Below, piece after piece: positions 1-43,130 of a stretch of DNA of 43,130 nt (positions are counted from its first letter, which is position 1; each line of letters starts with the position of its first letter). The DNA is taken from the NCBI GenBank assembly GCA_009692615.1, contig SHYW01000036.1, positions 1 to 43,130 of the forward strand, in the 5' to 3' direction. The position numbers and the translations under genes were made by a program. The stretch is from Deltaproteobacteria bacterium (GTDB lineage Bacteria; Desulfobacterota; Binatia; UBA9968). The notes under the pieces were generated by a model. That model made no database searches and was not told where the DNA came from. It saw only the letters and a program-made list of their open reading frames with translations.

Positions 1-735
1 TTGCTCTGCTTTTTCTTTCTCGCCCACGCCAAACTCGCAAACGTTGTCTGCTCCCCCACGCTCTTTCCTCCCGCCTCACCTTGTCGGTCTTTCTGCTCTT
101 CGTTATTAGACGACTTGCTAGATGACTTGTTCAGAGATTCCTAAAATGTCACAAGCAATTTTTGCTTAAAGAGTCTGCGGGAAATTAATAGCACAAAGCC
201 GGCAGGCTGGAAACTTTGGGCGAGTTTTTGGCAACGATTGGTCGGCAGGCTTCCGCCATGGCTGCATCAGCAGCTACCAGCACCGGCCAATTTTGCTGAA
301 TCAATCCCACTCACACTGTACCTAACAGCGCACATGCCTGACGGCTCGTGACACTATTTGGCAGACCACCACGGCTGCATGGCGGTAACGCCTACCAATT
401 CGCGGTAAAACAGACCCAAACTACCTTTGCTCATGCAGCCAAGGACAACCCTAAGACTTGATAGAATGGAGAAATAAGCTAAGATATCAAGATTAAAGGA
501 TAAAGCTAAAAAATTCCTTCCTATGCCAAAAAATGCCCAAGGATTACTGTAAACTCTGTTTACAGAGTGAAGTGAAGTGAACGCTAGGATGATCGCAGCT
601 GTGTGGATTTTATTCAATCGGGCAAAGTTACCGGGAGAACGTAGACGACCGTATTGGAATTACGAGAGCATTTACGATTTATCCCCATGTAATAACAATT
701 GCTTCCAATTTCTCACTTTCGCCTTCTAAATTCAC
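1..735. other. Intergenic region upstream of the PrsK-like kinase gene
   Basis: About 735 bases with no convincing gene. A weak inverted repeat (AAGCAA / TTGCTT) lies near 153-167. The only sizeable open frame, on the minus strand at 354-617, has unlike-protein composition and no ribosome binding site. Base composition is more AT-rich than in the genes that follow. I looked for a sigma-54 -24/-12 element, as the kinase family might suggest, and found none that is convincing. Confidence 0.5.
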
Positions 736-2844
736 ATGGTCCAGCTAGTCACACCACAAGTCTTAATCGGGTTTAATCTGGCGCTCCTGCTTGGCCTACT
801 CGTCTATTTGACAGCCAAAGCCAAACAGCATCCCAATATAATCCATTTAGAACTCGGCCTCACGCCACTAATCCTTTTTCAATCCGGCGCCTATATATTT
901 GGCCAGTCAACGGGATCGGTCTCTGCCGCAGCGTTGATTGCTTGTGGTATTCTGCTCACACCCTTAGCCTTTGTTCCACTGAGCCGCTGCCTCAGCCGCG
1001 CCAACGCCCTGCCCAGAGAACCTCTTTGGATTTTTTTCTACGCCGTTCAGTTGGTCCTGCTAGCGTTCGCATGTCGCGAAATTTTTGCAGGGCGAATGAT
1101 CGAATGGGTCACAGGAATTCTAGACCAGCCAATCATTATGATTGGCAGCAACTGGCGCTATTACTTTGCGAACGTCGTGGGCTCGAACGTTCTCGCCCTG
1201 CTACTTTTTGACCGGACAATTCAGCAAGCGGGAAATTCTGAAAAGGAAAAACTCAAATATCTTTTCATCGCAATTCTCGGCCTCACAGCTTACTTTAGCT
1301 ACTTGTCAGCCAACATTTTCCTGAGCTCTTATTTATCGCAATCGATGCTCAATAGCGGCGCGGCGGTAATCTTCTGCGCCCTCGTCCTACTCGCGTACAG
1401 CTTTTTTAGGTATCCATTATGGCATGTCAAGGTTGGCATCTCGCGCAACCTGGTGTTTGGGATGCTTTCTCTTAGTGCCGGCTTGTTTTACCTAGTGGTC
1501 TCCGGAAGCATCTTCGATGTTTTGCGAGTGACGCATCCGGTGGGATCTCCGGCGCTGCTACCTCTGATTGCTTTTGTCTTGGTGGGGCTTTTTCTAATTT
1601 TTTGGCTGTCGGCAGAAATTCGCATTAAGGTCCGCAGTTTCATCGCCAAGAACCTCTTTCGAAACAAGTATGACTATCGCGACCTGTGGATGAAGTTTTC
1701 CGACAAGTCGGGGGCTTCGCTAAATTTGCACGAGGCGCTGCCACGAGTTGCCGAACTGATCGCCGAGGCGATGTTCGTCAGACAAGTGGCGATTTGGCTT
1801 CGTTCACCGGCAACTGGCAATTTCCACCTAACCTACTGTCTCGATCCGGCCACGTCAGCGGAAGCAGACGCATCCACTCTCAAATTGGACAACTCGAAAT
1901 TGGCCGACGACGAGAGCCAAATCTTTGCAATCGTTCATCCAGAAAATGCCGGCAAGGCCCAGCCAAGTCCGGTGGACAAAGCTGCGCAACTCGGTTTCCT
2001 TGGGATTGAGCACATGGCGCGCATCGAAAAAGGCCACGAGGTCCTGGCCCTCCTGGGAATTGGCCGAGAGCTGCGCGACGAGAAATTTTCCGCCGAAGAT
2101 GAACAGCTGCTCACTAGCATCAGCAACCAGCTCGGCAATTTCCTTTCAACCCACAAGCTTTCCGAAGAGCTCCTGCGATCGCGTGAATGGGATTCATTTA
2201 ACCGCTTTGCCTCCTTCATTCTGCACGATTTGAAAAACTTGGCGACACTGCAGGGCATGACGTTGGAGAACGCCAAGCATCTTAGCCACAACCCCAAATT
2301 CATGGAAGACGCATTCGCGACCTTTCACCAGACCACCGACAAGATGATCAATCTTATCGCCAGCCTGTCGGTTCAACGGGGCCAGCTGTCGCTCAAACAA
2401 CAGCCGGTGAACATTCTCCAAGTGCTGTCGCAAACCTTCGACGACCTCAAAATCAACCAGCGCAACGGCGTGAAAATCAGCACTTCGTTTCCGGCGAACA
2501 AAACACCGATGATCTCCGGCGACCCGGAACTGCTCCAAAAAGCATTTACCAACTTGCTGCTCAATGCGATTCAAAGCCTACCCCAAGGTAAAGGCGCCGT
2601 GGAGGTGACCGTATCGGACGGTATGAGCGGCAGAGTCACCGCTGCCATTCGCGACACAAGCTGCGGCATCTCGCCCGAGAGGCTACAAAACCTATTTCGT
2701 CCATTTCAAACCACCAAGGAAAAAGGCCTGGGCATTGGACTATGCCACACTCGTTCGATCATTGAAGTCCATGGCGGCCAGATTCGCATTGAAAGCGAAG
2801 TCGATGCCGGAACCAAAGTCGAAGTCGATTTGCCGGTTGCGTAA
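736..2844 (+). CDS. prsK: PrsK-like membrane histidine kinase (XrtA/PEP-CTERM type)
   Basis: A 702-residue sensor histidine kinase. Residues 1 to about 295 are a string of eight or nine hydrophobic helices. A GAF-like domain follows at about 315-480, and the kinase core occupies about 485-700. The phospho-acceptor H497 sits in ILHDLKNLA, the H-box form seen in PrsK kinases of exosortase/PEP-CTERM loci. The ATPase half has an N-box (NLLLNAIQSL) and glycine boxes DTSCGIS and KGLGIGL; in the first the usual DxGxG is DTSCG. Thirty bases downstream lies a receiver gene that resembles the receiver of PrsR, so the two are likely partners. The adjacent nucleotide-sugar dehydrogenase fits control of exopolysaccharide or surface protein production, which is inference. 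No strong ribosome binding site precedes the ATG. Confidence 0.82.
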   Translation: MVQLVTPQVLIGFNLALLLGLLVYLTAKAKQHPNIIHLELGLTPLILFQSGAYIFGQSTGSVSAAALIACGILLTPLAFVPLSRCLSRANALPREPLWIFFYAVQLVLLAFACREIFAGRMIEWVTGILDQPIIMIGSNWRYYFANVVGSNVLALLLFDRTIQQAGNSEKEKLKYLFIAILGLTAYFSYLSANIFLSSYLSQSMLNSGAAVIFCALVLLAYSFFRYPLWHVKVGISRNLVFGMLSLSAGLFYLVVSGSIFDVLRVTHPVGSPALLPLIAFVLVGLFLIFWLSAEIRIKVRSFIAKNLFRNKYDYRDLWMKFSDKSGASLNLHEALPRVAELIAEAMFVRQVAIWLRSPATGNFHLTYCLDPATSAEADASTLKLDNSKLADDESQIFAIVHPENAGKAQPSPVDKAAQLGFLGIEHMARIEKGHEVLALLGIGRELRDEKFSAEDEQLLTSISNQLGNFLSTHKLSEELLRSREWDSFNRFASFILHDLKNLATLQGMTLENAKHLSHNPKFMEDAFATFHQTTDKMINLIASLSVQRGQLSLKQQPVNILQVLSQTFDDLKINQRNGVKISTSFPANKTPMISGDPELLQKAFTNLLLNAIQSLPQGKGAVEVTVSDGMSGRVTAAIRDTSCGISPERLQNLFRPFQTTKEKGLGIGLCHTRSIIEVHGGQIRIESEVDAGTKVEVDLPVA

Positions 2845-2873
2845 CGATTGCACATGAGAAAGGGAAGATAGCC

Positions 2874-3272
2874 GTGAAATCAAAAATCCTGTTGGTCGAT
2901 GATGAGGAAAACATCCTCAAACAAATGCGCTGGGCTCTCGAGCCGGACTACGAAGTCTTCACCACTTCCGACGAGGGCGAAGCCATGACCATATTCGAGC
3001 AAGAGAAGCCGCCCGTCGTTACCCTGGACCTTTCGTTGAACCCGCAAAACCCCGCGGATCTGGGCGGTATGCGCTTGCTCGATCAAATGCTCTCCATGGC
3101 GCCGGTCACCCGCGCCATCGTCATCACCGGCAACAGTGACGATGTCAACGCCATGAACGCCGTGCGTCTCGGCGCTCTGGATTATTACGCCAAGCCGATT
3201 CGCCTGGAAGAACTAAAGGTAATGATCAGCCGGAAAATTACAACTCAAACGACGGGAGGTTATTTAACTTGA
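2874..3272 (+). CDS. Stand-alone receiver-domain response regulator (PrsR receiver-like)
   Basis: A 132-residue protein made of one receiver domain. The acidic pair is D9-D10, the phospho-acceptor is D52 in TLDLSL, the conserved Thr lies in ITGNSDD and the Lys in YYAKPI. ITGN(S/D)DD and the long loop after D52 resemble the receiver of PrsR, the sigma-54-dependent regulator that pairs with PrsK. PrsR normally continues into an AAA+ and a Fis-type HTH domain; both are absent. The next gene begins inside the stop codon (TTGA overlap), so no remnant of these domains remains. The start is GTG at 2874, with a purine-rich AGGGAAG upstream. It is co-transcribed with the kinase and must act through another protein. 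Confidence 0.85.
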   Translation: MKSKILLVDDEENILKQMRWALEPDYEVFTTSDEGEAMTIFEQEKPPVVTLDLSLNPQNPADLGGMRLLDQMLSMAPVTRAIVITGNSDDVNAMNAVRLGALDYYAKPIRLEELKVMISRKITTQTTGGYLT

Positions 3273-4651
3273 ACGCATTAAAAACCAAACTGGAGAACCG
3301 CCAGGCCACCGCCGCAGTCATCGGGCTCGGCTACGTCGGGCTGCCGTTGGCGATGGAAATCGCCGCGGCGGGATTTCAGGTCATTGGCATCGATCTCGAC
3401 CACAATAAGATTAACACGCTGAAACAAGGCAAGTCCTACATTCAGGACGTGCCGGAAAAAACCATTGCCGAAACGGTGCGCAGCGGCAAGTTTACGCCGA
3501 CCTCCGATTTCAGCGCGCTGGCCAACGCCGACACAGTGAGCATTTGCGTACCCACGCCGCTGAGCAAGAGCCGCGATCCCGACATCTCGTTCATCCTTTC
3601 GGCCACCGAAGAGATTCGCAAATATCTTCACGCCGGCCAATTGATCGTCTTGGAGAGCACGACGTATCCAGGCACCACCGACGAGCTGATCGTGCCGGAA
3701 CTCGAGACCACGGGACTGAAAGTCGGCAGCGACTTCTTCGTCGCCTTCTCACCGGAACGGATCGATCCTGGCAACGTCTCCTTCAACACCCACAATACGC
3801 CGAAGATCGTCGGCGGTATCACCGCCGACTGCACCGAGATCGCTAGACTGTTTTACTCGGCGTTCATCCAAAAGGTGATCCCGGTGAGCAGCACCAAGTG
3901 CGCCGAAATGGTCAAGCTGCTGGAAAACACTTTTCGCAGCGTCAACATCGGCATGGTCAATGAGTTGGCGATGATGTGCGATTTGCTTGGCGTCGACGTT
4001 TACGAAGTCATCGATGCCGCGGCGACCAAACCTTTCGGTTTCAGCGCCTTCTATCCGGGTCCGGGACTGGGCGGCCATTGCATTCCCATCGATCCCCATT
4101 ACTTGGCGTGGAAACTCAAAGCGCTCAACTTTCAGGCCCGCTTCATCGGCCTCGCCGCCGAGATCAACGGCATGATGCCGTCGGTGGTCGCCACCATGGT
4201 GGCCGACGGTCTGAACCGCAACTCGAAAAGCATCCGCGGCTCGAAGATCATGATCCTCGGCGTCGCCTACAAGAGAGACGTCAGCGACTGCCGTGAGTCT
4301 CCTGCTCTCGACGTCATGCGCTTGCTCAGCGACAAAGGCGCGCTGCTTTCCTATAACGATCCGATGGTGCCAACACTGCGGCTTGGCGGCAGCGTGCTCA
4401 ACTCCGTCGAGGCATCCGCGGCGGAGATCGCCAAACAAGACTGCGTGATCATCATCACCGATCACACGGTTTACAACGTCGAGCAGATCGTCGAAGCGGC
4501 GAAGCTAGTGATCGACACGAGAAATTCGACGAAACATTTGCATGGCTATAAAGATCGCATTATCAAATTGGGCGCCGGCAATAATGTGCCGTCGAGTTCC
4601 GCCCATGACGATGAGCATGACGTCATGCCGGCCCGTGCCGTCGCGCGTTGA
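3269..4651 (+). CDS. UDP-N-acetylglucosamine/mannosamine-type nucleotide-sugar 6-dehydrogenase
   Basis: A 460-residue member of the UDP-glucose/GDP-mannose dehydrogenase family, which oxidises C6 of a UDP-sugar to the carboxylate with two NAD+. The N-terminal Rossmann motif is GLGYVGLP (about 20-27). The central dimer domain carries the conserved Lys/Asn region (CAEMVKLLENTFR). The catalytic Cys is C271 in GLGGHCIPIDP, and the C-terminal UDP-binding domain starts near ILGVAYKRDVSD. Sequence style fits the WbpA/TviB/WecC branch (N-acetylhexosamine substrates) better than UDP-glucose dehydrogenase, but the substrate cannot be fixed from sequence. The TTG start at 3269 overlaps the receiver-gene stop by one TTGA and is preceded by GGGAGG, so the three genes form one operon. 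The likely role is supplying uronic acid sugars for exopolysaccharide or O-antigen. Confidence 0.88.
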   Translation: MNALKTKLENRQATAAVIGLGYVGLPLAMEIAAAGFQVIGIDLDHNKINTLKQGKSYIQDVPEKTIAETVRSGKFTPTSDFSALANADTVSICVPTPLSKSRDPDISFILSATEEIRKYLHAGQLIVLESTTYPGTTDELIVPELETTGLKVGSDFFVAFSPERIDPGNVSFNTHNTPKIVGGITADCTEIARLFYSAFIQKVIPVSSTKCAEMVKLLENTFRSVNIGMVNELAMMCDLLGVDVYEVIDAAATKPFGFSAFYPGPGLGGHCIPIDPHYLAWKLKALNFQARFIGLAAEINGMMPSVVATMVADGLNRNSKSIRGSKIMILGVAYKRDVSDCRESPALDVMRLLSDKGALLSYNDPMVPTLRLGGSVLNSVEASAAEIAKQDCVIIITDHTVYNVEQIVEAAKLVIDTRNSTKHLHGYKDRIIKLGAGNNVPSSSAHDDEHDVMPARAVAR

Positions 4652-4695
4652 ACGCGATCATTGACATGAATTGATCGGCTCAAGTTGGACAATGC

Positions 4696-4744
4696 AAAAG
4701 GCCGGTTATCGCCATCCCAGGATGCAGCGATAGCCAGCCTTTTT
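4696..4744. terminator. Hairpin terminator between convergent genes
   Basis: AAAAGGC..TTATCGC at 4696-4712 pairs with GCGATAG..GCCTTTTT at 4726-4744. An inner CATCC/GGATG pairing lies in the loop. The T-run on + and A-run on the left arm suggest a terminator working in both directions, for the dehydrogenase operon (+) and secA (-). Confidence 0.8.
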
Positions 4745-4788
4745 GTTATTGAAGAATTAAAACCGATTGAAAGAATTAACCCGCGGCG

Positions 4789-7700
4789 TCACTTGCCGTG
4801 ACAGCGTTTGTACTTCTTACCGCTGCCGCAGGGGCACGAATCGTTGCGGCCAACCTTTTCGTTGTCGCGCTTTTGCGGCGCCGTGGCGGCCGACGCGATG
4901 GGATCGCTACCATGGCTGAGTACCACTCGTTGCGGCCGCGGCTGTTCTACTTGAAGTTCGGGCGCGGCGCCCTCTCTGGCGATTTCAACGGTGAATAGCT
5001 TTTGTACGACGTCTTCTTGAACCCGCTGGTTCATCTCCTCGAACATGTCGTACCCTTCCTTCTGGTACTCTTGCAGCGGATTTTTTTGGCCGTAACCGCG
5101 CAGGCCGATGCCTTCTTTCAAATGATCCATATTGAGCAAGTGGTCTTTCCACAGGGTATCGATGGTCTGGAGCAAAATAATCTTTTCCAGCTGGCGCAGC
5201 ATCGGCGCGCCGAAGCGCCGCTCCTTGTCGTCGTAGACCGCCACCGCGCGCTCAAGCGCCAGATCCGACAGCCCTTCCGGTCGCATCCCTTCGAGTTCCT
5301 CGCTCTTCAAATCCAAGCGCAAATTGAACTGGTGATTGAAACCTTCGCCGAGGCCCGCCAGATCCCAATCGCTCGGATGGCTTTCCTTGTCGGCGTAGCG
5401 GGCGACGACTTCTTCGACCAGCTGGGCGGTCATGTCGAACACTTCTTCTTTTAAATTTTCACCTTTGAGAAATTCGCGCCGCTTGCTGTAGATTACTTCG
5501 CGCTGCTTGTTGAGCACGTCGTCATATTCGAGCAAATGTTTGCGGATGTCGAAGTTGTGGCCTTCGACTTTCTTCTGGGCGTTTTCAATCGCCCGGGTAA
5601 CCAAGCCGTGCTCGATGGGCTCGCCGTCCTCCATGCCGAGGCGCGCCATGATGCCTTGAATCCGGTCGGCGCCAAAGATGCGCATCAAATCGTCTTCCAG
5701 CGACAGATAAAAGCGCGACGAGCCGGGATCGCCCTGACGGCCTGCGCGGCCGCGCAACTGGTTATCGATGCGCCGGCTTTCGTGCCGCTCGGTGCCGAGA
5801 ATATGCAGGCCGCCGGCGGCCACGACTTTTTCTTTTTCCTCGGCGCAAACCCGATTGTAGTTGGCCAAGATTTCGTCGAAGCGCTGGCGGTATTCGTCGG
5901 GAGCCTTGTCCAGTTGCTCGCGGATATCTTCGACCATGCGCAAATATTCTTGGCGCTTGGTTTCGTAAGTTTGCTGCGCCTGCTGAATCGCTTCTTCGTA
6001 GGGCGCGCGCACTTCCTCGCAGCGCAACTCGGCTTCATTGAAAGCCGCATGGGCCGCATCGTATTCGCGCACCATCGCAGCGTGCTCGCCATTGGCGAGC
6101 GCCTCGAGAGTGCTGGTGAATTCGAAATCGAGTAAACGCTGTTCATAGGAGCGGCGCTTCTCGTCGAGGACTTCCATCAAACCCTCGCGCTCGCCGCGCT
6201 GCTCTTGCCAGCGTTCCAGCGTCGCGCTGAAATCTTCCTTGGCTTCGGCGAACTCCGCGCCATTGCCATTTTGGGAATGGAACAGCGCGGTTTCAAAATC
6301 TTCCTTGGCGCGTAGATAGCCCATGGGTAGCGGCCGCAGATTGTGCAAAGCTTCGATTAGTTCGGTGGCGGAGATATCTTCATAGCGTTCCCGCGCCGCG
6401 AGAAAAGGCGAGACCGCGCGAAGTTCCCGTTGCAAGTCGGTGGTCCGTTTGAGCGCGTCGCCGCGCTGCCGCTCGAACGCTTCGCCGTCCTTGAGTCGTT
6501 TCTTCTCGGCGCGCTGCACCTCTTCGTCGTACTTCTCGCGCAACTCGCGTAGCGCGTCTTCGTAGCGCGCCGCGCCTTGGATCGGCAGCTTGGAGGCGCG
6601 GTTGATCCACTCATTCTCCATGTCCGAGCGCGAGAGAAACTCGGGATTGCCGCCGAGTAAAATATCCGTGCCGCGGCCCGCCATATTGGTGGCAATAGTG
6701 ACCGCGTTAAATCGGCCCGCTTGGGCGATGATGCTCGCCTCAGCCTCGTGATTGACGGCGTTCAAAACGTTGTGCTTGACGTTCTTCTGCTTGAGTAGTC
6801 TCGATAGTTTTTCCGATTTGGCGACCGAAGTCGTGCCGACAAGAATCGGCTGGCCCTTCTTCGTTCTCTCTTCTATCTCCTGCACCACCGCCGCGTATTT
6901 TTCATTGTCGCTACGATAAACCACATCGGCCAGATCGTCGCGCACCATGCCGGCATTGGTCGGGATCACCGTGACATCCAGTTTGTAGATTTTTTTAAAC
7001 TCCGGCGCTTCGGTATCGGCGGTGCCGGTCATGCCCGCCAACTTTTTGTACATGCGGAAATAATTTTGAATCGTGATCGTCGCCAGGGTCTGGTTTTCCT
7101 CGCGAATATGAACGCGCTCCTTGGCCTCCACCGCTTGATGCAGACCGTCGGACCAACGCCGCCCCGACATCAATCGGCCGGTGAACTCGTCGACGATGAT
7201 CACCTCGCCTTCTTTGACGACGTAATCGACGTCGCGCTTGAAGATCGCATGGGCCTTAAGCGCCTGCTGCACATGGTGCAGCGTGTCGATCTGACGCGGA
7301 TCGTAGAGATTGTGCACGCCGAGCAAACGCTCGACTTTGGCGACGCCGCCTTCGGTGAGCGTCACCGAACGGCTCTTCTCGTCGACGGTGTAATCGCCCT
7401 TGGCGTCGATGGCGGCGCGGTCTTCCTGGGACGGATCGCCTTGAATCACCGCGCCGCGCTGCAGTTTGGGAATGATCCGGTCGATGTTGTAATACTTGTC
7501 CGTCGATTCTTCCGCCGGGCCGGAGATGATCAGCGGCGTGCGCGCTTCGTCGATCAGAATGTTATCGACTTCGTCGACCACCGCGTAATTGAGTTCGCGC
7601 TGGACGTATTCTTCCAGCGAGTATTTCATATTGTCGCGCAGGTAATCGAAGCCGAATTCGTTGTTGGTGCCGTAGGTGATATCGGCGAGATAGGCTTCCT

Positions 7701-8376
7701 GGCGCGTGATCGGCCGCAGATTGAGAAAGCGATAATCCTTGGTCAGATAGGTCGGATCGAAGAGAAAACTGGTCTCATGAACGATCGACGCCGTGCGCAG
7801 TCCGAGCTTATGAAAGATCGGCCCCATCCACTGCACGTCGCGCCGGGCGAGATAATCGTTGACCGTGATCAAATGCACGCCGCGGCCGGTAAGCGCGTTC
7901 AAATAAAGCGGCAAAGTCGCGACTAAAGTTTTTCCCTCGCCGGTTTTCATCTCGGCGATCTTGCCTTCATGGAGCACCGCGCCGCCGATCATCTGCACGT
8001 CGAAATGACGCAGTCCGATCGACCGCCGCGAAGCCTCGCGCACCGCCGCGAACGCTTCCGGCAACAGTTCCTGTAGCGCCTGCTCCTCGGCCTCGCGCAG
8101 CTGCTTATCCAACTCTTCGCTTTGGGCCTTTTGGGTCTCGCGCTGTTCGGGGTCGGCAATGACCGCTTCGCCGTTGGCCGCTTCTAACTCACCGCGCAAC
8201 GTCGCCGTCGCTTCGGCGATGCGGTTTTTAAACTCTTCGGTTTTAGCACGCAGCTGGTCGTCGGTGAGACCTTTGAACTCATCTTCCCATTTGTTGATTT
8301 CTTCAACATAGGGACGAATCCGCTTAATCTCGCGTTCGTTCTTAGTTCCGATAATGCCTTTGATAAAATCCCACAT
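4789..8376 (-). CDS. secA: Preprotein translocase ATPase SecA with a greatly enlarged variable insert
   Basis: SecA drives post-translational protein export through SecYEG. With the start at ATG 8376 ([10 protein letters not shown], the usual SecA beginning) it has 1195 residues, against about 850-950 in most SecAs. Visible landmarks are Walker A (TGEGKT), the [11 protein letters not shown] Walker B, the AGRGTDI and [14 protein letters not shown] motifs of NBD2, and a C-terminal SEC-C zinc motif [14 protein letters not shown]. The extra length lies in NBD2 between GGNPEF (about residue 578) and [11 protein letters not shown] (about 852). There roughly 270 charged, coiled-coil-like residues stand where E. 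coli has about 40 (the VAR region). An upstream in-frame extension to 8484 repeats WDFIK and has no ribosome binding site, so I did not use it. Confidence 0.95.
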
Positions 8377-8518
8377 GCTTTTAATGAAATCCCACGCCCT
8401 GTGAAGTATCTCCGGCTTAGGCGGAGACGAAGACGTGATCCAGCGAAGTTTAGATAACGCTAAAATACACGATTTTTGCCGCAACTTAAAGGTGCAGGAA
8501 GGGTGAAGTGAGGACTAT

Positions 8519-9319
8519 TTAGCGTTCGATCCGCACCGCCGATTCGACTTTCTCGCCTAAAAAGCGCCGGCCGACTTTGATGAAACGGTCCGGGGCGTCG
8601 GTGACGAAGAAGCTATGCGTCCCCTTCCCTGCTTTTCTTACAAGCGTGGCATTCTTCAACGCCGACTCCACCTCTTTAGCGGTCTCCTCGGCGGAGTCGA
8701 CCAGACGAACCGTGGCGCCCATGAATTTGCGGATCGCCTTCTTGAGCAAAGGATAGTGCGTGCAGCCGAGGATCAATGTATCGATGCCGCTTTGCTTGAA
8801 GCTGGCGAGATAGGCTTTCACGGTCATCTCCACCACCGCGTTGTCGGTCCAGCCTTCTTCGACTAGTGGCACGAATAGCGGGCAGGCCCGGCTGTAAACC
8901 TCGATTTTCGAATCCGCTGCTTTGAGCGCGTGCGTATAAGCGCCGCTTTGAATCGTCGCTTCGGTGCCAATGACGCCGACTTTTTTATTCTTCGTGCTCT
9001 TGAGCGCCCGCCTGACACCGGGCTCGATGACGCCGATGACTGGAATCGATAAACTTTCTTGCAATCGCTTCAGCGCGATCGCCGTCGAGGTGTTGCAAGC
9101 GACGACGACGATTTTAACGCCCTTCTCGACGAGGAATTGGCTGTTCTCGAAGGAGTAGCGCAGCACGGTTTCCACCGACTTGGTGCCGTAGGGCGACCGC
9201 GCGGTGTCGCCCAAGTAAACGGTATTTTCTTTGGGCAAGGTTTCGATGATCTGATGCAGCACCGTCAAGCCGCCGATGCCGGAATCGAACACGCCGATGG
9301 CGCTGTCTTTGTTGCTCAT
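8519..9319 (-). CDS. murI: Glutamate racemase
   Basis: A 266-residue cofactor-independent racemase that makes D-glutamate for peptidoglycan. Conserved landmarks are IGVFDSGIGGL at the N terminus, the first catalytic Cys in VVVACNTSTA and the second in LILGCTHYPLL. The product LGDTARSPYGTKS loop is also present. The start is set by an ATGA overlap: ATG at 9319 overlaps the stop of the radical SAM gene; an in-frame TTG at 9325 is the alternative. It is the last gene of a minus-strand string with the radical SAM gene and the 179-residue unknown. Length is normal for the family. Confidence 0.93.
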   Translation of the reverse strand: MSNKDSAIGVFDSGIGGLTVLHQIIETLPKENTVYLGDTARSPYGTKSVETVLRYSFENSQFLVEKGVKIVVVACNTSTAIALKRLQESLSIPVIGVIEPGVRRALKSTKNKKVGVIGTEATIQSGAYTHALKAADSKIEVYSRACPLFVPLVEEGWTDNAVVEMTVKAYLASFKQSGIDTLILGCTHYPLLKKAIRKFMGATVRLVDSAEETAKEVESALKNATLVRKAGKGTHSFFVTDAPDRFIKVGRRFLGEKVESAVRIER

Positions 9320-10419
9320 ACCCAACTGGACTCGGCGCCCGGCGCCATTTCATTGCCGAGATCTTTTTCGCACGCCGGCGCGAAACCGAAGACCTGTTGC
9401 CAAACTTCTTTAGACTCCATGCACAGATAAATTTTCACCGTCGGCGCTGCGCGGCGAATCCAGCCGACCATCTTGCGGTACATCTCGACGCGCAGCGGTT
9501 GAAAATAACGCAGCTTGCCGTCGGGGCAAATCACTTGCTCGCCGGTCAACAAGCGCGTGCGCGGAAATCTTTCGCGCATGGCGCGCTTCAACCCCGGCGT
9601 ATTGCGCAGCACGCCCAAACTCAACCAGGACAGCTTGCGCCAGTCGATGGTCGCGAATAGCTCTTCGAGCATGTTTTTGTAGTCCGCTTCCCAGCCGGGA
9701 TACTCGATCATCGGATCGAAATGAAATCCCAAGCGGTAGCCCACCTCCTGGCAACGGCGCGCAGCGATGAGCCGCTCTGAGAATGACGCCGTATCGGCTT
9801 CGTCCAAATCGATCACCCGCTGCGGATTCATCGACCAGGCAACCACGACACGGCCTTTGGGATCGAGCTTGAGTAAACTATCGACGCAATCGCTCTTGGT
9901 CTTCAGTTCGAGCAAGACGTTTGGCTGTTCGGCAAAGTATGGAATCAGCTCGCTGACCATGCCGGTGTACGGTTCCAGCGCCAAGCTGTCGGTGATCTCG
10001 CCGGTGCCGACGCGAAAAAACATGCCGCGATGTTTTTTTAAAACTTGATCCGCTTCGTCGATCAGCGCGCCGACGTTGCTGAAAACTTTGAGCTGGGAAT
10101 TGTCGGCCAAGTATTCTTGTAAATAGCAGTAGCTGCAATCCATCGGGCAGTTGCTGGCGAAGTTGATGACGAAATAATTGCAGCACACTTGGCCGTCGCT
10201 GCCAGGACATTTTTTAAAAAACTCGCCTTTGTGTTCGGCGAGGAATAATTTTTTTTTGGCAGCACCGAAGCGATCCGCAGCAACGTTCGAACCGGCGGAA
10301 GCGATTTCGTCGACCACCGTAAACGGCACATCGGCCAGCGATTGGCGCAGGTTGCGATAGATCGGACTGCCGAGCGAACTGCGCTCGACGATCACTTCTT
10401 CAGGTTGATAGAGTTTCAT
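9316..10419 (-). CDS. Spore photoproduct lyase-like radical SAM protein
   Basis: A 367-residue radical SAM enzyme of the SPL family. The 4Fe-4S site is C91, C95 and C98 in CPMDCSYCYLQ (CX3CX2C), followed by the SPL-like Y-L-Q. Classical SPL repairs spore photoproduct in DNA and uses a Cys (C141 in Bacillus) as hydrogen donor, in a context like EAACTSD. The corresponding stretch here appears to be RVGTGEITD (about 136-144), with no Cys, so repair of spore photoproduct by the known mechanism is doubtful. The neighbours are murI, overlapping by four bases, and a 179-residue unknown 12 bases upstream. Nothing here suggests sporulation. Its real substrate is unknown. Confidence 0.8.
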   Translation of the reverse strand: MKLYQPEEVIVERSSLGSPIYRNLRQSLADVPFTVVDEIASAGSNVAADRFGAAKKKLFLAEHKGEFFKKCPGSDGQVCCNYFVINFASNCPMDCSYCYLQEYLADNSQLKVFSNVGALIDEADQVLKKHRGMFFRVGTGEITDSLALEPYTGMVSELIPYFAEQPNVLLELKTKSDCVDSLLKLDPKGRVVVAWSMNPQRVIDLDEADTASFSERLIAARRCQEVGYRLGFHFDPMIEYPGWEADYKNMLEELFATIDWRKLSWLSLGVLRNTPGLKRAMRERFPRTRLLTGEQVICPDGKLRYFQPLRVEMYRKMVGWIRRAAPTVKIYLCMESKEVWQQVFGFAPACEKDLGNEMAPGAESSWV

Positions 10420-10431
10420 AGAAACTTGTCG

Positions 10432-10971
10432 TTACTTCTTTGCCTGCCCTGCCAACAGCGAAAAAATTTCCGCCGGCAGTGTCTTCTCCGCGGCTTGAGA
10501 TAATTTCTCCGCCAAACGTTTGAACTCGGTAACATTGACCGCGCTAAACTCGACGCGCAGATTGCCGCCTTCCAATCCCGGCGCCACGCTCAAGCGAATT
10601 TCCGGCGCCAGTTTTAACTCCTGAATCTTGGCGCGAATCGCATCTTCGGTCTCCGCCAAGCGCGGGTAGCGCAAGCGCCGAATATGCTCTTTGATGCGCT
10701 TGAGCCTGTCCGCGCGGCCCAGCCGCGGATCGGTCGCGATATCGTCGACGACTTTCGCGTTCAAGAGCGATTGAATGCTCACGCCATCGCGCAAAGCCAC
10801 TTCTTCAAGCCAGTCCATCAAATCGCGCAGATGATTCTCGCCGATCTTGAGGGCTAAAGCGAGCCGTTCGAGAGCTTCGCCATCGGCGCTGCCCCAGCCC
10901 AGCCAACGCTCAAGCGTCTGCGGGTGAAAGCTCTTGGCCGCCGCGTAGCCGCGTATTGCCGATTCCGCCAT
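10432..10971 (-). CDS. Helical protein of unknown function preceding the radical SAM gene
   Basis: A 179-residue protein I do not recognise. Residues 1-130 look mostly helical and charged, with a helix-turn-helix-like stretch near 10-45 (HPQTLERWLGW) and an arginine-rich segment near 80-105 (RADRLKRIKEHIRR). The C-terminal 50 residues alternate strand and helix. It ends 12 bases before the SPL-like gene and overlaps the end of the glycosyltransferase gene by about 60 bases, so a slightly later start is possible. A DNA- or RNA-binding partner for the radical SAM protein is a guess from position only. GC content and codon use match its neighbours. Confidence 0.7.
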   Translation of the reverse strand: MAESAIRGYAAAKSFHPQTLERWLGWGSADGEALERLALALKIGENHLRDLMDWLEEVALRDGVSIQSLLNAKVVDDIATDPRLGRADRLKRIKEHIRRLRYPRLAETEDAIRAKIQELKLAPEIRLSVAPGLEGGNLRVEFSAVNVTEFKRLAEKLSQAAEKTLPAEIFSLLAGQAKK

Positions 10972-11800
10972 CGTGATTAAGCAGGCTCTCCGTTAAAATA
11001 TTTTCGTAGTCCTGGGCTTCAGCGAGTTTGCCGCGCTTGCGCGCGCCGTCGGCCAAGACCGCCACTTTGCGCCGTAGAACATCCAACGTCGCAATCCGTC
11101 GCCCATCGTCGAGTCCCGAACGCAAAAGTTTTTGCAGCGCCAGAACCCGGTAGCGATCCATGCCCCAAATTGAATGCGACAATTGATCGGCGTGGCCGCC
11201 GCGCTTGACCACTAGCGGCTCGTCGATCATCGCCACGGGATAATCCCGCGCGATGCGCAGCCACAAGTCATAGTCTTCACAGACCGGAAACGTTTCGTCG
11301 AACCCGCCGACCTGCTCAAATAGTTCGCGCGTGAGCAGCACCGCCGACGGGCTCACCAAGCAAAGCTCCAAGCTCGACAAAAAAATATCGCCGGAGGGTT
11401 TGCGATGTTTAGCCTTGGGATTGACCCTGACGCCGTTACGAATCCAGATTTCTTCGTTCTGGCAGATTTGCACGCTCGGATTACGCTCCATGAACGCGGT
11501 TTGGATCGCCAATTTGTTCGCTAGCCAAAGATCGTCCGAGTCGAGAAATGCCAGATAACGTCCGCGCGCCTGGCGAACAGCCAAATTGCGCGCCGCCGAC
11601 ACACCGCGATTGGCCTGAGTCAACAAAAGCAATCGTGATCCGAAGCGCGCTAACTGCGTCGCAGTATCGTCGGTCGAACCGTCATCGACGACGATTAGCT
11701 CATAGTCGGAAAAGCTCTGGGCCAAGACGGATTCGATCGCCGCCCCGACCATTGGCCAACGGTTAAAAGTCGGAATGATAACGCTTACGATTGGCGACAC
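10910..11800 (-). CDS. Family 2 glycosyltransferase
   Basis: An inverting GT-A fold glycosyltransferase of about 296 residues. It shows the nucleotide-binding start VSVIIPTFNR, the acidic ELIVVDDGSTDDT, the NRGVSAARN segment, the metal-binding FLDSDDLW and the catalytic-region CEDYDLWLR. Acceptor and donor cannot be told. The frame is open further upstream to 11875, but that part runs through an intergenic palindromic repeat (11834-11925). I therefore place the start near GTG 11800, just before the VSVIIPTFNR strand; the ribosome binding site is weak, so this is uncertain. The 3' end overlaps the 179-residue unknown by 62 bases. Confidence 0.85.
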   Translation of the reverse strand: MSPIVSVIIPTFNRWPMVGAAIESVLAQSFSDYELIVVDDGSTDDTATQLARFGSRLLLLTQANRGVSAARNLAVRQARGRYLAFLDSDDLWLANKLAIQTAFMERNPSVQICQNEEIWIRNGVRVNPKAKHRKPSGDIFLSSLELCLVSPSAVLLTRELFEQVGGFDETFPVCEDYDLWLRIARDYPVAMIDEPLVVKRGGHADQLSHSIWGMDRYRVLALQKLLRSGLDDGRRIATLDVLRRKVAVLADGARKRGKLAEAQDYENILTESLLNHDGGIGNTRLRGGQELSPADA

Positions 11801-11833
11801 GAGAAAGCTCAAAGCATATCCATATGCAAGTTC

Positions 11834-11925
11834 CGTCACTCCCGCGACGACGGGAATCCAGGGACGGACGGACATCCTTCGATCGACTCAGGACAGGCTT
11901 CGGTCCACCCCTACCGGGAATGACG
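11834..11925. repeat. Palindromic intergenic repeat (TCACTCCCG type)
   Basis: CGTCACTCCCG at 11834-11844 and CGGGAATGACG at 11915-11925 are inverted with one mismatch, and the left arm continues CGACGACGGGAATCCAGG. It matches the style of short dispersed repeats common between proteobacterial genes. It sits between the CoxG-like gene and the glycosyltransferase gene. Confidence 0.65.
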
Positions 11926-11937
11926 ATTCACCACGTA

Positions 11938-12369
11938 TTAAATAAAAGATTCCACTTTTTTGAAAAACTGCTCGGCCATCATCTTCGCCACGCCGTTAAG
12001 CATGCGCTGGCCGACGCTGGCGATCAGCCCGCCGATCTTCGGTTCGGTGCTGTATTTAAGCAGCGTCTGGCCGTTGCTCTCTTCGAGATCGATGGCGACA
12101 TCGCCCTGCATGAAGCCCGGCCCACCGGAACCTTCACCACTCAAGACATAATGAGCCGGCGCCTGTTTGTCTTTGATCGCGACTTTTCCTTTGTACGTTC
12201 CTTTGACCGAAGCGACGCCGACCTTCATCACCGTTTCATATTTGTCCGGCGCTACCTCGTTCATACTTTCGCAGCCCGGCATGCATTGCGCCATGATCTT
12301 GGGATCGAGTAAAACCTGCCAAACCCGCTCCCGGCTCGCGTTAAAAGTATAACTGCCTTCGATCTTCAA
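11938..12369 (-). CDS. CoxG-like SRPBCC-fold protein
   Basis: A 143-residue single-domain protein of the SRPBCC/START-like fold, in the CO dehydrogenase subunit G (CoxG) group. Typical features are the opening KIEGSYTFNASRERVW, the LLDPKIMAQCMPGCE segment and the long C-terminal helix with the invariant QRMLNGVAKMMAEQFF. CoxG anchors CO dehydrogenase to the membrane in carboxydotrophs, but CoxG-like proteins occur widely without it. No coxMSL genes are in this window, so a CO-related role is not supported. The TTG start at 12369 has GGGAGG about 8-10 bases upstream. It is divergent from the transglycosylase gene and probably monocistronic. Confidence 0.85.
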   Translation of the reverse strand: MKIEGSYTFNASRERVWQVLLDPKIMAQCMPGCESMNEVAPDKYETVMKVGVASVKGTYKGKVAIKDKQAPAHYVLSGEGSGGPGFMQGDVAIDLEESNGQTLLKYSTEPKIGGLIASVGQRMLNGVAKMMAEQFFKKVESFI

Positions 12370-12513
12370 GAAAATCTGCCTCCCGTTTTGTCGACTCGGA
12401 ATTGGCGAAAACCATAACGTTCATCCAGTGAAAAAACAACTAGCTAATTTTCACCGCAATTTCGCTTTTGCCATTGAATCCCCACCGGCGCGTAGCTAAA
12501 CTCCAGCCAACCA

Positions 12514-14568
12514 ATGGTTTCTTCTACTCGTTTAGTCGCGCTGCTCGCCTTCTTATTCGGATTCGTACAATCCCCGTTCGCCCAGAACGGCCAGAGCAAC
12601 GACGCGCGCGAACTTTTCGCCAAAGCTTATCAACTTTACGCCAATGGCAAACCGGCCCGGGCTAAAGAGCTACTGCAAAAAACCGTCGAGACAAGCTATC
12701 GCCTCGCCGACTACAGTCTCTACTATTTGGCGCGCATCGCCGTCGACGAAAAAAACGCCGCCCAAGCGCGCGAATATTTAACCCAGCTGCGCCAGCGTTT
12801 TCCGCATAGCATTTGGCACCACCCGGCAACGCTGCTACGGGCGAAAAGCGACATCGCGGAAAAAAATTTCGCCGCCGCCACGGAAACACTGCGCCAACTG
12901 CGCGCCAACAAGTCGGTGTCCCGCGACATTATTGACGAAGCGCACTTTCTCCAAGGACAAATTCACGAAGCCCAAGGAGACTTCGACCGCGCCTTCGCGC
13001 GCTACCGGGAACTTCGAAACAGCTCGCCGGGCTCGCGCTGGGCGACGGCGGCGCGCAAAGAGCAGACGCGGCTGCGCGGGCAATTCGCCGAGCGCTTCGC
13101 GCTCAATACGGTCGAAGCCCAAGCCGATGAAGCCGATCGGCTGGCGCGCGAGCGGCAAACTCACGACGCCCAAGAGTTTTATAAAAAAATTCTCGACCGC
13201 GTCAGCGATCCCAACGAGCGCTTAAGTTATCTCGTCAAGCTGGCCGCGCTCCATCTTTCCAGCGGCGGCAGAAACGAAGCGCTGCCAACCTTGGAACAGA
13301 TCGCCAGGGATTATCCCGACCACGCCGAAGCGCCCAAAGCGCTCTATCAGATCGGCCAGATTTACTGGAACCGCCACGACAACGCGCGCGCCTTCGACTA
13401 TTTTCACAGTCTCTTGGAAAAATATCCGGCCAGCGGCTTCGTCGACCGGGCGCAGTACGCCAGCGCCGACATCCATGAATACTTCGGCCGCAATGACGAC
13501 GCGGTGAAACTTTACCGCAACGTGCTCAAGCAGTTTCCCCATAGCCAAGTGCGCGACGACGCTACCTGGCGGCTCGCCTGGCTTTACTACCGAAGCGGCG
13601 AACTACCAATGGCCCAAGAAACTTTTCGCGCTTTGATGGCGCAATCGCGCAACGGCCCCTTCTTCACCGCATCCATATACTGGCAAGCGCGCATCGCCGA
13701 GAAACTGAACGATGGCGAATCGGCCAAACAGCTGCTGCTGCGCATCGTCAACGGCGGTGAAGAGTCCTACTATCAAGCGCTGTCACTGCGCGGCCTGGAA
13801 CGACTCGGCACGCCCATGGCGGAAAGCAAGATAGCCCGGCCGCAGAGCAACAAAGAACCCGACCCGAGCCTCGATGCCGAAGCGAGCTTTCATCTGAGCC
13901 GCGCGCGCGAACTCGGCGAGCTGTCGTTGCATAACCTGGCGCTGGCCGAGTTGGACGCCATCAGCCGGCGCGCCAACGCTAAGAATCGCTGGCAGCCGTT
14001 GCTCATGCGCGAATATTTTCTCAACCAAGCCTACGGCCGCAGCCTATCGCTGGCGAGCCAGCTGCCGGTGATCCAAGGCGAACGCAATTACTATCGCTAT
14101 CCCCTCGCCTATTGGGATTCGGTGCGGGGCAAAACTCAAGAGCGCGGCGTCGATCCCTACTTAGTTTTGGCATTGATCCGTCAGGAGAGTTTGTTCAACA
14201 CCCGCGCCCGCTCGCCGGCCGCGGCCTTTGGTTTGATGCAGCTGATTCTGCCGACCGCGAGCCGAGTCGCCCAGCAAATCGGCCTGCCGGCGCCGAGTCC
14301 GGAAAAACTCTTCGATCCGGAGCTGAATCTCACGCTGGGCACCCAGTATTTGAAAGATCTGCTCGATCGCTACGGCAACAACTGGTTCAAAGCGATCGCC
14401 GCTTACAACGCCGGCGAAACCGCGGTGGACCGCTGGGAAAAAGAAATCGTCACCGATGACATCGAAGAATTCGTCGAACGCATTCCCTATGTCGAAACCC
14501 GCGGCTACGTAAAACTAGTCCTGCGCAATCACCGCATTTACAAACGGCTCTACGAACCGACCCAATGA
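12514..14568 (+). CDS. slt: Soluble lytic murein transglycosylase (Slt70-like)
   Basis: A 684-residue periplasmic enzyme that cleaves peptidoglycan glycan strands to 1,6-anhydro ends. Residues 1-23 look like a signal peptide ending SPFAQ. Residues 30-520 are helical TPR-like repeats typical of the superhelical U/L domains. The catalytic goose-type lysozyme-like domain is at about 535-665. It contains the catalytic E558 in IRQESLF, then AFGLMQL and IAAYNAGE, the signature of transglycosylase family 1. Downstream, the C26 amidase gene overlaps its stop by ATGA, so the two are co-translated. The length is close to that of Slt70. Confidence 0.92.
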   Translation: MVSSTRLVALLAFLFGFVQSPFAQNGQSNDARELFAKAYQLYANGKPARAKELLQKTVETSYRLADYSLYYLARIAVDEKNAAQAREYLTQLRQRFPHSIWHHPATLLRAKSDIAEKNFAAATETLRQLRANKSVSRDIIDEAHFLQGQIHEAQGDFDRAFARYRELRNSSPGSRWATAARKEQTRLRGQFAERFALNTVEAQADEADRLARERQTHDAQEFYKKILDRVSDPNERLSYLVKLAALHLSSGGRNEALPTLEQIARDYPDHAEAPKALYQIGQIYWNRHDNARAFDYFHSLLEKYPASGFVDRAQYASADIHEYFGRNDDAVKLYRNVLKQFPHSQVRDDATWRLAWLYYRSGELPMAQETFRALMAQSRNGPFFTASIYWQARIAEKLNDGESAKQLLLRIVNGGEESYYQALSLRGLERLGTPMAESKIARPQSNKEPDPSLDAEASFHLSRARELGELSLHNLALAELDAISRRANAKNRWQPLLMREYFLNQAYGRSLSLASQLPVIQGERNYYRYPLAYWDSVRGKTQERGVDPYLVLALIRQESLFNTRARSPAAAFGLMQLILPTASRVAQQIGLPAPSPEKLFDPELNLTLGTQYLKDLLDRYGNNWFKAIAAYNAGETAVDRWEKEIVTDDIEEFVERIPYVETRGYVKLVLRNHRIYKRLYEPTQ

Positions 14569-15308
14569 AAAAAAACCATTTACCTATCATCGGCATCAGC
14601 GCCGACTTCGCCGAAGGCGATCGCAAAACTAAACTTGAACCGACGCTGTTCTTAGCCCAACGCTACTACCGCGCCGTCGAACAAGCCGGCGCTTTGCCAA
14701 TCATCCTGCCGCAACTAAGTTCGGCCACGATGATCCGCCAAGCGCTGGATCGACTCGACGGCCTGATCGTCAGCGGCGGCGGCTTTGACATTCACCCGAG
14801 CTACTACGGCGAAAAGCCACTCAAGCAACTCGGCATGATTAAAACCGAGCGCACCGAGTTCGAATTGACGATTGCCGCCGCGGCGCTCAAACAAGACTTG
14901 CCGCTGCTCGGCATCTGCGGCGGCGAACAAGCGTTGAACGTCGTGCTCGGCGGCTCGCTCTACCAAGACATCGGAGCGCAAGTAGCGAATGCCATGAATC
15001 ATGAGCAAAGCGAGAAAAAATCCTACGGCGGTCACTCGGTAACAATCGCCAGCGGCACGCGGCTCAGTGCCATCGTTCAGCACCGACGCATCGAGGTCAA
15101 CACTACCCATCATCAAGCGGTCAAACGTCTCGGCAAAGGCCTGATCGCCAACGCTGTGGCTGACGACGGCATCGTCGAAGCGATCGAAAGCACCCGCCAC
15201 CGTTTCGCCATCGGCGTGCAATGGCATCCCGAAGTTCTCGCGCCAAGGCGAATCGATCAACGACGCATCTTCGCCGCTTTCGTCACGGCTGCCAAACGAA
15301 CGGTTTGA
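14565..15308 (+). CDS. Class I glutamine amidotransferase-like C26 peptidase (PuuD family)
   Basis: A 247-residue gamma-glutamyl hydrolase-type protein. The family splits gamma-glutamyl amides such as gamma-glutamyl-GABA. The nucleophile is C118 in GICGGEQ (most relatives have GICRGxQ) and the His/Glu pair is H221 and E223 in VQWHPE. The GGGFDIHPSYYGE loop is characteristic of PuuD. Its start ATG overlaps the transglycosylase stop by four bases, which suggests a coupled role. Cleavage of a gamma-glutamyl link released from peptidoglycan is possible, but that is inference. The Arg-to-Gly change next to the nucleophile is unusual. Confidence 0.88.
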   Translation: MKKNHLPIIGISADFAEGDRKTKLEPTLFLAQRYYRAVEQAGALPIILPQLSSATMIRQALDRLDGLIVSGGGFDIHPSYYGEKPLKQLGMIKTERTEFELTIAAAALKQDLPLLGICGGEQALNVVLGGSLYQDIGAQVANAMNHEQSEKKSYGGHSVTIASGTRLSAIVQHRRIEVNTTHHQAVKRLGKGLIANAVADDGIVEAIESTRHRFAIGVQWHPEVLAPRRIDQRRIFAAFVTAAKRTV

Positions 15309-15389
15309 TTTACCACGAAGGCACGAAGGGCACGAAGATTTCGAGAATTACATTCCTAACTTCGTGATCTTTGCGCCTTCGTGGTGAAA
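15309..15389. repeat. CACGAAG-type inverted repeat
   Basis: TTTACCACGAAGGC at 15309-15322 is inverted at 15375-15388 (GCCTTCGTGGTGAA, one mismatch), and both arms carry further CACGAAG units. It is a palindromic intergenic repeat between the C26 gene and the hydrolase gene. Confidence 0.75.
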
Positions 15390-15469
15390 ATAATTTTCCA
15401 ACCAAGCATCTGCGATTGAAATTTCCCGCCCACTGGGGCAAAAGCAATCTGGATCAGGAGGCAATCAAC

Positions 15470-16606
15470 ATGGTTAACAAAACCGGCGGCGATGTATTCG
15501 ATCCACAACAATCCGAAAGCTTGCTTTATCCCGCCAAGGGCTTGCCGGGCGGCGGACAGCTGGAAGTACGCATGGAAGTGTCGGCGGATCATCCCGATCC
15601 CGACGTCCGCGGCGTGGCGCGCAGGGTCAAGTTTTTCAATCTCGAAAGCTGGCACAAAGAGTGGACCGAAGTGGCGCAGAAAAACCAAGAGCTGGCGGCC
15701 GGCTTCGAGCAGGACAATCGCAAACAGACCGCCCATGAATTTTACCTGCGCGCCGCCGACTTCTACCGCCGCGCCGTAGTGTACATGGCTGAAACCGATC
15801 CGCGCATGTTACCGACCTACAAAAAATTAGAAGAAAACTTCACCAAAGCTTGGAGCCAAGTCACACCGCCGTTTGAACAAGTGGAAATCCCCTACGAAGG
15901 CCACAAACTCCCAGCGCTGTTCTGGCCCGGGCGCGGCAAAGCCGGCAGCAAATTGCCAGTTGCTTACAATTACGGCGGCGCCGACGGCATCCTGCTGCGC
16001 GGCGAAGATGGCGGCGCGGGACAATACACGCGGCGCGGCATGCACTTCATCGACGTCGACGGCCCCGGCCACGGCGGCACGCTGCGCCATCACAAACTCT
16101 ACGCGCCGCCCGACTCCGATCGCGTCGCCAAGGCGGTGATCGATTATCTGATCTCCCGCATCGATGTCGATGCCAGTAGAATCGGCCTGCACGGCTCGAG
16201 CATGGGCGGCTACTCCGGCCCGCGCGCTGCCACGGTGGAGAAAAGAATCAAAGCCGTCGCGGTGTGGAGCGGCGCGTACAATCTGGTCGATGACATCTTC
16301 GACTATTATCCGCCGATCCAAGACCGCTTGCGCTGGCTCATGGGTGCCAAAGATCTCAATGCGGCACGGGAACGAATGAAAGAGTTCAGCCTCATCGGTC
16401 GCGCCGACAAGATCGAATGCCCGCTGCTGGTCGGCTACAGCATCGACGACCGCGTCATGGACCCGCGCGGCGCGCTCAATCTCTACAACAACGCCGTCAA
16501 CTCCCCCGACCGCACCATGCTCGACGGCGTCGGCCACGGGCAGAAAAAATTCGAGCGTCGGACCTACATCGCTGATTGGTTTATGAAGCAATTGCAGGCA
16601 GGATGA
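15470..16606 (+). CDS. Alpha/beta hydrolase of the dihydroxypseudooxynicotine hydrolase/FrsA-like type
   Basis: A 378-residue serine hydrolase. The start is ATG 15470 after AGGAGG; the frame is open 99 bases further up, but that part lies in an intergenic repeat. Residues about 60-150 form a helical N-terminal cap, as in DHPON hydrolase and related C-C bond hydrolases. The core shows an oxyanion YNYGGADG, the nucleophile elbow GLHGSSMGGY, the acid near YSIDDRV and the His in DGVGHGQ. Relatives cleave carbon-carbon or ester bonds of ring-cleavage-type substrates. It opens a same-strand group with VOC, PEP-mutase-like and flavin reductase genes, 47 bases before the VOC gene, so a catabolic role is likely. 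The substrate is unknown. Confidence 0.83.
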   Translation: MVNKTGGDVFDPQQSESLLYPAKGLPGGGQLEVRMEVSADHPDPDVRGVARRVKFFNLESWHKEWTEVAQKNQELAAGFEQDNRKQTAHEFYLRAADFYRRAVVYMAETDPRMLPTYKKLEENFTKAWSQVTPPFEQVEIPYEGHKLPALFWPGRGKAGSKLPVAYNYGGADGILLRGEDGGAGQYTRRGMHFIDVDGPGHGGTLRHHKLYAPPDSDRVAKAVIDYLISRIDVDASRIGLHGSSMGGYSGPRAATVEKRIKAVAVWSGAYNLVDDIFDYYPPIQDRLRWLMGAKDLNAARERMKEFSLIGRADKIECPLLVGYSIDDRVMDPRGALNLYNNAVNSPDRTMLDGVGHGQKKFERRTYIADWFMKQLQAG

Positions 16607-16653
16607 GACGATGAAAATAGGCAGCAGGCAGCATGCAATAGGCGGAGGTAATC

Positions 16654-17484
16654 ATGGCCATCGCACAATCCCTCGATCATTTTGTCGTTCCGGTCGACGA
16701 TTTGATCGTCGCCGAGGAGTTCTACGTAAAGGTTTTTGACGGCGATATCACCAAGCGCAACGGTTTGAACGTGCGCCAGCGCAAACGCGGCGCGGTGCCG
16801 CATACTTTTATTCAAATCGGCGGCAAGCGCATGGGCGTGTACTTGCAAAGCGATCTTAGGCCGGTGCCAAGCGGCCCACGCGGGTTGCCGACCTACTCGT
16901 TCACGACCACCGATCGCGGCCTCGAAGAAGCCGCCTCGGCGTTACGAGAGATCGGCACGCCCTTCGAAGGACCGGTGCGCGACGCCAACGACTTCGCCAA
17001 GCTGTCGCTCTATTTTGCCGATCCCGCCGGCAATCATTATTCGGTTTACACGCCGAAAAATTCCCACGCCGTCGTCAATCCCACTTCCGGGCGAATGATC
17101 GCCGTCGGCTACATCGAACTGGAAGCGCCCGACGTCGACGCGTCGGTAAAATTCTACCAAGACGTGCTCGGCTTCGAGCTGCAAAGCCGCAATGAGAGAC
17201 CCAAACAGGCGACCTTGAAAATGGCCAGCGGCCAGACTTTTATTTTGACCGAAGCACCGTTTGCTTCCAAAGGTCTGGTGATGAGCCGCAAAGTGCCGGG
17301 GCCGCACATTGCGTTCTACATTCCCACGGCGAACTGGTCGGCGGCCATCGCGCTTTTGGATCAGCTTGGAATTGAGAACGGCGACCGTGGCGCCGCCAAA
17401 GAACCCAGCGCCGACCGCGGCGGCACGTATATGGACGATCCGGCCGGTTACGTAATTCAATACATCACCGACGGCATGGAGTAG
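16654..17484 (+). CDS. Two-domain VOC-family protein (extradiol dioxygenase-like)
   Basis: A 276-residue protein built from two vicinal-oxygen-chelate modules: residues about 1-130 (LDHFVVPVDD start, ending HYSVYTP) and about 145-275 (VGYIELEAPDVDASVKFYQDVLGF, ending GYVIQYITDG). The fold is shared by catechol 2,3-dioxygenases, glyoxalases and resistance proteins. In the first module a metal His is seen at LDH. In the second the expected first His is Tyr/Glu (GYIELE), so metal binding in one module is doubtful. GGAGG lies seven bases before the ATG. It sits between a C-C hydrolase-like gene and a PEP-mutase-like gene, ten bases from the latter. Ring cleavage is plausible but unproven. Confidence 0.8.
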   Translation: MAIAQSLDHFVVPVDDLIVAEEFYVKVFDGDITKRNGLNVRQRKRGAVPHTFIQIGGKRMGVYLQSDLRPVPSGPRGLPTYSFTTTDRGLEEAASALREIGTPFEGPVRDANDFAKLSLYFADPAGNHYSVYTPKNSHAVVNPTSGRMIAVGYIELEAPDVDASVKFYQDVLGFELQSRNERPKQATLKMASGQTFILTEAPFASKGLVMSRKVPGPHIAFYIPTANWSAAIALLDQLGIENGDRGAAKEPSADRGGTYMDDPAGYVIQYITDGME

Positions 17485-17493
17485 CGCGAATAA

Positions 17494-18330
17494 ATGAACG
17501 ACCAACAAAAACGCGCGCGGCTGCGCGAACTGCTGAGCGACGCAAGCGGCGCCATTGCGCCCGGCGTCACCGATGCGCTGTTCGCGCGGCTGGTGCAAGA
17601 TTGCGGTTATTCCGCGGCGCATCTTTCCGGTAACGCCATTCACAAAAATTTTTGCTTGCCCGATCGCAATCTTCTGACGACGACGCAAATCGCCCAACGC
17701 ATCGGCCAAATCTCCGAGGCGACCGACATCCCGCTGATCGTCGACGGCGGCTCGATCTGCGCCGAAACCGTCGCTCTGACCAGAGCGGTGAAGTTGTACG
17801 AACGCGCCGGCGCGGCGGCGATCCGCTTCGAAGACGCGCTGGTAAATGAATACGGCGCCGCTGCCGAAGATCTCGCCATCGCGCCGACATCCGTAGTCGT
17901 CGAGCGCATCAAAGCCGCCGTCGAAGCCCGTCGCGATCCCACGTTGGTTCTCATCGCCCGCTGCGATTCGCGCCCCAAGGAATCGTTGAACCAAGTGCGC
18001 GATCGTCTCGCCGCCTACGCCGAAGCCGGCGCCGATGCCGTCGGCGTGCAGCTCACCGGTGTCGAAGACTTCCGCCATATCGGCGCCAGCGCGCCGGCGC
18101 CGTTAGTCACGCTGTGGCCCAAGACGCAGATGAGCGCATTGGAGTTTTTTCACTTAGGATTTCGCATCGCGCTGATCCCGTCGAGCCTGCCTCTAGCCGC
18201 TGTCATCGGCGCAAGAGAAATGCTGCTCGCATTGAAACAAACCGGCAACGACCGCGAATACTTCGCCAGACAAAAAGAATTCTCCGCCGCCGAAGGCTGG
18301 TACAAGAAACTCGGCAGCGGCCGGAAATAA
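17494..18330 (+). CDS. Divergent isocitrate lyase/PEP mutase superfamily protein
   Basis: A 278-residue TIM-barrel-like protein. The fold is shown by PGVTDALFARLVQDCGYSA, IPLIVDGG, YERAGAAAIRFED and LIARCDS. Members cleave or decarboxylate 2-hydroxy or 2-oxo dicarboxylates with Mg2+. Two key sites differ: the metal loop usually reads DADTGYG but here is VDGGSIC (second Asp lost), and the lyase loop KKCGH that normally follows IEDQ is replaced by VNEYGAA. It is therefore neither a standard isocitrate nor a methylisocitrate lyase; an oxaloacetate decarboxylase or unknown lyase activity is possible. It lies 9 bases after the VOC gene and 18 before the flavin reductase gene. Confidence 0.82.
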   Translation: MNDQQKRARLRELLSDASGAIAPGVTDALFARLVQDCGYSAAHLSGNAIHKNFCLPDRNLLTTTQIAQRIGQISEATDIPLIVDGGSICAETVALTRAVKLYERAGAAAIRFEDALVNEYGAAAEDLAIAPTSVVVERIKAAVEARRDPTLVLIARCDSRPKESLNQVRDRLAAYAEAGADAVGVQLTGVEDFRHIGASAPAPLVTLWPKTQMSALEFFHLGFRIALIPSSLPLAAVIGAREMLLALKQTGNDREYFARQKEFSAAEGWYKKLGSGRK

Positions 18331-18348
18331 AACTGAATTGGAGCGACC

Positions 18349-18849
18349 ATGCTAAAAGAACTCGCCCTCGCCAACGCCTACCGAGTCACGCCCACCGGAC
18401 TCTACCTGATCTCCACCGCCTACCAAGGCAAACGCAACGTCCAGTTCGCCTTTCGCGCGCTCGGCATCAGCGACGACCCGCCGCTGCTGGTGATCGGCAT
18501 TCAGGATAAAAATTTCAGCCGCGAAGTGATTCAAAAGAGCGGCGAGTTTGTCGTCAACGTCTGCTCGCAAAATCAATTGCACGCCGTCGACAAGAGCCGC
18601 GACATGTCCGGACGCAACGTCGAAGATAAATTCGTCGCCCTCGGCCTAGACACTTTGCCGGCGAAGATCGTCCAAGCGCCATTAGTCATAGGCTGCCACG
18701 CCAACGTCGAATGCAAGTTGGTCAACACGATGGAAGTCGAAGGTCTATACTTATTCGTCGGTCAAGCCGTCGCCGCCCATGGCGACGATCAAGTGCCGCC
18801 GATCGCGCGCTTGATGGGCAAGTCTTGGCGCCTCGACGGACCTATTTGA
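18349..18849 (+). CDS. Flavin reductase-like FMN-binding protein
   Basis: A 166-residue split-barrel protein of the flavin reductase domain family. The typical order is a first strand (PTGLYLISTAYQGKRNVQF), then LVIGIQDKNFSREVIQKSGEFVVNV, and a C-terminal IARLMGKSW. Such proteins reduce FMN with NAD(P)H for a monooxygenase partner, or bind FMN in other redox roles. The usual N-terminal T/S-G-V-T motif is reduced here, so FMN binding rather than free reductase activity is possible. It is fourth in the string starting at 15470. The SBP gene begins 28 bases later after a strong GGAGGAG. No obvious monooxygenase is adjacent; the Rieske oxygenase is 4 kb away. Confidence 0.8.
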   Translation: MLKELALANAYRVTPTGLYLISTAYQGKRNVQFAFRALGISDDPPLLVIGIQDKNFSREVIQKSGEFVVNVCSQNQLHAVDKSRDMSGRNVEDKFVALGLDTLPAKIVQAPLVIGCHANVECKLVNTMEVEGLYLFVGQAVAAHGDDQVPPIARLMGKSWRLDGPI

Positions 18850-18876
18850 TCGAACGCATCACGTAGGAGGAGCGCC

Positions 18877-20091
18877 ATGCTAAGCCGCTTACTGACTTCC
18901 TTACTTTGCCAAGGGCACAGTGTTCGACCGGTTCGAGCACACAAATTCGAAGATATTTTCTCGCAAAGGCGCAAAGACGCAAAGGTAAGAAAAAAAATAT
19001 TCCGAACTTTGCGTCTTTGCGCCTTTGCGGGAGATATTCCGAACGTATTTCTCGCAGTCATACTGCTACTCGGCGCAGCCGCGACAAATCTTCAAGCCGC
19101 CACACCGGAAGAAACTCTCGCCAAAATCAATCAGCTACCGCCGGCCGAACGCCAAGCGACATTGGTGCGCGAAGCCAAGAACGAACGCATTGTCGTCTGG
19201 TACGCGCCGATGAACCGCGAAGATCTGCGCCAGTTCACGAACGGGTTCGAAGCCGAATATCCATTTCTCAAAGTCGAAGTCTTAACCGGCGGTCCGCAAA
19301 GCTTGATCAACCGCATCATGACCGAGCAGCGCGCCGCCAAGTACAACTACGACACCATGAACGTGCGCAGCTCGGCGCTCTACACGTTGAAGAAGGCCGG
19401 CGCCATGATGCGTTACGACACGCCCAACCGGCGCGCGTTGCGCGCTGGCTTCACCGACAAAGACGGATATTTTAACGGCATGTGGGCTTCACTCTTGGTT
19501 TATCTTTACAACGCCAAACAGGTGACCCGCGCACAAGCGCCGAAGTCCATCGACGATCTGTTGCAGCCGCGCTGGAAAGGCAAGCTCGGCATGGACAAAG
19601 ACGCCGACGACTGGCTCGCCGCGATCATGGACTACTACGGCGACGAACGCGGCAAACAAATCGCGCGAGGTCTCGGCGCGCAGCAATTGAACATCCGCAA
19701 AGGCCGCAGTTTAGTTTCTCAACTGGTCGCCGCCGGCGAATTCCCCGTGCAGATCGACGCGCACCATCACGAGGCGGTGGCATTAAAAAAAGCCGGCGCG
19801 CCGATCGATTATGTTTTCCCAGAACCGTTCGTGCCGGTCAAAGCGGTTTCAGCCTTCGTGTTGGCGTCGCGCCCGCCGCACCCGCACGCGGCAGCTTTGC
19901 TGGTCGACTTCATGCTGTCGAGAAAAGGCCAAGAAATCGCCTACCGCCAAACCCGCTGGCCCGCCCACAAAGACCTCGCCACCGGCGCCACAGACGAAGT
20001 CGGCAACCGCAAAACCGTGGTGCCGGACGGCGACAAATGGGGCGCGCGGTTTGAAGAGTTGGTGCAGTTGACGGGGTTGTTGGAGCGGTAG
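18877..20091 (+). CDS. Extracellular solute-binding protein (iron/thiamine/spermidine-type), signal peptide split by a repeat
   Basis: A 404-residue periplasmic binding protein in the Fe3+/spermidine-type family 1 group. The mature part (from about residue 75) has a typical opening (LVREAKNERIVVWYAPMN) and the hinge EYPFLKVEVLTGGP. A ligand-lobe region LLQPRWKGKLGMD follows. The signal peptide is abnormal. MLSRLLTSLL is followed by about 46 charged residues before the hydrophobic core VFLAVILLLGAAA and a likely ANLQA cleavage site. That insert is encoded by a palindromic repeat with perfect 23-bp arms at 18962-18984 and 19007-19029. GGAGGAG just upstream fixes the ATG at 18877. It is the last gene of the 15470 string. 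No permease or ATPase gene is near. Confidence 0.83.
   Translation: MLSRLLTSLLCQGHSVRPVRAHKFEDIFSQRRKDAKVRKKIFRTLRLCAFAGDIPNVFLAVILLLGAAATNLQAATPEETLAKINQLPPAERQATLVREAKNERIVVWYAPMNREDLRQFTNGFEAEYPFLKVEVLTGGPQSLINRIMTEQRAAKYNYDTMNVRSSALYTLKKAGAMMRYDTPNRRALRAGFTDKDGYFNGMWASLLVYLYNAKQVTRAQAPKSIDDLLQPRWKGKLGMDKDADDWLAAIMDYYGDERGKQIARGLGAQQLNIRKGRSLVSQLVAAGEFPVQIDAHHHEAVALKKAGAPIDYVFPEPFVPVKAVSAFVLASRPPHPHAAALLVDFMLSRKGQEIAYRQTRWPAHKDLATGATDEVGNRKTVVPDGDKWGARFEELVQLTGLLER
18962..19029. repeat. Palindromic repeat (GCAAAGGCGCAAAG type) inside a coding sequence
   Basis: Two perfectly inverted 23-bp arms (18962-18984 and 19007-19029) are built from repeated GCAAAG/CTTTGCG units around a 22-base A-rich spacer. 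The element lies in frame within the signal-peptide region of the SBP gene starting at 18877. Confidence 0.9.
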
Positions 20092-20105
20092 AGGCTCGCA
20101 GGAAA

Positions 20106-20652
20106 ATGCGTATCCGTAGTGCTGAGAATTTCAGCAATCGTGGGGTGAGACTCCTCGCCTTATTAATTATAGTCCTTCTGGCAACACAGTCTTCAGCCGG
20201 CGAGACACCAACTTATCTATCGCCGGATCGAACGTTGACCGCTTTAGTAATTCCGGTCGGCAATTCCAAAATCGACCAGAGAGAAAATCGTGTTGAGATT
20301 CAAACTTCTAGAGGCACAACTATACTTAAGCAAAAATTTCAGTTCGGAGGACGGCGAACACAATTTTTTTGTGTCTCATGCGGCTTGGACCCCGAATTCC
20401 CAATTTTTTGTCTTTTCGATTTATAGTTCTGGCGGGCATCAACCGTGGCATTGGCCGACTTATTTTTTCTGCCAATGCGATCGTCAGCTAAGACTCCTTG
20501 ATGACTATTTGGGGCCGCTCACAAAGCCGAATTTTGAGTTAAGCGCTCCTGATATCATTCATACGACCAAGCTAAAAGCTTATGACAACCTGGTTTCTGT
20601 TGCAGCAGAAGCGAAACTCAGTACTTTAATTAAGCAACAATCCAAGCGCTGA
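20106..20652 (+). pseudogene. Frameshifted gene for a secreted protein of unknown family
   Basis: The first 75 or so codons from ATG 20106 encode a hydrophobic signal (LLALLIIVLLATQSSAG) and a beta-rich start. The protein then continues in the next frame from about 20335 (SSEDGEHNFF, then HAAWTPNSQFFVFS) to TGA 20652. The joined product would be about 180 residues with a beta-propeller-like motif (AAWTPNSQFFVFSIYSSGGHQ) as in WD40/TolB-type repeats. The shift lies near the A5-T3 run at about 20332-20340, so either a recent mutation or an assembly error is possible. AT content is higher than in the SBP gene upstream, which suggests a different origin. Function unknown. Confidence 0.6.
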
Positions 20653-20723
20653 CCCCTGACATTGGACTGCAAGTGGCGCGGACAACTTGCCCAACACTGT
20701 TCACGTCTTATTCACGCGTCAAC

Positions 20724-21325
20724 TCACGGCCGCCACCCACTCGCCTTCAATTGCTCCCGCGCTTTGCGTAAAAAACTGAAGTCGAAAAAATCCACGGTGC
20801 GAATTTCTTTTTTCGCGCCGGCTGAGCGTTGGGCGTCTTCGACGACGGCTTGCAAAACTTTTTCTTCGACGGTGCCGTCCCTCGTCATTACTTTCACGCT
20901 GGCGTCGTAGATCGCGCTGATCGCATCGCGGTCTTTCGATTTGAGAAATTGCATCATGTAGTTGATCGATGCTTCGCGGCGGCTGGTGAAAAATAGATAA
21001 CCTTTGAACGCGGCGGTCATGAAGCGCGCAACCTTGTCGGGCGACTGTTTGATTCGCTCTAAGGAGGTGACGATACCGCCGCTGAAATATTCGCTGACAT
21101 AATCTCCAGCTGTTGCGCCGGTCCAAGCCGTATGTGGCGGACGTTTAAGAACGGGTATTTGTCCTTGATCACTTTGTTCAGCTCATTGAAAGCGCCGACG
21201 GTGATCGTGGAATAGAGCACGACTTCGCCTTCCTTGCGCGCCTGGTCCAGACTCGGCGCTTGCGCGTTCGTGACAGCGGGGAGAAGTAGTAAAGCCAGAA
21301 ACATCCCCATTAGTGGTGATTTCAT
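20724..21325 (-). pseudogene. Chimeric solute-binding protein pseudogene
   Basis: The 5' part (21325 down to about 21111) starts with AAGGAG and an ATG and encodes a signal peptide (LALLLLPAVTNAQA) and the first 50 mature residues (ARKEGEVVLYSTITV) of a family-1 type SBP. From 21110 down to the TGA at 20724 the DNA is almost identical to the last 390 bases of the NMT1/TauA-type SBP gene at 26804-27823, ending in the same LKASGWRP. The junction is out of frame: the first frame reads on for 16 codons and stops at 21059. It is therefore a recombination product of two unrelated SBP families and probably non-functional. Confidence 0.8.
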
Positions 21326-21814
21326 AAAACAACTCCTTTTTGTGTTTTACTTCTACTAAAATTCTCACGCATTTGAATGCAAGAAAAGAGAAAAAGCCCT
21401 TTTCTTGTTTTAAAATTTTGTCTCATGCGAAGAAAAATGCCTTGGCTATCTTCCCCTGAACGATCCTCATTCGCTTGTCAGATTAACAAGGTTATGTGGC
21501 TCATAACAATCATTTCAAATTTTACAACGGTGGCCGAGCATTGATAATCGCAGTCTATGGCGCGGCGTCCAATGGTGTTTGTAGCGTGTCCTCCTCCGTC
21601 CGCAGTGGATGCCTGGCGGCTCTGGTTCGGTGGGCGCTGTTGCACTCTCGTTATGATACAGATGGGGGAGAAGTAACCGTTTGTATCTTGAGCAATTTGA
21701 CTGATGCCAGTAAAAAATGCATTAATTTTAGTTTTAGAAAATTGAATGAAGACTTCGCTTATTTGTTGTCGCCCGTTGGTTTTCATTTTGAAGATCAATC
21801 AATGGAAATGGTTA
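21326..21814. other. Gap between the chimeric pseudogene and the next SBP gene
   Basis: About 490 bases, with an AT-rich part next to the pseudogene. It must hold the promoters of the two divergent units. Open frames in it (for example + 21496) show no ribosome binding site, recognisable motif or natural composition. No repeat or RNA gene was recognised. Confidence 0.5.
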
Positions 21815-22804
21815 ATGGCCCCAATGCCATCTAGGTTTACGATGTTTTTAATTCTCGTCGGTGTTTTATGGCTTACGCAAATTGCCGAAGCGGCCGACTC
21901 CAAGGTCAGGGTGGCCATACCGAGTGAAAGCATGGCCCAAATCGCATTTTATGTGGGTATGGAGAAAGGTTATTACAAACAAGAGGGCCTCGACGTCGAG
22001 CTCATCTTGATGAGAGCCCCGGTTGCCAACCTTTCTTTGATCAGCGGGGATGTCAATTTTTCGACAGTCCCGGCGGCAGCTCTCAACGCGGCTTTGCGTG
22101 GCGCTCCACTCCGCGTGATTTACAGTACTTTTTACCGTCCTATGCATTGGCTGTACTCCAAGCCGCAAATTCGTAACGTCAAGGATCTCAAGGATAAGCG
22201 AATCGGCATCGATGGTCGTGGCGGAGCCATGGAGATGCTGATGCGAGAGATACTGGAGAAGAACGGAATTAAGAACGAGAAAAACACGCCGCTGCTTGCG
22301 CTAGGGGTTCAGTCCAACCGATTTACTGCTCTTGAAAGTGGTGTCGTGGATGCGACGATTCTAACTTTTCCTTTGAGCTTTACCGCTGAGGCCGCCGGAT
22401 TTCATCAGCTCGCATCGTTCCTCGAACAGGACGATATGGTGCAACTTGCGGGTACACTCGTGTTGCGCGAACCAGTGTCCGATCCGTCCTTGGTGGAAAA
22501 ATTTCTTAGGGGAACCATGAAAGGGTTTCTTTTTGCTCGCGCCAATCGTACCGAGACGGCAGCGATTCTCGGACAGCGGATAAAGATCACAAATGACCTT
22601 GCACTCCGGATTTACGATTTGGCTAGGCCGGGTATGAGTATGGACGGCACGGTGAGAGACGATTTACAGAAAAAGGTGCTCGAACAGACCGTCGAGCTGG
22701 TAGGCTTGAAACAATCCCCGCCGATACAAAAGTTTTTTGATTTTTCCATGGTAAAAAAGGTGCGGGCTGAACTTGAAACTACAAAATGGACACCAGGAAA
22801 GTGA
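21815..22804 (+). CDS. NMT1/TauA-type ABC substrate-binding protein
   Basis: A 329-residue periplasmic binding protein of the NMT1/THI5-like (TauA/SsuA) group, which binds small organic ligands such as sulfonates, nitriles or pyrimidine precursors. Residues 1-26 are a signal peptide (FLILVGVLWLTQIAEA). The mature start KVRVAIPSESMAQIAFYVGMEKGYYKQEGLDVELI is typical of the group (positions 30-62). It ends in FFDFSMVKKV, like its paralogues in the window. The frame is open to 21746, but the start at 21815 leaves a normal signal peptide; no clear Shine-Dalgarno precedes it. The Rieske oxygenase gene follows 57 bases later on the same strand, which suggests that the binding protein captures its substrate. 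No permease or ATPase gene is near. Confidence 0.85.
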   Translation: MAPMPSRFTMFLILVGVLWLTQIAEAADSKVRVAIPSESMAQIAFYVGMEKGYYKQEGLDVELILMRAPVANLSLISGDVNFSTVPAAALNAALRGAPLRVIYSTFYRPMHWLYSKPQIRNVKDLKDKRIGIDGRGGAMEMLMREILEKNGIKNEKNTPLLALGVQSNRFTALESGVVDATILTFPLSFTAEAAGFHQLASFLEQDDMVQLAGTLVLREPVSDPSLVEKFLRGTMKGFLFARANRTETAAILGQRIKITNDLALRIYDLARPGMSMDGTVRDDLQKKVLEQTVELVGLKQSPPIQKFFDFSMVKKVRAELETTKWTPGK

Positions 22805-22861
22805 TCTAGTTTTTCCAACAAGAGATTAAAAAGTTCAGGTAAATAAAAAATAGGAGGCGTC

Positions 22862-24070
22862 ATGCTTAAGGCTTCTGACAATGCGATTTTCGCTCAGGTC
22901 GGGCCGGATACCCCCGGCGGTCAATGGCTTCGCCGATACTGGCACCCAATCGCAATCTCCGATCAATGGAGCGGCATCAAAACACTGTGGAACTGCGACG
23001 AACAGTTCCAATTTAAAGGCCGGTTCGGAACGGTCGCTGAGTTCGGCGAACGAGCCGGCACATTCAAGGGAACTCCGACCGCGGTGAGGATTTTGGGTGA
23101 AGACCTGGTTCTCTTCCGCGATGGTAGTGGCAGGCTCGGGTTGCTCGGACTGCATTGCCCGCATCGCGGTACATCACTTGAATTAGGCAGAATCCGGCAA
23201 GACGGAATCGAGTGTTGCTACCACGGGTGGAAGTTTGACGTTAATGGCAATTGCCTTGCCCAGCCTGCGGAGCCAACCGAGAGCACGCTAAAAAGCAAAG
23301 TTCACCACAAAGCCTACCAAGTCAAAGAATTGGGGGGATTAATCTGGGCCTATCTCGGTCCCGACGAAGCGCCGGTCCTGCCGAAAGTCGACGTGGTCGC
23401 CCGAGAGGATGGCATTCGTGCCGTGGAAAATTACGGGCTTTGGCCGGCGAATTATTTCCAGCTCATTGAAAATGCTCCGGACGCAACGCACACGGGCATT
23501 TTACACGCCGGGAAGGGTGGCGAACGGAGCGATATCTGGGGACACGAGATCCCACAAGCAAGCTGGGAAGAAAATGAATACGGACTAAAGACAACTTCCA
23601 AGCGATCCAATCTCACTCGCTACGCGCAATTTATTTTGCCTACCGCTTACCGTTTGGCGCAGCCGTGGCCGGGTGGAAACATTAAATGGCCACGCGCCTC
23701 GGCAATTTGGAAAACTCCGGTGGACGATACCCACACGTTAATGCTCAGCGTGGTATTCACACCCTTCAAGGACGGCAAAGCGCCTGACTTGCCGCCAGGT
23801 TTTACCTTTGACATTACAGACGCGCTGCGTGTGCATAGGTTGCAGGACTATCAAGCCATCATCAGTCAAGGCGAAGTTGCCGATCGGACCGCTGAAGTCC
23901 TCGGAACATCGGACGGCGGGATTATATTACTGCGAAAGATAATTATGGACGGCATCAGAGCCGTGCAAGATGGCCGAGATCCGAAAGGTGTGTGGCACGA
24001 TCCTGCAATGGACCGGCTTCTCGAATTCGGTGCCGCCGTAACCGATAGCCAGATGACAAAGGTGGCCTGA
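22862..24070 (+). CDS. Rieske non-heme iron aromatic-ring oxygenase, large (alpha) subunit
   Basis: A 402-residue oxygenase of the phenoxybenzoate/vanillate-type Rieske group. The 2Fe-2S cluster is held by CPHRG (about 98-102) and CCYHGWK (about 119-125), the CxH/CxxH pattern. The mononuclear iron motif is DATHTGILH (about 210-218), with the bridging Asp just before the first His. GGAGG precedes the ATG. It starts 57 bases after an SBP gene, a transport-plus-oxygenase arrangement. No reductase or beta subunit is next to it; an electron donor must come from elsewhere, and the flavin reductase at 18349 is not obviously the right type. The substrate is unknown; demethylation or ring hydroxylation of an aromatic acid is typical of the family. 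Confidence 0.92.
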   Translation: MLKASDNAIFAQVGPDTPGGQWLRRYWHPIAISDQWSGIKTLWNCDEQFQFKGRFGTVAEFGERAGTFKGTPTAVRILGEDLVLFRDGSGRLGLLGLHCPHRGTSLELGRIRQDGIECCYHGWKFDVNGNCLAQPAEPTESTLKSKVHHKAYQVKELGGLIWAYLGPDEAPVLPKVDVVAREDGIRAVENYGLWPANYFQLIENAPDATHTGILHAGKGGERSDIWGHEIPQASWEENEYGLKTTSKRSNLTRYAQFILPTAYRLAQPWPGGNIKWPRASAIWKTPVDDTHTLMLSVVFTPFKDGKAPDLPPGFTFDITDALRVHRLQDYQAIISQGEVADRTAEVLGTSDGGIILLRKIIMDGIRAVQDGRDPKGVWHDPAMDRLLEFGAAVTDSQMTKVA

Positions 24071-24107
24071 GTCGACAAAAGGCAGTAGCGAGCGATTCGA
24101 ACGAAAC

Positions 24108-24138
24108 CGAACTAGGATTTTTTTAAATTCCTAGTTCG
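24108..24138. terminator. Hairpin after the Rieske oxygenase gene
   Basis: CGAACTAGG at 24108-24116 and CCTAGTTCG at 24130-24138 are perfectly inverted with an AT-rich loop containing seven T. It lies 38 bases after the stop codon. The T-run is in the loop rather than after the stem, so it is not a textbook terminator. Confidence 0.45.
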
Positions 24139-24662
24139 TCACGGGTCGGGAGCGTATTTCCACGAGTCGGGTTTGCGTCCTGCCTATGTGCCATCGCTTA
24201 TGGAATCGACTCGATGAGGGACGAGATCTGCTTCAGTTGGCCGTAATGCTTCTGGAGTTACGGTCCAAACAGATCGGAATACCCACACCGATCCGTTGGG
24301 TCTCCCTTACGAAGCTCACCGTTGGTAGAGTTTTTAGGTAGGGATGTCTTGGAGAAATTGGTGGATGTCTAGCGACTGTCCTAGGCCACGAGCTGAAGCC
24401 AATTCATAGGCCTTCCCCGCTATTGACGCGATCTGAAGCCCCTTGATGTCAGCGCTCGACCATCCAGCCGGGGAATTACCCGCTGACAGCTCTAAAAGAA
24501 GTGAAATGTCGTCGTTTGACTCCCTGCCCAGCGGACTCTCCGTATCCCAGTTTATGCAGGGAACCCAACGAGCATTACGCATTACCACCGCACTTTGCCT
24601 GCCGGTGGGGATACGTTGTCGTTCATCGGGTTGACCGGCTATATAGGCCATGGGCGAAAGGG
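24139..24662. other. Non-coding stretch between the Rieske gene and the SBP relic
   Basis: About 520 bases without a convincing gene. A 105-codon open frame on the minus strand (24334-24651) has a passable C terminus but matches no family I know and lacks a ribosome binding site. The stretch probably contains decayed sequence. Confidence 0.4.
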
Positions 24663-24737
24663 GACGCTGTTGACTAAATGGACAAACTCCAGGAATGGGA
24701 GACCGTCGTCGAGCTAGTCCAGCTAGTCAACAGCGTC
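24663..24737. repeat. 14-bp perfect inverted repeat
   Basis: GACGCTGTTGACTA at 24663-24676 is exactly inverted at 24724-24737 (TAGTCAACAGCGTC), 47 bases apart. It ends 11 bases before the SBP 3'-end relic and could be the remains of a mobile-element end or a hairpin. Confidence 0.7.
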
Positions 24738-24748
24738 GCTGCTCTCTG

Positions 24749-24811
24749 GTCCGACAAATGGGCGCAAGGTTTGAAGAGCTGGTGCAGTTGACTGCGCTTT
24801 TGGAACGTTAG
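24749..24811 (+). pseudogene. Relic of an SBP gene 3' end (copy 1)
   Basis: GACAAATGGG..GGTTTGAAGAG..TGGTGCAGTTGAC to a TAG matches the final 60 bases of the SBP gene at 18877-20091 (protein end DKWGARFEELVQLTGLLER). One base is missing, so it no longer reads in frame. Confidence 0.75.
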
Positions 24812-24814
24812 TCC

Positions 24815-24858
24815 GTAGCCTGGATACAGCGAGGCGATATCCTGGATTCTTCGATGGC
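24815..24858. repeat. CTGGAT-type dispersed repeat (copy 1)
   Basis: GTAGCCTGGATACAGCG..CCTGGATTCTTC follows relic copy 1 directly. A diverged copy stands in the same place after relic copy 2 (25727-25766). The form resembles the GTAGCCTGGATGCAGCGAAG repeats found between proteobacterial genes. Confidence 0.6.
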
Positions 24859-24906
24859 GCCGGATTGTTTGGTCTTCATCTCTCGCCTGTGAACTCTTAT
24901 TTGAAT

Positions 24907-24935
24907 TTGTCGACCGTCCATTACCGTGGTAATGT
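24907..24935 (+). promoter_or_regulatory. Promoter and autoregulatory palindrome of the toxin-antitoxin pair
   Basis: TTGTCG (24907-24912) and TAATGT (24930-24935) are 17 bases apart, a plausible sigma-70 promoter. The perfect palindrome CATTACCGTGGTAATG (24919-24934) covers the -10 box, eight bases before the antitoxin ATG, as expected for an operator bound by antitoxin or complex. A start point about seven bases past the -10 would give a nearly leaderless mRNA. Confidence 0.55.
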
Positions 24936-24942
24936 GCCTTTT

Positions 24943-25206
24943 ATGGCACTCGCGCAATCCAAAGTCACCGCACAAGGCCAAATTTCCGTTCCTGCTCAAG
25001 TGAGACGGAAACTTGGCATCGGCCCAGGCTCCGTTTTGGAATGGGGTGAAGAAGGCGATATGGTCGTAGTCCGCAAAGCTGGACGGTATTCGTCAAAGAA
25101 CATCCATCAAGCGCTCTTTCCGAAGCAACCGCCCAAAGCAAAAAAAGTCAAAGAATTTGACGAAGGCATCCAGCGCTTCATGAAAGCAAAGCATGCGCGC
25201 CGTTGA
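24943..25206 (+). CDS. vapB: AbrB/MazE-fold (SpoVT-AbrB) antitoxin
   Basis: An 87-residue antitoxin. The swapped-hairpin DNA-binding domain is residues 5-50 (SKVTAQGQISVPAQVRRKLGI and SVLEWGEEGDMVVVRK). The C-terminal tail of about 35 residues is Lys-rich and probably wraps the toxin. It neutralises the PIN toxin encoded next and would repress its own promoter. ATG 24943 opens the conserved domain. There is no Shine-Dalgarno, which fits the leaderless start suggested by the promoter eight bases upstream. Its stop lies 14 bases inside the toxin gene. Confidence 0.88.
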   Translation: MALAQSKVTAQGQISVPAQVRRKLGIGPGSVLEWGEEGDMVVVRKAGRYSSKNIHQALFPKQPPKAKKVKEFDEGIQRFMKAKHARR

Positions 25207-25573
25207 CAACAACGTCCTCGTACGACTCTTGACCCGCGACGATGCCAAGCAGGTCGCCGCGGCCGAGGACTTCGTCAGCAAAAGCGCTTGGGTATCACAC
25301 TTAGTGCTAATCGAAACCACTTGGGTTCTTAAGGCTGTCTACAATCTCGGCCATCGCGACATTGCAACGGCCATCGAAATGCTCCTGCATCACAGAGACC
25401 TTACGATTCAAGATCCCGACGCCGTCACCGCCGCGCTAGAGAATTATCGTCGCCGTCCCGTCCTGGGATTTAGCGATTGCTTGATCCTTGAGGTAGCCAG
25501 AAAAACCGGCCACCTTCCTCTAGGAACCTTCGACCGGAAGCTCGGCAAACTCGATGGAGCTGAGACACTGTAA
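25193..25573 (+). CDS. vapC: PIN-domain ribonuclease toxin (VapC-like)
   Basis: A 126-residue type II toxin. The PIN active-site acids are D5 (AVDNNVLVR), E41 (LIETTWVL), D95 (GFSDCLILE) and D114 (TFDRKLGKL), all in place, so it should be an active Mg2+-dependent RNase that cuts tRNA or rRNA. It overlaps the antitoxin gene by 14 bases, the usual arrangement. The pair lies between two relics of an SBP 3' end, each followed by the same dispersed repeat, which marks how it arrived or was duplicated. Confidence 0.9.
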   Translation: MRAVDNNVLVRLLTRDDAKQVAAAEDFVSKSAWVSHLVLIETTWVLKAVYNLGHRDIATAIEMLLHHRDLTIQDPDAVTAALENYRRRPVLGFSDCLILEVARKTGHLPLGTFDRKLGKLDGAETL

Positions 25574-25610
25574 GCGGAAGACGAAATTCCCATTCATCGT
25601 GAGCAATATC

Positions 25611-25718
25611 GGCGCCACCGACGAAGTCGGCAACCGCAAAACGCCGGTGCCGGACGGCGACAAATGGAGCGCGAGGTTTGAAGAGTTGGTGCAGTTGACG
25701 GGGTTGTTGGAAAAGTGA
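25611..25718 (+). pseudogene. Relic of an SBP gene 3' end (copy 2)
   Basis: GGCGCCACCGACGAAGTCGG to TGA 25718 encodes DEVGNRKTPVPDGDKW and FEELVQLTGLLEK. That is nearly the last 36 residues of the SBP gene at 18877-20091, still in frame but without the rest of the gene. It begins about 38 bases after the toxin stop. Confidence 0.85.
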
Positions 25719-25726
25719 TGCAAGAA

Positions 25727-25766
25727 AAGCGCGTGGCCTGAATGCAGTAAAGCAAAATCCAGGGTT
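25727..25766. repeat. CTGGAT-type dispersed repeat (copy 2)
   Basis: GCGTGGCCTGAATGCAG..AATCCAGGGTTCTTC follows relic copy 2 at the same distance as the repeat after copy 1. An 8-bp inverted pair GGTTCTTC/GAAGAACC follows it (25761-25810). The rest of 25767-25851 shows nothing. Confidence 0.55.
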
Positions 25767-25851
25767 CTTCTCTTCAGTTAAGATGCTACCAAAGTAACTT
25801 CCTGAAGAACCACGGGTAGACTCGAAATTTGGGAGCTTCAAGAACCATCCT

Positions 25852-26727
25852 ATGAACTTCAGACACTCTTCCCTCTCTGTAGCTTTTACAATCTGGGGCA
25901 TGCTGCAAGGCAACCTCTTCGCTGATGAGCCGACTTACACAAAAACAGCCTCGCTCCCGCCTCTGCGAATTACCTATCAGGAACTCCAAACAGTTCTCGA
26001 CAAATGTGCCAAGTTGATGTTGAGCGCGAACAGCGCATCGACACCAGGCCCGTACTCCGCAACACTACGCCTGAAGTTTGGAGACGCCGAGATAAAGATC
26101 CCCGGTCACCAATTGGAAAATTCTGGGGTAAAATTACCGAAACTCGCAACCGAGATCTCGTACACCGCATCCGCGGTAATCCGCAACACCGCTCCTGTAG
26201 CGACCGTTTCGATATTGTTTTACGACTGGGATCGGAGGCTTACCGTTGAGGGGCAATCTCCTGAGCAGGTTGATGCGCTTTTTGCCTCGGTAAAGAGCGA
26301 TCTTCTTGCAATTTCATCTCCGATGGGGGGATCAATGTTCCGAGGGATTGTGGGATTCATCATCTTTACTATCTGTTTTCTCGTAGCGTGGTACGGGTTC
26401 TTCACCTGGCTGGTTACTAGACAGCCACGACTAATCATTCCTGTACTACTGGCTTGCCTGGGGATCGCGATGCTTTTTGTCCTTCCCTTCGATCAGTTTC
26501 TGGCAGGGTTTTCCGTATCTCACTTCGACCCATCCTTCGCTAGTCGCTACGGATCGGAGCTTTCACTGCTGGGAGTTCTCTTGACCGTCGCGGGAATACC
26601 GCTATCCTACTTTCTCCCTAACCGACTTTCAGCGCCCGCAACCAGTCCAATGGCTGCAGCTGTGCCGCGTACCGAATCCTTAAGGCGGACGCGTCGGAAA
26701 CAGCACGCCCCTGAAGACAAAGATTAA
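25852..26727 (+). CDS. Secreted/membrane protein of unknown function
   Basis: A 291-residue protein I do not recognise. It begins with a signal-like segment (about 8-24), then about 130 residues of soluble beta-rich domain (YSATLRLKFGDAEIKIPG, VATVSILFYDWDRRLTV). Three hydrophobic helices follow at about 160-184, 192-212 and 228-250, and the tail is basic (RRTRRKQHAPEDKD). It would place a soluble domain outside and a charged tail inside the membrane. ATG 25852 has no good ribosome binding site. It is more AT-rich than the flanking SBP genes and is surrounded by relics, which suggests acquired DNA. Its end lies 77 bases from the convergent SBP gene. Confidence 0.65.
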   Translation: MNFRHSSLSVAFTIWGMLQGNLFADEPTYTKTASLPPLRITYQELQTVLDKCAKLMLSANSASTPGPYSATLRLKFGDAEIKIPGHQLENSGVKLPKLATEISYTASAVIRNTAPVATVSILFYDWDRRLTVEGQSPEQVDALFASVKSDLLAISSPMGGSMFRGIVGFIIFTICFLVAWYGFFTWLVTRQPRLIIPVLLACLGIAMLFVLPFDQFLAGFSVSHFDPSFASRYGSELSLLGVLLTVAGIPLSYFLPNRLSAPATSPMAAAVPRTESLRRTRRKQHAPEDKD

Positions 26728-26803
26728 ATGATCAAATACAGAAACTCAAATCCAATATCTAACGGGCGATATTACGGTAACTTGAACAACCTTAACGCCT
26801 TCC

Positions 26804-27823
26804 TCACGGCCGCCACCCACTCGCCTTCAATTGCTCCCTCGCCTTGCGTAAAAAACTAAAATCGAAATAGTCCACAGTGCGAATTTCCTTTTTCACGCCG
26901 GCTGAGCGTTGGGCGTCTTCGATGACCGCTTGCAAAACTTTTTCTTCAACGGTGCCGTCCCTCGTCATCACTTTCACGCTGGCGTCGTAGATCGCGCTGA
27001 TCGCATCACGGTCTTTCGATTTGAGAAACTGCATCATGTAGTTGATCGATGGTTCACGGCGCGTGGTGAAGAACAGATAGCCTTTGAGTGCCGCGGTTAT
27101 GAAGCGGGCGATTTTCTCCGGCGCTTGCTTGATGCGGTCCACTGACGTGACAATCCCGCCGCTAAAATATTCGGTGACATAATCTCCAGCGGCTGCGAGT
27201 TTGGTGAAGCCTTCCTTCTGCGCGCGATAACTATTGGCCGCGTCCAGGAGCGTCGCCTGGATCACTTTGCCCTTGAGCGAGATGAAGCGCATGTCGTTGC
27301 CGCCCATCACCATGAGGTTCACGTCTTTCGCCGGGTCCAAATTGTTTTTGCGCAGTATCTCCCGCGTCACCACCGCGACGGTGCCGCCGATGGAAAGAAT
27401 GCCGATGGCGGCGCCTTTCAGTTGCACGAAGGACTTAATCTGCGGTTGGGTGATGAAATCCCAATCCGGCTTCTCGTCGGCGACCATGAGAATCTTGAGC
27501 GGAATGCCGCGCACTGCGGCGCCGAGGCCGCTAAATCCTTGAGTGAAAAAATCTATTTCACCGACGGACGTGATCTTGGCTGCCAGCTCGCCGCGGATGT
27601 TAAGGATCTCGACGTTAAGCCCTTCGTTTTTGAAGTAGCCCTCTTTCTGCGCGACGAGGAGATAAAGCACCGAAGGCGAAGTCAGCGACGCGCTCGCAAC
27701 GCGCACGTTGTCTGCGGCGTGAGTCGAACCTGGAACAAAGACTAAGAGATTGGCCGCAAAGAACGCAAAGGACACAAAAAAGCTTTTTGCGGCCTTCGAG
27801 ATGTGTAGGATGCTACGTACCAT
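26804..27823 (-). CDS. NMT1/TauA-type ABC substrate-binding protein
   Basis: A 339-residue periplasmic binding protein, from ATG 27823 (GGTGGA upstream) to TGA 26804. The signal peptide core SFAFFAANLLVFVPGSTHA is encoded by one arm of an inverted repeat (27749-27770). The mature protein shows the group's pattern: VRVASASLTSPSVLYLLVAQKEGYFKNEGLNVEI, GIPLKILMVADEKPDW and a C-terminal FDFSFLRKAREQL. Almost the same last 390 bases occur in the chimeric pseudogene at 20724-21110, so this is the likely donor. It is divergent from the SBP gene at 27942. An upstream in-frame ATG at 28003 is disfavoured because it would overlap that gene. No permease or ATPase is near. Confidence 0.88.
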   Translation of the reverse strand: MVRSILHISKAAKSFFVSFAFFAANLLVFVPGSTHAADNVRVASASLTSPSVLYLLVAQKEGYFKNEGLNVEILNIRGELAAKITSVGEIDFFTQGFSGLGAAVRGIPLKILMVADEKPDWDFITQPQIKSFVQLKGAAIGILSIGGTVAVVTREILRKNNLDPAKDVNLMVMGGNDMRFISLKGKVIQATLLDAANSYRAQKEGFTKLAAAGDYVTEYFSGGIVTSVDRIKQAPEKIARFITAALKGYLFFTTRREPSINYMMQFLKSKDRDAISAIYDASVKVMTRDGTVEEKVLQAVIEDAQRSAGVKKEIRTVDYFDFSFLRKAREQLKASGWRP

Positions 27824-28004
27824 GGCGATTTCCACCAATACTCCAGAGCTGCACAATCCGACAAGACCTTTGTCGGCTGGTCGAATTCCTGCTAAACATG
27901 GCTCGTTTGCAGCGCTGAACAACGGAAGGGAATTAACAAAGATGATTTCAACGAAGCTCGTCGCGACTTTTTTATTTGCGTACTTTGCGTTCTTTGCGGC
28001 CAAT
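27749..28004. repeat. Inverted 22-bp repeat pair encoding the signal peptides of divergent SBP genes
   Basis: The 22 bases at 27749-27770 and at 27983-28004 are perfect inverted copies (CTTTGCGTTCTTTGCGGCC on the coding strands). Each arm encodes FA-F-FAA in the signal peptide of its own gene, minus and plus strand. A smaller pair GGCCGCAAA/TTTGCGGCC lies at 27752-27760 and 27786-27794. The unit is related to the GCAAAG palindrome at 18962. Confidence 0.9.
27824..27941. promoter_or_regulatory. Divergent promoter region of two SBP genes
   Basis: These 118 bases separate the start codons of the minus-strand gene (27823) and the plus-strand gene (27942). Both promoters must lie here or reach into the coding ends. 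No confident -35/-10 pair could be assigned by eye. Confidence 0.4.
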
Positions 28005-28934
28005 CCTCTTCACGCCGCCGCGGCGCCGACGACGATTCGTGTCGGCTATCCGCAGTTGAACGGCGCGGTGATTCCACTCTGGACGATTCAAGCCGGCAAG
28101 CTCGATCAGCCTTACGGCGTCGACTTAAATTCGATTTACATTCCGGGCGGCGCGCGGCTCACCCAGACCGCGGTTTCCGGCGACATCGATATCGCGCTCA
28201 CCGGCGGCGCGGTGATCAACGCGATCTTGAGCGGAGCGGAATTGGTTTGTGTCGCGCTGCAAGTTCCCACCTATGCCTTTTCGCTCTACGGCAGGACGGA
28301 ATTCAAAGAGGTAGCGGATCTGCGCGGCAAAACCCTCGGCGTTATCACCAAGGGCGCCGCCTCCGACCACGCTTCCATCGCGCTCTTGAAGCAATACAAG
28401 ATGACCCAGAAAGACATGAAAGTTTTGTACTTCTCGCGTCAAGGCGATGCGCTGGCCGCCCTCGACAAGGGCATCGTCAACGCCGCGGTGCTGTCGGCGC
28501 CGACCACGCTGATGGCGCGGCGCTTGGGCTACAAACAAATCGTCAACATCGGCGCGCTCAAGTTGCCCTATACTTTCATCGGCGCCGCCGTCCACCGTTC
28601 GCTGACCAAACAGAATCCGGAGTTGATCAAGTCATTTCTAAAGGCATTCATGGCGGGATTGAAAGTCTCCAAAGAACAGCCCGCCTTCGCCAAACAAGCG
28701 AGCGCGCGCCACTTCGGCAGCACCGACGCGGAAATCGCTGAAGAAGCCTACAACAGCTTCGTGCCGCTGTTCCCCCAGGTGCCCTACGTCACCGAAGAAT
28801 CGGTGCGCGGAACGCTCGCCGCGACCAATCATCCAAAAGCGGCGACCGCGAACCCGAAAGATTTTTTCGACAATCGTTTCCTGCAGGAGTTGGAGAGCAG
28901 CGGCTTCGTCAAAGAGCTGTACGCCAGCCGGTAA
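27942..28934 (+). CDS. NMT1/TauA-type ABC substrate-binding protein
   Basis: A 330-residue periplasmic binding protein. ATG 27942 follows GGAAGGG. An open frame further up to 27750 would run through the divergent gene and is rejected. The signal peptide (ATFLFAYFAFFAANPLHA) is written by the right arm of the 22-bp inverted repeat. The mature part starts IRVGYPQLNGAVIPLWTIQ, then DIDIALTGGAVINAILSG, the phosphate/ligand-loop-like KTLGVITKGAASDHA, and FIGAAVHRSL, the usual order for the NMT1/TauA group. It is only distantly similar to the divergent neighbour. A CCCCTCTTT hairpin 16 bases past the stop may terminate it. No transport permease genes are present. Confidence 0.88.
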   Translation: MISTKLVATFLFAYFAFFAANPLHAAAAPTTIRVGYPQLNGAVIPLWTIQAGKLDQPYGVDLNSIYIPGGARLTQTAVSGDIDIALTGGAVINAILSGAELVCVALQVPTYAFSLYGRTEFKEVADLRGKTLGVITKGAASDHASIALLKQYKMTQKDMKVLYFSRQGDALAALDKGIVNAAVLSAPTTLMARRLGYKQIVNIGALKLPYTFIGAAVHRSLTKQNPELIKSFLKAFMAGLKVSKEQPAFAKQASARHFGSTDAEIAEEAYNSFVPLFPQVPYVTEESVRGTLAATNHPKAATANPKDFFDNRFLQELESSGFVKELYASR

Positions 28935-28949
28935 ACTCAGCTTTCGTTT

Positions 28950-29063
28950 CCCCTCTTTGAAAAAGAGGGGCGAGGGGAGATTTTCTTGGCTCATTGGATT
29001 GCAGCCTGCTACAAGAACGTCCCAACAACCAAATCTCCCTCGATCCCCCTTTTCCAAAGGGGG
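28950..29063. repeat. Complex palindromic repeat (CCCCTCTTT type)
   Basis: Two small hairpins, CCCCTCTTT/AAAGAGGGG (28950-28970) and CCCCCTTT/AAAGGGGG (29045-29063), flank a larger inverted pair CGAGGGGAGATTT (28971-28983) and AAATCTCCCTCG (29031-29042). The whole unit can fold as one cruciform-like structure. It lies between the stops of convergent genes. Confidence 0.8.
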
Positions 29064-29118
29064 AAGTTCAAAACTATCAGACTGGTTGCGGTTTCAGGAT
29101 AAGAAAGATTTTCGCCGG

Positions 29119-30192
29119 CTAAGGGGCGGTCTTTTGATTGGGTCGTTCTGGCACTGCCGGTTTGGATGGATCGAATCGGCGCATGGCGGCGCCCAAGCTT
29201 GAACGCATGCGATCGATGGAGCGCGCCAACTCACCGATTTCATCCTCGCGTTTGAGATCGAGGATCGCAGCAAAGTCGCCGCGGCTGATTTTCTCCGCCG
29301 GCTCGATCAAATCGCGCAACGGTCGGCACAAGCCGCGCAAGCGCAGGACGAAGAGAACCGTGATCCCGAGCAGCGCAACCAAAATCGAGCCGGCGACCGG
29401 CGCCACGGCGAGACGCGCATCCTCGGCAATGGCAGCGCGCCAAATCGCTAAATGAACGTATCCACTTTTGCCCTCGTCGATCGGCTTGGCGATTTCGAAA
29501 ACTTCGGCGCCGGCAAATTTCAGATTCACCCCTTTGAGCGCGCGCTCCGCCGATTTTGGAAAATCCCGCTGACCAGTCAGCTCTAGCCCGGCCGGCGTTC
29601 TGGCGACGATCCGGCCGCTCGCCTCTTCGACAAAAACGTAAGCCACCGCCTTGGCCGACCCATAACGCTCGACTTCGGCAGCGATCTGTTTCTCACCATT
29701 CGCCGCCAAATGTTGGGCGATTAGTTCGCTCAGACCCAAGGCGACAACTTCGGCACGCCGCTTGATCTCATGCTCGAAGGGCACCAGGTAAAAACCATTG
29801 ACGATGCGCCAAGTGCCGACGACAAACAGCAAACCAACGGCACAAAATTTGAGCGATAACTTGGTCGCTAACCCAAACCGACGGCGGCTGGGAGCGCGAT
29901 CCGATGGCGTCGCGGCTTCGCCGCCCAACTTGCCGGCAAGCAGCGCACTGCGCCACAACAAAACGCCGCCCAATATCACCAAGCAAATAGCGAATACGGA
30001 TTGCTGCACCACATTGGAATTCGCCGGCTCGCCAATGGCTGAAAAAAAGACCGCCACCAGACCGACGACCTCTTGGCTCACGAAGCGACTCGCGCTCCAG
30101 GGCTCATCGCTGAAAAACAAGTAGTCGAGCAATAAACAGCTAGGAACCAGCGCAATCAGAATCGCGGTAAAGGATTTTCGTTTGGCGTTCAT
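29119..30192 (-). CDS. Membrane sensor with HAMP domain and no output domain
   Basis: A 357-residue protein. It has hydrophobic helices near 9-27, about 60-80, 112-130 and 255-278. Between the last two lies a periplasmic domain of about 115 residues resembling double-winged/sCache sensors (IVARTPAGLELTGQ, KPIDEGKSGYVHL). A HAMP domain follows at about 283-335, with the usual PAEKISRGDF and DEIGELARSIDRM. It then stops without kinase, cyclase or methyl-accepting domain. The protein could signal through a separate partner or be the front half of a split receptor. The gene is monocistronic, convergent to the SBP gene at 27942. Confidence 0.78.
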   Translation of the reverse strand: MNAKRKSFTAILIALVPSCLLLDYLFFSDEPWSASRFVSQEVVGLVAVFFSAIGEPANSNVVQQSVFAICLVILGGVLLWRSALLAGKLGGEAATPSDRAPSRRRFGLATKLSLKFCAVGLLFVVGTWRIVNGFYLVPFEHEIKRRAEVVALGLSELIAQHLAANGEKQIAAEVERYGSAKAVAYVFVEEASGRIVARTPAGLELTGQRDFPKSAERALKGVNLKFAGAEVFEIAKPIDEGKSGYVHLAIWRAAIAEDARLAVAPVAGSILVALLGITVLFVLRLRGLCRPLRDLIEPAEKISRGDFAAILDLKREDEIGELARSIDRMRSSLGAAMRRFDPSKPAVPERPNQKTAP

Positions 30193-30396
30193 GGTCGGTT
30201 AAAAAATATCGCCCCGGCAGCGCCATCGCGGCGCCGCCACCGGCGGGATCGAAAATTCGTATGGAGCTATTCTAAACCGCTTTGACGAGAAAGTAACCTG
30301 TGAAGTTATTAGTTGTGGCTCGCGGGTCGAAAAGCACTTCGAAAGAAATTCGCGGCAACTGGCGCAGTAATCAGCCTTGCTGCGCAAACTCGCCGG
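30193..30396. other. Gap between the GrdB-like gene and the HAMP gene
   Basis: About 200 bases between the stop of the selenoprotein gene and the start of the HAMP gene, both on the minus strand. It must hold the HAMP gene's promoter. No gene, repeat or terminator is evident. Confidence 0.4.
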
Positions 30397-31674
30397 CTAC
30401 TCGTTGCGTTGCAGCGCCGCCAATGCCTGCTCGACCAAACGGCGGCGGACTTTCTTTTCATCTTCGGCGCTCACGCTGGCGTCGCCGACAACGTGAACGA
30501 TGCCGTTGCCGAGCACGGTGCGGTTGGCGCCGACCATTTTCGCGATCGGCAGCGCGGCGGTGATCTGGACCGTCGGTATGCCGGCTTTTTCTAATTCCGT
30601 GGTGATCGCAGCGCCGCTGCGAGTGCTGGTGCCTCACGTGGACGTGAGGATGATCGCGTCGATGCCGAGCCGTTTCGCCTTCTCGGCCATCTCGCGCCCC
30701 ATGCGCCGGGTGTTCGACAGCGGATTGGCCAAACCGGAAGTCGAGAGAAACTCGTCGTGCAGTTCGCCGATGCAGCCCTCTTTTTGCATCTCGCGCAAGA
30801 CGTCCAACGGCACCAAGCGGTCGGGGTCCTGGCGAACAAACTGCGGATCGTAACCGCCGTGGGAAATCTCGTAGTCCTCGCCGCGCAAATCTTGGCAGCC
30901 TTTAATATTGTATGAACCCCAGCGCGTCGCCGCCGAACCTTGAATCTTGTCGGGATTGCCCTTGGGCACCAAACCGCCGTCAGTGATGAGCATGAGCTTG
31001 GCATGCTTGATATCTTTCACGCCGGGCGGCATGGGAATCGGCGCAAATGTCGTCGGCAACATTTCCGACTCGAACGGTTCGCTTTTCACTTTCGCCAAAA
31101 CCATATCGACCAAACGCTCCCCCGCCGTGCGCTCGACGAATTGATCGCGAATCAAACCGCGCGCGATGTAGCCCTCGTCTTTGGGCGCGCCGATATTGTC
31201 ATGGCGGGCCAATTTAATCGCCAGCGCCGCCATGCGCGCGAGCACATCGCGCATCTTCGCCGCATTGTCGCCGGAATCGATGATGTACAGGAACTCGCGA
31301 TAGAGATCGGCGCCGGGATTCTCTCGCGCCATGCCCGTGATCACTGGGATATTTAATTTCGATTGCACCGCGGCGCACAGCGCGCCCGCGGCCATGCCGT
31401 AGCGCCCGGCAAGAAAACACGGACCGGCAAGAAACAAATCCGCCTTCGCTTCGCGAACCTTGTCCAAAGCGAGAGCGATCACAGAATCTTGATTCTCGAC
31501 AGCGAAATTATCGCCACAGATGAGCGACGCGACAATCTGCGATCCATCGCCAAGCAGCTGCTCGAACAATTTCCCCGGCCCGACAGCGCCATCGCGAACT
31601 TCCAACCCAGCGCCAGCCTGCTCTTCGCCGCCGAGCCCGCCAAAAAACTGATTCAGGTAATGAACGATTCGCAT
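30397..31674 (-). CDS. GrdB-like selenoprotein (glycine/betaine/sarcosine reductase component B family), in-frame UGA
   Basis: This gene reads through a TGA at 30634-30636. From ATG 31674 (AAGGAG six bases upstream) the frame runs 346 codons to that TGA. It continues without change of frame for 78 more codons to TAG at 30397, giving 425 residues with selenocysteine at 347, the length and Sec place of GrdB. Around the codon it reads ILTSTUGTSTRSGAA. Classical GrdB has, from memory, ILTSTUGTCTRCGA; both Cys are Ser here. The first part shows VHYLNQFFGGLGGEEQA and AGPCFLAGRYG, as in GrdB. Classical enzymes reduce substrate C-N bonds with GrdE and GrdA. A GrdE-like gene and an SBP gene lie upstream, grdA is absent. 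Conventional callers would cut the protein at the TGA. Host SelA/B/C/D must be encoded elsewhere. Confidence 0.9.
30606..30636 (-). promoter_or_regulatory. UGA selenocysteine codon and candidate bacterial SECIS hairpin
   Basis: The TGA is 30634-30636 on the minus strand. From 12 bases past it the mRNA has a perfect 7-bp stem TCGCAGC/GCTGCGA with a GGC loop (30622 to 30606), at the distance expected for a bacterial SECIS. A second perfect inverted pair CCTCACGT/ACGTGAGG (30632-30649) spans the codon itself. Confidence 0.65.
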
Positions 31675-31687
31675 CTTGAACTCCTTG

Positions 31688-31758
31688 GGCAACAGGCATC
31701 AGGCAACAGTAAAAACAATCGCTTCTTCACTATTGTCTGTTGCCTACTGCCTATTGCC
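31688..31758. repeat. GGCAACAG-type inverted repeat between the two reductase genes
   Basis: Twenty-two bases at 31688-31709 are inverted at 31737-31758 with three mismatches (units GGCAACAG, GGCATCAG, GGCAATAG). The hairpin fills the 87 bases between the GrdE-like stop and the GrdB-like start. A partial copy of the same units (AGGCAGCAGGCAGC) lies at about 16619-16640. Confidence 0.8.
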
Positions 31759-31761
31759 TTC

Positions 31762-33036
31762 TTAATACACCATCGACCTCAAGCGAGACGCGCCCTGTTG
31801 ATTAGCCACGCCGACGACGTTGAGCGATTCGATCTCGAACGGTCCGGCGAGCAGCTCGGCCAAGCCGCTGTTGGCGGCAATCACGCGCTTGACCTGCGGC
31901 AGCTTCCAGTGCGTGCCGTTGCCGCCGACGCAGACGATGGCGTCGACTTCGGGGAAATTAAACAACAGCGCCGACTCGACCCGTTGATCGCGCGCCTGGT
32001 CGGTCACCTGCACCGCGGTTCTGACGCCCATGGTTTCCAACAATCTGGCGGTCTCGGACAAATCGGTGTGCGGCACGCCTCCGCCGAATTTGGTCAGCAC
32101 CGCAGCGTCGGCGCGCAGCGCCCACTTGGTCAAATTGGCTGCGAAGCGGCAATTGCGCTCCCGGTCAAAATTATTCGCCGACGCGATGGTCGCCACGGTG
32201 CCGGCGAAATTCAACTCGCCGGCCCGATGGCGCCGATATAATTCCGTAATCACCGGATGATTCTGGTAAAAATAAGTTTCAGCGCCGCCCAACGACGCGT
32301 GATAGGACGGCACCAGCGCGCCGTCGAGCCATTCGTTGGGATGGAGCAACGTCGGCAACATGCCGTCAGTGTCCGCGCCGTAAAGTATATGTTCTTCAGC
32401 TTCGGGTTTTCTCTGCCGCGAAAAAATCTGTCCGACGTAGGCGACCCGCGGCAGGCCGGAACGATTTTCACCGGCGGAAATGTCGAGAACCTCACTGCGC
32501 GCTGGTGTCGAATCGAAAGCCGCGCGCGCCAAGTGCACCGCCACTTTGAGTTGCGCCAAGCGATAGCTCCGTTGCCGCGCGGCCGCCGGCATTTTTGCTT
32601 TAGTGCGCGGCACAACAATCAAATGATGCAGCGACGAATAGCGCGAGCCCGCCGCCGCCGCGCCGCTCATTTCCAAAACGTAGCCGGTGGCGCCGCGCGA
32701 GTCGCCGGAAGAATCTTCGCGCAGCATGGTCACCGCCGCGCCGGCGAGCACATGCGTCGTGCCGCTGCCCGCCGTCAACGGCGCGCCGAGAATGCCCGGC
32801 CAATCGGAACTGCCGCCCGGCGCCTTGGCGCGCGGCTCGACGATGTCGAACACCGGTCCAGCGCGCAGACTTTCGCCGGGCTGAGCGATTTCGAAACTAA
32901 CCGTTTCAATCAACCCGTCTTCAAGCACGAGACTCCGTAACTCGTCCTGATTAACCCGCAACGTGGTCCCATCTAAGCGAAACTCAGCGCCAAATTGAAT
33001 TGCCGTGATTGGATGAATTGTCAGTGTCAGTTGCAT
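31762..33036 (-). CDS. GrdE-like subunit (glycine/betaine/sarcosine reductase component B, alpha) lacking the Asn-Cys cleavage site
   Basis: A 424-residue member of the GrdE family. The order matches GrdE: IQFGAEFRLDGTTLRVN, the FEIAQPGES segment, DIVEPRAK, GTTHVLAGAAVTM, then DGMLPTLLHPNEWLDGALV and the C-terminal NQQGASRLRSMVY. Classical GrdE is a proprotein that cleaves itself at Asn-Cys (DGAIVSGNC, from memory) to leave a pyruvoyl group. Here the aligned stretch is DGALVPSYH, so Asn-Cys appears replaced by Tyr245-His246. No Cys is near, so self-cleavage and pyruvoyl formation are not expected. The start is ATG 33036 after AAGGCGAG. It lies 176 bases after an SBP gene and 87 bases before the selenoprotein gene, all minus strand. 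Function by C-N reductive cleavage is uncertain. Confidence 0.85.
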   Translation of the reverse strand: MQLTLTIHPITAIQFGAEFRLDGTTLRVNQDELRSLVLEDGLIETVSFEIAQPGESLRAGPVFDIVEPRAKAPGGSSDWPGILGAPLTAGSGTTHVLAGAAVTMLREDSSGDSRGATGYVLEMSGAAAAGSRYSSLHHLIVVPRTKAKMPAAARQRSYRLAQLKVAVHLARAAFDSTPARSEVLDISAGENRSGLPRVAYVGQIFSRQRKPEAEEHILYGADTDGMLPTLLHPNEWLDGALVPSYHASLGGAETYFYQNHPVITELYRRHRAGELNFAGTVATIASANNFDRERNCRFAANLTKWALRADAAVLTKFGGGVPHTDLSETARLLETMGVRTAVQVTDQARDQRVESALLFNFPEVDAIVCVGGNGTHWKLPQVKRVIAANSGLAELLAGPFEIESLNVVGVANQQGASRLRSMVY

Positions 33037-33088
33037 AAATTAGTCTCGCCTTGGACTCTAGCAGGTTACTAAAAAAAAGTGGAACATG

Positions 33089-33164
33089 CTTCGACAAGCT
33101 CAGCATGAACGGAATTATTTCAAGCCATTCAAGCTTCTCTCCGTTCGTCCTGAGCTTGTCGAAG
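33089..33164. repeat. CTTCGACAAGCTCAG-type inverted repeat
   Basis: CTTCGACAAGCTCAG at 33089-33103 is inverted at 33150-33164 (CTGAGCTTGTCGAAG), and the arms extend inward to GAACGG/CCGTTC with few mismatches. It belongs to a repeat type widespread between genes in many bacteria and lies between the SBP and GrdE-like genes. Confidence 0.85.
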
Positions 33165-33212
33165 GACTCCGAGAGACGAGTTCAGCAATCTTGCGCTGTG
33201 GTTATTATCAAC

Positions 33213-34199
33213 TCACGATCCCGGCTGCCAGCCCTTCGCGTGCAGCGCCGCATTAGCTTTACGCAGCACGGAAAAATCGAAAACCTTTTCCGCCGCCACA
33301 ACTTCTTTGAGCACCGCGGTCTTGGCGACAAACGCCGCCATGCGCTTCTGCGCCTCTTCGTTCACCGTACCGTCAGCGGTCATGGTCGGCCGCGAAGCGT
33401 CGTAAACTTTGGTCGCGATCTGCTCGTCGATCTTGAGAGCTTTGGTCAGAACGCGAATCGCGCCGCTGCGATTGTCGCGCGAATGGATAAAGCCCATCGC
33501 CGAAGCGCGCACGAAGTGCTCCACTAGCGCCGGCTCGGCGCGTAGGGTTTCGTCGCGGGCGACGATGCCGCCGCTCGCCAAGAGAATCCCCTGGTCTTTG
33601 AAGACTACCAGCTCGCGAAAGCCGGCGTCTTTGGCCGCAAACGTAAACGGCGCGATGATCATCGCGCCATCCACCGCGCCGGTGATCAAACTGGTCACAC
33701 GGGTATCCGCCGCGCCCAACGTAAGGATGGTCAAATCTTTGCCGGCGTCGATGCCGTTGGCGCTCAGCACTTCGCGCAGCAACAAATCGTCGATCACGCC
33801 GGGCCCGGACACGGCGATCTTTTTGCCGCGCAATAATTTTAGATTTTGCAGCTCGTTCTTGACGAAAAGCACATGCTGCGGCTTGTCGAAGTGCATCATC
33901 AAGACTTTCAGCGCGCCACCGCGCAAAGCCGTGTTCATGCCGACCAGCGGCACCCTGGAAAATTCTACACTGCCGCTGAGCACCGCCAGATTCGCCGTCG
34001 CCGCGCGCATGGCGATCAGCTCGACGTCCAACCCCTCGCTTGCGTAGCAACCATTCAACTTCGCCGTCAGAAACGACAGCCCGGCAATCGTGTAGCCTGG
34101 CATGGCGACACGTACCTTACGGGTTTGCGCCTCAGCGGTGCTTGCCGCAATCGCGGTAACAAGGATCGAATAGACAATTGTCCGAAACGTTCTGTTCAC
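33213..34199 (-). CDS. NMT1/TauA-type ABC substrate-binding protein upstream of the selenoprotein genes
   Basis: A 328-residue periplasmic binding protein. The start is GTG 34199 because GGAGG lies six bases upstream and a signal peptide follows at once (TIVYSILVTAIAASTAEA); a longer open frame to 34340 lacks both. The mature start KVRVAMPGYTIAGLSFLTAKLNGCYASEGLDVEL and the end FDFSVLRKANAALHAKGW follow the group's pattern and resemble the SBP at 21815. It is the first gene of the minus-strand string leading to the GrdE-like and GrdB-like genes. It probably supplies or senses the substrate of that enzyme (inference). No permease or ATPase gene is adjacent. Confidence 0.88.
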   Translation of the reverse strand: MNRTFRTIVYSILVTAIAASTAEAQTRKVRVAMPGYTIAGLSFLTAKLNGCYASEGLDVELIAMRAATANLAVLSGSVEFSRVPLVGMNTALRGGALKVLMMHFDKPQHVLFVKNELQNLKLLRGKKIAVSGPGVIDDLLLREVLSANGIDAGKDLTILTLGAADTRVTSLITGAVDGAMIIAPFTFAAKDAGFRELVVFKDQGILLASGGIVARDETLRAEPALVEHFVRASAMGFIHSRDNRSGAIRVLTKALKIDEQIATKVYDASRPTMTADGTVNEEAQKRMAAFVAKTAVLKEVVAAEKVFDFSVLRKANAALHAKGWQPGS

Positions 34200-34462
34200 C
34201 AAATGCCTCCATAACTCTAAATATACTTTTATCAGACCGATAGTAAAAAAGCTTTCGTCTGAAATTGTCGACGCGTCAGGACTATCTTTGCGCGCCGCGT
34301 CTGCTATAGTGCCTCTAACGATTGCTAACCTAACGTCCAAATAGAAAACACTCGGTCCAAAATCCCGAGTTTCAAAGAGGCGGTTCCTTAGGGTAACCGC
34401 CTCTTTGCGTTTCTAGTCTAGCAATCTGTTTGAAACCCGGACGCGGGCAACGACGCTGCTTC
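34200..34462. other. Gap with a terminator hairpin between the SBP gene and the GT/GH130 relic
   Basis: These 263 bases hold the upstream region of the minus-strand SBP gene and a strong hairpin at 34374-34411. No gene was seen. The open frame to 34340 on the minus strand is discussed with the SBP gene. Confidence 0.5.
34374..34411. terminator. Strong GC-rich terminator hairpin
   Basis: AAAGAGGCGGTT (34374-34385) pairs with AACCGCCTCTTT (34397-34408) around a short loop, followed by GCGTTTC on +. It would stop + strand transcription; what it originally terminated has been lost or lies on the other side of the deletion scar. Confidence 0.7.
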
Positions 34463-34899
34463 ATGAAACCAAACTTGAATCCATCGACGATCAAACGGAT
34501 CGCCTTCATCGGTAACTATCTGCCGGGCCAGTGCGGCATCGCGACGTTTACCACCGACCTGTGCAGGGCTGGCTGGTGATTTACCACGGTGTGCGCCAAA
34601 CCGCCGCCGGGGCGATTTACCGCTTAGGCCTGGCGCTCTTCGATTTAGCGCGGCCGGAAGTCTGTCTCAAACGCAGCAACCAATGGGCATTCGCCCCGGA
34701 GACGCCCTACGAGTTGCACGGCGACGTCGACAGTGTGGTCTTTCCCTGCGGCACGACGGTGGTTGCCGACAGCGACACGCTCGATGTCTATTACGGCGCC
34801 GCCGACACTAGCATTGCGATGGCCACCGGCAGCATACGGCAAATCCTTGAGTGGCTTGAAAAAGATGGCGATCAACCAGCGACAACTCTCAACCCTTGA
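34463..34899 (+). pseudogene. Deletion scar: glycosyltransferase 5' end joined to GH130 3' end
   Basis: ATG 34463 begins a family-4-like glycosyltransferase opening (RIAFIGNYLPGQCGIATFTTDLC, residues 12-34). At about 34566 the DNA changes to the last 110 codons of a GH130 beta-mannoside phosphorylase-type protein (GWLVIYHGV, YRLGLALFDL, VVFPCGTTVV, DVYYGAADT). That part runs in the +1 frame to TGA 34899, so the first frame stops at 34577. Glycosyltransferase and GH130 genes often sit side by side, so one deletion between them explains the scar. Neither half can be functional. Confidence 0.8.
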
Positions 34900-34910
34900 A
34901 AGGAACAGTC

Positions 34911-35087
34911 ATGGCTACTGAGACATTTAAGAAACGGCAAAAAGAAACCGCCCGCAAGGAAAAGAAAATGCTAAAGCTCGCGCGCCGCCAGGAACGCAAG
35001 AATGAGAAAGTGCCGGGCGTCAACAGCTTGGATGAAGATATTTTGTTACTGGAGCAAGCCCAGGCTCAACCCGAGCCGACAAACTAA
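34911..35087 (+). CDS. Small lysine-rich helical protein
   Basis: A 58-residue protein with a basic, probably helical first half (ETFKKRQKETARKEKKMLKLARRQERKNEK) and an acidic tail ending EQAQAQPEPTN. GAAAGGA lies seven bases before ATG 34911. Function is not recognised; small basic proteins with this layout may bind nucleic acid or ribosomes. It lies between the GH130 relic and carD, in the same direction. Confidence 0.7.
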   Translation: MATETFKKRQKETARKEKKMLKLARRQERKNEKVPGVNSLDEDILLLEQAQAQPEPTN

Positions 35088-35147
35088 GGAATCGGCACGC
35101 GCCATTTTTCAGCATCGCGTGGCCCCTAACCTGAAGAGGAGAATCGG

Positions 35148-35642
35148 ATGACATTGAGCGTTGGCGAAAAAGTGATCTATCCCAGTCACGGCCCCTGTTT
35201 GATCGGCGCCGTAGTCAACAAATCGGTGGGCGGCACCTCGACCGCTTTCTACCGCCTGGCGCCCCTTGAAGATTCCGGCGGCGAGCTGTTCATCCCGGTC
35301 GACAAAATCAAAGCGGTTGGCGTCCGCCAGCTGTTGCAGCGCTCGGAGATACCCAAATTGCTCCATCACTTGAAGAGCGAAATCGTAAAAACGCGGAACT
35401 GGAAGCAACGCGCTAGCGACAACGCTAAATTGATGGCTTCCGGCTCGGCTTTCGATCTCGCCGAGATTATCGAATCGCTCACCGAGTTGAACGAGACCAA
35501 AGCGCTGGCGCCCCACGATCGGCAAACTTTGGAACGCGCCAAGAAACTACTGGTCTGCGAGATCGCCGAAGTCCTGGGCGAGACCAAAATCCAGGCCGAA
35601 CAACATGTCGACAAGGCGCTCCAAGTGCGCAAAGCCGAATAA
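35148..35642 (+). CDS. carD: CarD/CdnL-family transcription regulator
   Basis: A 164-residue regulator that binds RNA polymerase beta and stabilises open promoter complexes. The N-terminal Tudor-like RNAP-interacting domain (about 1-60) shows GEKVIYPSHGPCLIGAVVN and FIPVDKI. The C-terminal helical DNA-binding part (about 65-160) has the LKSEIVKTRNWKQRASDNAKLMASG segment and ends in a long helix pair. AGAGGAG precedes ATG 35148. In this island it stands among small genes of unknown role, so it could be a secondary CarD paralogue rather than the essential one. That cannot be told from the window. Confidence 0.88.
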   Translation: MTLSVGEKVIYPSHGPCLIGAVVNKSVGGTSTAFYRLAPLEDSGGELFIPVDKIKAVGVRQLLQRSEIPKLLHHLKSEIVKTRNWKQRASDNAKLMASGSAFDLAEIIESLTELNETKALAPHDRQTLERAKKLLVCEIAEVLGETKIQAEQHVDKALQVRKAE

Positions 35643-35695
35643 CGCTGCGCGCTGCGGGAACTCAGATTGCGAAGCGCGGTTAACGGAGTGAACAA

Positions 35696-35923
35696 ATGAA
35701 AACCAGCATCGCCTACAAGAACTGTCTGATTCGCGGCGAGTCGTTTCAACGGGAAAAGAACGGCAAATGGATCTCGCAATACAACTGCACGCGGCAGAAC
35801 AACGGTATCAAAGGCCAAGACTTTCCCTCCCAGCAGTTTCAACTCAGTGAGGTTTTTGCCACCGAAGACGAGGCCGATGACTTTGCCATGAAAAAGGCGA
35901 TGGAGCGAATCGATCAAAATTAA
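35696..35923 (+). CDS. Small conserved protein, member 1 of a duplicated 75-residue family
   Basis: A 75-residue protein with a beta-strand start (YKNCLIRGESFQ), a KNGKWISQY strand and a helical C terminus (EDEADDFAMKKAMERID). It is homologous over the whole length to the 75-residue protein at 38152-38379, with the shared pattern YKNCLI, ESF, E-EAD-FA and a terminal W/R-ID/VD. Function unknown. GGAGTG lies upstream of ATG 35696. It follows carD by 53 bases. Confidence 0.75.
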   Translation: MKTSIAYKNCLIRGESFQREKNGKWISQYNCTRQNNGIKGQDFPSQQFQLSEVFATEDEADDFAMKKAMERIDQN

Positions 35924-35993
35924 CCGCGCCAGCAGTCAACGGTTTTAGGCTGCGGGCGACCCTGGGGTAGCCCCGGCCTAAACCAAAGATTTG

Positions 35994-36677
35994 ATGATGA
36001 TTCAACAGAAGCCCCAAGCCGATCAGTTCAAAGAGCAATTACGCGACTCGTTGCAGCGCGCCACCGCCAACGCCCACGCCATCAAGATTGCTCGTCACGC
36101 CAACGTTTACACCTGCGGCGAGCAAGACGAGATGGTTTACTTCATCGAGAGCGGCCAGATCAAACTGCTGATGCTCTCCGCCGAAGGCAGAGAGTGTCTG
36201 CTGGCGATCCACAGCGGCGGCGACATCTTCGGCGAGCTCTGCCTTTCCGGCTTGGGCGCGCGGCTGGAAACCGCCACGGCGATGAAATCGACGACGGTCA
36301 AACAGATTCCCTGCGGATTATTTTTTGCCCGTCTGAACCACGAGTCGTTGATGGAAGGTTTCGTGCGCTACCTGGCGGTACGGGTTGCCGACCAGCAACA
36401 GGTGATCGCCAATCTGGTCACGGTGGATAGCGAACAGCGCTTGGGCCAGACATTGTTACAGTTGGCGCGCACCATGGGCAAGAAAGATCCGCACAGCATC
36501 CGCATCGAGCTCAAGATCACCCATGAAGAACTATCTGCGATGGTCGGCACCACCCGGCCGCGGATCAGCTTATTCATGCAGCGCTTTCACAATCTCGGCC
36601 TGATCGAGACCAATGAAGATCGCTTCCTCATCATCAAAGAAAAAAAACTTACCGCTTACTTGGCACAGATCGCATAG
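35994..36677 (+). CDS. Crp/Fnr-family transcription regulator
   Basis: A 227-residue regulator. Residues about 15-130 form a cyclic-nucleotide-binding-like beta-roll (VYTCGEQDEMVYFIESGQIKLLML, GGDIFGELCLSG). The C-terminal winged HTH (about 145-225) contains ITHEELSAMVGTTRPRISLFMQRFHNLGLIE, the Crp-type recognition helix with TTRPRIS. There are no FNR-type cysteines at the N terminus, and the cAMP-binding Arg is not clearly conserved. The ligand is unknown. The start is ATG 35994 (or the next codon, 35997); a TTG precedes it. The desaturase gene follows 77 bases later. Confidence 0.88.
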   Translation: MMIQQKPQADQFKEQLRDSLQRATANAHAIKIARHANVYTCGEQDEMVYFIESGQIKLLMLSAEGRECLLAIHSGGDIFGELCLSGLGARLETATAMKSTTVKQIPCGLFFARLNHESLMEGFVRYLAVRVADQQQVIANLVTVDSEQRLGQTLLQLARTMGKKDPHSIRIELKITHEELSAMVGTTRPRISLFMQRFHNLGLIETNEDRFLIIKEKKLTAYLAQIA

Positions 36678-36754
36678 CATCCCTGCCGTCCCTGAGTTCT
36701 ACCAATGAATCGATCAGCGCCGCGGCGAGCCAACTTAAATAGGCTTTTCACTTC

Positions 36755-37804
36755 ATGAGGTGTGCAGTGTTAGACCAGCAAAATGAATCTATCCCTAATA
36801 CAACCAAGACCGGATGGTATGAGATCACTGGCAAGTTTGGCCGCTCCCATCTCGGCAAATCCTTATGGCAAGTTCTCAACACCATGGTTCCTTATATCGC
36901 ACTATGGGCGGCGATGGCGTATCTGGTGCAGCATGGTTTCCCCTATTGGCTGACCCTCGCGGTGGCGCTGGTTGCGGGCGGCTTCCTAGTGCGAGTATTC
37001 ATCCTGTTCCATGATTGTTGTCATGGTTCGTTCTTCGCGTCGCGCCAGGCCAATACGATCCTCGGCTACATCACCGGCGTGCTCGCCTTCACGCCGTTTG
37101 AAGATTGGCGCCGCGCCCACAACACCCATCACGCCACGGCGGCCAACTTGGACCGGCGCGGCATCGGCGACGTGTGGACCATGACCGTCGAAGAGTATCT
37201 GACGGCATCGAAATGGCGCCGCATCGCCTACCGCTTCTACCGCCACCCATTTATCGCTCTCGGTTTGGCGTCGCCGCTGCTCTTTTTGTTCCTCCATCGA
37301 TTTCCCACCCGAGGCGCAGGGAAACGCGAACGCCGCAGCGTGTTTCGCACCAATCTGGCGCTCGTGATCATTGCCGCGCTGGCCAACGAAACCATCGGTT
37401 TGCGTACCTATCTGCTGGTGCAACTGCCAATCATTCTGATCGCCGGCAGTCTGGGCCTCTGGCTGTTCTACATTCAGCATCAATTTGAGGACGTTTACTG
37501 GATCCGCCATGAAGCTTGGGATCCGCTCAAAGTGGCGCTCGAAGGCAGCTCCTATTTCAAGTTGCCGAAAGTCCTCCAATGGTTCACCGGCAACATCGGC
37601 TTTCATCACGTTCATCACGTGCGCCCGAGCATTCCCAATTACAACTTGCAACCATGCCACGACCACATTCCGGCGTTTCAGGAAGTCAAAATCATGACCC
37701 TGCGAAGCAGCTTGAAGACTCTGCAACTGCGGCTATGCGATGAAAAGCGCAAAAAGCTGGTGAGCTTTCGCGCGTTGAAGACGCTGCGCGAACAGCATCC
37801 TTAA
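36755..37804 (+). CDS. Membrane fatty acid desaturase (omega-6/DesA type)
   Basis: A 349-residue integral-membrane diiron desaturase. The three histidine boxes are LFHDCCHGS, HNTHHATA and HHVHH, in order, with hydrophobic helix pairs between them, as in acyl-lipid desaturases. It adjusts membrane fluidity, usually in cold. A GTG at 36767 with GAGGTG just upstream could be the true start; I keep ATG 36755. It follows a Crp/Fnr gene by 77 bases on the same strand, so that regulator may control it. Electrons must come from a ferredoxin or similar encoded elsewhere. Confidence 0.9.
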   Translation: MRCAVLDQQNESIPNTTKTGWYEITGKFGRSHLGKSLWQVLNTMVPYIALWAAMAYLVQHGFPYWLTLAVALVAGGFLVRVFILFHDCCHGSFFASRQANTILGYITGVLAFTPFEDWRRAHNTHHATAANLDRRGIGDVWTMTVEEYLTASKWRRIAYRFYRHPFIALGLASPLLFLFLHRFPTRGAGKRERRSVFRTNLALVIIAALANETIGLRTYLLVQLPIILIAGSLGLWLFYIQHQFEDVYWIRHEAWDPLKVALEGSSYFKLPKVLQWFTGNIGFHHVHHVRPSIPNYNLQPCHDHIPAFQEVKIMTLRSSLKTLQLRLCDEKRKKLVSFRALKTLREQHP

Positions 37805-37992
37805 ACCTGGCGCTAGGAAGTTTTAAATCTCCACAACTCGGCTTGCTATCACCGGTCAATTTACCTAGGCTCGGGACTCCTCACCAGCGACATAGGGTTC
37901 CCCTCAGAGGTTACCTGAAATCCATCAAGTAAGCCTTCGCCTCACCCTCCCCACCGCCGCGCACCGTCGACGGCGACAAAAGGAGTCATGGA

Positions 37993-38127
37993 ATGAGTCC
38001 ATTGTTGGCCATCGCCATCCCTGTGGCGTTAACCATGATCGGTATCATCTTGCATCGCCTGCAGACCCGCCGCGATGGACCCCAGTATTGTTTTAGCGAA
38101 AGCAAAAAACTCAGTCATCGGCGCTAA
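37993..38127 (+). CDS. Tiny membrane protein (44 residues)
   Basis: ATG 37993 follows AAAAGGAG; an ATG five bases earlier stops after two codons. The product has one hydrophobic helix (PLLAIAIPVALTMIGIILH, residues 3-21), then a basic tail (RLQTRRDGPQY) ending KKLSHRR. Positive tail residues predict the C terminus in the cytoplasm. Too short for usual gene callers. It lies 25 bases before the next gene and belongs to the same string. Function unknown. Confidence 0.65.
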   Translation: MSPLLAIAIPVALTMIGIILHRLQTRRDGPQYCFSESKKLSHRR

Positions 38128-38151
38128 GGCGAAGGGGCCAAGGAGCGATTT

Positions 38152-38379
38152 ATGAAAAACGAGCTGACCTACAAAAACTGCCTGATTCACAGTGAGTCGT
38201 TTGAGCTCGGCCAACGCGGCAGCTGGGTGCCGCGCTTTAGATTGACGCAGCAAAACAGTAACGGTCCCTCAAACCGTGCGCTCGCATCTCACGATCGACT
38301 CGATAAAGTTTGCCGCACCGAAGCGGAGGCCGACGCCTTCGCGATAAAAGAGGCCATACGCTGGGTCGATAACAAGTGA
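38152..38379 (+). CDS. Small conserved protein, member 2 of the duplicated 75-residue family
   Basis: A 75-residue paralogue of the protein at 35696, sharing YKNCLIHSESFE, the WVPRFRLTQQN strand and EAEADAFAIKEAIRWVD. CAAGGAG lies eight bases before ATG 38152. The second copy suggests the family is useful to this island or that the island arose by duplication around the desaturase gene. Function unknown. Confidence 0.75.
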   Translation: MKNELTYKNCLIHSESFELGQRGSWVPRFRLTQQNSNGPSNRALASHDRLDKVCRTEAEADAFAIKEAIRWVDNK

Positions 38380-38476
38380 CCGTGGTTGGCGCCAGGCGGG
38401 CGATCCGCGCGGTGCCTCTCTCGATCGCGGTCAAGCGCCAATAGCCGAGCGATGACGACGAAAGGAAGGGACTAGA

Positions 38477-38641
38477 ATGTTATGGTTTATTTTGGCAATG
38501 ATTGTGGTCACCGGACTGCTGGGATTTTTTGGCACGCTCACGCTGGTTAGCGGCATTATTCAACTAGTCGTGATTTGTGCTTTCGTGGTGCTCGGGATTC
38601 TGCGCATTCGGCGTAACTACAAGGATAATGATTCCTATTGA
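38477..38641 (+). CDS. Small two-helix membrane protein (DUF1328/YtjA-like)
   Basis: A 54-residue protein, almost wholly hydrophobic (MLWFILAMIVVTGLLGFFGT, then a second helix LVVICAFVVLGILRI) with a charged end RRNYKDNDSY. It resembles the YtjA/DUF1328 small membrane proteins in size, helix spacing and the GFFG turn. GGAAGG lies just upstream of ATG 38477. The stop overlaps the next ATG by TGATG. Role unknown; such proteins are often stress-induced. Confidence 0.75.
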   Translation: MLWFILAMIVVTGLLGFFGTLTLVSGIIQLVVICAFVVLGILRIRRNYKDNDSY

Positions 38642-38654
38642 TGCCGGTCGCCCG

Positions 38655-38884
38655 ATGAAGACTAAATCGATCATCCAATTCGGCATCGCGCTGATCTTCT
38701 TGGCCATCACGGCGTTTATCTACCCGTTGGTGACTCACACCAGTCGCGAGCAGCGCGTCGCCCTTGGCCCGCTGCATGCTATCCCGAGATTCATGATATC
38801 TTATTGCTGTCGCCGCTCCTCGGCGGCTTGGTGTTGGCCGGCGGCATTGTCCTAGTCGTTATCGGGGTGAAGCATTCATCATAA
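38655..38884 (+). pseudogene. Frameshifted DUF3185-like small membrane protein gene
   Basis: ATG 38655 starts a first hydrophobic helix (IIQFGIALIFLAITAFIY) and the ALGPLHA segment, then the frame runs into nonsense-like residues (CCRRSSAAWCWP). From about 38786 another frame gives LLLSPLLGGLVLAGGIVLVVIGVK, ending TAA 38884. Together they match the layout of DUF3185 proteins: helix, REQRVALGPLHA, then PLLGG helix. One small insertion or deletion near 38775-38786 explains the break. A sequencing error is equally possible. Confidence 0.7.
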
Positions 38885-38900
38885 GCACGAATACTCGAGA

Positions 38901-40559
38901 ATGGCTGAAACTAACTTAGAAAACTCAGCTTCGTTTCTTAACTACGCGCCGATACCGCTGGAATTCGGCACCAGTGGACTACGCGGTCTGGTCAAAGATA
39001 TCACCGACCTCGAAGCTTACATCAACGTCAAAGCGACGCTCCAGTATTTATTGAACTGCCACGACATCGCCGCCGGCAGCATCGTCGTCATCGCCGGCGA
39101 TTTACGGCCGAGCAGCGATCGCATCATGGCCGCCTGCGCTCAAGCGGTAATCGATGCCGGCTGTCGCGTGGAGAACGCCGGGAAAATCCCGACGCCGGCA
39201 CTGGTCGCCCACGCCATCGCCGATCGCCGCGCCGGAGTGATGGTGACAGGCAGCCACATCCCCTTCGACCGTAACGGCATCAAACTCAATAAAAGCGCCG
39301 GTGAGCTGCTCAAGTCGGACGAACCGGCGATCCTGCGGGAAGTCGCGCGCGTGCGCGCCGAAGAGTATCGCCGCAGCTCGACGGAATCACAGTTCAACAC
39401 AAGCGGCATGCTCAAGATCGCGCCGGTGCTACCGGTGCTCGATGTTACGGCGCAAGAAAATTATCTCCACCGCTATCTGAATTGCTTTAAGCGCAATGGC
39501 CTCGCCGGCCGGCACGTGCTCGTCTATCAGCATTCCGCGGTGGGGCGCGACTTGTTGGTGCGTATCCTGCGCGAACTCGGCGCCGCTGTCATCAGTGCCG
39601 GCCGCAGCGACACTTTTATTCCCATCGACACCGAGAACATCACCGACGAACAATTGAAGCGCTTGGAAGCCTTGGCGCTCAACGCGGAATCTGCCGAAGG
39701 AGCGATCGACGCCATTGTGTCGACGGATGGCGATTCCGACCGGCCGTTGGTTTGTGCCGTGCTGCCGGCTAACCAAATTAAGCCTGGCGGCCGACGGGTG
39801 CGTTTTTTACCCGGCGATCTGCTCGGCATCGTCACCGCCGAATACCTGCGCGCCGATGCGGCGGCAGTACCGATCAGCGCCAACGACGCCGTCGAACGAC
39901 GGCTGCACGAACGCAACATCTTGCTCAAGCATACCAAAATTGGCTCGCCCTACGTCGTCGCCGCTCTCGACGCATTGCGCGGCGCGGGAAACGACCAACG
40001 GATCGTCGGCTGGGAGGCCAACGGCGGATTTTTGACCGGCAGCGAGATAAGGTTGCATGCTGGCCAATTATTGCCGGCGCTGCCGACCCGCGACGCGCTG
40101 CTGCCGATCTTGGCCAATCTGTTCGCCGCCGCCGAGCAAGGCATTAGTTTATCGACTTTGTGGGATCGCTTACCGGCGCGCTTTGGCCGGGCCGGCTTGC
40201 TCGACAACTTCCCGGTAACCGCGAGCAAGACGATTCTGCAGCGACTGATTCCAGACAGTGACGTCGTCGACGTGAATTTCGCAATTGCCAATGAAAAATG
40301 GCAAGATTGTAAAGTGAGCTTAGCGCGCGTCTTTACCCCCGCGCTCGGATTCACGGACATCGAGCGCGTCAACACGCTTGACGGAGTGCGGATTTATTTT
40401 CGTAACGGCGACATCGCCCATATCCGGCCTTCGGGCAACGCGCCCCAGCTGCGCATTTACGCCAACGGCGATTCCCAAGCGCGCGCCGACGCCATCGTCG
40501 CCGGCGCCGTGCGCGAACCGGACGGCATCTTGCGCCAGCTGGAACGAGCGCTTTCCTGA
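38901..40559 (+). CDS. Phosphohexomutase (phosphomannomutase/phosphoglucomutase family)
   Basis: A 552-residue alpha-D-phosphohexomutase. It interconverts 1- and 6-phosphohexoses. The opening EFGTSGLRG is the substrate-binding N-terminal motif. The phosphoserine loop is VMVTGSHIPFDRNG, with Ser in TGSHIP; relatives often have TASHNP. The metal loop is STDGDSDRPL, the sugar-binding loop GWEANGGFL and the C-terminal phosphate loop RPSGNAPQLRIY. All four domains are thus present. It may serve glycan precursor synthesis, in line with the GT/GH130 scar and nucleotide-sugar dehydrogenase in the window. It starts 16 bases after the DUF3185-like relic. Confidence 0.9.
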   Translation: MAETNLENSASFLNYAPIPLEFGTSGLRGLVKDITDLEAYINVKATLQYLLNCHDIAAGSIVVIAGDLRPSSDRIMAACAQAVIDAGCRVENAGKIPTPALVAHAIADRRAGVMVTGSHIPFDRNGIKLNKSAGELLKSDEPAILREVARVRAEEYRRSSTESQFNTSGMLKIAPVLPVLDVTAQENYLHRYLNCFKRNGLAGRHVLVYQHSAVGRDLLVRILRELGAAVISAGRSDTFIPIDTENITDEQLKRLEALALNAESAEGAIDAIVSTDGDSDRPLVCAVLPANQIKPGGRRVRFLPGDLLGIVTAEYLRADAAAVPISANDAVERRLHERNILLKHTKIGSPYVVAALDALRGAGNDQRIVGWEANGGFLTGSEIRLHAGQLLPALPTRDALLPILANLFAAAEQGISLSTLWDRLPARFGRAGLLDNFPVTASKTILQRLIPDSDVVDVNFAIANEKWQDCKVSLARVFTPALGFTDIERVNTLDGVRIYFRNGDIAHIRPSGNAPQLRIYANGDSQARADAIVAGAVREPDGILRQLERALS

Positions 40560-40728
40560 GCGATCTCGCTTTTTTTTAGTAACCGTCCAAAACTAGACGG
40601 TAACCGCTCGACAGTGAGCGTAAAGTATTTAAGGCACTGGCATAGGGTTTCTCTTTACGACCACTTTGAAATTCTTCAAGGTCGCCGTCCGGCTCCACCC
40701 TCTAACCGATTCAATCCAGGAGGTTGAT
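40560..40728. other. Gap with small hairpins after the phosphohexomutase gene
   Basis: ACCGTC/GACGGT and CGCTC/GAGCG pairings follow a T8 run within 60 bases of the stop codon (about 40570-40620). These may terminate the phosphohexomutase transcript. No gene was seen. Confidence 0.4.
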
Positions 40729-41049
40729 ATGTATAGTCGCAACGTCAGTTTTAAGCTCAAGTCGAAATGCAGCGCTGAATTTACCAGCATTCTCGAAGGC
40801 CAGGTCATTCCCTTGCTGCGCCGGCAAAAAGGCTTCGAGGACGAGATCAGCTTCATCGCGCCGGAACGCAACGAAGCGGTGGCGATCAGCCTTTGGGAGA
40901 CCAAGGCCGACGCTGAGGCCTACAGCCAAAAAACCTATCCGGATATCCTGCGTACCCTGTCCAATGTGATCGACGGCGCGCCCTTGGTGCAAGCTTTCGA
41001 GGTCGCCAACTCGACCTCGCACCAAATCGCCGCCAGTGCGGTCAGCTAG
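40729..41049 (+). CDS. ABM-fold (dimeric alpha-beta barrel) small protein
   Basis: A 106-residue protein starting at ATG 40729 after AGGAGG. The pattern NVSFKLKSKCSAEFTSILEGQVIPLLRRQKGFED, then ISFIAPERNEAVAISLWETKADAEAY (residues about 45-70), is that of antibiotic-biosynthesis-monooxygenase-like ferredoxin-fold domains. Many members are small oxygenases or heme/quinone binders; others have no known activity. No signal peptide. It stands alone between gaps of about 150 bases on both sides. Activity not assignable. Confidence 0.75.
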   Translation: MYSRNVSFKLKSKCSAEFTSILEGQVIPLLRRQKGFEDEISFIAPERNEAVAISLWETKADAEAYSQKTYPDILRTLSNVIDGAPLVQAFEVANSTSHQIAASAVS

Positions 41050-41204
41050 TTTGAGGCTCTGACCCGGCAACAATAGGGCCGGAATTATTTTTGCTATTGT
41101 TCAATATTAGACAGAACTCCGTTGACGAGCCGGATTATTGTTATCACCAAGTGCCGCAGCAGTGAGTAAACGGCGCGAGATATACCGGGAAGAAGGACGT
41201 TTAC

Positions 41205-41426
41205 ATGGCTTTTCGTTCACATTCGCCGCGCCAGTCCGGCGCTTCGATGAGCAGCAGCGATTGCGAATCCTGCAGCCATCGGTGTTGCACCACCTGCGAA
41301 GACAGCTCGCTGTCGAAACAGTACTCAGACTATTGGATTTGTCATCTGTGCGGTGCCTTGAGTCCGCGCTGGCAAAAATCGCAATTATTAAGGGAGGAAA
41401 CGACTGATGGATTGGCAGAAAATTAA
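41205..41426 (+). CDS. Small cysteine-rich protein
   Basis: A 73-residue protein from ATG 41205 (AAGAAGGA upstream). Two cysteine clusters, CESCSHRCCTTC (about 20-31) and ICHLCG (about 45-50), can form one or two zinc- or iron-binding sites. No family is recognised. The stop at 41426 overlaps the start of the next gene by 20 bases, suggesting co-translation. An alternative open frame through the same DNA (41138-41407) has no cysteine pattern or ribosome binding site. Confidence 0.6.
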   Translation: MAFRSHSPRQSGASMSSSDCESCSHRCCTTCEDSSLSKQYSDYWICHLCGALSPRWQKSQLLREETTDGLAEN

Positions 41427-41757
41427 ATTTGGTGTTTGGAGCGCTATCGGTGGCGCGATCTTGGCGATGATCGTCGGCTTCAACTGGGGCGGCTGGGTGA
41501 CCGGTGGCACCGCGGAGGTACTGGCCAAGGATATTGCCGAGAACTCCGTCGCCAAACGCTTCACACCAAGCTGTGTCGCGCGCTTCAACCAGGATCCTAA
41601 GAAAGAGGCCAAGCTCAAAGAGATCAAGGCCAAGGATTCTTGGGACGGCCAGAAGTTCGTCGAAGAACAGGGCTGGGCCACCCTACCTGGCGAAGACAAG
41701 CCGGACAATAAAGTCGCCGAGGGTTGCGCCAAGCAACTGATGGAAAGCGCGAAATAG
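41407..41757 (+). CDS. Membrane-anchored protein of unknown function
   Basis: A 116-residue protein. ATG 41407 follows GGGAGG. One hydrophobic helix with many Gly (SAIGGAILAMIVGFNWGGWV, about 12-31) is followed by a soluble, charged domain with two Cys (SCVARF, GCAKQL). It is likely a bitopic protein with the soluble part outside. The two Cys could form a disulfide. No family recognised. It is the second gene of an overlapping pair with the cysteine-rich protein. Confidence 0.7.
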   Translation: MDWQKIKFGVWSAIGGAILAMIVGFNWGGWVTGGTAEVLAKDIAENSVAKRFTPSCVARFNQDPKKEAKLKEIKAKDSWDGQKFVEEQGWATLPGEDKPDNKVAEGCAKQLMESAK

Positions 41758-41840
41758 CGCGAGCTGCCCGAGTTCTTAGCACCGACGGCGGCAAAAAAAA
41801 TCGAGCCGGTTAGACGAGTTCAACGACGGGGAGGTTTGCA

Positions 41841-41954
41841 ATGGGCGATCGAGGTAAGAAGGACAAGGAAAAGAGCCAGAAACAGAAACAAACAAAACAC
41901 ACCCAGGCGGCTAAAAGCGCGCTTGGTAAGCAACAACCGAAGAAGCTCGCGTGA
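41841..41954 (+). CDS. Very small lysine/glutamine-rich protein (37 residues)
   Basis: ATG 41841 after GGGGAGG opens 37 codons ending TGA 41954. The product is highly basic (GDRGKKDKEKSQKQKQTK, then AAKSALGKQQPKKLA) and probably unstructured. The strong ribosome binding site and the following gene starting two bases after the stop argue that it is translated. Function unknown; a nucleic-acid or ribosome association is only suggested by charge. Confidence 0.6.
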   Translation: MGDRGKKDKEKSQKQKQTKHTQAAKSALGKQQPKKLA

Positions 41955-41955
41955 A

Positions 41956-42309
41956 ATGAACACACGTAATAATTCGAAAATCTTGCAGGTCATCGCGGCC
42001 CAACCTGGGTGGAAAGCGATTTATTGTCAGGAAGCGGACAGCCAGCAAATAAAGATTTCCAGTCAGGTGGTGATTTGCTGGGCGCTGGTCGAAGCTAGCG
42101 GCACTGACTACGGGATGCAATCGGAAGTTAAGGGGATCGTCCAGGACTTAAACCATCTGGGGATCGCCGGCGACTTGATCGGCGCCGGAGAAAAGTTGGC
42201 TAACCAATACTTACTCGGCTACAACGACCCCGACGCCCACAAAGAGTCCGATTATTGGCTGGAGCAAGCTAAAGCGCGCTTACGCCGCGAACTGGATAAA
42301 GCCGCGTAG
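41956..42309 (+). CDS. Conserved-looking hypothetical protein (117 residues)
   Basis: ATG 41956 lies one base after the stop of the tiny basic protein, so it is translationally coupled; a longer frame from 41836 would read through that gene. The product has an alpha/beta start (ILQVIAAQPGWKAIYCQE, then VVICWALVE) and helical ends (VKGIVQDLNHLGI and AKARLRRELDKA). No catalytic motif or family recognised. A terminator hairpin follows 55 bases downstream. Confidence 0.65.
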   Translation: MNTRNNSKILQVIAAQPGWKAIYCQEADSQQIKISSQVVICWALVEASGTDYGMQSEVKGIVQDLNHLGIAGDLIGAGEKLANQYLLGYNDPDAHKESDYWLEQAKARLRRELDKAA

Positions 42310-42363
42310 AAAATTTTTTTCTGCTGGGGCAAACTCACGACTGCAATTCTCAGCCACCCAAAA

Positions 42364-42398
42364 AAAAGAGGCGCAACCCGACCAGGTGCGCCTCTTTT
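42364..42398. terminator. Bidirectional hairpin terminator
   Basis: AAAAGAGGCGCA (42364-42375) and TGCGCCTCTTTT (42387-42398) form a perfect 12-bp stem with an 11-base loop between convergent genes. A-run before and T-run after give a terminator on both strands, for the + island and the RRM gene. Confidence 0.9.
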
Positions 42399-42420
42399 GG
42401 TATTAGCCTAAAAGACTATT

Positions 42421-42738
42421 CTACCAGCGGTTGTTGCCACCGCCCCGGTTGTCTCTGTCTCTGCCGCCACCGCCGCCTTCGCTGCGGTTGGTTTGCGGTT
42501 TCGCCTCGTTGACCACTAGGCTGCGGCCCGAATGCTGGGTGCCGTTCAAGGCGCTGATCGCAGCTTGCGCTTCGATGCCCGAGCTCATCTCGACGAAGCC
42601 AAAGCCGCGCGATTGACCGGTAAACTTATCGGCGATCACGCGGGCTGATTCGACGGCGCCATGGGCGGCAAAAAGTTCTTGTAATTGGCCATCGGTCACG
42701 GAATATGACAGACCGCCAACGTATAATTTATTATTCAT
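42421..42738 (-). CDS. RRM-type RNA-binding protein
   Basis: A 105-residue protein with one RNA recognition motif (residues 3-80) and a glycine/arginine/asparagine-rich tail (GGGGGRDRDNRGGGNNRW). RNP2 is KLYVGGL and RNP1 is RGFGFVEM; both aromatic positions are kept. Such small RRM proteins in bacteria are cold-induced RNA-binding proteins. AGGAGGAG lies just upstream of ATG 42738. It is monocistronic, convergent with the island genes. The nearby desaturase would also fit a cold response. Confidence 0.92.
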   Translation of the reverse strand: MNNKLYVGGLSYSVTDGQLQELFAAHGAVESARVIADKFTGQSRGFGFVEMSSGIEAQAAISALNGTQHSGRSLVVNEAKPQTNRSEGGGGGRDRDNRGGGNNRW

Positions 42739-42989
42739 GTTCTCCTCCTAAATAGAGAGAAAGTTAGTGTCTCAGCCTTGAGAAGCTGACGGCTAATGGG
42801 AGCAGAACATGGGAAACAAAAATTGGAACCACGCCCTGGTCGGATGTCCTATAGAAATCTTTTCGCTTGGTGAGACTTGGTAGGCCTTCGCATCGGTATG
42901 CCTTATTCAGAAGGCCATTTACTGAAGTAGGTAAAAACATTCTACGTTGTTTGTACCTGGGTGTCAATGACCGCGATCCGTACATGTTG
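42739..42989. other. Gap between the RRM gene and the insertion sequence
   Basis: About 250 bases containing the RRM promoter region. The minus-strand open frame at 42764-42985 is not protein-like. No repeat was recognised. Confidence 0.4.
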
Positions 42990-43130
42990 TAGCAAAGTGA
43001 TTATGTCAGGGGTTAACGGCAACGTAATTATGTCAGGGTGGAAGGATGACAACCCTGACAATGAAAGACGAGAAACGACTAGACGTAATTCAACGAGTAT
43101 ATCGCAGCGAGATCACCGTGGTTGAGGCCG
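42990..43130 (+). mobile_element. Left end of an insertion sequence, cut by the window edge
   Basis: TAGCAAAGTGATTATGTCAGG begins near 42990, and a second GTAATTATGTCAGGG follows at about 43025-43038. These direct repeats, with ATTATGTCAGGG in common, look like transposase-binding sites at an element end. The transposase gene starts at 43046. The exact left boundary and target duplication cannot be fixed without the right end. Confidence 0.65.
43046..43130 (+). CDS. Transposase N terminus (ISNCY/integrase-type), partial
   Basis: ATG 43046 follows GGAAGG and gives 28 codons before the window ends. KDEKRLDVIQRV, then RSEITVVEA, is the usual opening of helix-turn-helix transposases of the ISNCY/IS481-like type. 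These act with a DDE integrase-core domain further on. The rest of the gene lies beyond the window. Confidence 0.7.
   Translation, partial: MTTLTMKDEKRLDVIQRVYRSEITVVEA

Follow-up and report, generated by a model that had tools for sequence, protein, structure and literature searches.

A GrdE/GrdB-like selenoprotein pair lacking the pyruvoyl-forming cysteine and the CxxC motif, and its predicted coupling to GrdA and GrdC

Two adjacent genes in the genome of a Deltaproteobacteria bacterium of the Binatia lineage (assembly GCA_009692615.1) encode homologues of GrdE and GrdB, of which the GrdE-like protein lacks the pyruvoyl-forming Cys and the GrdB-like selenoprotein lacks both Cys of the UxxCxxC motif. 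The pair is best explained, with a probability of about 0.55, as a protein B related to those of glycine, sarcosine, betaine and fluoroacetate reductases that works without pyruvoyl and would feed GrdA and GrdC. The host genome is a 5.05-Mb draft in 186 contigs (98.7% complete), and the pair is located on contig C36; the whole stretch of 43,130 nucleotides analyzed from this contig (SHYW01000036.1) is called the window. Comparisons were made mainly within clade 1, which comprises 51 unique GrdE-like proteins with the motif EWLDG, together with their GrdB partners. The features of the window used in this study are listed below.

30397-31674, (-) strand: grdB-like selenoprotein gene, 425 aa (PF07355, 434 bits; TIGR01918, 467 bits)
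30606-30622, (-) strand: SECIS-like hairpin downstream of the UGA, conserved across clade 1
30616-30618, (-) strand: Ser353, where the second Cys of UxxCxxC is lost (Cys in 1/44 clade-1 GrdB)
30625-30627, (-) strand: Ser350, where the first Cys of UxxCxxC is lost (Cys in 0/44 clade-1 GrdB)
30634-30636, (-) strand: in-frame TGA, codon 347, predicted to be read as Sec, context STUGTSTRSG
31417-31419, (-) strand: Cys86 (GPCFxAGRYG), specific to clade 1
31762-33036, (-) strand: grdE-like gene, 424 aa (PF09338, 258 bits, cut-off 22.2)
32299-32325, (-) strand: degenerate cleavage site DGALVPSYH, codons 238-246, with His246 at the position of the pyruvoyl-forming Cys
33213-34340, (-) strand: gene for an NMT1/THI5-like substrate-binding protein, 176 bp upstream of the grdE-like gene and on the same strand

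The grdB-like gene lies 87 bp downstream of the grdE-like gene on the same strand, and both products exceed the Pfam cut-offs and thereby carry the profiles of protein B (PF09338 plus PF07355/TIGR01918). Among the curated models, the best for both proteins were those of sarcosine reductase, GrdG (NF040793, 190.4 bits, cut-off 780) for the GrdE-like protein and GrdF (NF040794, 476.5 bits, cut-off 800) for the GrdB-like protein, and the second-best for the former was FarE (NF053623, 137.9 bits, cut-off 675). The GrdB-like protein also remained below the cut-offs of glycine reductase GrdB (TIGR01917, 430 bits, cut-off 602.2) and betaine GrdH (NF040795, 429.6 bits, cut-off 775), and the window proteins scored 13.2 bits with the PrdA model (TIGR04480, cut-off 700) and 85.8 bits with the PrdB model (TIGR04483, cut-off 300). 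FarE, GrdG and PrdA were ruled out by the curated cut-offs as identities of the GrdE-like protein. The sequence-only reading had proposed a chemistry different from that of glycine, betaine or proline reductase. This holds to the extent that the pair is not GrdB, GrdF, GrdH or PrdB, judged by the cut-offs and by the GrdB and GrdF motifs (0/44); it does not extend to betaine reductase on the ground of the missing Cys, because betaine GrdI is also without it. The losses suggest the absence of a pyruvoyl Schiff base, whereas the reaction at Sec may well be unchanged.

Residues of the processing site were numbered as offsets from the Asp of the DG motif, so that the Cys is found at offset 8 in GrdE/GrdG (DGAxxSGN/C) and in PrdA (HALT/C); for C. 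difficile GrdE and PrdA, the available part of PMC9908766 describes a pyruvoyl derived from cysteine. Reference proteins were taken from four plasmid-collection records and their labels were verified by NCBIfam, which identified L084 as GrdG, L089, L090 and L091 as PrdA, and the selenoprotein of Acetoanaerobium noterae as betaine GrdH (811.9 bits). The window site DGALVPSYH aligned with the canonical site without gaps, with Tyr-His in place of Asn-Cys, as had been claimed from the sequence, His at offset 8 and no Asn-Cys elsewhere at the aligned cleavage site, and the GrdE-like protein is expected to form no Cys-derived pyruvoyl. Cys at offset 8 was present in 8 of the 11 proteins from the reference records, the exceptions being two betaine-type proteins and L095, whose sequence stops before the site. 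It was present in 0/51 clade-1 proteins, 0/53 unique GrdE-like proteins of the genome's family and 0/33 proteins from named clade-1 loci (one further sequence being too short to reach the site), and none of the seven GrdE-like genes in the host genome has it. The betaine-type B subunits (GrdI) of Enterococcus gilvus and A. noterae have SGSF at the site and no Cys.

Three substitutes for the lost Cys were considered and rejected. A role of His246 as a stand-in catalytic residue is not compatible with its presence in only 15 of the 51 clade-1 proteins, the others having S, Y, W, Q, V, R, N, T, D or F at offset 8. A shifted Asn-Cys is not a clade-wide feature, with Cys found merely at offset 5 (2/51) or offset 6 (3/51); outside clade 1, 8 of 35 family proteins have a Cys at offset 10. 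Finally, a Ser-derived pyruvoyl was rejected for the clade as a whole, though not for subsets of it, with Ser at offset 8 in 9/51 and at offset 6 in 41/51, the other ten having G, A or C there.

In the GrdB-like protein, both Cys flanking the Sec in the canonical U-GTCTRCG are replaced by Ser (U-GTSTRSG), which agrees with the initial observation and sets the window protein apart from canonical GrdB, GrdF and GrdH with UxxCxxC. The TGA is present in all 44 clade-1 GrdB sequences spanning the site, 43 of which read UGTSTRSG and one UGTSTRCG. In selenoproteome surveys the motif of GrdB is written as UxxC (PMC2398784 and PMC9312934, as far as available), and it is given as UxxCxxC in the accessible text of PMC13188914. 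The GrdB and GrdF motifs found in the available part of PMC9751293 matched 0/44 clade-1 sequences, 3/4 canonical rows (all but L092) and 0/2 betaine rows. The losses of the pyruvoyl site and of the CxxC are separable, as betaine GrdH retains both Cys (2/2) and further groups retain one or none.

Clade-1 GrdB sequences carry Cys86, found in 44/44 as against 0/24 others, where Ala stands; the comparison used the 25 rows outside clade 1 minus L092, in which the last part of a PrdA frame continues through a TGA into PrdB, so that its N-terminal half is PrdA sequence, and which forms a long branch in the GrdB tree. Cys96 shows the opposite pattern (0/44 in clade 1 and 23/25 in the other rows, L092 included). 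In the predicted GrdB model (pLDDT 80.9, pTM 0.56), Cys86 and Sec347 are located one in each half, at or just past the end of a strand before a helix, and a half-to-half profile alignment placed Cys86 opposite Sec347, although the match was weak (E 0.031, probability 1.6%, with the mixed row L092 included). A thiol partner for Sec is plausible because, in the scheme for D-proline reductase, a Cys of PrdB is described as cleaving the selenoether (PMC3091704, available in part). Judging from the topology of the model, Cys86 may be such a thiol partner of Sec347. By Foldseek and VIA-align 2, the N-terminal lobe of GrdB resembled lobes of type-I periplasmic binding proteins and of related alpha/beta folds (Z up to 11.0 over about 130 residues), an arrangement that may be widespread. 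The GrdE model (pLDDT 83.5, pTM 0.88) had no match among PDB structures at E 0.001 or better, a result with no bearing on fold novelty, and the two PDB sequence searches yielded no usable relative, one giving no match and the other three, none of them with E below 0.74.

The UGA, the SECIS-like hairpin and the Sec machinery are all present and together point to Sec at the GrdB-like active site. The host genome encodes tRNA-Sec (74.9 bits, cut-off 47) and SelB (410 bits, cut-off 242). The clade-1 sequence past the UGA can be folded as a hairpin CGCAGC-GGC-GCUGCG, and bacterial SECIS hairpins are located at about this distance from the UGA. The mean folding energy of 44 clade-1 sequences was -13.05 kcal/mol; the 40 controls with synonymous codons averaged -11.13 (sd 0.42), and not one was as low. 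This signal is one of conservation more than of covariation: the covariation term of RNAalifold was close to zero (0.11), with one pair maintained by substitutions on both sides in a single locus (L136). Taken alone, the window hairpin folded no better than shuffled sequences (z -0.07), and an Rfam scan of the window at gathering thresholds gave no match.

Clade 1 was collected by a single scan of GTDB genome contigs with the clade alignment, which gave 47 loci, and the addition of family loci brought the set to 51 unique proteins, 18 of which come from 14 of the 25 family genomes. The labels of the metagenome-assembled genomes include Binatia, Deltaproteobacteria, Nitrospinota, SAR202, Dehalococcoidia, Chloroflexi and a few others. 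Of the 51 loci, 44 contain the Sec region of GrdB, four have GrdB cut by the contig end, two have no GrdB in the locus and one has a GrdB with a broken frame near the Sec codon (L067/L109). The GrdB alignment was built from the 69 of 98 unique GrdE-like proteins next to which a GrdB with Sec and at least 380 residues is encoded. A branch with SH-aLRT 100 set clade 1 apart from the remaining sequences both in the GrdB tree with the four key columns removed (44 clade-1 rows) and in the GrdE tree with the loop removed (49 clade-1 rows; eight rows, namely PrdA-type, L095 and partial ones, excluded), both being quick trees with SH-aLRT only and with long-branch warnings. Whether YH/GTSTRSG forms its own clade had been posed from the sequence as a check; both trees recovered such a clade, in which the His itself varies. 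No sister group is claimed, since the node that unites clade 1 with another group in the GrdE tree may be false.

In a sample of 297 genomes from its own phylum, matches above 37% identity were confined to the window's genome, and 12 of the other 296, which include one other family genome, carry a more distant GrdE-like gene. Within the family the gene is strongly expanded, with 98 GrdE-like matches, fragments included, in 19 of 25 genomes; G015 (8.3 Mb, contamination 9%) has 27, some of them fragments at contig ends. Three more GrdE/GrdB groups are found on host contigs C83, C19 and C75 (L023, L026 and L024), with the Sec contexts UGSSTRCG, UGTCSRSG and UGTGTRSG, so that the part of UxxCxxC that is lost differs among the three; on C19, a single GrdB is accompanied by two GrdE-like genes. 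Contig C1 (109 kb) carries a GrdE-like gene (L025, 8761-10065) with no GrdB match on the contig, and C181 (5.8 kb) encodes a separate PrdB-like protein (L029, 1287-2102; 126.8 bits with TIGR04483, cut-off 300), the in-frame TGA of which has the surroundings U-P-F-C, and has no GrdE-like match.

Within the window, the NMT1/THI5-like gene upstream of the pair is a possible member of the same operon, and a gene of this type also lies directly upstream of the pair in L077 and L101. Further NMT1/THI5-like substrate-binding proteins are encoded at 21746-22804 (+) and 27750-28934 (+), and no permease was identified among the scanned window ORFs. Other genes include that for a SecA-like protein of 1231 aa (4789-8484, (-)), with a P-loop domain matched in two stretches and a length presumably exceeding that of usual SecA, a protein of the Asp/Glu/hydantoin racemase family (8519-9325, (-)) and a Rieske oxygenase-like protein with a LigXa-type C-terminus (22862-24070, (+)), near which the genes for a flavin reductase and a member of the PEP-mutase family are located.

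The sequence-only reading had also counted an absence of grdA toward its proposal, a point that found no support: grdA is missing from the window contig only, and a grdA with its own TGA (179.7 bits, cut-off 130), adjoined by grdC (553 bits, cut-off 450), is present on contig C109, so that the host genome has the GrdA and GrdC of a complete glycine reductase complex. In the family, GrdA was found in 15 of 25 genomes, that is, in 15/19 with a GrdE-like gene and in 0/6 without, and 16 of 17 GrdA loci have a GrdC match. GrdA was found in 11 of the 14 genomes that carry clade-1 genes; the three without a match (G008, G009 and G011) are drafts with completeness of 67, 93 and 95 and belong to the window's genus, which is represented by five genomes. 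GrdD over the cut-off was found in 0/25 family genomes (20 have weak matches, as do 7 of 14 control genomes), the sole match in the 98.7%-complete host draft being PlsX (375.6 bits with TIGR00182), and none was seen in the Chloroflexota loci, which are stretches rather than whole genomes.

Mapping of co-occurring genes, which had been suggested from the sequence, showed that at 8 of 51 clade-1 loci, all from Chloroflexota, grdA and grdC are no more than 5 kb away from the pair, and that a DUF255/Thioredox_DsbH gene lies within the same distance at 23 of 51 (16/31 with sufficient flank). The latter is PF03190 in the three scanned, stands upstream, divergent or downstream of the pair, and encodes W-C-x-x-C in 22/22 proteins checked. 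It is not next to the window pair; the host copy is on contig C64 and is 59% identical to that of L109, and the family is common (7/14 control genomes match). The more frequent DsbH linkage, the three genomes of the same genus in which no GrdA match was found and the selenoether-cleaving Cys described for PrdB in the available part of PMC3091704 would fit a stand-alone, thioredoxin-coupled Sec reductase, independent of GrdA like D-proline reductase, in which the DsbH-like protein re-reduces Sec and the product is released. We regard this as unlikely, because four of the eight loci with GrdA and GrdC near the pair (L119, L125, L127 and L132) also have the DsbH-like gene, GrdA follows the GrdE-like genes through the family, and the PrdB score is low.

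In the preferred reading, a pyruvoyl-free protein B coupled to GrdA and GrdC, the GrdE-like protein would stay unprocessed and serve to bind the substrate or to act as a scaffold. In the GrdB-like protein, Sec would attack the carbon beside the carboxylate and expel a leaving group not requiring a Schiff base, for example an onium, halide or ether and not a primary or secondary amine. The alkyl group would then pass to the Sec of GrdA and on to GrdC, both encoded in the genome, and because GrdD was not found the product would probably leave as a CoA ester or free acid and not as acetyl phosphate. Cys86 may take over from the lost CxxC as the thiol protecting or resolving Sec, and the DsbH-like protein, linked to the pair in the clade, may donate electrons. 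We base this reading on the Cys-free site (51/51), the Cys-free betaine GrdI and the FarBE published without both features; on GrdA and GrdC above equivalog cut-offs and the tracking of GrdE-like genes by GrdA (15/19 vs 0/6); and on GrdD (0/25), DsbH (23/51), Cys86 (44/44 vs 0/24), the SECIS-like hairpin, SelB and tRNA-Sec. Since clade 1 shares both absences and the GrdA/GrdC link, the logic of FarEB with another substrate is the simplest reading. Against it, the adjacency of GrdA/GrdC is confined to Chloroflexota loci and is not seen at the window or other clade-1 loci, DsbH is away from the window pair and widespread, no GrdA match was found in three same-genus genomes with clade-1 genes, and for the Cys86-Sec347 part the half-to-half match is weak and the GrdB model has a pTM of 0.56.

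A fuller picture is offered only tentatively, as one that we would not expect to hold in its entirety: a Stickland-type reductase rebuilt outside the classic amino-acid fermenters, free of pyruvoyl, CxxC and GrdD, with Sec347 and Cys86 paired across two lobes, its own DsbH-like reductant, CoA as the acceptor of the acyl groups of GrdC, and, in Binatia-type and SAR202 lineages, a multitude of copies, each specific for its substrate, that strip organic acids of their alpha substituents.

It is quite improbable that the pair works in the manner of fluoroacetate reductase, as a dehalogenase or dealkoxylase dedicated to a single alpha-halo or alpha-alkoxy acid. The same double loss has been published for FarBE (PMC10838667, seen in part) and FarE is the second-best curated model; however, its score is far under the cut-off, is below that of the GrdG model (190) and is unspecific, as reference glycine- and sarcosine-type proteins score higher (200.6 and 205.8 bits), and no antiporter or radical-SAM gene was recognized among the scanned flanking ORFs of the window. 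A spore-photoproduct-lyase-type protein, which we take to be radical SAM, is encoded about 20 kb from the pair. Quaternary ammonium and sulfonium compounds cannot form Schiff bases, and a betaine-like reductase acting on such a compound would share the Cys-free site of GrdI; but GrdH retains UxxCxxC (2/2), the GrdI site is SGSF and not SYH, the window protein is under the GrdH cut-off (429.6 vs 775), betaine proteins and clade 1 form separate groups in both trees and no BCCT transporter was found among the scanned window ORFs, so that we give this very little credence. That the pair has abandoned substrate reduction to act as a Sec peroxidase or thiol oxidoreductase, as a thioredoxin-like neighbour gene and the peroxidase activity of GrdB, reportedly the subject of Grobe 2007 going by its title, might suggest, is hardly credible given the joint retention of both subunits, the many invariant residues of the GrdE-like protein and the linkage with GrdA/GrdC.

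If the preferred reading is true, GrdA/GrdC-coupled selenoenzyme chemistry reaches beyond amino-acid fermenters into uncultured SAR202 and Binatia-type lineages, with its redox chemistry altered and the acetyl-phosphate step missing. It would provide a testable function for selenoproteins whose annotation stops at subunits of glycine/betaine/sarcosine reductase, and would allow a direct test of whether the classic mechanism needs pyruvoyl, CxxC and GrdD. Dehalococcoidia glycine reductases are mentioned in the accessible part of PMC9751293; in the open-licence literature, no paper was found on glycine reductase in SAR202, none of those naming at least two of Binatia, Binatota and Tectomicrobia mentioned a selenoprotein, and two dealt with glycine reductase together with Chloroflexota and selenocysteine. 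The combination of a multi-phylum clade, GrdA/GrdC without GrdD, a DsbH-like partner and Cys86 was not found in the literature examined.

Among the known systems, sarcosine reductase GrdG/GrdF of Peptoclostridium acidaminophilum gives the best models for both window proteins, yet these remain far below its cut-offs and lack the SGN/C of GrdG and the UGTCTRCG and GrdF motif of GrdF. Betaine GrdI shares the Cys loss, but GrdH keeps UxxCxxC and the betaine proteins group separately in both trees. PrdA/PrdB of D-proline reductase are distant homologues that use Sec plus pyruvoyl, and PrdA, unlike the window protein, keeps the Cys at offset 8. FarEB of Cloacibacillus porcorum is a pair of GrdE/GrdB homologues also published as being without the processing Cys and the CxxC, although the window protein scores 137.9 of the 675 bits needed for FarE, FarB could be compared by its published description only, and no far-type transporter was recognized in the scanned flanking ORFs of the window. 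In the available portion of their paper, Leong et al. (PMC10838667) describe FarB without CxxC and FarE without pyruvoyl-forming cysteines, point out that a Schiff base is not formed by fluoroacetate, and expect GrdA and GrdC to receive the product of FarEB. The double loss itself is therefore already published, for FarBE (PMC10838667, in the part available).
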